Assembly (NCBI GenBank): GCA_024228575.1
Contig: JAAETH010000510.1
Coordinates: forward strand, 1-40,050
Reading direction: 5' to 3'
From: Actinomycetes bacterium
GTDB taxonomy: Bacteria; Actinomycetota; Acidimicrobiia; Acidimicrobiales; Poriferisodalaceae
DNA: 40,050 bases
The notes beneath the pieces were generated by a model, which ran no database searches, was not told the DNA's origin, and saw only the letters and a list, made by a program, of their open reading frames with translations. Of the stretch, positions 1 to 40,050 are shown in pieces (within the stretch, counting starts at the first letter, position 1; every line of letters begins with the position of its first letter). Both the position numbers and the translations under genes were made by a program.

Positions 1-230
1 CCCACCACCTCAAACACCGCGAACACGCAGGATGCACAGACCTCAGCAACCTCGCCCTGCTATGCCCCTACCACCACGACCGACTACACCAACTCAAACT
101 CCACCTCAAAATGGGCGAAACAGCCAACCACTGGCAACTCAAAGACATCCACGGACAAACCGTCGATCAATGGACCAAACCCACACCACCCTGGGCAAAC
201 CCGCCGGCCGCCAGGACCGACCGCCCCTAG
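1..230 (+). CDS. HNH endonuclease, C-terminal end (partial)
   Basis: This is the 3' end of a gene that begins before the window, read in the frame starting at base 3 and ending at TAG 228-230. The visible 75 residues begin HHLKHREHAGCTDLSNLALLCPYHH. This matches the HNH nuclease core: a paired His, a Cys, a TDLSNL segment, then a Cys four residues before a His pair. That pattern is typical of the C-terminal HNH domain of the DUF222/13E12-type proteins common in Actinobacteria. The tail after the HNH core is short, polar and Pro-rich. The N-terminal part is not visible, so completeness and activity cannot be judged. There is no in-frame start inside the fragment that would keep the HNH motif. 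Confidence 0.8.
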   Translation, partial: HHLKHREHAGCTDLSNLALLCPYHHDRLHQLKLHLKMGETANHWQLKDIHGQTVDQWTKPTPPWANPPAARTDRP

Positions 231-422
231 GGACCGCTGGCCACGATCCAGCCCCTGCCGGGCCTACGTCGCGCCCTATCAACCCCGGCGACCACACCCG
301 ATCGCTTGTCCAGGATCGCATGCAGCCGACTCGGCTGTTGTTGCTCGCCGGTGGAACTTCGACTTGGAGCGGTGGGCGCGCCAACCGCAGACGCGGTGGG
401 ACCACACTCAGGAGCATCGGTG

Positions 423-1829
423 ATGACTGCCCAGGGCCTGGCCTTCTTCGGCATCAACGAGACCAATCTGCGCACTCGCCAAGAGTTCATCCGGCTCGAC
501 GCCGATGACGCTGCTGTTCTCAAGGAACTGATCCCGTGGATCCAGGACGCCGCCCCCGGGCTGGCAAGATCGTTCTACGACTGGCAGTTCTCGTTCGAGC
601 CGACCGCTCGTTTCCTCCGCAACTACGCAACGGACAAGAACACACCGCTGCCCGAGCTGCGCAGCACACTCGAGAATACGATGACCGGCTACCTGATCGA
701 GGTGTTCACCGGCGCCGAAACTCAATGGGGACTCGACTACTTCGAGAAGCGGCTCCACGTCGGTGTCGTCTATGACACGATCAATCTGCCGTTCAAGTGG
801 TACGTCGGATCGTATTCGGAGTGGCGTCGCTTGATACGCGAGGCACTCACCGAGCACTACTCGTCGCCTCCCGACAGGCGGAACCCGAAGAATACGAACC
901 CGCTTTCGAGCGAGCACGACAGGGATGTCGTGGACAAGGTGATGGTCTCGGTCGAGAAGGTGTTCTCGCTGGATCTCCAGGCCATCGGCGAAGCCTTCAT
1001 CGGTGCGACCATCAACACCCTTGGACTTCAGTTCGATGCAGTGGCTACCGATGCCGAGAGCGACCGCATGGAGCACCTCGATCAGATCAAGACCTGGACC
1101 GAGGTCCTCAAGGACCAGGCTTCGATTCTGTCGGGCGCCGCTGGGAATTCCTCGACACTCGACCAGCACGTCCCCGGCGCAATCGGCGACGGTTTCGCCG
1201 CCGTCATCGACAAGGTTCGGGCCATCGCCGGGTCGGTCTCGACCGTGTCGGTCAACATCGATTCGCTCGCCGCCGCAGGCGAGGAACTCGGCGTGACCGC
1301 TTCCGAGATCGCCGAACGCAGCCTCGACATCTCATCGCGTGCCGCCGAGGCGGCGGTCATCGCCGACGAAGCCAGCCATGCCGTCATCCGTTTGGACGAC
1401 AGCAGCGAAGAGGTCGGCAAGGTGGTCGAGTCGATCGCATCTGTGGCGAACCAGACCAACATGCTCGCTCTGAACGCCACCATCGAGGCCGCCCGCGCCG
1501 GAGAGGCAGGCAGGGGTTTTGCAGTCGTTGCAAGCGAAGTCAAGGAACTCGCCAACCAAACGGCCGCTGCAACCGGCGAGATCGACGAGAAGATCAAGCG
1601 AATCCGATCCGAGATCTCGGGAGCCGTTTCTCTGATCTCGTCGATAGTCGAGCACGTCCGGCAGGTGAACGACGGCCAGGACGCCATGTCATCTGCGATC
1701 GGGCATCAGACCGGCGCCGTCGAGGAACTCGGCCAGAACCTACTGACGGTTTCAAATGCCACGGGCGAGATCCGCGCTCAGGTCGAAATGGACGACGTCG
1801 ATCCGGCGGGCCAGTACACACTCTCGTGA
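423..1829 (+). CDS. Globin-coupled methyl-accepting sensor protein (soluble, HemAT-like)
   Basis: 468 residues. The start ATG 423 is preceded by GGAG at 411-414; the frame stays open further upstream, but that sequence does not look coding. Residues about 15-190 form a protoglobin-type sensor domain, with FYDWQFSFEP at 51-60 and NLPFKWYVGSY at 121-131. Residues about 230-460 form a methyl-accepting signalling domain whose hairpin tip reads ANQTNMLALNATIEAARAGE, followed by GRGFAVVASEVKELANQT. There is no transmembrane segment or HAMP domain, so it should be cytoplasmic. By family, such proteins sense oxygen or redox state through haem and signal to CheA. The expected proximal His, three residues before the Ile of the I-N-L-P-x-K-W-Y motif, is Tyr117 here; the nearest His is 112. 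Haem binding is therefore uncertain. No che genes are in the window. A decayed copy follows downstream. Confidence 0.9.
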   Translation: MTAQGLAFFGINETNLRTRQEFIRLDADDAAVLKELIPWIQDAAPGLARSFYDWQFSFEPTARFLRNYATDKNTPLPELRSTLENTMTGYLIEVFTGAETQWGLDYFEKRLHVGVVYDTINLPFKWYVGSYSEWRRLIREALTEHYSSPPDRRNPKNTNPLSSEHDRDVVDKVMVSVEKVFSLDLQAIGEAFIGATINTLGLQFDAVATDAESDRMEHLDQIKTWTEVLKDQASILSGAAGNSSTLDQHVPGAIGDGFAAVIDKVRAIAGSVSTVSVNIDSLAAAGEELGVTASEIAERSLDISSRAAEAAVIADEASHAVIRLDDSSEEVGKVVESIASVANQTNMLALNATIEAARAGEAGRGFAVVASEVKELANQTAAATGEIDEKIKRIRSEISGAVSLISSIVEHVRQVNDGQDAMSSAIGHQTGAVEELGQNLLTVSNATGEIRAQVEMDDVDPAGQYTLS

Positions 1830-1961
1830 ACGTCTTGGTGGGTGGTCAGTCGTCGATGGAACTCCAGACGAAGTGCACACAGGGGCACTGCGTCCTTTGA
1901 GGAGAGACAAGATTCCTGTCGTCGTAGATAGGTAGGTGAGTAGACGGGCTCCCCACATTCG

Positions 1962-2698
1962 GAGAGGCTCGGCATCGATGAAGACACGTTGGGGCATCGG
2001 CGCGAGTTCATCGGCCTGAGCTCTGACGACACTGCGATCCTCACACGGCTGATTCCCTTGGCCGAGTCCCGCGCTCCACTGCTCTCGAAGCGGTTCTACG
2101 ACCACCAGTTCTCGTTCGAACCGACCCACAAGTTCTTCAAGAACCACGCGGCCGACAGCAATCAGTCCCTCGCCACACTTCGCTCGTTCTCGAATCCGCT
2201 CAGGAGGCCTTTCTGGTCGAGATCTTCACCGCAGCCGATGAGGCAGGAATGCTCTGAAACCCGCAATCCGTTCGCTAAACACAACTCCGTCAGCAGGGTC
2301 ATGGCAACGCTCGAAAAGGTCTTCAACTACGACCTCCAAGCGATCGGCGATGCCTTCGTCGTTTCGGCCCTCGAAGGCCTGGGTGTGAGCATCTCGAACA
2401 TCGAGCCGGCTCCGGGGAATGACCGCCTCGACCACCTCGGTGAAGTCAAGGAACTCGCCAACCAGACGGCCGCTGCAACCAGCGAGATCGAGAACAAGAT
2501 CAAGCGAATCAGAACCGAGATCCCGGCGGCGGTCACGCTCATCCCGTCGATCGTCCATCAGGCTCGAACGGTCGACACCGCCCAGTCTCGATATCGACAT
2601 CTGTGGCACATCAAACGTCTGCCGTCGACGAACTCGCTCGCAACCTGATGGTCGCCTCCGACGCAGCGATCGAGATTCGCGAACTACTCGAGATCTGA
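1962..2698 (+). pseudogene. Decayed tandem copy of the globin-coupled sensor
   Basis: This stretch encodes broken pieces parallel to the intact sensor upstream. Residues near 1971-2185 (GIDEDTLGHRREFIGLSSDD, then FYDHQFSFEPTHKFFKNHA) match the start of its globin domain. Near 2189 the match shifts frame (LESAQEAFLVEIFTAAD) and runs into TGA at 2255-2257. About 45-50 codons covering the haem-pocket region are missing. The match resumes in the first frame (RVMATLEKVFNYDLQAIGDAF). It then jumps from the end of the globin domain straight to EVKELANQTAAATSEIE, losing most of the signalling hairpin. A second frameshift near 2588 is needed to recover the C-terminal HQTSAVDELARNLM segment, which ends at TGA 2696-2698. 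Two frameshifts, a stop and two large deletions make a functional product implausible. Confidence 0.88.
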
Positions 2699-2731
2699 CA
2701 CTGACGCTTGGGGCATCTCGCCACGGCCGGG

Positions 2732-3913
2732 TCAGTAGAGGAACATCGGCTTTCCGCCGACGTGGCGCACCTTCGGACGGTATCCGTCAACGTCGTAGAA
2801 CTCGCCCACGTCGACCCGCTTGACACCATCTCCCGTGACGCTGACGGGGACACTCGTGTAGGTGCCCGACCGCAACGCGACCATGCGGCCCGAGGTTCCT
2901 TCCAGAGCCAGATCGGCTGCCATGACCGCGTAGTTGGTCGCAACCATCAAGTCGAGGCTGTCGGGCCTGCCGGACCGCATCAGGTAGCCGAGCTCCTGAA
3001 GAATGATCTTCTGCCCGGTCACCTCCTTGAGGGCCTGGCCGGTCGTGCTGCCGATACCACCGAGCTTGCGATGGCCGTACGCGTCAGCTTCGCCGCTCAG
3101 GTGAACCTCTCCTCCGGCGACGGTTGCGCCCTCGGACACCGTCAACATCGCATAGTTGGAGGGATTGCGATTCTTGTCATCCATGATGAGCCCGGCCAAC
3201 TTGTCGATGTCGAACGGCACCTCGGAGATGAGCGCACGGTCGACACCTGCCAGGTAGGCGGTGACGAGTGAGGTCTCACCGGAGTACCGACCGAAGAGCT
3301 CGACGACGGCGATGCGTTCATGTGAGCCGGTGCTGGTACGCAGATTGTGGATGAACTCGACACCTCGCGAAACGGCGGTGGAGAAGCCGATGCAGTAGTC
3401 GGTGCCGTGGACGTCGTTGTCCATCGTCTTCGGGATGGCGACGACCGGCACACCCTCGTTGTGCATACGAAGGCCATAGGAGAGGGTGTCGTCGCCACCG
3501 ATGGGAAGCAAGGCGTCCACGCCCAGAGCGTCGAGGACCGCCAACACGTGTTCGGTGACATCGTGTGGACCCTCGCCCTCGCGACCCGCTCGAAGATGAT
3601 CGGGGAGCTCGGAACCCGCGACCTTCGCCGGGTTGGTCCGCGATGTGTGGAGGAACGTTCCACCCGTGCGATCGACGGTCCTGACAGTCCCCGCGTCGAG
3701 GGTCATGGTGTTTCGCTTCAGCGACTCAGGGTCGTTCGGGTTGCAGTCGACGAGGCCTCCCCAGCCGCGACGAATGCCGATGATCTCCGAACCGGCTTCG
3801 AGGACCCTGTTGGCCGCCGCCTTGATACATGGGTTCAGGCCGGGGACATCGCCCCCGCCCGTGAGGATCGCTACGCGCACGAGATCTCGCTTCCTGTAGA
3901 ACGCAGCCGTCAT
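2732..3913 (-). CDS. 6-phosphofructokinase, pyrophosphate-type active site
   Basis: 393 residues from ATG 3913, which has GAGGGG eight bases upstream. GTG 3880, preceded by AGGAAG, is an alternative start that would begin just before the conserved core. The protein phosphorylates fructose 6-phosphate at C1. Family landmarks are [10 protein letters not shown] (18-27), IGGDDTL (138-144), [17 protein letters not shown] (161-177) and the GGIGSTTG segment near 290. ATP-dependent enzymes have Gly at the second position after GGD and Gly in P-G-T-I-D. This protein has Asp (GGDD) and Lys (PKT), the pair associated with inorganic pyrophosphate as phosphoryl donor. The reaction may therefore be reversible and serve both glycolysis and gluconeogenesis. 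It lies downstream of, and on the same strand as, the alpha/beta hydrolase, about 107 bases away. Confidence 0.93.
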
Positions 3914-4007
3914 ACCCGCTGCCCCTCACGACTGTAGCGTCGCACCAAGCGCTTCGAGCACGTAGTCGATGCTTGGAAACAAGCCGCGTGAACGCCCTCG
4001 GCCAGGA

Positions 4008-4025
4008 CTTGACCACCCGGTCAAG
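4008..4025 (-). terminator. Candidate terminator hairpin after the hydrolase gene
   Basis: CTTGACC and GGTCAAG form a perfect 7-bp inverted repeat with a 4-base loop (ACCC). It overlaps the TGA stop of the alpha/beta hydrolase gene (4021-4023). On the minus strand the bases after the hairpin are not T-rich, so this would be an actinobacterial U-poor terminator rather than a classical one. It sits between the hydrolase and phosphofructokinase genes and may separate their transcripts. Confidence 0.35.
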
Positions 4026-4764
4026 CCGAGTCCGAAGGGCTCGCCTGACGTGCCAGGTCGAGCAGGATTGCGACCAGCTGTTCGGGATGGCTGAATGGCA
4101 CGAGGTGGTGGGTGGCGATCTCGTGGAGCAGCCACGACGGCGAGGTCCTGGCCACCTCGGCCGCCTGCCAGAAAGCCGAATCGGCGGCTTCGGCCGGATC
4201 ATCGGTCGCCTTGATGTACGTCAGGCTGAAGGGCCACTCTTCGAGTGGTTTCGACAGGCGCACCGGCTCGGTGAACGTGCCCACCGGTTGAGGTGTGCGG
4301 CGTGCGTCCGACCAGGCCATCTCCGCTCGGTCGTCCATGTGGCGTGGCAAGGGCGGGATCAGCCACTCGTCACCCAGCCCGTGCCCAGGTGGTGGGGTGC
4401 TGTCGACACCCTGCATGATCGAGCTGGCGCTCTGGCCGTTCTGCGGCACAAAGGCATCGAGGTAGACGAGGTGACTCACCCGATCGCCGATGTGGTCGAG
4501 CGCTCCGGTCACAACCATGCCGCCGTATGAGAACCCGAGCAACACGACATCGTCGAGATCCTCGTACAGGATCGCGTTCACCACGTCTTGCACATGGGTC
4601 GACAGGCAGACACCAGGGTGGGTCAGGTGAGAACGTTCCCCGATGCCGGTGAGACTGGGCGTGAACACTTCGATCCCGGCTCGATGCACGAGGGGGCGCA
4701 CCTTGTGGAACGAGTACGAACCGCCCCACGCCCCATGAACCATGACGATCGGACCAGCTGTCAT
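4021..4764 (-). CDS. Alpha/beta hydrolase (esterase-like)
   Basis: 247 residues from ATG 4764, chosen because the strand-1 and oxyanion motif IVMVHGAWGG follows directly; the open frame reaches 4842 but the extra residues look non-coding. The nucleophile elbow is GFSYGG, so the catalytic residue is the Ser of G-x-S-x-G. The catalytic His is probably in HHLVPFSHPEQL near the C terminus, and a TDDP segment could hold the acid. The HGAWGG start and the short cap are typical of the plant-esterase/hydroxynitrile-lyase-like branch of the fold. No signal peptide or membrane segment is seen, so it should be cytoplasmic. The substrate cannot be inferred. It is divergent from the BMP-transporter operon. 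Confidence 0.85.
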   Translation of the reverse strand: MTAGPIVMVHGAWGGSYSFHKVRPLVHRAGIEVFTPSLTGIGERSHLTHPGVCLSTHVQDVVNAILYEDLDDVVLLGFSYGGMVVTGALDHIGDRVSHLVYLDAFVPQNGQSASSIMQGVDSTPPPGHGLGDEWLIPPLPRHMDDRAEMAWSDARRTPQPVGTFTEPVRLSKPLEEWPFSLTYIKATDDPAEAADSAFWQAAEVARTSPSWLLHEIATHHLVPFSHPEQLVAILLDLARQASPSDSA

Positions 4765-4824
4765 GCCAACATCCTGCACCACCGGCCGGGGCGCGGACAA
4801 TCGTTCACACCACACCAGGCAAAT

Positions 4825-4852
4825 GCGACTAGCGTCTCGCATGGCTAGTCGC
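4825..4852. promoter_or_regulatory. 9-bp inverted repeat upstream of the BMP-transporter operon
   Basis: GCGACTAGC (4825-4833) and GCTAGTCGC (4844-4852) are perfect reverse complements with a 10-base spacer. The element lies in the 127-base gap between the divergent hydrolase and BMP lipoprotein genes, 39 bases before the lipoprotein ATG. Symmetry and position fit an operator for a dimeric repressor of the nucleoside-uptake operon, or a 5'-leader hairpin. No regulator gene is adjacent. Confidence 0.45.
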
Positions 4853-4891
4853 TCGGGAGTACACGGGCGACCCCTTCTACAGGAGTGATCG

Positions 4892-6052
4892 ATGAACCAA
4901 ACACCAAGAGCCCGTCACTGGCGGCTCCTTGCCTTGCTCGCAGCGATCCTCGTGTTCGCCGTGGCCTGCGGCGACTCGGACGAGGACTCGACCGACACGA
5001 CCGCTGCGGCGGCCGACACCGACGACACCGGCGATTCGGGCTGCGATCACGAGCCAATCGTGGCTGCGTTTGTTTACATCGGCCCCGTCGGTGACGCCGG
5101 CTGGACCAAGAAACACGACGATGGTCGGCTGTCGCTCGAGGAAGCGCTGGGCGACTGTGTCGAAACCCAGTACCTCGAGAACATCCCCGAGGGTGCCGAT
5201 TCGGTTGCGACGTTCGACCGCCTCGCCCGCGAGGGAACCGATGTCATCTTCGGAACGTCGTTCGGCTACATGGAACCGATGCTCGAAGTGGCCGCCAACT
5301 ACCCGGACGTCAAGTTCGAGCACGCCACCGGCTACAAACAAGCCGACAACATGAGCAACTACTTCGGCGCGGCCGAAGAGGCTCGGTACCTGTCGGGCAT
5401 GGCTGCCGGCTCGATGACAGAGAGCAACACGATCGGCTACGTCGCCGCGTTCCCCATACCCGAGGTGCTGCGCGGCATCAACGCTTTCGCCCTGGGCGCC
5501 CAGCGGGTCAACCCCGACGTGGTGGTCGAGGTTGTCTGGACCTCCACCTGGTTCGATCCGGTGGTCGAGAAGGAAGCTGCCGAGTCCCTGCTGAATGGTG
5601 GCGCAGATGTCATCGCCCAGCATCAGGACACCCCGTCTGCCGGCGAAGCCGCAGAGAACGCCGGCGGATACTGGGTTGGCTACAACGACGACATGTCGAG
5701 GTTCGCACCCGACGCGTGGCTGACAGCTCCCGTCTGGGATTGGGGCCCCTACTACGTAGCAGTGGTCGAGTCGATCGCCGACGGTAGCTGGTCGTCGCAG
5801 TCGTACTATGGAACCATGGCCGACGGTTTGGTCACCCTGGCCGACGTCTCGGACAAGGTCTCCCAGGATGTGCGCGACGACATCGCCAACGTTCAGGGCG
5901 AAATCATCGCCGGCAGCTTCACCCCGTTTGACGGACCGGTCAACGACCAGGACGGCAACGCCAAGGTTGCTGAGGGCGAGAAGCCAGATCTCGGCACCCT
6001 GCTCGGCATGGACTACCTCGTCGAGGGTGTCATCGGCAACGCTGCGGGCTGA
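4892..6052 (+). CDS. BMP-family substrate-binding lipoprotein of an ABC transporter
   Basis: 386 residues; ATG 4892 is preceded by AGGAG at 4880-4884. A signal peptide (residues about 10-25) ends in the lipobox V-A-C, giving lipidated Cys26. An acidic, Thr/Ala-rich linker follows, which tethers the domain outside the membrane. The mature part (about 55-386) has the BMP/Med fold pattern: FVYIGPVGDAGWTKKHDDG, then VIFGTSFGYMEPM, FEHATGYK and NMSNYFGAAEEARYLSG. BMP proteins bind nucleosides, mainly purine nucleosides, and deliver them to the NupA/P/Q-type ABC transporter encoded directly downstream. The stop is two bases before the GTG of the ATPase gene, and xanthine dehydrogenase genes follow in the same run. 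A purine ligand is likely, but this is inference from family and context. Confidence 0.92.
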   Translation: MNQTPRARHWRLLALLAAILVFAVACGDSDEDSTDTTAAAADTDDTGDSGCDHEPIVAAFVYIGPVGDAGWTKKHDDGRLSLEEALGDCVETQYLENIPEGADSVATFDRLAREGTDVIFGTSFGYMEPMLEVAANYPDVKFEHATGYKQADNMSNYFGAAEEARYLSGMAAGSMTESNTIGYVAAFPIPEVLRGINAFALGAQRVNPDVVVEVVWTSTWFDPVVEKEAAESLLNGGADVIAQHQDTPSAGEAAENAGGYWVGYNDDMSRFAPDAWLTAPVWDWGPYYVAVVESIADGSWSSQSYYGTMADGLVTLADVSDKVSQDVRDDIANVQGEIIAGSFTPFDGPVNDQDGNAKVAEGEKPDLGTLLGMDYLVEGVIGNAAG

Positions 6053-6054
6053 CC

Positions 6055-7605
6055 GTGACAGATTCCGCTGCTGGCTCGGACATTGTTCCGAGCCAGCCGG
6101 CGGCCATCGCCGCCGTCAGAGTCACCAAGAGGTTCCCCGGCGTACTCGCAGCCGATCGCGTCGACTTCCATGTCGAACACGGCGAGGTTCACACACTCCT
6201 GGGCGAGAACGGAGCGGGCAAGAGCACGGTCGCCGCGATGTTGTGCGGCCTCTACCAGCCTGATGATGGCCACATAGAACTGAACGGTGCGAGAGTCGAC
6301 CTTCGGAGCCCCCGCGAGGGGCTCGCCCACGGAATCGGCATGGTCCACCAACACTTCCGACTGGTCGACCGGTTCACCGTCGCCGAGAACGTCATCCTCG
6401 GCGATCCGCATCAGGCGCACGTTCTGAACCCGAGGGAGATAGAAAGCCGGGTCGCCGAGATCGGCGACCGCTTCGGCCTTCCCATCGACCCGAGGGCGAC
6501 CACGTCCGATCTGACGGTTGGCCAACGTCAACGCGTCGAGATCGTCAAGGTCCTCTACCGCGGCGCCGACGTGCTGTTGCTCGACGAACCCACGGCCGTG
6601 TTGACACCACACGAGGTCGATGCACTCTTCGAGACCGTGAGCGCAATCACAGCCGAGGGAAAGGCCGTCGTCTTCATCAGCCACAAGCTTGGCGAGGTCA
6701 TGGCCGTCAGCGACCGGGTGACCGTGATGCGGGCCGGAGCTGTCACTGGCGAGGTTGCAACCGCCGATACCGACCAACGACACCTGGCTGAGCTGATGGT
6801 CGGAAGACCGGTCGAGGCAGCGACCAGGCGTGGATCCAACCCGACAGAAGCAGCTCTCGTCGCAACCGATCTCACCGTCGTCGCCGACGGCCAGAACGTG
6901 GTCGACAATGTGTCGCTGACGGTGAAACACGGTGAGGTCCTGGGCATCGCCGGTGTTGCAGGCAACGGTCAGCGACCGCTGGCCAGGGCATTGGCAGGCA
7001 CCACCTCAGTCGATAGTGGAACCGTTGTGATCTGTGGAAGCGACGTGACCGGCAAGGGGCCAAGGGCTGCGCGTGGTGCCGGCCTCGCCTTCGTGCCAGA
7101 AGATCGCCTCGGTACCGGCCTCGTGCCCGGGCTGAGTCTCACCGACAACATGTTGCTCACCCGTCCCCGCAGCTTCTTCGTCGACCGCAAGGCGGGCAGG
7201 ACCGAAGCGGAGGCGGCAATCGAGTCCTACGAGATCAAGACTCCCGGCACCGAGGTGACGGCCGCAGTTCTGTCCGGCGGCAATTCTCAGAAGGTGTTGC
7301 TGGCTCGCGAGCTGGCCAATGTGGGAGAGCCGGGCGGACCAAGGGTGGTGATTGTATCGAGCCCCACAAGAGGCCTCGATATCGGCGCCGCCGAGTTCGT
7401 CAGGGGCCTGCTGCACGACGCACGCGAGGCGGGTGCGGCCGTGTTGATCATCAGCGAAGATCTCGACGAGGTCCGCAGCCTGTCCGATCGGGTCGCCGTG
7501 TTGTATCGGGGACGGGTCGCACTCGAGGGCAACACCGACGAGCTCGAAATCGACACGATCGGGCTGGCGATGGCCGGCGTGGACGAGGGGGAGGCACCAA
7601 GATGA
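6055..7605 (+). CDS. ABC transporter ATP-binding protein, two nucleotide-binding domains (nucleoside/BMP type)
   Basis: 516 residues starting at GTG 6055, two bases after the lipoprotein stop. The first ATPase domain has Walker A GENGAGKST (50-58), signature TVGQRQRVE (154-162) and Walker B LLLDEPTA (174-181). The second has a degenerate Walker A (GVAGNGQRPL near 300, no GKS/T) but an intact LSGGN signature (406-410). One intact and one degenerate P-loop is normal for this sugar/nucleoside ATPase family (YufO/NupA-like). It powers uptake through the two permeases that follow. Its TGA overlaps the ATG of the first permease. Confidence 0.93.
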   Translation: MTDSAAGSDIVPSQPAAIAAVRVTKRFPGVLAADRVDFHVEHGEVHTLLGENGAGKSTVAAMLCGLYQPDDGHIELNGARVDLRSPREGLAHGIGMVHQHFRLVDRFTVAENVILGDPHQAHVLNPREIESRVAEIGDRFGLPIDPRATTSDLTVGQRQRVEIVKVLYRGADVLLLDEPTAVLTPHEVDALFETVSAITAEGKAVVFISHKLGEVMAVSDRVTVMRAGAVTGEVATADTDQRHLAELMVGRPVEAATRRGSNPTEAALVATDLTVVADGQNVVDNVSLTVKHGEVLGIAGVAGNGQRPLARALAGTTSVDSGTVVICGSDVTGKGPRAARGAGLAFVPEDRLGTGLVPGLSLTDNMLLTRPRSFFVDRKAGRTEAEAAIESYEIKTPGTEVTAAVLSGGNSQKVLLARELANVGEPGGPRVVIVSSPTRGLDIGAAEFVRGLLHDAREAGAAVLIISEDLDEVRSLSDRVAVLYRGRVALEGNTDELEIDTIGLAMAGVDEGEAPR

Positions 7606-8699
7606 GCTTCAGGCTCGAGCGGCGTCTCGAAGTGCATTGGTGGAACCAGGCACTGACACCGGTTCTGTCGATACTCGCCGCTCTCGCGTTCGGTGCCGTG
7701 TTCCTGCTGTTCGAGGGCTTCAACCCCTTCACCGTCTACAAGGCGCTGTTCGAAGCGAGCTTCACATCGAAGTTCGGAATAACCGACTCGTTGACCGTCG
7801 CCGTGCCACTCATCCTCACGGGCCTGGCGGCGGCAGTTGTGTTCCGGATGGGACTGTTCAACATCGGCGCCGAAGGCCAGCTGTACCTGGGCGCGATCTT
7901 CGCCGCATGGGCGGGCATCGCAATCGCCGACAACCTCCCGACCGTCCTCGGCGTCACCGTGGTGCTCATCGCCGGTGCGATCGGCGGCGCCCTTTGGGCT
8001 CTTCCCGCCGCGTACTTCAAGGCCTACTTCGGCACGAGCGAAATCATCTCGACCCTGATGCTGACGTTCATCGCCCTGTTCCTGATGCGGTACCTCATCT
8101 TCGGATCACACTCGTATTGGCGCGATCCAGAGTCGGCCACGTTCCCTCAAGGACGCAAGATCCCCGAGACAGCCAGATTCGAGCTGTGGGGCAACACCCG
8201 CCTGCACTGGGGTTTGCTCGTTGCCATCGCAATCGCTGCAGCGGTCTGGGTCCTCATCAAATACACGTCGATCGGCTACGACATGAACGTGGTCGGATCG
8301 GCTCCAGAGTCGGCCCGATACGCCGGCATCTCCGTTCGCAGGACCATCATGCTCGCGATCCTGTTGTCCGGTGCTCTCGGGGGTCTCGCAGGTGCCACCG
8401 AGGTCGCAGGCAGATCGTTCTCACTCGACCCGAACGGCCTCGAGCTCGGCCTCGGGTTCACGGGAATCGTCGTCGCCTCGCTTGCCAGGTACAACCCCTG
8501 GGCGGTCATCTTGGTCGCAACATTCCTGGGCGGATTGCGCAATGCCGGCGTCGCCCTTCAGAGCCTGCCCGGCGAGCGTGTTCCCGTCGAGGTGTCACTC
8601 ATGTTGCAGGGGGCCATTCTGTTGTTCGCGATCGGCGGTGAGGTGTTCGCCCGCTATTCGCTGTCCTATTCCCGCTCGGGGAAGGTGGTCGCAGCGTGA
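7602..8699 (+). CDS. ABC transporter permease, first subunit (nucleoside/BMP type)
   Basis: 365 residues; ATG 7602 overlaps the ATPase stop in ATGA, indicating translational coupling. It is a polytopic membrane protein with about 9-10 hydrophobic segments. The motif FNIGAEGQLYLGA (near 86-98) is the hallmark of YufP/NupP-like permeases of the branched-chain/nucleoside family. It forms half of the channel for the ligand delivered by the BMP lipoprotein. A soluble loop (SYWRDPESATFPQGRKIPE) lies near the middle, as usual for this subunit. Its TGA overlaps the GTG of the next permease gene. Confidence 0.93.
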   Translation: MSFRLERRLEVHWWNQALTPVLSILAALAFGAVFLLFEGFNPFTVYKALFEASFTSKFGITDSLTVAVPLILTGLAAAVVFRMGLFNIGAEGQLYLGAIFAAWAGIAIADNLPTVLGVTVVLIAGAIGGALWALPAAYFKAYFGTSEIISTLMLTFIALFLMRYLIFGSHSYWRDPESATFPQGRKIPETARFELWGNTRLHWGLLVAIAIAAAVWVLIKYTSIGYDMNVVGSAPESARYAGISVRRTIMLAILLSGALGGLAGATEVAGRSFSLDPNGLELGLGFTGIVVASLARYNPWAVILVATFLGGLRNAGVALQSLPGERVPVEVSLMLQGAILLFAIGGEVFARYSLSYSRSGKVVAA

Positions 8700-9631
8700 A
8701 CGAATCGGCACTTGTTCTCACACTTGCCGCCTCGATGGTCGCGGCGGTACCCATCGCTCTCGCGGCCCTGGGCGAATTGTTGGCCGAAAGAGCCGGCGTC
8801 CTCAATCTCGGCGTTGAGGGAATGATGCTCATCGGTGCGGTCACCGCTTTCCAGATCGGCGACTCGACCGGGTCGCTCTGGTTGGCGCTGGGGATAGGCA
8901 GTCTGGCTGGGGCACTGTTCGCCTCCATCCACGCCTTCCTGTCCGTAACGTTGCGCGCCAACCAGATCGTGTCTGGCCTGGCGCTCGTCATCTTCGGAAC
9001 CGGGCTATCGACCTTCATCGGCAAGTCGATCGAGGGCAAACCCCTCGATACCGATTTCACCTCGACCCGGTGGGGTGTCCTCGCAGACATTCCCGTCCTC
9101 GGTCCGATGTTCTTCGACCAGGACCCGATGGTCTATGCAACCATCCTCCTGGCCATCGCCTTGACCTTCTACCTCGAACGTACGCGGGCCGGTCTTGCGC
9201 TCCGCGCCGTCGGCGAGTCGCCCGCCACCGCCGACTCGATGGGTGTCGCTGTCGGAATGGTCCGATATGTACACGTCATCGCTGGTGGCCTGCTCGCAGG
9301 AACGGCCGGCTCGTACCTCGTCTTGCGCCAGGTCCCGTCCTGGAGCCAGGACGCCACCACGGCGGGAATCGGCTGGATAGCACTGGCCCTTGTTGTGTTC
9401 GCTTCCTGGAAGCCGCTGCGAGTCCTGCTCGGTGCGTTCCTGTTCGGGTTCGCTCGCAGGGCGAACTTCTGGCTGCAGGGTGAAGGTGTCGATATTCCCG
9501 CCGAGTTCCTCAGCATGCTCCCCTACCTGCTGACCATCATCGTGTTGGTCGTTTGGGGAAGCCGCGACCTGCGCCGCAAGGTCGGGGCGCCAGCCTCGCT
9601 CGGTGTTCCATATGTCCGAGACGAGCGATGA
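8696..9631 (+). CDS. ABC transporter permease, second subunit (nucleoside/BMP type)
   Basis: 311 residues from GTG 8696 (GTGA overlap with the preceding stop). It is a shorter permease with about 8-9 hydrophobic segments and the motif LNLGVEGMMLIGA (near 37-49), the counterpart of the N-I-G-A-E-G motif in the first permease; this pairing identifies a YufQ/NupQ-like partner. The EAA-like loop is probably ERTRAGLALRAVGESPATADSMG. Its stop TGA (9629-9631) overlaps the ATG at 9628 of the xanthine dehydrogenase gene, tying transport and oxidation into one translationally coupled unit. Confidence 0.93.
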   Translation: MNESALVLTLAASMVAAVPIALAALGELLAERAGVLNLGVEGMMLIGAVTAFQIGDSTGSLWLALGIGSLAGALFASIHAFLSVTLRANQIVSGLALVIFGTGLSTFIGKSIEGKPLDTDFTSTRWGVLADIPVLGPMFFDQDPMVYATILLAIALTFYLERTRAGLALRAVGESPATADSMGVAVGMVRYVHVIAGGLLAGTAGSYLVLRQVPSWSQDATTAGIGWIALALVVFASWKPLRVLLGAFLFGFARRANFWLQGEGVDIPAEFLSMLPYLLTIIVLVVWGSRDLRRKVGAPASLGVPYVRDER

Positions 9632-11103
9632 GAATGCACGAGGTCCAGTCACCCCCGACACGACCCGGCCATTACGAAGCGCCCGTCAGCCTCGATGAGG
9701 TGTTCTCGTTGATGGCCCGGCACGGCGACCGGGCAATGGTGGTGGCCGGCGGGTCAGATCTCCTCGTCGAACTCGATCGAGGCGCCCACGCCGGCGTCGA
9801 GGTACTCATCGATCTGACACGCGTCGCCGGACTCGACAACATCGAAACAACCGACGATGGTGGGCTGCGTCTGGGCGCCCTGGTCACCCACAATCAGGTG
9901 GTTGCCGACCCGCGGTGCGTCGAAGCTGCCCTGCCTCTCGCCCAGGCTTGTCTCGAAGTCGGCTCACCCCAACTGCGGAACCGGGCAACCGTCGTCGGCA
10001 ATGTGGTCACCGCCAGTCCTGCCAACGACACGATCGCCGCCCTCATGGTGCTCGGCGCACAGGTCGAGATCAACTCATCGACCCGAAGCCGCACCGAAGC
10101 GATCACCGAGTTCATCCGTGGTTTTCGCCGGACCAGCCTCGACCCCGGTGAGCTGGTCACCGCAATAACCATCCCACCCAAACCCGAAGGCCAACGGGCG
10201 ATGTTCGCCAAAGCTGGCCTGCGCCGGGCTCAGGCAATTTCGGTCGTCAACATCGCCGCAGCGATCACGTTCGACGACAACATCGTGGTCGACGCGGCAC
10301 TCACCATGGGATCGGTGGCCGCGACGGTCGTCGCCGCCCCGGTCCGTGAACTGCTCGTCGGACGCCCACTCGACGAGACGGCGATCGAGGCTGCCGCACA
10401 GGTCGCGGCCACGACGGCGACACCGATCGACGACATCAGATCCACGGCCGACTATCGCACACGAATGGTCAAGGTCATGGTGCGCCGCACCCTTCAGACA
10501 CTGGCCTCTGGTGATCACACCAGCCGTTGGCCCGACGGCCAGCCGTTGTTGTGGTCAGACGACTTCGATGGCACCTACCCGGGCTCGGTCGAGTCGATCA
10601 GCCTCGGTCGAGGTGACGTGATGTCCTGCACCGTCAACGGCCACCACGTCGAAGCGACAGCCAGACCCGACCTCACCCTTCTCGACTGGCTCCGAGAGGA
10701 AGTGTCGCTCACGGGCGCCAAGGAGGGCTGCGCCGAGGGCGAGTGCGGGGCATGCACCGTCCACCTCGACGGTGCCGCTGTCATGAGCTGTCTCGTGCCC
10801 GCACCGAGAGCTTCGGGCACCAACATCGTCACGGTCGAAGGGCTGGCCGACGATGGACAACTGCACGCGGTCCAATCGGCCTTCGCCGAGTGCGGAGCGG
10901 TTCAGTGTGGGTTCTGCACTCCTGGTCTCTTGATGAGTTCCGCGATGCTTCTCGACGAGGTGGAATCACCATCTCGCGGCCAGATCAAGGCCGGACTGGC
11001 CGGGAATCTGTGTCGTTGTACCGGCTATGTGGCCATCGAGACGGCGGTGTCTACGGCCGCCGCAACGAAATCGAGACCAGACACGGGAACTCCAGACCCA
11101 TGA
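9628..11103 (+). CDS. Xanthine dehydrogenase-family FAD subunit fused to 2Fe-2S subunit
   Basis: 491 residues from ATG 9628, which overlaps the permease stop; the open frame extends upstream but only inside the permease gene. Residues about 10-290 are a CoxM/XdhB-type FAD domain, with VVAGGSDLLVELDRG in the position of the A-G-G-T-D-L FAD loop and LRNRATVVGNVVTASPANDT as the second FAD motif. Residues 332 onward are a CoxS/XdhA-type domain. The plant-ferredoxin-like cluster cysteines are 368, 373, 376 and 388, and the second cluster uses 427, 430, 462 and 464 (CGFC, CRC). The protein carries electrons from the molybdenum subunit to FAD. The order FAD then 2Fe-2S in one chain is the reverse of eukaryotic xanthine dehydrogenase. 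Its stop overlaps the next gene's ATG. Confidence 0.93.
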   Translation: MRMHEVQSPPTRPGHYEAPVSLDEVFSLMARHGDRAMVVAGGSDLLVELDRGAHAGVEVLIDLTRVAGLDNIETTDDGGLRLGALVTHNQVVADPRCVEAALPLAQACLEVGSPQLRNRATVVGNVVTASPANDTIAALMVLGAQVEINSSTRSRTEAITEFIRGFRRTSLDPGELVTAITIPPKPEGQRAMFAKAGLRRAQAISVVNIAAAITFDDNIVVDAALTMGSVAATVVAAPVRELLVGRPLDETAIEAAAQVAATTATPIDDIRSTADYRTRMVKVMVRRTLQTLASGDHTSRWPDGQPLLWSDDFDGTYPGSVESISLGRGDVMSCTVNGHHVEATARPDLTLLDWLREEVSLTGAKEGCAEGECGACTVHLDGAAVMSCLVPAPRASGTNIVTVEGLADDGQLHAVQSAFAECGAVQCGFCTPGLLMSSAMLLDEVESPSRGQIKAGLAGNLCRCTGYVAIETAVSTAAATKSRPDTGTPDP

Positions 11104-13337
11104 GCATCGGCTCGTCTCCAATCCGCGAGGACGCTGCGGCAAAGGTCACGGGTCAGGCCCGATATCCGGCCGATCGAACCCCGCCAGATGCGGTGGTCGC
11201 CAAGGTCGTCTTCACCGACCAGCCCCACGCTCGGCTGGTCTCGCTCGACACTTCTGCCGCATCGGCTTCTCCGGGAGTCCTAGCCATCCTGACCGGTGCC
11301 GATGTTGCGGTGAACGAATATGGCCTGACACTGTTCGATCAGCCAGTGTTTGTGTCGGTCGAGCACACGGGTCGCAGCAGTGTTCGCTGCGACGTCAGCA
11401 GGTGGGAAGCCGACCATCTCGCAGTGGTCGTGGCCGAAACCACCGAACAGGCCGACGCTGCAGCGAACTTCATCGAGGCCGAGTGGGAGCAGCTCGACGT
11501 CGTGGCCGACATCGATGATGCCCTGGCCGACGACGCTCCCTTGCTACACGCAGAAGATGGACTCGGATCGAACGCGTACCACAACTACAAGATCCGCAAG
11601 GGCGACATGCAGGCCGGGTGGGCACGAGCTGCCGCAGTCGTCGAGGCGACCTACGAACTCCCGCATCAGGAACACGCGTACCTGCAGCCAGAGGCCGGGC
11701 TCGCCTACATCGATGACGAAGGCCGGGTTGTGGTCGAGGTCGGCGGTCAATGGACCCACGAGGACCGCGAGCAGATCGCCCACGCTCTCGACCTGCCAGA
11801 AGACCGCGTCAGGGTCATCTACCCGCCCATCGGGGGGGCATTCGGCGGGCGTGAAGACATGTCGCTGCAGATCGTCCTCGCCCTTGCCGCGAAGACACTT
11901 CACGAGTCGGGGACCGACAGGCCAGTGGTCAGCCAATGGTCGCGAGAAGAGTCGATCGTCGGACATCACAAGCGACATCGAGGTCGCATCAAGGCCCGCT
12001 GGGGGGCGGACGCAGACGGCAAGATCGTCGCCATCCACAACGAGGCATGGCTCGACGCCGGCGCCTACAACTACACATCCAACAAGGTCCTCGGCAACTG
12101 TCACATCGGCCAGGCAGGTCCATACGAGGTGCCCAACGCCCACATCGATAGTCACGCGGTGTATACCAACAGCGTTCCGGGTGGAGCGTTCCGTGGTTTT
12201 GGTGGACCGCAGGCCGCCTTCGTCGCCGAGTCCCAGATGAACCGCCTGGCCCATGAACTGGGCATCGATCCCGTCGAGATCCGTCGTCGCAACCTATTGA
12301 GCGACGGCAGCATCGGAATCACACAAACCCCGATGCCCGACGGTGTGACCATTCGCGAGGTCGTAGAAGCCTGTGCCACCGAAGCCGACTTCGATTCGGC
12401 TCTTGGACCGGCCGAGGTGTTCTCGCCATTCGCGAGCCTGCCCCCGTCGCCCGCTTCCCTGAAGCGCGGTCGTGGCATTGCGTGTGCCTTGAAGAACGTC
12501 GGCTTCTCATTCGGGTTCCCCGAACGCTGCGAAGCAACCATCGTCTTGCACGGAGAACCCGATTCCGGCACCCCCGACCGCGCCGAACTCTTCCACGCGG
12601 GCGCAGAGGTCGGTCAGGGATCACACACTGCCTTCCTCCAGATGGCGGCCGAGGCCACAGGCATCGATCTGGACAAGGTCGAGGGTCGCTTCTCCGACAC
12701 CGCATCGTCGGGTGACTCGGGCTCGGCTTCGGCGTCGAGGCTCACCTTCATGGCGGGCAACTCGATCCTCGGCGCGGCAGAGGAAGCCGACAGGGCGTGG
12801 CAAGAGGGTCACCGTCCCGCTGTTGGCCACTTTCGTTATGTTCCCCCATCGACGGAACCTCTCGATCCCGAGACCGGCATCTGCCACCCGAACTTCAGCT
12901 ATGGCTATGTCGCCCAGGTGGTCGAGCTGACCGTCGATACCGAGACTGGGCACATCGTCATCGATCGTGTGGTCAGCACCCACGATGTCGGCAAAGCGAT
13001 CAACCCCGATCTGGTCGTCGGCCAGATCGAAGGTGCTGTTGTACAGGCTCACGGATACACGCTCAGCGAGCGCCTTCGAGTGGACGATGGTCGCATTCTG
13101 AACCCGCGCTTCAGCAGCTATCTGATCCCTGGCATCGCCGACGTTCCCACCGAGATCAAGAGTGTCGTGCTCGAGCTCGCCGATCCGCGCGGCCCGTGGG
13201 GCGCCAGGGGAATGGCCGAGATGCCCTACATGACCTATGCGCCGGCGGTCATCGCCGCCCTTCACGACGCTACGGGGATCTGGTTCGAGACCTTCCCCCT
13301 GACACCGGACACGGTGCTGGCCCGCCTCGGGACCTGA
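11100..13337 (+). CDS. Xanthine dehydrogenase-family molybdenum-binding subunit
   Basis: 745 residues from ATG 11100 (ATGA overlap); an open frame continues upstream but lies inside the preceding gene. The N-terminal domain starts REDAAAKVTGQARYPAD, as in CoxL/XdhC-type large subunits. Molybdopterin-binding motifs include GGAFGGRED (near 247) and AEVGQGSHT. Arg365 in AFRGFGGPQ corresponds to the substrate-orienting Arg of purine-oxidising enzymes. Glu707 in GPWGARGMAEMP is at the position of the catalytic base. The carbon monoxide dehydrogenase signature (A-Y-x-C-S-F-R) is absent. With the FAD/2Fe-2S gene it should form a cytoplasmic molybdenum hydroxylase. Location behind a nucleoside-type transporter suggests hypoxanthine/xanthine or a related N-heterocycle as substrate, but this is not proven by sequence. 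Confidence 0.92.
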   Translation: MSIGSSPIREDAAAKVTGQARYPADRTPPDAVVAKVVFTDQPHARLVSLDTSAASASPGVLAILTGADVAVNEYGLTLFDQPVFVSVEHTGRSSVRCDVSRWEADHLAVVVAETTEQADAAANFIEAEWEQLDVVADIDDALADDAPLLHAEDGLGSNAYHNYKIRKGDMQAGWARAAAVVEATYELPHQEHAYLQPEAGLAYIDDEGRVVVEVGGQWTHEDREQIAHALDLPEDRVRVIYPPIGGAFGGREDMSLQIVLALAAKTLHESGTDRPVVSQWSREESIVGHHKRHRGRIKARWGADADGKIVAIHNEAWLDAGAYNYTSNKVLGNCHIGQAGPYEVPNAHIDSHAVYTNSVPGGAFRGFGGPQAAFVAESQMNRLAHELGIDPVEIRRRNLLSDGSIGITQTPMPDGVTIREVVEACATEADFDSALGPAEVFSPFASLPPSPASLKRGRGIACALKNVGFSFGFPERCEATIVLHGEPDSGTPDRAELFHAGAEVGQGSHTAFLQMAAEATGIDLDKVEGRFSDTASSGDSGSASASRLTFMAGNSILGAAEEADRAWQEGHRPAVGHFRYVPPSTEPLDPETGICHPNFSYGYVAQVVELTVDTETGHIVIDRVVSTHDVGKAINPDLVVGQIEGAVVQAHGYTLSERLRVDDGRILNPRFSSYLIPGIADVPTEIKSVVLELADPRGPWGARGMAEMPYMTYAPAVIAALHDATGIWFETFPLTPDTVLARLGT

Positions 13338-13359
13338 CTCCGCACCCAGAACACCACGA

Positions 13360-14628
13360 TTGGTTCGAGCGCAGGGCGCGGGACGAGATAACCTCCGGGA
13401 CTTACACAAAGCCGAGCCCATACCCGAGAGTTCTCTGGGTGCCGTGTTCCAGACCGCCGGCTACAAACAGGTCTGGCTCACCAATCTGCTGTCGTCGGTT
13501 GCCAACGGCTCGAGCCGGTTCGTCTTCGTGTGGCTCGTCAAGGACCTGACCGACTGGGATCCCGCAGCGGCCCTTCTCGGCGTCGCCATGGGCCTACCCG
13601 CCTTGTTCCTCTCGGTTCCTGCCGGCACGCTGGCAGATCGCAACGCCCCCGCACGAATGGGACGCATCTTGTTGGCGCTGGCCACGGCGGCGTTCACCAT
13701 CACCGCGATCGTGGCCTCGACCGAGGCCATCTCCGTTCGGCTCACCATCGGCCTCGCATTCCTGACAGCGGTCCCGCTCGCACTGCTGATGCCGATGCTG
13801 CAGGCGGTGGTTCCGGCCCTGATTCCCGCGGACCAACTGCTCCAGGCGGTCGCTCTGCAGAACATGGGGCTGATGACAGGAATGATCGTCGGCGCGTTCG
13901 CCGGTGGCGGCATCATCGTGTTGTTCGGCACCGCGGGAGCAGTGTTCTTCCTCGCCGCCGTCAGCGCCCTTGCACTTCTCGCCTTCTTGTTGGCCGAACT
14001 GCCGGATGCACCGAACAAACGAACATCGGCCCCCAACGTGTCGATGGCCGTCGTCGCTCGCGAAGCCACCTCGACAGAGCCCCTTCGGACCCTCCTGTTC
14101 CTCACGGTCATCACGGGTGTCACCATGACGGCCAACACGATCCTGCTTCCCATCATCGCCAGGGACGTGCTCGAGGTGAACGCACTTCTGGCATCGCTCA
14201 TCAACGCTGTCATGGGCATCGGCATGACGATCACCTCTGTGCTGCTGGCACGCAAGGGCCAGCTCGCGCGCCCAGGCCGGGTGATGTTCATCACACTGTC
14301 GGTGGGTCTCGGCACCGGTCTGGTACTCCTCGGTTGGTCGAAGGTCTACGTGCTGACGGCCCTGTTCGCTTTCATGTGGGGAAGTGCGGGTGGCATCGCC
14401 ATGGCGCTGCTGCGAACCCTCACCCAGCTGAACACGGCACCCGAACGAATGGGCAGGGTCATGGGACTTGCCACCCTCGCCCAGTTCGGCGCCTTTCCCG
14501 TTGGAGCCCTGGCCCTGGCAGCCCTGGTCAATGCGACCGGTCCGGCCGAAGCGATGATGATCTGTGGTGCATTTGTGAGCGTCGCCGTGTGGAGTCAGTG
14601 GCTTCGTCCCACCGCCCGAAGTATCTGA
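13360..14628 (+). CDS. MFS transporter (EntS/MFS_3-like exporter)
   Basis: 422 residues if TTG 13360 is used; GTG 13444 (first residues M-F-Q-T-A-G-Y-K-Q-V-W-L) is an equally possible start because the first 28 residues are polar and no good ribosome site is seen for either. About 12 hydrophobic segments follow. The loop PAGTLADRNAPARMGRI between helices 2 and 3 is the MFS G-x-x-x-D-R signature. The hydrophobic pattern resembles the EntS-type exporters. It lies 22 bases after the xanthine dehydrogenase gene on the same strand, so it may belong to that transcript, for instance to export a product. The substrate is unknown. Confidence 0.85.
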   Translation: MVRAQGAGRDNLRDLHKAEPIPESSLGAVFQTAGYKQVWLTNLLSSVANGSSRFVFVWLVKDLTDWDPAAALLGVAMGLPALFLSVPAGTLADRNAPARMGRILLALATAAFTITAIVASTEAISVRLTIGLAFLTAVPLALLMPMLQAVVPALIPADQLLQAVALQNMGLMTGMIVGAFAGGGIIVLFGTAGAVFFLAAVSALALLAFLLAELPDAPNKRTSAPNVSMAVVAREATSTEPLRTLLFLTVITGVTMTANTILLPIIARDVLEVNALLASLINAVMGIGMTITSVLLARKGQLARPGRVMFITLSVGLGTGLVLLGWSKVYVLTALFAFMWGSAGGIAMALLRTLTQLNTAPERMGRVMGLATLAQFGAFPVGALALAALVNATGPAEAMMICGAFVSVAVWSQWLRPTARSI

Positions 14629-14659
14629 GCGACCACATCTATTGCTACGGTCCGTCTCC

Positions 14660-15766
14660 ATGTCGAGACTGTTCGAGCCCACCGTGTTTCCCCGCGGATC
14701 CGCCATGGCCAACCGCTTCATGCTTGCCGCGCTCACGAACACGCAGAGCTACGCGGAGGGCACCTTGTCAGCCGACGAACACAACTGGCTCACCATGCGG
14801 GCCAGGGGTGGATTCGGAGCGGTGATGACTGCAGCGGCCCACGTACAGCCTTGTGGCCAGGGCTTCCCCGGTCAGCTCGGCATATTCGCCGATCGACATG
14901 TCACAAATCTGACGAACCTCGCGTCCGCCCTCCGGGTGGCCGGCACAATCCCCTTGGTTCAGCTCCACCACGCTGGCAATCGAGCACCCGCCGACATCAT
15001 CGATGCCACGCCGGTCAGCGCCAGCGACGATCCCGAAACCGGGGCGCGAGGCCTGCCCACCCCGGAGGTGGAGGAGCTCATCGAGTCATTCGTCGCGGCG
15101 GCTGAACGCGCCGAGCGGGCCGGGTTCGCCGGTGTGGAACTACATGGTGCTCATGGCTACGTCTTGTGCCAGTTCCTGAGCGCCGAGCTGAACAACCGCG
15201 ACGACCGCTTCGGTGGCGATCTCGAGGGTCGAAGCCGCATCTTCTTCGACATCCTCGATGGCATTCGCTCGCGCTGCGGCGATGACTTCATCGTTGGGGT
15301 GCGCCTGTCTCCAGAACGTTTCGGGATGAAGCTGGCCGAGATACGAACCCTCAGCCAGCGGTTGATCGATTCAGGTCAGGTCGACTTCCTCGACTTGTCG
15401 TTGTGGGACTGCTTCAAGGAGCCGGTCGAGGAGGAGTGGGCCGGTCGCAGCTTGTGTGAAGTCGCCACCGATCTCGATCGCCGACACGACCCCTCGGGCC
15501 GCCGGGTGCCGCTCGGCGTCGCCGGCAAGATCCACGACCCCGCAGATGCCGAGCGTGTCCTCGACATGGGCGCAGACTTCGCCATTCTCGGTAGGGTCGC
15601 GATCTTGCACCACGATTACCCGAGACGGTTGGCTGCCGATCCCGAGTTCGTCGCGAACCGGCCGCCGGTGAGCCCCGAATACCTGGCAGCCGAAGGTCTG
15701 TCACCGGCCTTCGTCGAATACTTGAGCCGGCCGGGCGGTCTCGTCAAGACTGACCACATGGAGTAG
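14660..15766 (+). CDS. NADH:flavin oxidoreductase, old yellow enzyme family
   Basis: 368 residues from ATG 14660 (MSRLFEPTVF); another possible start 18 bases upstream adds only six residues. It is an FMN-dependent TIM barrel. Hallmarks are VQLHHAGNRA near 105, the substrate-binding pair His162/His165 in VELHGAHGYVL, the following QFLSAELNNRDDRFGGDLEGR segment, and the C-terminal phosphate-binding stretch GADFAILGRVAI. Old yellow enzymes reduce activated C=C bonds or, in some branches, handle fatty-acid, terpenoid or aromatic enones. There is no C-terminal FeS/FAD module, so it is the short form rather than the 2,4-dienoyl-CoA reductase type. The substrate is not inferable. The gene lies 31 bases after the MFS gene. 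Confidence 0.9.
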   Translation: MSRLFEPTVFPRGSAMANRFMLAALTNTQSYAEGTLSADEHNWLTMRARGGFGAVMTAAAHVQPCGQGFPGQLGIFADRHVTNLTNLASALRVAGTIPLVQLHHAGNRAPADIIDATPVSASDDPETGARGLPTPEVEELIESFVAAAERAERAGFAGVELHGAHGYVLCQFLSAELNNRDDRFGGDLEGRSRIFFDILDGIRSRCGDDFIVGVRLSPERFGMKLAEIRTLSQRLIDSGQVDFLDLSLWDCFKEPVEEEWAGRSLCEVATDLDRRHDPSGRRVPLGVAGKIHDPADAERVLDMGADFAILGRVAILHHDYPRRLAADPEFVANRPPVSPEYLAAEGLSPAFVEYLSRPGGLVKTDHME

Positions 15767-15841
15767 ACGAGCGCCGACGGTGTGCTCGAGCTGGGGTCCG
15801 CTCGATCGGGTCGTGTACCCCTCCCGCCCTTGTTGGCCCTC

Positions 15842-17215
15842 CTAGACCGAAGTCAGGGCCACCCAGCCGTTGTAGCCGCCGATGACATCGCTGACGTCGG
15901 AGAAGCCGTTGGAGCGCAACCAGCTGGCGGCGACCGAGCTGCGCACACCGCTGGCGCAGTAGATGACGGCTGGTTTCGACGCGTCGATCTCGTCGGCGGC
16001 ACGCACATGCAGCTGGGCGAGGGGGATGACGGTGCAGCCAGGGATCGTCCCATCGGCGGTCTCGCCCGGATTCCTGACGTCGAGAAGCTGGATGTGATCG
16101 AGGTTCATTCCGGCGATGTCGGAGGCGAGAACACGAGGTGCTTCGGCAACCAGGCCGGGGTGGGTCAGCATCGACTGTTCGTAGTACGAGACGTGACCGA
16201 CAACCCGGTCGAAGCCGATTCGAGCCAGACGGATCATCGCCTCGGTGTGTTTGCCATCGTCACCGACCACCACAACATCCTGGTCTGCGGGAACGACCAT
16301 GCCAGCCTGTTCGGCATACCGACCCTCGAGCGGAACATTGACTGCACCGATGAGATGGCCAACTGCGAACTCGAGCGGCGAACGTGTATCGATGATGACA
16401 AACTCTCCCTCCGCCGAGCGGCGGTGAGCATCCTCCATCGGGATCTCGGGAATCTGTTGGTTCTCGTCGAACACCTCGTGGATCTTGCGGTTCGTTATGG
16501 CGTCGTGCAGGAAGTAGGCCGGTGCCGCTGGCTGACCCTCGGTGACGACGTCGATGAACTCTTCCTTGGTCATCGCCTTCAGCGCATAGTTGTCGCGCCT
16601 CTGGGCACCGATGGTGGTGTGAGGATCGCTGCCCAGAGCCTTGCCACAAGCCGAACCGGCACCATGGCCCGGATACACGACAACCTCGTCTGGCAGCGTC
16701 ATGACACGAGCGAGCGAGTCGTAGAGCATCCCCCCGAGCTGCTCGGCGGTGAATCCGATGGCCCCGAGCAAGTCGGGGCGCCCGACATCGTTCACAAAGA
16801 GGGTGTCACCTGTGAACAGTGCAGCGGGTACGTCGTCGTCGGTGTTCTCGAACGCGAGGTAGGTGGTCGACTCTGGGGTGTGGCCCGGCGTCAGCCAGGC
16901 TTCGATGACAACGTCGCCGAGAACGATGCGCTCTTGGTCGGCGACATTGCGGATCTCGAACTCGGCAGAGGCGGGCTCGCCGAGGACGATCTCGGCGCCG
17001 GTGGCACGAGCGAGACCGAGATGACCCGATACGTAGTCGGCGTGGAAGTGGGTGAGCAGTACGTGCTCGATCCTGAGATTGTGATCCTCGGCGTCGGCGA
17101 GGTACTGGCCGATATCGCGTTGTGGATCGATCACGACGGCCTTGCCGGTTGTTTCGTCACCGACGAGATAGGACGAAATCGACAGACACGGAAGTTGATA
17201 CTGCTCGAGGATCAT
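15842..17215 (-). CDS. Persulfide dioxygenase-like metallo-beta-lactamase protein with two rhodanese domains
   Basis: 457 residues; ATG 17215 has a GGGGGAGG ribosome site four bases upstream. Residues 1-245 are a metallo-beta-lactamase fold of the ETHE1/persulfide-dioxygenase type, with THFHADYVSGH (metal ligands His56, His58; Asp60), His112 in GHTPES, Asp137 in FTGDTLF and His184 in YPGHGAGSACG. Residues about 255-345 form a rhodanese domain lacking the active-site Cys (loop VVVVGDDGKHTEA). Residues about 362-457 form a second rhodanese domain with Cys420 in YCASGVRS. This architecture resembles CstB and related proteins that oxidise persulfides to sulfite and transfer sulfane sulfur, detoxifying sulfide in the cytoplasm. 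The gene is alone on its strand and has a clear promoter with an embedded palindrome. Confidence 0.92.
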   Translation of the reverse strand: MILEQYQLPCLSISSYLVGDETTGKAVVIDPQRDIGQYLADAEDHNLRIEHVLLTHFHADYVSGHLGLARATGAEIVLGEPASAEFEIRNVADQERIVLGDVVIEAWLTPGHTPESTTYLAFENTDDDVPAALFTGDTLFVNDVGRPDLLGAIGFTAEQLGGMLYDSLARVMTLPDEVVVYPGHGAGSACGKALGSDPHTTIGAQRRDNYALKAMTKEEFIDVVTEGQPAAPAYFLHDAITNRKIHEVFDENQQIPEIPMEDAHRRSAEGEFVIIDTRSPLEFAVGHLIGAVNVPLEGRYAEQAGMVVPADQDVVVVGDDGKHTEAMIRLARIGFDRVVGHVSYYEQSMLTHPGLVAEAPRVLASDIAGMNLDHIQLLDVRNPGETADGTIPGCTVIPLAQLHVRAADEIDASKPAVIYCASGVRSSVAASWLRSNGFSDVSDVIGGYNGWVALTSV

Positions 17216-17243
17216 GTGGCCTCCCCCTTAGGACGGTAAAGGT

Positions 17244-17272
17244 AATGTACAATTGTTCGTACAATTGAGCAA
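17244..17272 (-). promoter_or_regulatory. Promoter with operator palindrome in its spacer, for the persulfide dioxygenase gene
   Basis: On the minus strand TTGCTC (17272-17267) and TACATT (17249-17244) make plausible -35 and -10 boxes with an exact 17-base spacer. The -10 box is 28 bases from the ATG. The spacer and one flanking base form the inverted repeat CAATTGT-TCGT-ACAATTG (17250-17267), strikingly AT-rich for this genome. A dimeric repressor bound there would block RNA polymerase directly. By analogy with other sulfide-detoxification genes a persulfide-responsive repressor is possible, but no regulator gene is adjacent. The same site could also affect the divergent thiolase gene. Confidence 0.6.
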
Positions 17273-17342
17273 CTCCGACCGACTGTGGACTGTTCCCGGG
17301 TGTGAACTAACGTCGCCGATACCCCACACCGAGGAGACCAGC

Positions 17343-18566
17343 ATGGCCGAGGCCTACATCATCGACGCGTGCCGCACCCCACGTGGTATCGGCAAGCAGG
17401 GAAAAGGTGCGCTGGCACACCTTCACCCAGGACACCTTGGGCGAACCGTTCTCGAGGCACTCGTCGACCGCAACGGATTCGACACCAGCGACGTCGACGA
17501 CGTCGTGTGGGGAACCAGCTCACAGGTCTGTGAACAAAGCGGCGACCTCGGCCGCATGTCGGCTCTTGATGCCGGCTACGACGTCACCGCCAGTGGAGTC
17601 ACCCTCGATCGATTCTGCGGCTCGGGCATCACCGCTACAAACTTCGCCGCGAACGCGATCATGGCCGGCATGGAGGACCTCGTAGTCGCCGGCGGCACCG
17701 AGATGATGTCGCTGCCGAAGAAGGGCATGCTCCCGATGGGAGCCGGCAACACCCACCTCGAGGAAGTCCACCCGCAATCACACCAGGGCGTCTGTGCCGA
17801 CGCCATCGCAACACTCGAAGGCATCTCCCGCACCGCTCTCGACGCTCACGCAGCCGAGTCGCAGCGTCGCGCAGCCATCGCCATCGAGGAGGGCCGCTTC
17901 GACAAGAGTCTCGTCCCCGTCTACAACCTCGACGGGTCGCTTGCGCTCGACGCCGAACAGTTCCCGCGACCGGGCACGACCGCTGAAAGCCTCGCAGCGC
18001 TCGCACCGAGCTTCCCGGCGGTCGCCGACTACCGGCACTCGCCCGACGCCAAGACATTCCGCGAGCTGATCAACCAGAAGTACACCGACCTCGACATCGG
18101 GCACGTCCACCACGCGGGCAACTCGTCGGGTGTCGTCGACGGCTCCGCCGCAATCCTGCTGGCGTCCGAGGACTACACAAAAGCCCACGGGTTCGAGCCC
18201 AGAGCTCGAGTGGTTGCCACCGCCAACATGGGCGACGATCCGACCCTCATGCTGAACGCACCGGTCCCCGCGGCCCACAAGGTGCTCGCACGCGCGGGCC
18301 TGACCCTCGACGACATAGACCTGATCGAGATCAACGAGGCATTCGCCGTCGTCTCCGAGAAGTTCATGCGCGAGCTCGATGTCGACCGCGACAAGGTCAA
18401 CGTCAACGGTGGAGCGATGGCTCTGGGCCACCCAATCGGCGCCACGGGTGCAATCCTCATCGGCACGGTGCTCGACGAACTCGAACGCCGCGACGGACAG
18501 TTCGGTATGGTGACCATGTGCGCCGGGGGTGGAATGGCGCCGGCCATCATCATCGAACGGCTGTAG
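17343..18566 (+). CDS. Acetyl-CoA acetyltransferase / thiolase
   Basis: 407 residues; ATG 17343 is preceded by GAGGAG at 17331-17336, and the upstream in-frame extension overlaps the divergent promoter. It has the full thiolase set: acyl-accepting Cys92 in DRFCGSG, INEAFA, His363 in GGAMALGHPIGATGA and Cys393 in CAGGGMA. It catalyses thiolytic cleavage of 3-ketoacyl-CoA or condensation of acetyl-CoA in the cytoplasm. Length and motifs are those of the FadA/AtoB group; chain-length preference cannot be read. Nearby acyl-CoA synthetase and CoA-transferase genes suggest a role in fatty- or organic-acid catabolism. Confidence 0.94.
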   Translation: MAEAYIIDACRTPRGIGKQGKGALAHLHPGHLGRTVLEALVDRNGFDTSDVDDVVWGTSSQVCEQSGDLGRMSALDAGYDVTASGVTLDRFCGSGITATNFAANAIMAGMEDLVVAGGTEMMSLPKKGMLPMGAGNTHLEEVHPQSHQGVCADAIATLEGISRTALDAHAAESQRRAAIAIEEGRFDKSLVPVYNLDGSLALDAEQFPRPGTTAESLAALAPSFPAVADYRHSPDAKTFRELINQKYTDLDIGHVHHAGNSSGVVDGSAAILLASEDYTKAHGFEPRARVVATANMGDDPTLMLNAPVPAAHKVLARAGLTLDDIDLIEINEAFAVVSEKFMRELDVDRDKVNVNGGAMALGHPIGATGAILIGTVLDELERRDGQFGMVTMCAGGGMAPAIIIERL

Positions 18567-18612
18567 GGCCACCCATTGGTTCCACAGCCACAACCGGTGC
18601 CGTCGAGGACGA

Positions 18613-19023
18613 TCAGCTCGGGACGCGCCGGCCCGTGATCGCCGTGGGAATGATGCGCAGAAACCTGCGCTTGTCGCTGTCGGCCCACGTGTCGATTCCA
18701 AGGCCTTCTGCCTCGATGACGTCGTCGAGCGACTCGATCTCTGACGCCACGCCGCGAAAGACGACGCTCCAGCCGGTGTGTGAGAACTCGTCCAGTGCGT
18801 CGACCTCGAAGGCAACACCGGGGCCGATGGTCGCAGCCGCCAACTTGAGCCCGGCCGCCGTCTTGACGATGATGGTGCGCTCGTGGATGACAAAGTTCAC
18901 CGGGAACACGTCGGGTTTGTTTCCAATGGCTACCGCAAGACGGCCGACAGATCGCTGCGAAGCCAGACTCCAGCATTGATCTTCATCAATTTCCTCGAGG
19001 CCGGTGCGGTCGTTGACGCTCAT
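18613..19023 (-). CDS. Pyridoxamine 5'-phosphate oxidase-like flavin-binding protein
   Basis: 136 residues from ATG 19023, which has GAGGA eight bases upstream; ATG 19038 lies inside that ribosome site region and would add five residues. The sequence CWSLASQRSVGRLAVAIGNKPDVFPVNFVIHERTI followed by GPGVAFEVDALDEFSHTGWSVVFRG is the split-barrel PNPOx-like fold of the Pyridox_ox_2 group. Members bind FMN, F420 or haem, and many in Actinobacteria are small reductases of unknown substrate. It is too short and lacks the C-terminal motif of a true PdxH. It ends tail-to-tail with the thiolase gene, 46 bases apart, and lies downstream of the acyl-CoA synthetase on the same strand. Confidence 0.88.
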   Translation of the reverse strand: MSVNDRTGLEEIDEDQCWSLASQRSVGRLAVAIGNKPDVFPVNFVIHERTIIVKTAAGLKLAAATIGPGVAFEVDALDEFSHTGWSVVFRGVASEIESLDDVIEAEGLGIDTWADSDKRRFLRIIPTAITGRRVPS

Positions 19024-19093
19024 TGGTCCAATCCTCATGTGTTGACTTCAGACTAGTGCCAAGGACCGCGGAGGACGAAGCCGTCCCGGTCGG

Positions 19094-20674
19094 TCAGGTC
19101 GACAGAATACGGTTGGCCCCGTCTCCCCAGTAGCGGTCGCGAAGAGCCCTCTTGTAGAGCTTGCCCGTTGGCAGTCGCGGCAGTTCGTCCTCGTAGTCGA
19201 CAGAGCGGGGAACCTTCTGACGCGAGAGGTGTTCGCTGCAGAACGTGAGCAACTCCGCGGTGAACTCGTCGTCGGCATCGATCCCCGGCATGACCTGAAC
19301 CACAGCCTTTACCTCCTCACCAAGGTCGGCATTCGGGACTCCGAACACCGCCGCATCTGCAACCTTTGGGTGAGTGATGAGAAGGTTCTCGGTCTCCTGG
19401 GGATAGATGTTCACTCCACCGGAGATGATCATGAACGTCTTGCGATCGGTCAGATAGAGGTAGTTGTCCTGGTCGATGTAGCCGACATCGCCGACAGTCG
19501 TCATCGTGCCGTCCGGCGAAGTCGCTTCTGCGGTCATGGCCGGATCGTTGTAGTACTCGAACTCGGTGGCCGTCTTGAACCAGATGGTCCCAGGCACTCC
19601 CACCGGAAGGGGCTCCATGTCCTCGTCGAGGATGTGCAGATCGCCCAGAATGACCTTGCCGACCGAACCCTTGTGGCTGAGCCACTCCTCCGAGTTGCAC
19701 GCCGTGAAACCGAGACCCTCGGTAGCGCCGTAGTACTCGTGAACAATCGGCCCCCACCACTCGATCATCTGCTCCTTGACCTGAGGAGGACACGGCGCGG
19801 CCGCATGAACGGCGACCTCAAGGGAGGACAGGTCGAAACGGGTACGTACCTCGGGGTCGAGCTTCAGCATCCGGCTGAACATCGTGGGTACCAGCTGGGA
19901 ATGGGTGACCTGGTACAGCTCGACGAGACGCAGATACTCGACCGGGTCGAACCACTCCATGATGATGACGGTTCCACCCCGGCGCAACGTCAGGTTCGCC
20001 GCTGTCTGTGGAGCCGAGTGGTAGAGCGGTGCAGGCGACAAGTAGATCATGTCCTCGCGGAATTGCCACAGATCGTCGAGGAACGTGAACAGCGGCATGA
20101 TCTCTGACGGCGGCTGCTCGGGAAGTGGGCGGATGATGCCCTTGGGCCGACCGGTCGTACCCGACGAGTACAACATCGCTCCCCCCAGGACCTCGTCGGC
20201 GATGGGGGTCGGAGGCATCGACGCCACCGCTTCGTCGTAGTCGACGACCTCGCCAGTATCGACCGTGGCGCGCGATGCCACCTGGCTACCGCCACCGACG
20301 ACGAGGATCAGCTCCAGTCGCGGCACCATCGCCGCTGCATCGAGGGCGACATCGAGCTTGGCTGAGGAGGTGATCAGCACCTTCGACTCGGAATTGTCGA
20401 GGATGTAGGCGAGTTCTTCCGCGGTCAGGTACGAGTTGACGGCGGTGTAGAAATGGCCCGACCGTTCTCCCGCGGCACAACACTCGAGATAGCGGTTGTT
20501 GTTCTCCATGAAGACGGAGTAGTGGCCCAAACGTGCGAGACCGCGTCTTCGCAGCAGGTGCGCAAGCCGGTTGGTCCGCTCCTCGAACCGGGCAAAACTG
20601 ACCGATTCACCAGTTGAGGCCATGATGAACGCCGCCCGCTCGGGGTTGGCAATTGTGTGGTTACCTGGGTACAC
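19094..20674 (-). CDS. Acyl-CoA synthetase (AMP-dependent ligase)
   Basis: 526 residues from GTG 20674 (M-Y-P-G-N-H-T), which has GGAGAGGGG just upstream; the frame stays open to 20788 but that part overlaps the divergent CoA-transferase gene. The adenylation motifs are present: YSSGTTGRPKGI (169-180), YYGATEG, TTVGDVGYID, TDRKTFMIISGGVNIYP and the catalytic C-terminal Lys in PTGKLYKRAL. It activates a carboxylic acid to its CoA thioester at the cost of ATP. It starts YPGNHTIANPERAAFIMASTGE, resembling the CaiC/FadD-like actinobacterial group. The substrate acid is unknown. The divergent CoA-transferase suggests both act on related acids. Confidence 0.9.
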   Translation of the reverse strand: MYPGNHTIANPERAAFIMASTGESVSFARFEERTNRLAHLLRRRGLARLGHYSVFMENNNRYLECCAAGERSGHFYTAVNSYLTAEELAYILDNSESKVLITSSAKLDVALDAAAMVPRLELILVVGGGSQVASRATVDTGEVVDYDEAVASMPPTPIADEVLGGAMLYSSGTTGRPKGIIRPLPEQPPSEIMPLFTFLDDLWQFREDMIYLSPAPLYHSAPQTAANLTLRRGGTVIIMEWFDPVEYLRLVELYQVTHSQLVPTMFSRMLKLDPEVRTRFDLSSLEVAVHAAAPCPPQVKEQMIEWWGPIVHEYYGATEGLGFTACNSEEWLSHKGSVGKVILGDLHILDEDMEPLPVGVPGTIWFKTATEFEYYNDPAMTAEATSPDGTMTTVGDVGYIDQDNYLYLTDRKTFMIISGGVNIYPQETENLLITHPKVADAAVFGVPNADLGEEVKAVVQVMPGIDADDEFTAELLTFCSEHLSRQKVPRSVDYEDELPRLPTGKLYKRALRDRYWGDGANRILST

Positions 20675-20757
20675 GAGATCCCCTCTCCGCTCCCCGCCCG
20701 AGCCTAGGGGACACACGAAGCAGCACCGAGGCCACATCACTCGTAGCATCGTCGACG

Positions 20758-21954
20758 ATGTCCGATTCTTCTCCTCCCCCAGGCCCACTCGCTGGTGTGC
20801 GCGTCGTAGACCTCACCAACGTCGTCATGGGACCGCTTGCCACCCGAATGCTCGGCGACATGGGCGCCGACGTCATCCGGGTCGAGGAGCCAGGTGGCGA
20901 CGTCATCAGGGCCTACCCACCGATGCGCAACCCGGCGATGAGCGCGTTCAGCATCAGCTTGAACCGCAACAAGCGCAGCATCGTGCTCGACCTCAAGACC
21001 GATGATGGCAGTCGAGCCCTGTTCGAGCTGATCGCCACCGCCGATGTTTTCGTCACCAACATGCGACGATCGGCCCTCGAACGCCTCGGCCTCGACGAGG
21101 ACGGGGTCAGAGCCGCCAAGGACGACATCATCTATTGCATATCGAACGGGTACGGCAGCGACGGGCCCTACGCTGATCGCGCCGCCTACGACGACATCAT
21201 GCAGGCTGCGTCGGGTCTGGCGTCGACGTTCAAATGGTTGGGCGATGATCCCAAACTGGTCCCTAGCATCTACGCGGACAAGGTCACCGGCGTACACATC
21301 GCCTTCGCAATAGCCGCGGCACTGCACGGCAGAGCGACCACCGGCAAGGGCACCTTCATCGAGGTCCCGATGGCCGAAACCATGGCTGCATTCAACCTGA
21401 TCGAACACCTCGGTGGCTCGACGTTCGAGCCGGCGTTCGGGGGTTTCAGCTACTCGCGCATCAAGACCGCCAATCGTCGGCCTCGTCAGACAACCGACGG
21501 ATGGATCGTGCTCCTGCCCTACAGCAGGGCCAACTGGGAAACCTTCTGGGATTACGGTGGCCGATCGGAACTAGAAGACGATGAACGCTTCGGGACCGCC
21601 GCGAACCGGGTCAGGTTCGCTGACGACCTGTACCAGATCATGGGCGAGATCATCGCCGACCGTTCGACGGAAGAATGGCTCTCGTTTTGTGCAGAGAATT
21701 CGATACCGGTTTCCGAGGTGCTCGATCTCGAGTTCCTCGGCGATGACGAACACTTCGCTGCGGTGGAGCTGATCCAGGACGGCGTGCACCCCACCGAGGG
21801 CGCCTACCACTGGGTGCGTGACCCGATCATGTTCGACGGCGAACACAGCCGGCTTCGACAACCGGCACCCAGGTTGGGCGCCGACACCGCCGAAGTGCTC
21901 GCCGAGCTGGGATGGACCACCGACGAGATCGAACCGCTGACGGCAAACGAATAG
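20758..21954 (+). CDS. CaiB/BaiF-family (type III) CoA-transferase
   Basis: 398 residues from ATG 20758. It begins with the family pattern PGPLAGVRVVDLTNVVMGPLATRMLGDMGADVIRVEEPGGD. The catalytic Asp145 is in YDDIMQAASG, the D-x-x-x-Q-A-x-x-G signature, where it forms the aspartyl-CoA intermediate. The enzyme moves CoA between carboxylic acids, and length fits a single-subunit homodimeric member. It is divergent from the acyl-CoA synthetase with 83 bases between starts. A 14-bp palindrome (20747-20760) covers its start codon. The substrate cannot be inferred. Confidence 0.93.
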   Translation: MSDSSPPPGPLAGVRVVDLTNVVMGPLATRMLGDMGADVIRVEEPGGDVIRAYPPMRNPAMSAFSISLNRNKRSIVLDLKTDDGSRALFELIATADVFVTNMRRSALERLGLDEDGVRAAKDDIIYCISNGYGSDGPYADRAAYDDIMQAASGLASTFKWLGDDPKLVPSIYADKVTGVHIAFAIAAALHGRATTGKGTFIEVPMAETMAAFNLIEHLGGSTFEPAFGGFSYSRIKTANRRPRQTTDGWIVLLPYSRANWETFWDYGGRSELEDDERFGTAANRVRFADDLYQIMGEIIADRSTEEWLSFCAENSIPVSEVLDLEFLGDDEHFAAVELIQDGVHPTEGAYHWVRDPIMFDGEHSRLRQPAPRLGADTAEVLAELGWTTDEIEPLTANE

Positions 21955-22070
21955 GCGAGACCGATGTGCTGACATCTCGCTGATCAGGCGTGCCTCCGAG
22001 GTGAACCTCGTGGGCGATACGCTCACCCCATGCGCAACAGATGGCGCTTCGCGCAATCCTGCAGGAACCG

Positions 22071-22814
22071 ATGAGGCTCATCCCCCTCGAAATCGGGCGT
22101 GTCGAGGGTGACCTTCGCGCCATCACAGGCGAGGACGGATGGGTGACGCTTCCCGTCGCCGGCTGGCTGATCGAGCACAGGCACGGACTTGCCCTGTTCG
22201 ACACAGGCATGCACGCCGATCTCCAACACACCACCGCACGTATCGGTCGCAATGCCGAGGTCTTTAAGCCCGATTTCAAGCCGGGCGAGGAGTTGACCGC
22301 CCAGCTGAGTCGGCACGGTATACATCCGGGCGATGTTGCTCATGTGATCCTCAGCCATCTGCATTTCGACCATGCGGGCGGAACCTGCGAAATTCCCGAT
22401 GCTCGGCTGGTTGTTCAACGAGCCGAATGGGAGGCGGGCCACAACCAGCAACTCGTCGATGCCGGGGTCTACACACCAGACGATTACGACCTGGGACACG
22501 ACGTCCAGCTGATCGACGGAACCCACGACCTGATGGGCGATGGCTCAATCGTCTGCATCCCAACTCCGGGACACACGCCGGGGCACCAGTCGCTGAGGGT
22601 CGAGCTCGATTCGGGACCCGTGGTTCTGGCCGCCGACTGTATCTACTTCCAGCGGATGCTCGACACGATGACGGTTCCTCGGTTCGGCACTGATCTCGAC
22701 CAGCAATTCGATTCGATGCATCGGCTCGCAGCAATGCAGACCGATGGGTGTCGGCTCATCTTCGGTCACGACCTCGAACAGTTCCGCGAGATACCGATCG
22801 CCGGACTCATCTGA
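22071..22814 (+). CDS. Metallo-beta-lactamase-fold hydrolase, N-acyl homoserine lactonase-like
   Basis: 247 residues from ATG 22071, preceded by AGGAA; the frame is open 30 bases further upstream without a better start. The two-zinc site is complete: His96-x-His98-x-Asp100-His101 in SHLHFDHAGG, His168 in PTPGHTPGHQS, Asp189 in LAADC and His233 in IFGHD. The HLHFDHAGG form and overall length are typical of the AiiA/AttM lactonase branch, which opens acyl-homoserine lactones or other lactones. Without a biochemical assay the natural lactone is uncertain, as many members act on other lactones. No LuxI/LuxR pair is in the window. The redoxin and an MFS gene follow on the same strand. Confidence 0.88.
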   Translation: MRLIPLEIGRVEGDLRAITGEDGWVTLPVAGWLIEHRHGLALFDTGMHADLQHTTARIGRNAEVFKPDFKPGEELTAQLSRHGIHPGDVAHVILSHLHFDHAGGTCEIPDARLVVQRAEWEAGHNQQLVDAGVYTPDDYDLGHDVQLIDGTHDLMGDGSIVCIPTPGHTPGHQSLRVELDSGPVVLAADCIYFQRMLDTMTVPRFGTDLDQQFDSMHRLAAMQTDGCRLIFGHDLEQFREIPIAGLI

Positions 22815-22928
22815 CAACAGCGATACCCAAGACAGATTCCCGATGTTTCATCACGTGTGTCTCCGCGGCCACGGTCCTCTCACATCCGCCGGGAAGTTCC
22901 TGGCTCCCCGATCGGTTTCGAGTTGTTG

Positions 22929-23501
22929 ATGAAGCAGAATTCGAGTCGGACAACACTCGCCAGGCCGGCCCTGGGAGAACGCGCTCCTGCGGTCGACCTC
23001 ACCGATATCGACGGTCGGACATGGACCCTGGCCGACCAACGCGGTCGCACCCAGATCCTCATCTTTCACCGTCACATCCATTGACTTCCCTGTGCAGCTC
23101 ATGCCGTCGCCGTGCGCGAACGGTTCGCCGATCTGGGTTCAGACACCGACGTCGTCCTCATCACCTTCACCAAGCCCGAACGACTCTCTGCGTACCGGGA
23201 CATGAACGATCTGCCGTTCACGATGTTGATCGACAAGCACCGGCGCACGTATCACTCGTACGGTCTGGCTCGGGGCAGCTTCCGCGACGTGTGGGGATGG
23301 AAGGCAGCGAAGCGTTATTGCGAGATCATCAGACAAGACGGCCTTCGCAACCTTCGACGACCCGAAGAGGACACCCGCCAGCTCGGCGGCGACTTCGCGG
23401 TCGGCCCAGACGGCGTGCTGGTGTACGGCTTCTGGGGCGAGGGTCCCCATGACCGGCCTTCGGTCGACGATCTGGTCGAGGTGGTCGAAGGAACACGATG
23501 A
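22929..23501 (+). CDS. SelL-related redoxin, probable selenoprotein with in-frame TGA (Sec52)
   Basis: 190 residues if TGA 23082-23084 is read through; otherwise a 51-residue stub. Before the TGA, LGERAPAVDLTDIDGRTWTL and then ILIFHRHIH are the start of an AhpC/TSA-like peroxiredoxin fold up to the first active-site turn. The codons right after it read L-P-C-A-A-H-A-V-A-V-R-E-R-F, and the same frame continues to a normal end (FAVGPDGVLVYGFWGEG). The TGA thus stands exactly at the first position of a C-x-x-C motif, giving U52-L-P-C55. There is no frameshift, and both sides have the same G/C-rich third positions. A hairpin fitting the bacterial SECIS pattern follows. ATG 22929 lacks a strong ribosome site; GTG 22857 is an alternative. 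A nonsense mutation remains possible. Its role would be thiol/peroxide redox chemistry. Confidence 0.8.
23082..23124 (+). promoter_or_regulatory. Candidate bacterial SECIS element with Sec-coding TGA
   Basis: After TGA 23082-23084, CCGTCGC (23104-23110) pairs with GCGA-(A)-CGG (23116-23123). This gives a 7-bp stem with one bulged A and a 5-base apical loop, CGTGC (23111-23115). An extra G-U pair (23103/23124) can extend the base. The loop has G in its second position, and it begins 26 bases after the TGA. Both fit the published general bacterial SECIS pattern (short stem, small loop with G in the first two positions, about 16-37 bases from the UGA to the loop). SelB would bind here. Hand-folded, not computed. 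Confidence 0.62.
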
Positions 23502-23584
23502 CGAGCAGGCACACCCGGTGTCCGCCTACCCGCTAGCTGTGCCGACCTGGGACATCAGCGTCACCCATCGATATCATCCGACCG

Positions 23585-24793
23585 GTGAAACAACGGCGAG
23601 GCACTTCGACGGAAGTACTCGCCCTGGGTTTGGTGACGATCACCGCCTACGGGTCGTGGATGTACGGCTTCGGCGTCTTGATCGACGCGATCAGCACCGA
23701 CACAGGCTGGTCGATGACCATACTCGGGCTGACATACGGCCTCGCCCAGGTGATCACAGCCCTCGGAGCGTTCGTCGGAGGGCGCTTGCTCGACCGGATC
23801 GGGAGCATCGGACCTTTCAGCATCCAGGCCACCCTCGGAGCCGGGCTGCTCATGACCGCTACCTGGATGACCCATCCGGTGGCTTTTGTGCTCGTGTACG
23901 GGGTCGGCGGGGGCATCGTCGGGGCGACCGGCTTCTACCACGTCACCACCGTCGTTGCCTCCAGGTCGCGTCCAGACGAACCCGAGCAGGCGATCGCCAG
24001 GCTTACCGTGATCGGCGCGTTTTCCAGTCCCATCTACCTTCCGATCACCGCCTGGTTGTTGTCGCAGTGGCACTGGCGCAGCGTTGGACGGGTACTGGCG
24101 ATCTCGTGTTTCGTCGGAGCGGGACTGGCCATCGCGTTCGCCCGCGGAGGACAAACCGTCGGCGAGCTCGGCCCATCTCCCAAGCCGCTGCGCTCGCTGC
24201 GCGCAGCGATGTCGCGCCCCGACACAAGGAGGATGTTGCTGGGGTTCGTCTGCGCCGGGATCGCGTTCTCATCCGTCATCGTCTACCAGGTGCCGATCCT
24301 CGCGGCGACCGGGTTGACCCTGAGCACCGCCGGTTCGGTCGCCGGCTTTCGAGGCCTGTGCCAAATCCTCGGTCGGGTAGGCCTGATACGAATGGTCTCA
24401 CGTTTCGGAGCCGGACCACTGTTACGTGCTGCCTATTGGACGACGGCGGCAGGGATGGGCCTTCTCCTCGTGCGGTCGCTCGCGGCTGGCGTCGCGTTTG
24501 CCATCATCGCGGGCGCAGCCCTTGGGGCAACAGCACCGCTGCAAGCGATGTACGCCCGCGCCAGGTTCGCGGGAGACGACCTCGGCTTGCTGATGGGGAT
24601 GCAAGGGGCTGCCCTCGGACTGGCCGGAGCAACCGGACCGCTGCTCGGAGCGGTCATACGAGACAGGACGGGTTCGTGGGGACCGACGATCCTGATCGGG
24701 ATAGTCGGCCTGGTCGCTGCAGGTGTACTGCTCACCGGCAGCGGGCACGACGAGTCAGAATCTGCGATACCGGCTACCTCTCCCGACGACTGA
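23585..24793 (+). CDS. MFS transporter (monocarboxylate/oxalate-formate-like)
   Basis: 402 residues from GTG 23585, 83 bases after the redoxin gene. It has about 12 membrane helices, beginning VLALGLVTITAYGSWMYGFGVLIDAI. The MFS signature between helices 2 and 3 is GGRLLDRIGSIGPF, and in the second half it recurs only weakly (GRVGLIRMVSRFGAG). The helix-1 and helix-2 pattern (YGSWMYGFGVLIDAISTDTGWSMTILG) resembles the monocarboxylate and oxalate:formate antiporter branch. A role in uptake or export of a small organic acid is possible; the substrate is unknown. It ends tail-to-tail with the carboxymuconolactone decarboxylase-family gene. Confidence 0.87.
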   Translation: MKQRRGTSTEVLALGLVTITAYGSWMYGFGVLIDAISTDTGWSMTILGLTYGLAQVITALGAFVGGRLLDRIGSIGPFSIQATLGAGLLMTATWMTHPVAFVLVYGVGGGIVGATGFYHVTTVVASRSRPDEPEQAIARLTVIGAFSSPIYLPITAWLLSQWHWRSVGRVLAISCFVGAGLAIAFARGGQTVGELGPSPKPLRSLRAAMSRPDTRRMLLGFVCAGIAFSSVIVYQVPILAATGLTLSTAGSVAGFRGLCQILGRVGLIRMVSRFGAGPLLRAAYWTTAAGMGLLLVRSLAAGVAFAIIAGAALGATAPLQAMYARARFAGDDLGLLMGMQGAALGLAGATGPLLGAVIRDRTGSWGPTILIGIVGLVAAGVLLTGSGHDESESAIPATSPDD

Positions 24794-24851
24794 CATCGTC
24801 CCGGTTCGCCGATCTTCGTGGCGACCCCGAGGGTCCGCGATCTTCTTCCTG

Positions 24852-25415
24852 CTAGATATCCCAGCCGGGCAGATCTGGGTCGGGCTGCACACCAAACGAG
24901 TTGAGCGCCATCGACACCAGGTTGTACTGGCCAACCGTGAAGACCAGGTCCATCATCTGCTCCGTCGAGAAGTGTTCGCTGAGCGCAGCCCAGGTTTCTT
25001 CCGCGATGAAAGCATCGGCGTGTAGCTCATCTGTGGCCCTCAACACGAGCGACTCGACCTCTGCCCAGCCATCGGCTTCTGGACCCATCTGCACTCGACG
25101 AATCTCGTCATCGGTCATGTCGGCGGCACGGGCGATCAGGACGTGCTGGCCCCATTCGTAGCCGGAGCGACACAACCACCCAATCCGCAGGATCGCGATC
25201 TCGCGCTCGCGAATACCCAGCGATGACTTGCCCATGATGTGGTTTGCGAACACCATCCAGCGGCGAGCCAGATCGGGGTGGTTGGCCATCGTTCGGAAGA
25301 TGTTGAGCACCCGGCCGGAGTCGCCGAAGGGAACCATCAGCTTGGCTGCATCATCGCTCCATTCGTCAGGGCCGAGGGCGGGAACGCGAGGGTGTTCGAG
25401 TCTCATGCGGGCCAT
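24852..25415 (-). CDS. Carboxymuconolactone decarboxylase-family protein
   Basis: 187 residues from ATG 25415; ATG 25406 and an upstream extension to 25457 are alternatives, and no start has a strong ribosome site. The core LGIREREIAILRIGWLCRSGYEWGQHVLIA has the family's helical signature, with Cys82, Glu87 and His91. AhpD-type members with peroxidase-reducing activity have C-x-x-C; here only the first Cys is present (C-R-S-G), so that activity is unlikely. The conserved Y-E-W-x-x-H instead points to the decarboxylase/hydrolase-like branch, whose substrates are mostly undefined. No membrane segment or signal peptide is seen. Confidence 0.88.
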   Translation of the reverse strand: MARMRLEHPRVPALGPDEWSDDAAKLMVPFGDSGRVLNIFRTMANHPDLARRWMVFANHIMGKSSLGIREREIAILRIGWLCRSGYEWGQHVLIARAADMTDDEIRRVQMGPEADGWAEVESLVLRATDELHADAFIAEETWAALSEHFSTEQMMDLVFTVGQYNLVSMALNSFGVQPDPDLPGWDI

Positions 25416-25435
25416 TGTCGTCCGTGGTTCGGTGT

Positions 25436-25502
25436 TCGGTTGAATCCGCCGAGACAAGAACGTGCTTTACAGCCCGACCGAAGCGGTGGAGTATTCAACC
25501 GA
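25436..25502. promoter_or_regulatory. 10-bp long-spaced inverted repeat between divergent genes
   Basis: TCGGTTGAAT (25436-25445) and ATTCAACCGA (25493-25502) are perfect reverse complements 47 bases apart, in the gap between the carboxymuconolactone decarboxylase-family gene and the membrane patatin. The right arm ends 22 bases before the patatin ATG. They could be two half-sites of a looping regulator or a leader stem. There is no independent support. Confidence 0.35.
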
Positions 25503-25524
25503 CGGCAAGCCGGGGGGTAGCCGA

Positions 25525-28500
25525 ATGATCAAGCAGGGTGATGCGGTTCGAGATAGTCCAGATGGTTCGGGCCAAACGGCAGCGCTGCGGGTCCTGGGGA
25601 TCGTCGGCGCGGTCATGACCGTTGTGGGTGCACTGCTGGCCGGCAGCCTCAACGAGCTCCAGCAGGCCCTCGACGGCAGCCGCTTCGAGACGGCTCTAGC
25701 CTCGATGCCAGATGCACGAAGGAATGTGTGGGCCGACATCGTCGTGATGGCGCCCGGATATCTTGGGCTCTGTGTCGCACTGATGGCCACCAGAACCCGG
25801 GAACCGAAACGGCGTGTGGGAGCCGGGTGGTCGATCGGATTCATCGCCGGAGCGTTTGTGGCTGACCAGATCGAGAACATCCTGGTCCTGTCCGCCATCT
25901 CAGAAGGTTCGCCAGACGACGGTCTGGTGTCGGCCATCCGCATGTTCGGAAGCATCAAGTGGACCCTCATAATCGGTGGCGTCATCGCTGCGTTCGTCGC
26001 ACTGATACAGAAGCCCGATGCGGACGATCACTTCTTTCGTTGGCGTAGCCGCTGGCACCGCGCGATGGTGGCTACCGGCGCAGTCTTGGTCATCGCCGGC
26101 AGCGCACTGATGGCGATCGACGGTGGGGTCAACGATCTCCAGACAGCGATCGACGAAACTGCGTTCGGGCTGTTCGACCGCGCACGTTCCCCCGCGAGGG
26201 CATCGTTGTACGACTCTCTGGTGTTCGTTCCCGGCTACCTGCTTCTGGGCGTCGGCGCGTTCCTCGGTCTCGGTCAACGACAATCGAGATCGCGGACCAT
26301 CACCTCGACAGCCGACGAGCCGGAAGAGGGAAACGAGTTCATCGTTCTCGGCGACTACACCAAACTCGGGGTTGAGCAGAGGCTTGATGTCATCGTTGCG
26401 ATGAGTCCAGAACACCTCGAGTTTGCCGAACAGTTTGAGGCCACACAGGCCAACGACCTCAGCAAGAGCCGACCCGAACGGAGCGCAGCGGCCCACAACG
26501 CCGCCAACATCGGCTCAGCTCGACTCGCCAACAATCGCCGCGCACACCGAGCCATTGGCGGCATGGTCTTGGTCGTGCTCGCCGCCGTCGCCGACTGGGT
26601 CGAGAACATCACCTTCGTGGGACTTGTGGATAGCCCAGATGCGGCGAGCTTCGAAGTCATGCGAAGTGCCGGCACGGTGAAGCTGGCCATGTTCGTGCTG
26701 GCGCTGTCGACATGGTTCTGGTTCATCTCGCACCGGCCGGTCCCCCGTCGTCGACCCCGACCACACGACTCGATGCCAGACTCAGCGATGGATGACTGGC
26801 ATCCGTCCCAGAACCGACGAGGTGTCTGTCTGTCGGGGGGCGGGATCCGCTCGGCCGCGTTTTCGATGGGTGCGGTTCAGGCCCTGGACGACGACGCTCT
26901 CGCTCCACCAAGCGAGAAGTCGTACGTCAAACGATCTCGATACCTCGCCGCCGTCTCCGGTGGTGGCTACTTCGGCGCCGGGTTTGCTGCCAGCAACTAC
27001 CCGGCCGACCGTTCGGGCGCAACAAACGGGTGGGCCACGGGATCGCCGGAGGAACGTCACTTTCGCGACAACTCGTCGTACCTGGTCCCCGACCTGTGGC
27101 AGGGGGTGAGAGGGTTCAGTCGACTGGCAGCCGGCGTCGTCGTAAACGTGGCCGTCATCTGGCTGGCGCTGTTCGTCGTGGCACGACCGGTCGGTTGGCT
27201 GATGAACGATATCCATCCCCAGCTGGCAACCCCTGGCTCGACGATCTTCACGCCCTCAGAGCCGATCGAACTCGGAACCTCGTTGACCATCATCGACCCC
27301 AACGGCGGTGCAGCCCTCGAGGACGGCGACGTCCTCGAGTTCCAGCTGCTCACCAGCTCCGGTTGGACCGTGTGTTTCGCTCCTGGTGTTCGAGCCAAAC
27401 CATGTGAACACTCCGCCGTACCGGCGACACCCGACCCCGGGAAGAGCGAGAACGTCGGGGCGTTCACGGCGACCGTCGAGCCGCTGGTTCCCGGTCTGGT
27501 CCGTTGGGAGGCCGGCACGGTCGAGATCACCCGCCAGCCCCTGCTCGGACTGTCACTCGACTCCGCCGACTCGGACACTTCCTCCCACGGATCCGGATCG
27601 GACTGCAACGACGGCGCTCTCATCCGACCGCTCGCGCTTGTCGACGGTGAGGCCGTCTTTGCCCCGGGTACAGGCGACGACGTGTCGGTGCGCAATGCCC
27701 GCTTCTGCGTCGAGCTGTCTCACGACGTGGTGCTGCTGGAGGACACGGCGAGGTCGGTTGACGACATAGGCAAGCTCCTGGTCATCGACGGCGACGCCCA
27801 GGTCGTTCCTCGCTCGATCAGCGGTCTGGCCATCCGCCCGGGATTCACCCCTCGCGACTGGATGTGGGCCGGCTCGATCATCGTCCTGGCCATCGGACTG
27901 ATCGCATCCATGTCGGTCATGTTCGGGCGCTTCACCGGGCGCATCAGGTGGGCCGGACGTCTTGTCGGCACCTCGAGCATCGCCGCCGGCCTCCTCGTGT
28001 TCATGCTTCTCGTCGGACTGCCGTGGATGGTCACCGACGGATTGAGAGCCGTCGCAAGAATGGTCTCGTTGCTGCCTGGTGTCGACGGCACAGAATCGGC
28101 CCTCGGATCCGGGTTGGTCGACTATGTGCTTCCCTCGGGTGGCTTCTTGGCAATCATCTACACGGCGCTACAGGGATATCTGGCGTCGAACAAGGGTGCA
28201 GCGGGATCCGATCCGACCGCAGGGACCGCCAGAAGGATCTGGAATCGTTTCCGGGGACTCGACGACAAGCTCGGGTGGTACGAGCTCTCGATCAGCAAGA
28301 TCGTCGCCACCGTAGTCGCAGCGGTCGTGCCGTTCATCTTGTTCGTCACGATGGTTCAATACGCCAGCGCCAACGGCCCGAGCGGGCGCCTGATGGGGTT
28401 TGCGTTCATCCGCGACAGCCTTCCCGATTCGCTGGTGCTGCCGGAGCTGACCAAGTTCGTGCTGGTCGTCATCGGCCTGGGGTTGTTCCACCTCACAGCC

Positions 28501-29856
28501 GATGCCAGCAGTTGGTCGTTACACCCCTTCTACAAGCAGCGCCTGTCGAAGGCCTACCTGGTGGACAGAGCCGATCCCCTGGACACGACGGCACCGGTTC
28601 ACGAGCGGCCCTACGACCAGCCACTCACGTTCCAGCCGCTCACCAAAGACGCCGCGTCGCCAGGCCTGCTGAAACGAACATCCGACGAGGGGGAGACCGG
28701 TCCTCAGCTGGTCGTGTGTTGTGCGGTGAATCTCAGCGACGAAGGCGCCGTTCCTCCGGCACGGCGGGCTGCGTCGTGGACATTCTCCGCCGACTACACG
28801 GGCGGGCCGGTCGTCGGCTGGCACACGACCAGCGACTACTGGGAAGCCATGGACGGCCTGAAGGCAAGACAACTCGATCTGACGGTTCCGTCTGCAATGT
28901 CGATTTCGGGGGCGGCATTCTCGCCGGCGATGGGCAAGTTCAATCTCGGTCCCCTGGGCACTGCCCTCGCTGTGGCCAACCTCAGGCTCGGGGTGTGGTT
29001 GCCCCATCCCGCCGTGGTCGACAAGAGGCCATCACGCTCCTGGTGGCGCATCAATCGGCCAGGTTGGGGGTGGTTCCTGCGCGAATATCGCAACAAGTAC
29101 AAGTTCGACAGCGACTATCTGTACGTGTCCGACGGCGGCCATTGGGAGAACCTCGGGCTGGTCGAGCTGTTGCGTCGGGGATGCACCGAGATCGTCTGTA
29201 TCAACGCCGGTGGCGACAGCCAGGAGAAGTTCACAACCATCGGCGAAGCGATCGCCCTTGCTCGAGAAGACCTCGGCGTCGAGGTGACGATCGATCCATC
29301 ACCTCTTCGACCACCACAGGACCCCGGAGATTCCGATCGCGAGTTACGCCGCCCTCAGGGGCAGAAGGCAATGTCGGAGGCTTCGTTCGCTGTCGGCACC
29401 ATCCAGTATCCCGCCCGAAACGGTAGGCGGGACTACACAGGCCGGCTATTCCTGATCGAGCCGGCCCTGACCGACGACATCCCCTTCGACGTCCACAGCT
29501 ACGCCGAGTCGGTGACGATCTTCCCCGATGACAGCACGGGCGATCAGGTCTTCAACCACCGCCAGTTCGAGTCGTTTCGTGCCCTCGGACACCACCAGGC
29601 GGAGAGGCTGCTCGATCATCTGAGACTCGAATGGTTCAACCGTGAGTTCGGATCGAACGCCGCGCCACCAGGCGACGACGGCCAGGCACCAGATGGATTC
29701 ACGGTCAAGGGCAACATCGTCGAATCAGCCAACAACGAGGTTCGGCGTTATCACACGCCGGGCAGCCCGAACTATGCGGCCACCGATCCCGAGGTTTGGT
29801 TCCGCTCTCCGAGCGACGCAGAGGCCCACGGATTCGAACGCTCGGGAGGTTTCTGA
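25525..29856 (+). CDS. Membrane patatin-like phospholipase with duplicated 4-helix module
   Basis: 1443 residues from ATG 25525, with a GGGGGG stretch just upstream; GTG 25462 would add 21 residues. Residues 20-165 and 176-415 are two diverged copies of one four-helix unit, each with a PGYL-containing helix and a later AD-x-x-EN motif (ADQIEN near 112, ADWVEN near 356). The second copy carries an extra charged insertion of about 75 residues. The patatin part begins with the oxyanion loop CLSGGGIRSAAFSMGAV (435-451) and Ser478 in AAVSGGGYFGAG. About 725 residues, with several more membrane helices and a Cys-containing extracytoplasmic region (about 570-780), separate it from Asp1203 of SDGGHWENLG. 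Ser and Asp would form the lipid-acyl hydrolase dyad. Probable role: membrane lipid deacylation. The substrate is unknown. Confidence 0.85.
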   Translation: MIKQGDAVRDSPDGSGQTAALRVLGIVGAVMTVVGALLAGSLNELQQALDGSRFETALASMPDARRNVWADIVVMAPGYLGLCVALMATRTREPKRRVGAGWSIGFIAGAFVADQIENILVLSAISEGSPDDGLVSAIRMFGSIKWTLIIGGVIAAFVALIQKPDADDHFFRWRSRWHRAMVATGAVLVIAGSALMAIDGGVNDLQTAIDETAFGLFDRARSPARASLYDSLVFVPGYLLLGVGAFLGLGQRQSRSRTITSTADEPEEGNEFIVLGDYTKLGVEQRLDVIVAMSPEHLEFAEQFEATQANDLSKSRPERSAAAHNAANIGSARLANNRRAHRAIGGMVLVVLAAVADWVENITFVGLVDSPDAASFEVMRSAGTVKLAMFVLALSTWFWFISHRPVPRRRPRPHDSMPDSAMDDWHPSQNRRGVCLSGGGIRSAAFSMGAVQALDDDALAPPSEKSYVKRSRYLAAVSGGGYFGAGFAASNYPADRSGATNGWATGSPEERHFRDNSSYLVPDLWQGVRGFSRLAAGVVVNVAVIWLALFVVARPVGWLMNDIHPQLATPGSTIFTPSEPIELGTSLTIIDPNGGAALEDGDVLEFQLLTSSGWTVCFAPGVRAKPCEHSAVPATPDPGKSENVGAFTATVEPLVPGLVRWEAGTVEITRQPLLGLSLDSADSDTSSHGSGSDCNDGALIRPLALVDGEAVFAPGTGDDVSVRNARFCVELSHDVVLLEDTARSVDDIGKLLVIDGDAQVVPRSISGLAIRPGFTPRDWMWAGSIIVLAIGLIASMSVMFGRFTGRIRWAGRLVGTSSIAAGLLVFMLLVGLPWMVTDGLRAVARMVSLLPGVDGTESALGSGLVDYVLPSGGFLAIIYTALQGYLASNKGAAGSDPTAGTARRIWNRFRGLDDKLGWYELSISKIVATVVAAVVPFILFVTMVQYASANGPSGRLMGFAFIRDSLPDSLVLPELTKFVLVVIGLGLFHLTADASSWSLHPFYKQRLSKAYLVDRADPLDTTAPVHERPYDQPLTFQPLTKDAASPGLLKRTSDEGETGPQLVVCCAVNLSDEGAVPPARRAASWTFSADYTGGPVVGWHTTSDYWEAMDGLKARQLDLTVPSAMSISGAAFSPAMGKFNLGPLGTALAVANLRLGVWLPHPAVVDKRPSRSWWRINRPGWGWFLREYRNKYKFDSDYLYVSDGGHWENLGLVELLRRGCTEIVCINAGGDSQEKFTTIGEAIALAREDLGVEVTIDPSPLRPPQDPGDSDRELRRPQGQKAMSEASFAVGTIQYPARNGRRDYTGRLFLIEPALTDDIPFDVHSYAESVTIFPDDSTGDQVFNHRQFESFRALGHHQAERLLDHLRLEWFNREFGSNAAPPGDDGQAPDGFTVKGNIVESANNEVRRYHTPGSPNYAATDPEVWFRSPSDAEAHGFERSGGF

Positions 29857-29885
29857 TTCAACACACGCGCCGCTCCGAGGCGACA

Positions 29886-29990
29886 ATGGGAACCATGATC
29901 AACATCACCGATCACGAAGACGTCGATACGTTCACAGATCCGGTCGGTGTCGCTACCCCGAGTTCTCCGCACCCGGAGGTCGCTGGATGA
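29886..29990 (+). CDS. Possible small upstream ORF, 34 residues
   Basis: ATG 29886 follows GAGG by five bases, and the TGA overlaps the ATG of the next gene (ATGA), an arrangement typical of translational coupling. The product starts MGTMINITDHEDVDTFTDP and resembles nothing I recognise. Third codon positions are less G/C-rich than in neighbouring genes. It may be a leader peptide that feeds ribosomes to the ligase gene, or chance. The ligase has its own ribosome site inside it. Confidence 0.3.
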   Translation: MGTMINITDHEDVDTFTDPVGVATPSSPHPEVAG

Positions 29991-31528
29991 CCGGCCATGG
30001 ATTCATCACCGACCCACTCGATCGTTGGGCGGTCGAGCGCCCAGACCAGGCAGCGCTGGTGTTCGGCGACAGGGGCACGGACTACGCGACGTTGAAGAGT
30101 GAGGTCGATCAGCTCGCCAAGGCTCTCATCGCCGCAGGGGTCGCCCGGGGCGACCGGGTTGCGATGCTCAGCTCGCCCCGCCCCGAGTTCTGGATCAACC
30201 TGCTGGCGACAACCTCGGTCGGCGCGATCTGGGTCGGGCTCAATCCCAAGTACACCGACGGAGAACTCGACCACGTCATCACCGATGCGGAACCCAGGCT
30301 TGTCTTCGCCCTGTCGATCATCGCCGACGAGGACCAATCCGAGAAGCTGAGCGGACTCAGCCTGCGTCACCCGTCGGTCCAGGATTTCATCGTCGACGAG
30401 TGGTCGGGAGCCAGCGAGCTCGCGTTGACCACCGACGATGCGGCCCTGGCGGCGCGGCGGTCCGAGATCGACCCCTCCGATCCATGCATCATCGTCTACA
30501 CCTCAGGTTCAACCGGTAGGCCAAAAGGGGCGATGCTCACCCACACGAGCTTCACCATGTGCAACGAGATCGCCCTCGAGCGAAAGGGGCTCGAGGACAG
30601 AACCATCATCTGCAATCTGCCCGTGAACCACGTCGGTTGTATCGGCGATATCTGTGGGCGCACCATGACCGGTGGAGGGACCATCCACTTCCAAGAGTCG
30701 TTCAACCCCGACGCGATGATGAGAACGATCGAGAGCGAACACCTCAACACGTGGGGAGGTGTACCCACGATCTTCCATGTGTGTGCCAACCACCCGACAT
30801 ATCGCACAGCGGACCTGACTTCGGTCGACCTGCTGGCCTGGGGAGGTGCAGCAATGCCTGCCGATCTTCTCGAGAGCCTGATGGAGGTCACCGAGTGCCG
30901 CAGAGCCACGATGGGCTACGGGTCGACCGAGCTGACGGGTGGAGTCACCTACAGCGATCTCGAGGACTCGATCGAGAACTACTGCACAACCATCGGCACC
31001 GGCGATCCCCGCCAGGAGATCCGAATCTGGCATCCGGACGGGAGGCTCGCCGGACCGGGCGAGGCCGGCGAGATCCAGGCCAAAGGCGACTTCGTGATGG
31101 CCGGCTATTGGCGCAACCCCGAAGCGACAGATGCGGCGTTTGTCGACGGTTGGTTCAAGACGGGCGACCTCGCCGTGCGGCGCGACGATGGCTACCTGTC
31201 GATCGTCGGACGGCTCAGCGAGATGTACAAGAGCGGCGGCTACAACGTGTACCCCCGCGAGGTCGAACTGGCCCTCGAGGAATACGCGGGCATCGGCATG
31301 GCAGCCGTCGTGAGCGTGCCCGACCCGATCTATCAGGAGGTGGGGCATGCATACGTCATGACAGACGGTGAGGAGTCGGTCGATGTCGACGAGCTACTCG
31401 TTTTCGCGCGGGACCGTCTCGCCAACTACAAGGTTCCCAAGAAGATCACGGTGGCAGTCGAACTCCCGATGCTTGCGATCGGAAAGATCGACAAGGTCGC
31501 CCTACACAAGATGGCCAGAGGGGAATGA
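29987..31528 (+). CDS. Acyl-CoA ligase (AMP-dependent synthetase)
   Basis: 513 residues from ATG 29987, preceded by GGAGGT at 29975-29980; the long open frame upstream lies inside the patatin gene in another phase. Motifs: YTSGSTGRPKGAMLTH (near 170), GYGSTELTGG, WFKTGDLAVRRDDGYLSIVGR, MYKSGGYNVYPREVE and the C-terminal catalytic Lys in IGKIDKVALHK. It forms an acyl-adenylate and then a CoA thioester. The GSTELTGG segment and a Leu/Val-poor N-terminal pocket do not allow naming the acid. The methyltransferase gene starts one base after its stop, so the two should be co-expressed and may act in one pathway. Confidence 0.9.
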   Translation: MTGHGFITDPLDRWAVERPDQAALVFGDRGTDYATLKSEVDQLAKALIAAGVARGDRVAMLSSPRPEFWINLLATTSVGAIWVGLNPKYTDGELDHVITDAEPRLVFALSIIADEDQSEKLSGLSLRHPSVQDFIVDEWSGASELALTTDDAALAARRSEIDPSDPCIIVYTSGSTGRPKGAMLTHTSFTMCNEIALERKGLEDRTIICNLPVNHVGCIGDICGRTMTGGGTIHFQESFNPDAMMRTIESEHLNTWGGVPTIFHVCANHPTYRTADLTSVDLLAWGGAAMPADLLESLMEVTECRRATMGYGSTELTGGVTYSDLEDSIENYCTTIGTGDPRQEIRIWHPDGRLAGPGEAGEIQAKGDFVMAGYWRNPEATDAAFVDGWFKTGDLAVRRDDGYLSIVGRLSEMYKSGGYNVYPREVELALEEYAGIGMAAVVSVPDPIYQEVGHAYVMTDGEESVDVDELLVFARDRLANYKVPKKITVAVELPMLAIGKIDKVALHKMARGE

Positions 31529-31529
31529 C

Positions 31530-32540
31530 ATGACCGAACCAAGGATCGACACCACCCGCCTGCAGCGTCTCGCCCGCGCATACACGGAGTCGGCGGTGTT
31601 CTACGCAGCGATCGACCTCGACTTGTTCACCCACGTATCGGGGGGTGCCAGATCGATTGCCGATTTGGCGACCGCCATGGGCACCAGCGAACTGAACGCG
31701 GAACGACTGGTAGTGGTCGCCCTGGCGATGGGCCTGATCGAGTACGCCGGCGATGGCAGCATCGTCAACGCAGCCGACTGCGAGAAGTTCATGGTGAAAG
31801 GATCGGGTCGTTACGCCGGCCCCTGGATGACGTTTACCCGCCACGAGGTACCCGACTGGTTCACTCTGACGGCCAAGCTGACCGACCCCACTCCCCCGTC
31901 GGAACTCGGCATGTACGACGATCTCACCGTCGAACGAGCACGCAAGTACCACAGCGCCACGTACAGCATCGGAATGGGAGCCGGACGCCGGTTCTGCCGC
32001 ACCGTCGACCTGGTGGGCAAGAAACACCTGCTCGATCTCGGTGGAGGTTCAGGTGCATACTCGATCAATGCCGTGCAGGTGTTCGAAGGTTTGAAAGCAA
32101 CCGTGTTCGACCTGCCGCCCGTCACCGTGGTGACCCAGGAGTACCTGGATCGCAACGGCGTCGCCGATCGCGTCGACACGTGCGGAGGCGACTTCATCAA
32201 CGACCCTCTACCGACCGGGTGTGATGTGGCAGTGATGGCATCGAACCTGCCGATCTACAGCGCCGAGAACATCGCCAAGGTCGTCGCAAAGACCTTCGCC
32301 GCCCTCGAACCGGGTGGCGAGATGCACCTCATCGGCGAAACGTTGAATGCCGAAGGTGTCGGACCGCTCGATGCCGCCCTCTGGGGAATGGCCGAAATCA
32401 ACTTCGGAAGTGGTGGCCGGTCGCACACCGTCACCGACTGCATCAACTACTTCGAGGCTGCCGGGTTCGTCGATGTGGGCAACACCGACTTTGTACCCGG
32501 CACCCTGACCCGCACGACGGGCCGCAAGCCCACAGCCTGA
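31530..32540 (+). CDS. SAM-dependent O-methyltransferase (plant OMT/acetylserotonin type)
   Basis: 336 residues from ATG 31530, one base after the ligase stop, with a GAGGGGA ribosome site inside the ligase end. Residues about 10-90 form the winged-helix dimerisation domain (YTESAVFYAAIDLDLFTHV, then MGTSELNAERLVVVALAMGLI). The SAM-binding loop is LLDLGGGSGAYSI (167-179), followed by VFDLPPV as the acidic-residue strand. This is the Methyltransf_2 architecture used on phenolic, indolic and polyketide hydroxyls. Coupling to the acyl-CoA ligase suggests a small aromatic or polyketide-like substrate; this is inference. It ends tail-to-tail with the thiamine-diphosphate enzyme, three bases apart. 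Confidence 0.9.
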   Translation: MTEPRIDTTRLQRLARAYTESAVFYAAIDLDLFTHVSGGARSIADLATAMGTSELNAERLVVVALAMGLIEYAGDGSIVNAADCEKFMVKGSGRYAGPWMTFTRHEVPDWFTLTAKLTDPTPPSELGMYDDLTVERARKYHSATYSIGMGAGRRFCRTVDLVGKKHLLDLGGGSGAYSINAVQVFEGLKATVFDLPPVTVVTQEYLDRNGVADRVDTCGGDFINDPLPTGCDVAVMASNLPIYSAENIAKVVAKTFAALEPGGEMHLIGETLNAEGVGPLDAALWGMAEINFGSGGRSHTVTDCINYFEAAGFVDVGNTDFVPGTLTRTTGRKPTA

Positions 32541-32543
32541 CCT

Positions 32544-34211
32544 CTAGGGCTCCCAGGGACGCATCGCGGGACCCCAGGGGTCGGGTGTGGGGCCCATTGG
32601 AACATCGATCAGCGCAGGACACCTCGCATCGATCGCCGCGGCGAGGATCGCCCTCAATTCGTCCGGAGTTTCGGCACGGTAGCCCGGCATGTCGTAGGCA
32701 GAAGCGAGTGCGAGCATGTCGGGGTTGTACAGCTCGGTACCGTGATGATCGCCATCGAACTGCTGGCGATGCATTCGCTGCACGTTGCCGAAGGCGTCGT
32801 CTCTGAACACAACTCCGATCAGTGGAATGTTGTGGTTCATCACGGTTGCCATCTCTGACATGCCGTAGCCGAACCCGCCGTCTCCATTGATGGAGATCAC
32901 CGGCCTGTCGGGGTTCCCCACGGCTGCGCCGATGGCGGTCGGGTAGCCGTACCCGAGCGTGCCTTGATAACCCGGGTCGACATAACTGCGCCGATGGTGA
33001 ACCGGGAAGGCATATCGCGACACGTATCCGACCTGGGTCAACTCGTTCACCAGGACGGCATCGTCGGGCATCGCGTCGCGAAGCGCCCTCGAGTACGACA
33101 GCTGAGGCTCGAGGCCGGCGAGCCGCTCGTGTGCACGCGCCCTGACATCGTCGAGATCGTCGACCCAACAAGCCCGTTGGTCACCACCGATCTGGCCTTC
33201 GACCAGCGACGCGAGCGCAGCGACGCCGGTGCGGGCATCGCCGGTGATGGTGAGATCAAACTCTCTTGGTGCAGTGAAGGCATTCGGGTCGGTGTTCAGA
33301 GAGATCTGGAAGGCGTCTGGGTGAATCTTCAGCGCCCCTGCCCGTGGGCTGACGGTGCGACTGCCGACGACCAGAACCAGGTCGGCGCGCCACATCATCT
33401 CGTGGTGGGTCAGCGGCAACAGGCCCAGCGGGTGCCGCTCGTCGAAGCCGCCCTTGCCGCCGGTGCTGGCGACCAGAGGTGCACCCAGCTGCTCGGCGAG
33501 TCGATGCAGTTCATCCCACGCGTCGGCCGCCCGCGCTCCACCACCGACATAGATGAGCGGTCGCGACGCACCCAACAATCGTTCCGCCGCGGCACCGAGG
33601 TCGGCCGCGTCGCCGGGAGCAGGGGAACCCGATGGCTCGGCACCGATCGCCGAACCCTCGGTTCGATCGGACAACACGTCGGGAGGGATCTCCACAGCTA
33701 CCGGACCGGGACCCGATCCGAGCTGGACAAATGCTCCATGAAGCGCACCTGCAACCTGACCGGGATCTGTCACAAGAGTCGATGAATGGCACAGCCCTTC
33801 GAGAACACCCGACTGGTCTGGGATCTCGTGCAACAGTCCGAGGCCCTTGCCGATGCCCCTGGTTGGGATCTGCCCGGCGACGAGCAAGATCTTCGACGAA
33901 CATGCCAGAGCGGTGGCCAGCCCAGCTGTCGCGTTGAGAACCCCTGGCCCGGGGACCACCAACGCCACACCAACCCTGCCGGTGGTGCGAGAATATCCGT
34001 CAGCCGCATACGTGGTGGTGTGTTCGTGCCTGACGTTGATGAAGGTGATCTGGTCGCGGTAGGCAGCGAGACCGTTCGTCGCGTAGTCGAGCTGAACCCC
34101 GGGGATTCCAAAGATGTGGGAGACACCTTCTTCGGCCAACTGTCGTGCCATCGACACTCCACCGGTGACCTCGAAATGTGGGACATCTTCCATTCTGCTT
34201 GACAAGACCAT
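32544..34211 (-). CDS. Thiamine-diphosphate-dependent enzyme (acetolactate synthase / benzoylformate decarboxylase-like)
   Basis: 555 residues; ATG 34211 has AAAGGGG four bases upstream, so longer open-frame starts are rejected. The N-terminal PYR domain has the cofactor-activating Glu63 in NVRHEHTTTYAADG, followed by VALVVPGPGVLNATAGLATA. A central domain (about 190-330) binds no obvious FAD signature. The C-terminal PP domain has the Mg-ThDP motif GDGGFGYGMSEM (443 onward) ending in DDAFGN. It cleaves or forms C-C bonds next to a carbonyl. Homologues include acetolactate synthase, benzoylformate decarboxylase and oxalyl-CoA decarboxylase; I cannot choose. No small regulatory subunit gene is nearby, so a catabolic role is more likely than branched-chain amino-acid synthesis. 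Confidence 0.88.
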   Translation of the reverse strand: MVLSSRMEDVPHFEVTGGVSMARQLAEEGVSHIFGIPGVQLDYATNGLAAYRDQITFINVRHEHTTTYAADGYSRTTGRVGVALVVPGPGVLNATAGLATALACSSKILLVAGQIPTRGIGKGLGLLHEIPDQSGVLEGLCHSSTLVTDPGQVAGALHGAFVQLGSGPGPVAVEIPPDVLSDRTEGSAIGAEPSGSPAPGDAADLGAAAERLLGASRPLIYVGGGARAADAWDELHRLAEQLGAPLVASTGGKGGFDERHPLGLLPLTHHEMMWRADLVLVVGSRTVSPRAGALKIHPDAFQISLNTDPNAFTAPREFDLTITGDARTGVAALASLVEGQIGGDQRACWVDDLDDVRARAHERLAGLEPQLSYSRALRDAMPDDAVLVNELTQVGYVSRYAFPVHHRRSYVDPGYQGTLGYGYPTAIGAAVGNPDRPVISINGDGGFGYGMSEMATVMNHNIPLIGVVFRDDAFGNVQRMHRQQFDGDHHGTELYNPDMLALASAYDMPGYRAETPDELRAILAAAIDARCPALIDVPMGPTPDPWGPAMRPWEP

Positions 34212-34272
34212 GTGACCCCTTTCATCTGCGACCGTAGTCCGAAGGCGACAATACTTCTGCGAGACTTGCGGG

Positions 34273-35268
34273 ATGGAACCCGGTTCGAACGAATGGCTCG
34301 CCCTTGTCACCGAGGAGATCGTCGATCCCTCGCAGCGGATCATCGACCCGCACCACCACCTCTGGGGATCTCACGGGAGCATCCCCTACACCTTGGCCGA
34401 CCTCCACCGCGATACCGAATCGGGTCACAACATCGAAGCGACCGTCTTCGTCGAGTGCCGATCGAGCTACCGAACCGACGGTCCTGAACATCTGAGGCCA
34501 ATCGGTGAGACCGAGTTCGTGACCACCAGCGCGGCCGCCAGCACCGACTCGGGCAAGGCCGAGATACGCGGAATCGTCGCCCACGCCGACCTGCGGCTCG
34601 ACCAGCTGGACGAGGTTCTGGATGGCCACGTCGCGGCGGGTGGCGACCTGTTCAAGGGCATCCGCCACGCCGGGAGCCACGCCATCGACCCCACCGGGAT
34701 GTACATCCCTGGCAGAGCCCCGGCCGGCTTGTACGAGGACGTGAATTTCCAACGAGGAGTCGTGCGGCTGGGTGAACGAGGCCTGACATACGACACATGG
34801 CAATATCACTACCAGCTCGACGAGTTGACCCACCTTGCAGCGGCAGCGCCGGAAACGACCATCGTTCTCGACCACCTGAGCACCCCGCTGGGCGTGGGCC
34901 GCTTCGAGGGTTGTCACGACGAGATCTTCCCGGTGTGGAGGGCTGGCATTGCCGCTCTCGCCCGGTTCCCGAATGTCGTCGCGAAGCTGGGCGGCATGGC
35001 GATGCCGGACAACGGGTTCGGGTGGCATCAGGGCGAACGACCGCCGACCTCAGACGAGTTCGTGGTGGCACAGCGACGCTGGTATCTCGAGATGATCGAA
35101 CACTTCGGCCCTCGACGTTGCATGTTCGAGAGCAACTTCCCTGTCGACCGCTGGTCGATCTCGTACCACGTGATGTGGAACGGCCTGAAGAAGATCGCAG
35201 CAGATTTCACCGCTGATGAACGCGACCAGATGTTCTACCGGACCGCGTCAGACATCTACCGCCTCTGA
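34273..35268 (+). CDS. Amidohydrolase family 2 metal-dependent hydrolase
   Basis: 331 residues from ATG 34273; the ribosome site is weak. The metal-binding motif IIDPHHHLWG (His27-29) is at the start of the barrel, and FESNFPVDRW (Asp near 291) supplies the late Asp ligand, both typical of the amidohydrolase-2 group (PF04909). Members hydrolyse lactones or decarboxylate aromatic acids (gamma-resorcylate and aminocarboxymuconate-semialdehyde decarboxylases, 2-pyrone-4,6-dicarboxylate lactonase). It is divergent from the thiamine-diphosphate enzyme with 61 bases between starts, which supports a shared catabolic pathway. The exact reaction is unknown. Confidence 0.89.
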   Translation: MEPGSNEWLALVTEEIVDPSQRIIDPHHHLWGSHGSIPYTLADLHRDTESGHNIEATVFVECRSSYRTDGPEHLRPIGETEFVTTSAAASTDSGKAEIRGIVAHADLRLDQLDEVLDGHVAAGGDLFKGIRHAGSHAIDPTGMYIPGRAPAGLYEDVNFQRGVVRLGERGLTYDTWQYHYQLDELTHLAAAAPETTIVLDHLSTPLGVGRFEGCHDEIFPVWRAGIAALARFPNVVAKLGGMAMPDNGFGWHQGERPPTSDEFVVAQRRWYLEMIEHFGPRRCMFESNFPVDRWSISYHVMWNGLKKIAADFTADERDQMFYRTASDIYRL

Positions 35269-35305
35269 TCGGGAGCCCGGGTCGGTGCCGGAACCGCAGG
35301 GCTCA

Positions 35306-37300
35306 TCAGGCGCGGTCCTCGAAGCTGGCGAGGGCTGCCTCCAGCTGGCTCCATCCGACCGTCATCGCTCCCTGGTCTGATCTCAGGGTCTCCAGGGCGG
35401 CTTCACGCAGCAGGCCCGCCATGTCGGCAAAGGAATACCCCTCGCATCGTCGGGCCAGATCGTCGAGAACGACCTCGTCGGCGAGGGGTACATCGGACAT
35501 CTCGAGCATCTTCATGCGAGCCGACACCTCTGGCAACCCCAGCTCGATGTGGACCTCAAATCGGCCGGAGCGACGCAGTGCGGGATCGATCAGGTCGGGC
35601 CGGTTGGTGGCGGCAATCACGGCAACCTGACCACGCTCGGATACACCGTCGAGTTCGGTCAACAGGGCGGCGACCACCGAGTCGGAGACAGTCGACGACG
35701 ACCTGCCGCGCACAGGAGCGAGGGCATCGAACTCGTCGAAGAAGATGATCGACGGCGCCGCGGCTCGCGCTCTGGCAAATACCTCTCGTACACCTCGTTC
35801 ACTCTCTCCGACGTATTTGTCGAGCAGTTCAGCACCCTTGACCGAGAAGAATGCCGCCCCGGCCTCGTGGGCGAGGGCTTTCACAACAAATGTCTTGCCG
35901 GTCCCAGGCGGGCCGTGCAACAGCACACCCTTGGGCGGTTCGATGCCCAGCTGGGAGAAGCGGCCCGGGTTGGACACCGGCCAGATCACGGCCTCGGTGA
36001 GCCTCTGCTTGACCGTGTCGAGATTCGCGACCTTGTCGAAGCCGAAAGAGGTCATCTCCCCGACGGGAACACTGCCCAACGAGGGTGTGACACCACGTAT
36101 CGATTCGAGAACCAGGTCGGTATTGAGCGATCCGCCGGCACGCGCCAACACTGCCGAGGCCTGGACAACACTCGCCATGATGTCGGCTCCAGAGAACCCC
36201 GAGGAGGCCGCCGCCAACCGCGAACTGTCGAGATCGGTCGACGGGAGGCGTGCGGTCGCGGCCTCGTAGAGCAACCGTCGTCGGTCGATGTTGGGGGGTG
36301 GAATTGTTATCGAGCGCGGAAGAAGGGGGGAGGTGGCGACCGACTGGTGCAGCTGACCGAGCGAAGTGACCCCAAGAACACACGCCAGGTGGGGTGCCTC
36401 GGAAACAGCGTCGAGAAACCATCGAAGGATCGCCGCGGCCCGTGTCCTGAACGTGATGAGGGTACCGTCGCCCGTGACGGCCTCGAGGCGATCGACGTGG
36501 ATGACCGTGGGGCCCGATGCGGCGCCGATTGCTGCACTCAACTTGTCCAGAAGACTCTCCGCCTTGAACACGAGTGTCAGATCTATGTCGACGACCTTGC
36601 ACCGGGCAGCCTCGGCCGCAGCGGCGACCAGCTCGGACTTGCCACAACCGTTCGGCCCGGCGAGCAACACTCCGGCGACCTCTGGTAACCCCCAAGCACC
36701 GGCGAGGTCTCTCGGGCCGGCCAACAACGAGAACCAGCCGGTCAGCAGATCGACCTCGTTCTCCAATCCGGCCAGCAGCGCGGTTGCGATCGTCGGAACC
36801 GATGCAGCGTTGTGATCGCGTCCGGCAACAGAACCTGCGGCCGGTCCGCCACGCGTCGCCATGGCCGTCGATATCTGGGTGTGGGCTCCGACGAGGCCAA
36901 CACCGTCGGGCTCGACCGAAACAACCTCGAGCGAGAATCCCTGGCCCGATGCCATATACGACCCGTCCACATCGACGGTATCGCCGTCGGTGGCGGGTCG
37001 GCCGTGAAGAGCGTGCAGGAGCCCGTGGATATCGCCGGGAACTTCGCGGACCACCACACGTTCGGCAGGGCCCAGGACCTTTCGCCGCACGGCCGCGGCC
37101 GATCCAACCGACACCCCCGAATTGAGCAGATCGTGGGGCCCGACAAGGAGGTCAGAAGGACTCGCAACCTCGCCTGGTTTGACCAGGACATGGGTATCGC
37201 CCAGCGACACAACACCGCCGCCGGGGAGGCCGAGCGCCCGCAACATCATCGAGTCGGCCCTCGCGACATCAACATCTCCCGAACGAACGACAAACTTCAC
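35306..37300 (-). CDS. CDC48/p97-like AAA ATPase with two AAA domains
   Basis: 664 residues from GTG 37300, preceded by AGGG eight bases upstream; TTG 37327 is a longer but poorer start. Residues 1-150 resemble the double-psi-barrel N domain of CDC48 (MKFVVRSGDVDVARADSMMLRALGLPGGG). The first AAA domain (about 165-400) has Walker A GPNGCGKS (215-222), but its Walker B strand is VIHVDRLE, with Arg where the catalytic Glu should be. It is probably ATP-binding but hydrolysis-poor. The second (about 415-664) is canonical: GPPGTGKT (463-470), pore loop KGAELLDKYVGESE, Walker B IIFFDEFDAL, and Arg fingers in DPALRRSGRFE. It likely unfolds or remodels proteins as a hexamer in the cytoplasm. It is not FtsH: there is no membrane segment or protease domain. 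Confidence 0.9.
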   Translation of the reverse strand: MKFVVRSGDVDVARADSMMLRALGLPGGGVVSLGDTHVLVKPGEVASPSDLLVGPHDLLNSGVSVGSAAAVRRKVLGPAERVVVREVPGDIHGLLHALHGRPATDGDTVDVDGSYMASGQGFSLEVVSVEPDGVGLVGAHTQISTAMATRGGPAAGSVAGRDHNAASVPTIATALLAGLENEVDLLTGWFSLLAGPRDLAGAWGLPEVAGVLLAGPNGCGKSELVAAAAEAARCKVVDIDLTLVFKAESLLDKLSAAIGAASGPTVIHVDRLEAVTGDGTLITFRTRAAAILRWFLDAVSEAPHLACVLGVTSLGQLHQSVATSPLLPRSITIPPPNIDRRRLLYEAATARLPSTDLDSSRLAAASSGFSGADIMASVVQASAVLARAGGSLNTDLVLESIRGVTPSLGSVPVGEMTSFGFDKVANLDTVKQRLTEAVIWPVSNPGRFSQLGIEPPKGVLLHGPPGTGKTFVVKALAHEAGAAFFSVKGAELLDKYVGESERGVREVFARARAAAPSIIFFDEFDALAPVRGRSSSTVSDSVVAALLTELDGVSERGQVAVIAATNRPDLIDPALRRSGRFEVHIELGLPEVSARMKMLEMSDVPLADEVVLDDLARRCEGYSFADMAGLLREAALETLRSDQGAMTVGWSQLEAALASFEDRA

Positions 37301-37352
37301 GTCGAAGACCCTGCCATGTGCATACAAACAGTCTGGCGCGCCAAGACCAGGA

Positions 37353-37403
37353 GCGTGACCCGGCCTCGACCAAGGAACCGTTTGTGCACCGGTAGGGTCA
37401 CGC
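37353..37403. promoter_or_regulatory. Paired 9-bp inverted arms in the divergent AAA-ATPase/DsbA promoter
   Basis: GCGTGACCC (37353-37361) and GGGTCACGC (37395-37403) are perfect reverse complements with a 33-base spacer. The right arm ends one base before the ATG of the DsbA-family gene, so it covers the ribosome-binding position. A regulator bound to both arms, or an RNA hairpin, would control that gene; the left arm lies 52 bases upstream of the AAA gene start. This is inferred only from symmetry and position. Confidence 0.4.
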
Positions 37404-37404
37404 C

Positions 37405-38130
37405 ATGGCCGAACACAGCGACTACGACCTCGACTTCTTCTGGGACCCCGTGTGTCCGTTCGCGTGGATCACCTCCAGATGGGTGACCAAGGTCGTCGAG
37501 CAGCGAGAATTGAGTGTCGACTGGCGATTCATCTCGCTTCGCATCATCAACAAGGACGTCGACTACGACGCCCATTTCCCGGCCGGCTACGAGGCCGGCC
37601 ACACGGCGGGCCTGCGCATGTTGCGTGTGGCGGCCGCCGTTCGGGCCAACGTCGGGCGCCAGGCCATGGCATCGCTCTACACGGCGTTCGGTTCACAGGT
37701 GTTCGATCACGACCCAGCCGTCGTGCGCGACACCGAGATCGGTACCGTCGCGTCCATCACCGATGCCCTGGGTACCGCCTCGCTCGACACCTCGTTCGCC
37801 GAAGCCGCAGACAACCTCGGTTGGGACGACGAGATCGAAGCGGAGACCAACCTGGCTTTCGAACGCACCGGTCGCGACGTCGGAACGCCGATCCTGTCAC
37901 TGAACCCACCCGACGGGCCCTCGTTCTTCGGCCCGGTCATCAGTCGTGTTCCCACCGACGACGACGCCGTTCGTCTCTGGGATGCTGTCACAACACTCGC
38001 TTCGTTTCCCAGTTTCGCCGAGATGAAGCGCAGCCTGCGCGAACGTCCACAGCTACGCACATTTGGTGTCGAGCCAGGCGAGCAGGGCATCGTCGAGGAT
38101 TGGAAGTCCGGAAGCCGTCGCTGGAACTGA
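37405..38130 (+). CDS. DsbA-family protein, mycothiol-dependent reductase (Rv2466c)-like
   Basis: 241 residues from ATG 37405. It starts with the thioredoxin-fold strand DLDFFWDPVCPFAWITSRWV. The active-site motif is C17-P-F-A20, so only the nucleophilic Cys of the usual C-x-x-C is kept. The D-P-x-C-P-x-x-W-I-T-S-R-W pattern and length match the Rv2466c family of mycothiol-dependent nitroreductases, and a single Cys is compatible with a mixed disulfide to mycothiol. TPILSLNPP near 160 is the cis-Pro region that completes the active site. There is no signal peptide, so it is cytoplasmic, unlike true DsbA. It is divergent from the AAA ATPase. Confidence 0.88.
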   Translation: MAEHSDYDLDFFWDPVCPFAWITSRWVTKVVEQRELSVDWRFISLRIINKDVDYDAHFPAGYEAGHTAGLRMLRVAAAVRANVGRQAMASLYTAFGSQVFDHDPAVVRDTEIGTVASITDALGTASLDTSFAEAADNLGWDDEIEAETNLAFERTGRDVGTPILSLNPPDGPSFFGPVISRVPTDDDAVRLWDAVTTLASFPSFAEMKRSLRERPQLRTFGVEPGEQGIVEDWKSGSRRWN

Positions 38131-38350
38131 AACGAACGGCCGACGACGGGGCCGTCGGAGAGGGTTGACCTCCCGATTCGGCGTACGCCGAGCCGGGTGG
38201 GAGGACTGACATGGTCACCGAACCGGGGGGTCTGCCCACGAGCCTCGCGCCATTTGGGCGCGCGTTTCAAGACCCATTTCCTGACGCGTCAAATTGTGCC
38301 ACGTAAACGAGTGCCCTCGACACTCGCCCCACACGATGATGAACCACTCC
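38131..38350. other. Non-coding gap rich in palindromes and hairpins
   Basis: This is the longest gap between genes. I see no convincing ORF. It holds a 6-bp hairpin (38140-38158, arms CCGACG/CGTCGG), a perfect 14-bp palindrome TCGGCGTACGCCGA (38178-38191) nested between CCTCCC (38169-38174) and GGGAGG (38199-38204), a 10-bp palindrome TGACGCGTCA (38282-38291), and a 6-bp hairpin with arms CGAGTG/CACTCG (38308-38326). The gap lies between converging genes, so some may be terminators; a structured RNA is possible. Confidence 0.5.
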
Positions 38351-38383
38351 GAGGATCCTGCGACTGGACAGTCGCAGGACCTC
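38351..38383. terminator. Strong bidirectional terminator hairpin
   Basis: TCCTGCGACT (38356-38365) and AGTCGCAGGA (38370-38379) form a perfect 10-bp stem with a 4-base loop. GAGG/CCTC adds four pairs beyond a single bulged A. It overlaps the stop codon of the small coiled-coil gene on the minus strand and faces the DsbA-family gene from the other side, so it suits both converging transcripts. The plus-strand tail contains AATTT; the minus-strand tail is T-poor. Confidence 0.72.
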
Positions 38384-38564
38384 AGAATTTGGCTTCGTCG
38401 ATGAGTTCCTTCATGACCTGAAGACGCTGATCGAGCTCTCGCAGCCGCCCCTCAGAGCGGGCGAGACGATCGACGACTTCTTCGGTCGTGGCAGACAGAA
38501 CGAAGGCTCGAAGCTCCTCGATCACGTCAAAACCCAAAGTGCCCTCATCGACAGCAGTGACCAT
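38382..38564 (-). CDS. Small coiled-coil protein of unknown function
   Basis: 60 residues from ATG 38564, which has GGGAGG five bases upstream; the open frame continues to 38633 but this site is clearly the better start. The sequence MVTAVDEGTLGFDVIEELRAF is followed by TTEEVVDRLARSEGRLRELDQRLQVMKELIDEAKF, a charged heptad-like helix likely to form a coiled-coil dimer. There is no signal peptide, Cys or known motif. I do not recognise the family; size and charge would suit an adaptor or regulator. It ends at a strong hairpin terminator and is divergent from the secreted-protein gene. Confidence 0.7.
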   Translation of the reverse strand: MVTAVDEGTLGFDVIEELRAFVLSATTEEVVDRLARSEGRLRELDQRLQVMKELIDEAKF

Positions 38565-38711
38565 ACGGTCCTCCCAGTTGCCAGCTGAGAGTTGGTTCGA
38601 GTCGAATCGGGGACAAATTCCCGCGAAAATCACTCCTTGCGTCGACAGAGCGAACGAGACTACGGTGCGTGATCGCCAGAGCTGGGTGGGACCAATCTGG
38701 AGGATTTCGCT

Positions 38712-39224
38712 ATGAGGCGATACCTACTGATCGTGGCGGCACTTGCCGTCGCAGCTCCCCTGCTCGTGATCAACAACAATTCGTGGTCGTCAGCCGACGA
38801 GGCCGAACACTGCATTGCAGTCGTGCTCTACCAGACCGATGACGGCGAGTTCGTCCTCTCGGATCCCGAGTGCACGACCGGCTCATACGATGACCTTGCG
38901 ATCTCGATGGGCATCGGCAGCTTCACCAGCGACGGCGAGGTTGCTGCGGGCTCGCGCTACGCCACCCTTGCCCGCCACTACGACGGCGACTGGTACTCCG
39001 GCTCGAGCCTCTCGATCGCAGGCAGCAGCTGCGGTGGCGGCTGGCTGAACCTGTCGAGCAGTTGGGACAACCGGATCAATTCGACGTGGACGTTCAGCGG
39101 CACCTGCGCACGTGTCAAGCACTTCGACGGCAGCGGCCTCACCGGTTCGTATCAGAGCACCTGGCCTAGGGGAACGCTCAGCTACATGAAGAACAGGGCC
39201 AACTCGATCCAGTACCTCGGCTGA
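38712..39224 (+). CDS. Secreted protein, possible beta/gamma-crystallin or I36-inhibitor-like fold
   Basis: 170 residues; ATG 38712 follows GGAGG at 38699-38703. Residues 1-22 are a Sec signal peptide (MRRYLLIVAALAVAAPLLVI), with cleavage probable before residue 30. The mature part has four Cys, likely two disulfides, and a Gly/Ser/aromatic-rich sequence (YDGDWYSGSSLSIAGSSCGG, then LNLSSSWDNRINSTWTFSGTC). The repeated short strands with W-x-N-R-I-x-S resemble the beta/gamma-crystallin-like domain of peptidase-inhibitor I36 proteins. It is exported and may be structural or inhibitory. A weak promoter may lie at 38637-38666 (TTGCGT, 18 bases, TACGGT). It ends ten bases before the minus-strand membrane-protein gene. 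Confidence 0.75.
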   Translation: MRRYLLIVAALAVAAPLLVINNNSWSSADEAEHCIAVVLYQTDDGEFVLSDPECTTGSYDDLAISMGIGSFTSDGEVAAGSRYATLARHYDGDWYSGSSLSIAGSSCGGGWLNLSSSWDNRINSTWTFSGTCARVKHFDGSGLTGSYQSTWPRGTLSYMKNRANSIQYLG

Positions 39225-39234
39225 GGCCGTCACT

Positions 39235-39936
39235 TCAGTGACAGTTCTCGCTCCCAGACCCTGCTCCGAAGAACACGATGAGTTCACGGCCGTTGGTGAC
39301 ACCGTCCGCGACGATCGAATCGTCGTCGTACTCGGGCTCACCGCTGGCAACCCGAAATCCGTATCCGGCATCGGCAGCGATGGCCCGCACCTCGGCAATG
39401 GTCCTGCCGACGATCTCGCACCGCAGATCGTGTCCGGGGATAGATTGCTCCATGCTGCTGCTGGCGGCGACCGTCACGACGATCGTGCCCGTCGCTCCCG
39501 GCTGGAGCCGGATTTGGGTACCGGTGTTGTCGTACCAGAAATCGCTATCGAGCAGGTGCATCTTGTCGTCGCCCTCGGGAAGGAGCCGGCCCGCCACGGC
39601 GGGTCGCGCTCCGAGCATCATGACGTCGATGTCGCGCTCGTTGTCGTCGAGGATCTCGCGAAGTCCGTCGATGACCTCGCGCTCGGAAGCGTCCCCCGAA
39701 ACCGTGATGACGCCCGAGCCATCGGCGCCGGCCTCGTAGGTGACGGCGGGCGGAGCCTCGGCTCCGAGGCTCGATACCACAAACCACGAACCCATCGCGG
39801 CGAACACCGCAGCGATCGAAAGCCTGGCGACCAGGCGCCGTCGGCGTGCGCGCTCTACACGCGGGGCAACGGTCTGGGTGTGGTGTTTGGCGAGGGCCCA
39901 TGTGAAGGGATCGGTGCGCAGTTCATCAGCAGCCAT
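39235..39936 (-). CDS. Single-pass membrane protein next to a sigma factor (possible anti-sigma or effector)
   Basis: 233 residues from ATG 39936, six bases after the stop of the sigma-factor gene, so the two should be co-transcribed. Residues 1-33 are cytoplasmic and basic (RVERARRRRLVAR), and one membrane helix spans about 34-56 (LSIAAVFAAMGSWFVVSSLG). The rest is extracytoplasmic. It includes a GRTIAEVRAIAADAGYGFRVASG segment that resembles a PASTA repeat. Position and topology fit an anti-sigma factor, but the short cytoplasmic part lacks a zinc anti-sigma H-x-x-x-C-x-x-C motif. It could instead be a target of the sigma factor. No known family was recognised with certainty. Confidence 0.7.
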   Translation of the reverse strand: MAADELRTDPFTWALAKHHTQTVAPRVERARRRRLVARLSIAAVFAAMGSWFVVSSLGAEAPPAVTYEAGADGSGVITVSGDASEREVIDGLREILDDNERDIDVMMLGARPAVAGRLLPEGDDKMHLLDSDFWYDNTGTQIRLQPGATGTIVVTVAASSSMEQSIPGHDLRCEIVGRTIAEVRAIAADAGYGFRVASGEPEYDDDSIVADGVTNGRELIVFFGAGSGSENCH

Positions 39937-39942
39937 CGGTTG

Positions 39943-40050
39943 CTACACCCCCTCGCCCGACACGAGACGCCGCCGGACCTTGGCCTTGGAGCGCTGCATC
40001 ATCTTCTTGGTGGCCTCGTGGCTACGCCCGATCGTGGACGCGACCTCGTC
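39943..40050 (-). CDS. RNA polymerase sigma-70-family factor, C-terminal end (partial)
   Basis: Only the last 35 residues are visible, ending at TAG 39945-39943; the gene runs off the right edge. The sequence DEVASTIGRSHEATKKMMQRSKAKVRRRL corresponds to the helix-turn-helix of region 4 (E-V-A-x-x-x-G-x-S-x-x-A-x-K-x-x-x-x-R-x-x), which contacts the -35 box. It is most likely an ECF-type sigma factor. The next gene, a single-pass membrane protein, begins six bases downstream. The true start and region 2 are outside the window. Confidence 0.78.
   Translation of the reverse strand, partial: DEVASTIGRSHEATKKMMQRSKAKVRRRLVSGEGV

Follow-up and report, generated by a model that had tools for sequence, protein, structure and literature searches.

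Reading frame through the UGA codon

The locus at 22929..23501 on the forward strand raises the question of whether the TGA at positions 23082-23084 ends a gene or encodes an amino acid within it. The window, that is, the whole stretch of 40,050 nucleotides analysed, is contig C510 of a 6.15-Mb draft genome assembled in 960 contigs. When 22929-23501 was translated with TGA read as U, 190 residues with a single internal U at residue 52 were obtained, running from a predicted ATG start to a TGA stop at 23499-23501; positions 22929-23498 read MKQNSSRTTLARPALGERAPAVDLTDIDGRTWTLADQRGRTQILIFHRHIH-U-LPCAAHAVAVRERF... under the same convention. The sequence around residue 52 is FHRHIH-U-LPCAAHA, in which Cys55 (23091..23093, + strand) is the second, invariant residue of a U-x-x-C pair.

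A sequence-only reading of this DNA had proposed a single 190-codon frame through one TGA, with G/C-rich third positions undisturbed by that codon. The translation confirmed the frame, and the G+C contents at codon positions 1, 2 and 3 were alike before (0.65, 0.51 and 0.69) and after the TGA (0.70, 0.46 and 0.74). Translation table 11 gives a different picture, as the sole ORF that it lists is 23112-23501, with a GTG start and 129 residues. This mechanical ORF is what speaks for the idea that the TGA terminates, in which case the locus would be either a pseudogene in decay or the source of two short products, one of residues 1-51 and one from a restart at GTG 23112. We regard this idea as very improbable. 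The protein is constrained to the same degree before and after the TGA: pN is 0.25-0.32 in either part, well below pS (0.51-0.82), and dN is similar upstream and downstream. Furthermore, a restart at GTG 23112, rightly recognized in the sequence-only reading as the only listed start and as one that loses the active site, would drop residues 52 and 55, which are both invariant in relatives, and this GTG is itself the Val codon of a conserved A-V-R, within the loop of the hairpin described below. The earlier proposal of one gene instead of two, in which Sec opens the U-x-x-C motif of a SelL-related redoxin, withstood each computational check that the sequence-only reading had suggested: selA, selB, selC and selD are in the genome, homologues have Cys or Sec at residue 52, and a conserved hairpin follows the TGA.

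Conservation of the UGA and selenocysteine machinery

When 99 related genomes were searched, ten matches were obtained at E 1e-32 or better, with 35-58% identity across the TGA. These ten and three weaker matches each contained one TGA, located in the same column, and the remaining matches were Bcp/PrxQ-like proteins without TGA. Because ten relatives align across the TGA, each with its own TGA at the same column, the frame is open beyond chance; 22929-23501 has an in-frame UGA in a conserved reading frame, as expected of a bacterial selenoprotein. At the level of the class, a family member was present in 109 of 395 genomes, most with one TGA. The motif column was read in genes parsed with a required downstream Q-[LVI]-G, which left about half of the fetched loci unparsed; TGA was found in 40 distinct genes (this one included) and TGC or TGT in 8, and no residue other than Sec or Cys occurred at column 52 among the parsed genes, in agreement with what the sequence-only reading had expected of homologues. 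The Cys forms belonged to genomes of the class itself and to records labelled Myxococcota, Acidobacteriota and Actinomycetota. The UGA aligned with Cys in L045 and L074-L077 and, in a sister clade with the motif RHFG-[U/C]-L[HL]C, in L052, L053 and L068. Cys forms were reached by scanning with the alignment and with patterns containing Cys; a scan of the genome contigs with the single protein as query gave no match.

In the 26-row alignment, R48, H49, U/C52, C55, H58, D102 and Q151 were invariant, and the R-H-x-x-[U/C]-x-x-C-x-x-H motif had no exceptions across the relatives. In the tree, the window gene was placed with L026 in a group of ten genes that all have Sec, and the supported branches forced at least three Sec/Cys changes. 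Since Cys homologues exist and the source genome is a draft of 960 contigs, one might suppose that an error in sequencing or assembly turned the TGC or TGT of a Cys redoxin into TGA. For practical purposes this is refuted by the conserved TGA, which is shared at one column by 40 genes of separate genomes, and the presence of the Sec machinery in the genome also argues against it.

This machinery, the search for which had been suggested in the sequence-only reading, comprises all four components. A tRNA-Sec (selC) was located at C548:30105-30196 (66.8 bits against a gathering threshold of 47; anticodon TCA by ARAGORN), selA at C548:40069-41223 (392 bits), selB directly after selA on the same contig (260 bits) and selD on contig C431 (370 bits). 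Such a set of selA, selB, selC and selD is what is expected of a genome encoding bacterial selenoproteins. Within the 40,050-nt window no tRNA genes were found, and an Rfam scan of 20000-26000 gave only sub-threshold matches, none related to Sec. As a separate observation, selA matches in the source order mostly start at profile position 53-73, compared with 1-8 in many families elsewhere in the class, which suggests that SelA has diverged at its N-terminal end in this order.

The SelD gene (C431:1878-2798) carries a TGA itself, at the active site (GAGUGCK), the classic position, and SelD of the source genome appears to be a selenoprotein. Similarly, an FdhA-like gene (C862:11230-13095) contains one in-frame TGA (CNRT-U-HAPSV) and is probably a Sec formate dehydrogenase. 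From the TGA codons in these two genes, both of which belong to classic selenoprotein families, the genome therefore appears to use Sec elsewhere. Among class genomes, selA was detected in 72 of the 79 with a TGA copy and in 188 of the 316 without (Fisher p = 1.3e-8), a value which is only indicative because the genomes are related. Among near relatives with a TGA copy, the proportion was 12/13. In seven TGA-bearing genomes, including G056 (96% complete), selA was not found, perhaps because of draft gaps.

The frame is open whatever the TGA encodes, and the codon could in principle stand for an amino acid other than Sec, such as Trp, owing to a changed code or ordinary read-through. Such a reading is hardly credible: relatives that lack the TGA have Cys and never Trp at the aligned position, the gene's own stop is a TGA, and a tRNA-Sec with anticodon TCA is present together with selA, selB and selD. 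Taken together, we infer from the sequence comparisons that UGA 23082 is almost certainly decoded as an active-site selenocysteine of a redox protein.

The hairpin downstream of the UGA

A putative bacterial SECIS hairpin of 8 bp with one bulged A lies at 23103..23124 (+ strand), 19-40 nt after the UGA. Its apical loop, CGUGC (23111..23115, + strand), begins 26 nt after the UGA and has G as its second nucleotide; the folded 29-nt segment holding the hairpin has an energy of -10.2 kcal/mol. According to published rules for bacterial SECIS elements (PMC13188914), the loop should contain 3-9 nt with a G in its first two positions, the stem 4-16 bp, the distance from the UGA should be 16-37 nt and the energy -7.5 kcal/mol or below. 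The hairpin satisfies these rules, which is weak evidence by itself, as 48% of random TGAs pass. The part of the sequence-only reading that concerned the hairpin was thus upheld as to position and rules, and by conservation downstream of the TGA in relatives, but the single-gene hairpin is uninformative alone because, of 500 random TGAs taken from the window, 241 passed the same test. Folding of 52 nt gave z = +0.92, and the hairpin of this gene exceeded synonymous versions only slightly in stability (p = 0.067).

The comparative data are stronger than the single-gene hairpin. The loop G-T-G was invariant in 19 close Sec homologues, whose covariation score was matched or exceeded in 3 of 500 shuffles and in none of the slid controls; pairs with two-sided changes in the hairpin were no more numerous than in shuffles. 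Relative to synonymous codon choices, the mean hairpin z was about -0.98 in 31 Sec genes and -0.70 in 4 Cys genes, and this measure therefore does not separate Sec from Cys genes. In the sister clade (L052, L053, L056, L062-L064, L067-L070, L102-L108 and L111-L115), the Leu codon of the loop was TTG in 19 of 20 Sec genes, versus 31 of 378 (8%) other Leu codons, and in none of five Cys genes, where CTG or CTT was found instead. This TTG bias is the clearest indication of Sec-linked selection on the RNA sequence.

We are inclined, with some reserve, to see here a widespread, two-clade group of U-x-x-C SelL-related selenoproteins in one class, with repeated switching between Sec and Cys and with a SECIS hairpin that spans the A-V-R or Q-L codons and loses its loop in Cys forms; part of the group would fall below the cut-offs now used in annotation and has probably been entered in error as truncated genes.

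Family, fold and relation to known redoxins

The 22929-23501 protein was matched by the Pfam families AhpC-TSA (PF00578; 60.9 bits, cut-off 26), Redoxin (35.2) and AhpC-TSA_2 (33.9). NCBIfam NF040769 (SelL_rel_redox, "SelL-related redox protein") matched it over its full length, at about 116.2-116.3 bits (E 1e-33, profile positions 2-172 of 173), and the [U/C]-x-x-C motif lies in an AhpC/TSA-like domain, as in proteins of this family. The curated cut-off of 120 bits is not reached, and automatic naming by NF040769 would therefore miss this copy. All 26 of the aligned relatives matched the same model, several above the cut-off (e.g. L030, L048-L051), and this copy was the sole gene of the kind found in the source genome.

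AlphaFold2, run on the 26-row alignment with Sec modelled as Cys, predicted a thioredoxin-like fold (pLDDT 93.3) in which a helix, 53-64, begins directly after residue 52. The top PDB matches by Foldseek included Bcp4/PrxQ, ResA and AhpE. In profile alignment, Sec52-x-x-Cys55 fell on the C-x-x-C of ResA, and the peroxidatic Cys of PrxQ coincided with Cys55. The sequence-only reading had placed the TGA at the nucleophilic Cys of a redoxin; this is correct for the first Cys of a thioredoxin/ResA-like C-x-x-C but not for the peroxidatic Cys of peroxiredoxins, which corresponds to Cys55. Overall, 22929-23501 very probably encodes a 190-residue thioredoxin-fold, SelL-related selenoprotein in which UGA 23082 is decoded as Sec.

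Its function would most likely be that of a UxxC thiol-disulfide or peroxide-reducing oxidoreductase. SelB and tRNA-Sec would read UGA 23082 as selenocysteine, aided by the hairpin that closely follows it. Located at the N-terminal end of helix 1, Sec52 would be the nucleophile of the U-x-x-C pair, and its selenolate would attack a disulfide or a peroxide. Cys55 would then resolve Sec52, giving a Sec52-Cys55 selenenylsulfide to be reduced by an external thiol. This catalytic cycle is drawn from established redoxin chemistry, and by that analogy we find it reasonably probable. Another arrangement, which concerns the mechanism and leaves the selenoprotein assignment as it is, would be a true peroxiredoxin with a peroxidatic Cys55 assisted by Sec52. 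The alignment of Cys55 with the PrxQ/Bcp peroxidatic Cys and the presence of PrxQ and AhpE among the best fold matches are in its favour, but Sec52 replaces the Thr of the Prx TxxC motif, and position 52 is invariably Sec or Cys, as in ResA-like C-x-x-C proteins; we consider it possible but rather unlikely. Around the gene of the proposed UxxC oxidoreductase, metallo-beta-lactamase-fold and CoA-transferase genes lie upstream and an MFS transporter gene downstream; when the short flanking regions of 25 related loci were searched, none of the three was matched.

Recognition of this gene corrects one that would otherwise be annotated as truncated or as a double ORF, and gives this lineage a selenium-dependent redox protein. 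Pairs of Sec and Cys forms in which loop features are kept or lost offer natural material for testing what a bacterial SECIS requires when the genome is rich in G+C. The general understanding of selenoproteins is unchanged by it.

Among known systems, NF040769 proteins are like the 22929-23501 protein over the full length, although this copy scores below the family cut-off. SelL, whose motif is UxxU, is also a Prx-like redoxin whose motif begins with Sec, but its second residue is Sec where here it is Cys; as the second residue is Cys in all relatives, U-x-x-U is absent from them, and the earlier description as a SelL-related redoxin with U-x-x-C instead of U-x-x-U is corroborated by this and by the full-length NF040769 match. 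ResA, a thiol-disulfide oxidoreductase, has its Cys pair at residues 52 and 55; the present protein differs in having Sec for the first Cys, a conserved R-H before the motif and an H after it. The Bcp/PrxQ peroxiredoxins share the fold and, in the first 100 residues, are about 30-35% identical to it, but have neither Cys nor Sec at residue 52. The classical peroxiredoxin PxxxTxxC with its peroxidatic Cys is not found here, the Thr position being Sec52. Plasmid searches with the protein gave Bcp at about 30% at best and otherwise no match, and a literature search on Acidimicrobiia selenoproteins returned nothing relevant.

Prx-like thiol:disulfide oxidoreductase selenoproteins with UxxC, or GOS Prx-like 1, share AhpC-TSA (PF00578) and U-x-x-C with this protein, the comparison being one of domain and motif. 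They were tabulated in a 2008 marine survey, where SelL is also termed a Prx-like protein (PMC2398784), and UxxC members of Pfam AhpC-TSA appear in later reviews (PMC9312934, PMC13188914). A 'ULPU-containing selenoprotein', named in PMC5029168 without a sequence for comparison, could be a relative. The word 'undescribed' in the sequence-only reading was too strong, because descriptions of UxxC Prx-like selenoproteins go back to 2008 or earlier and NF040769 exists. U-x-x-C Prx-like selenoproteins are already known as a type, to which 22929-23501 adds one more member.
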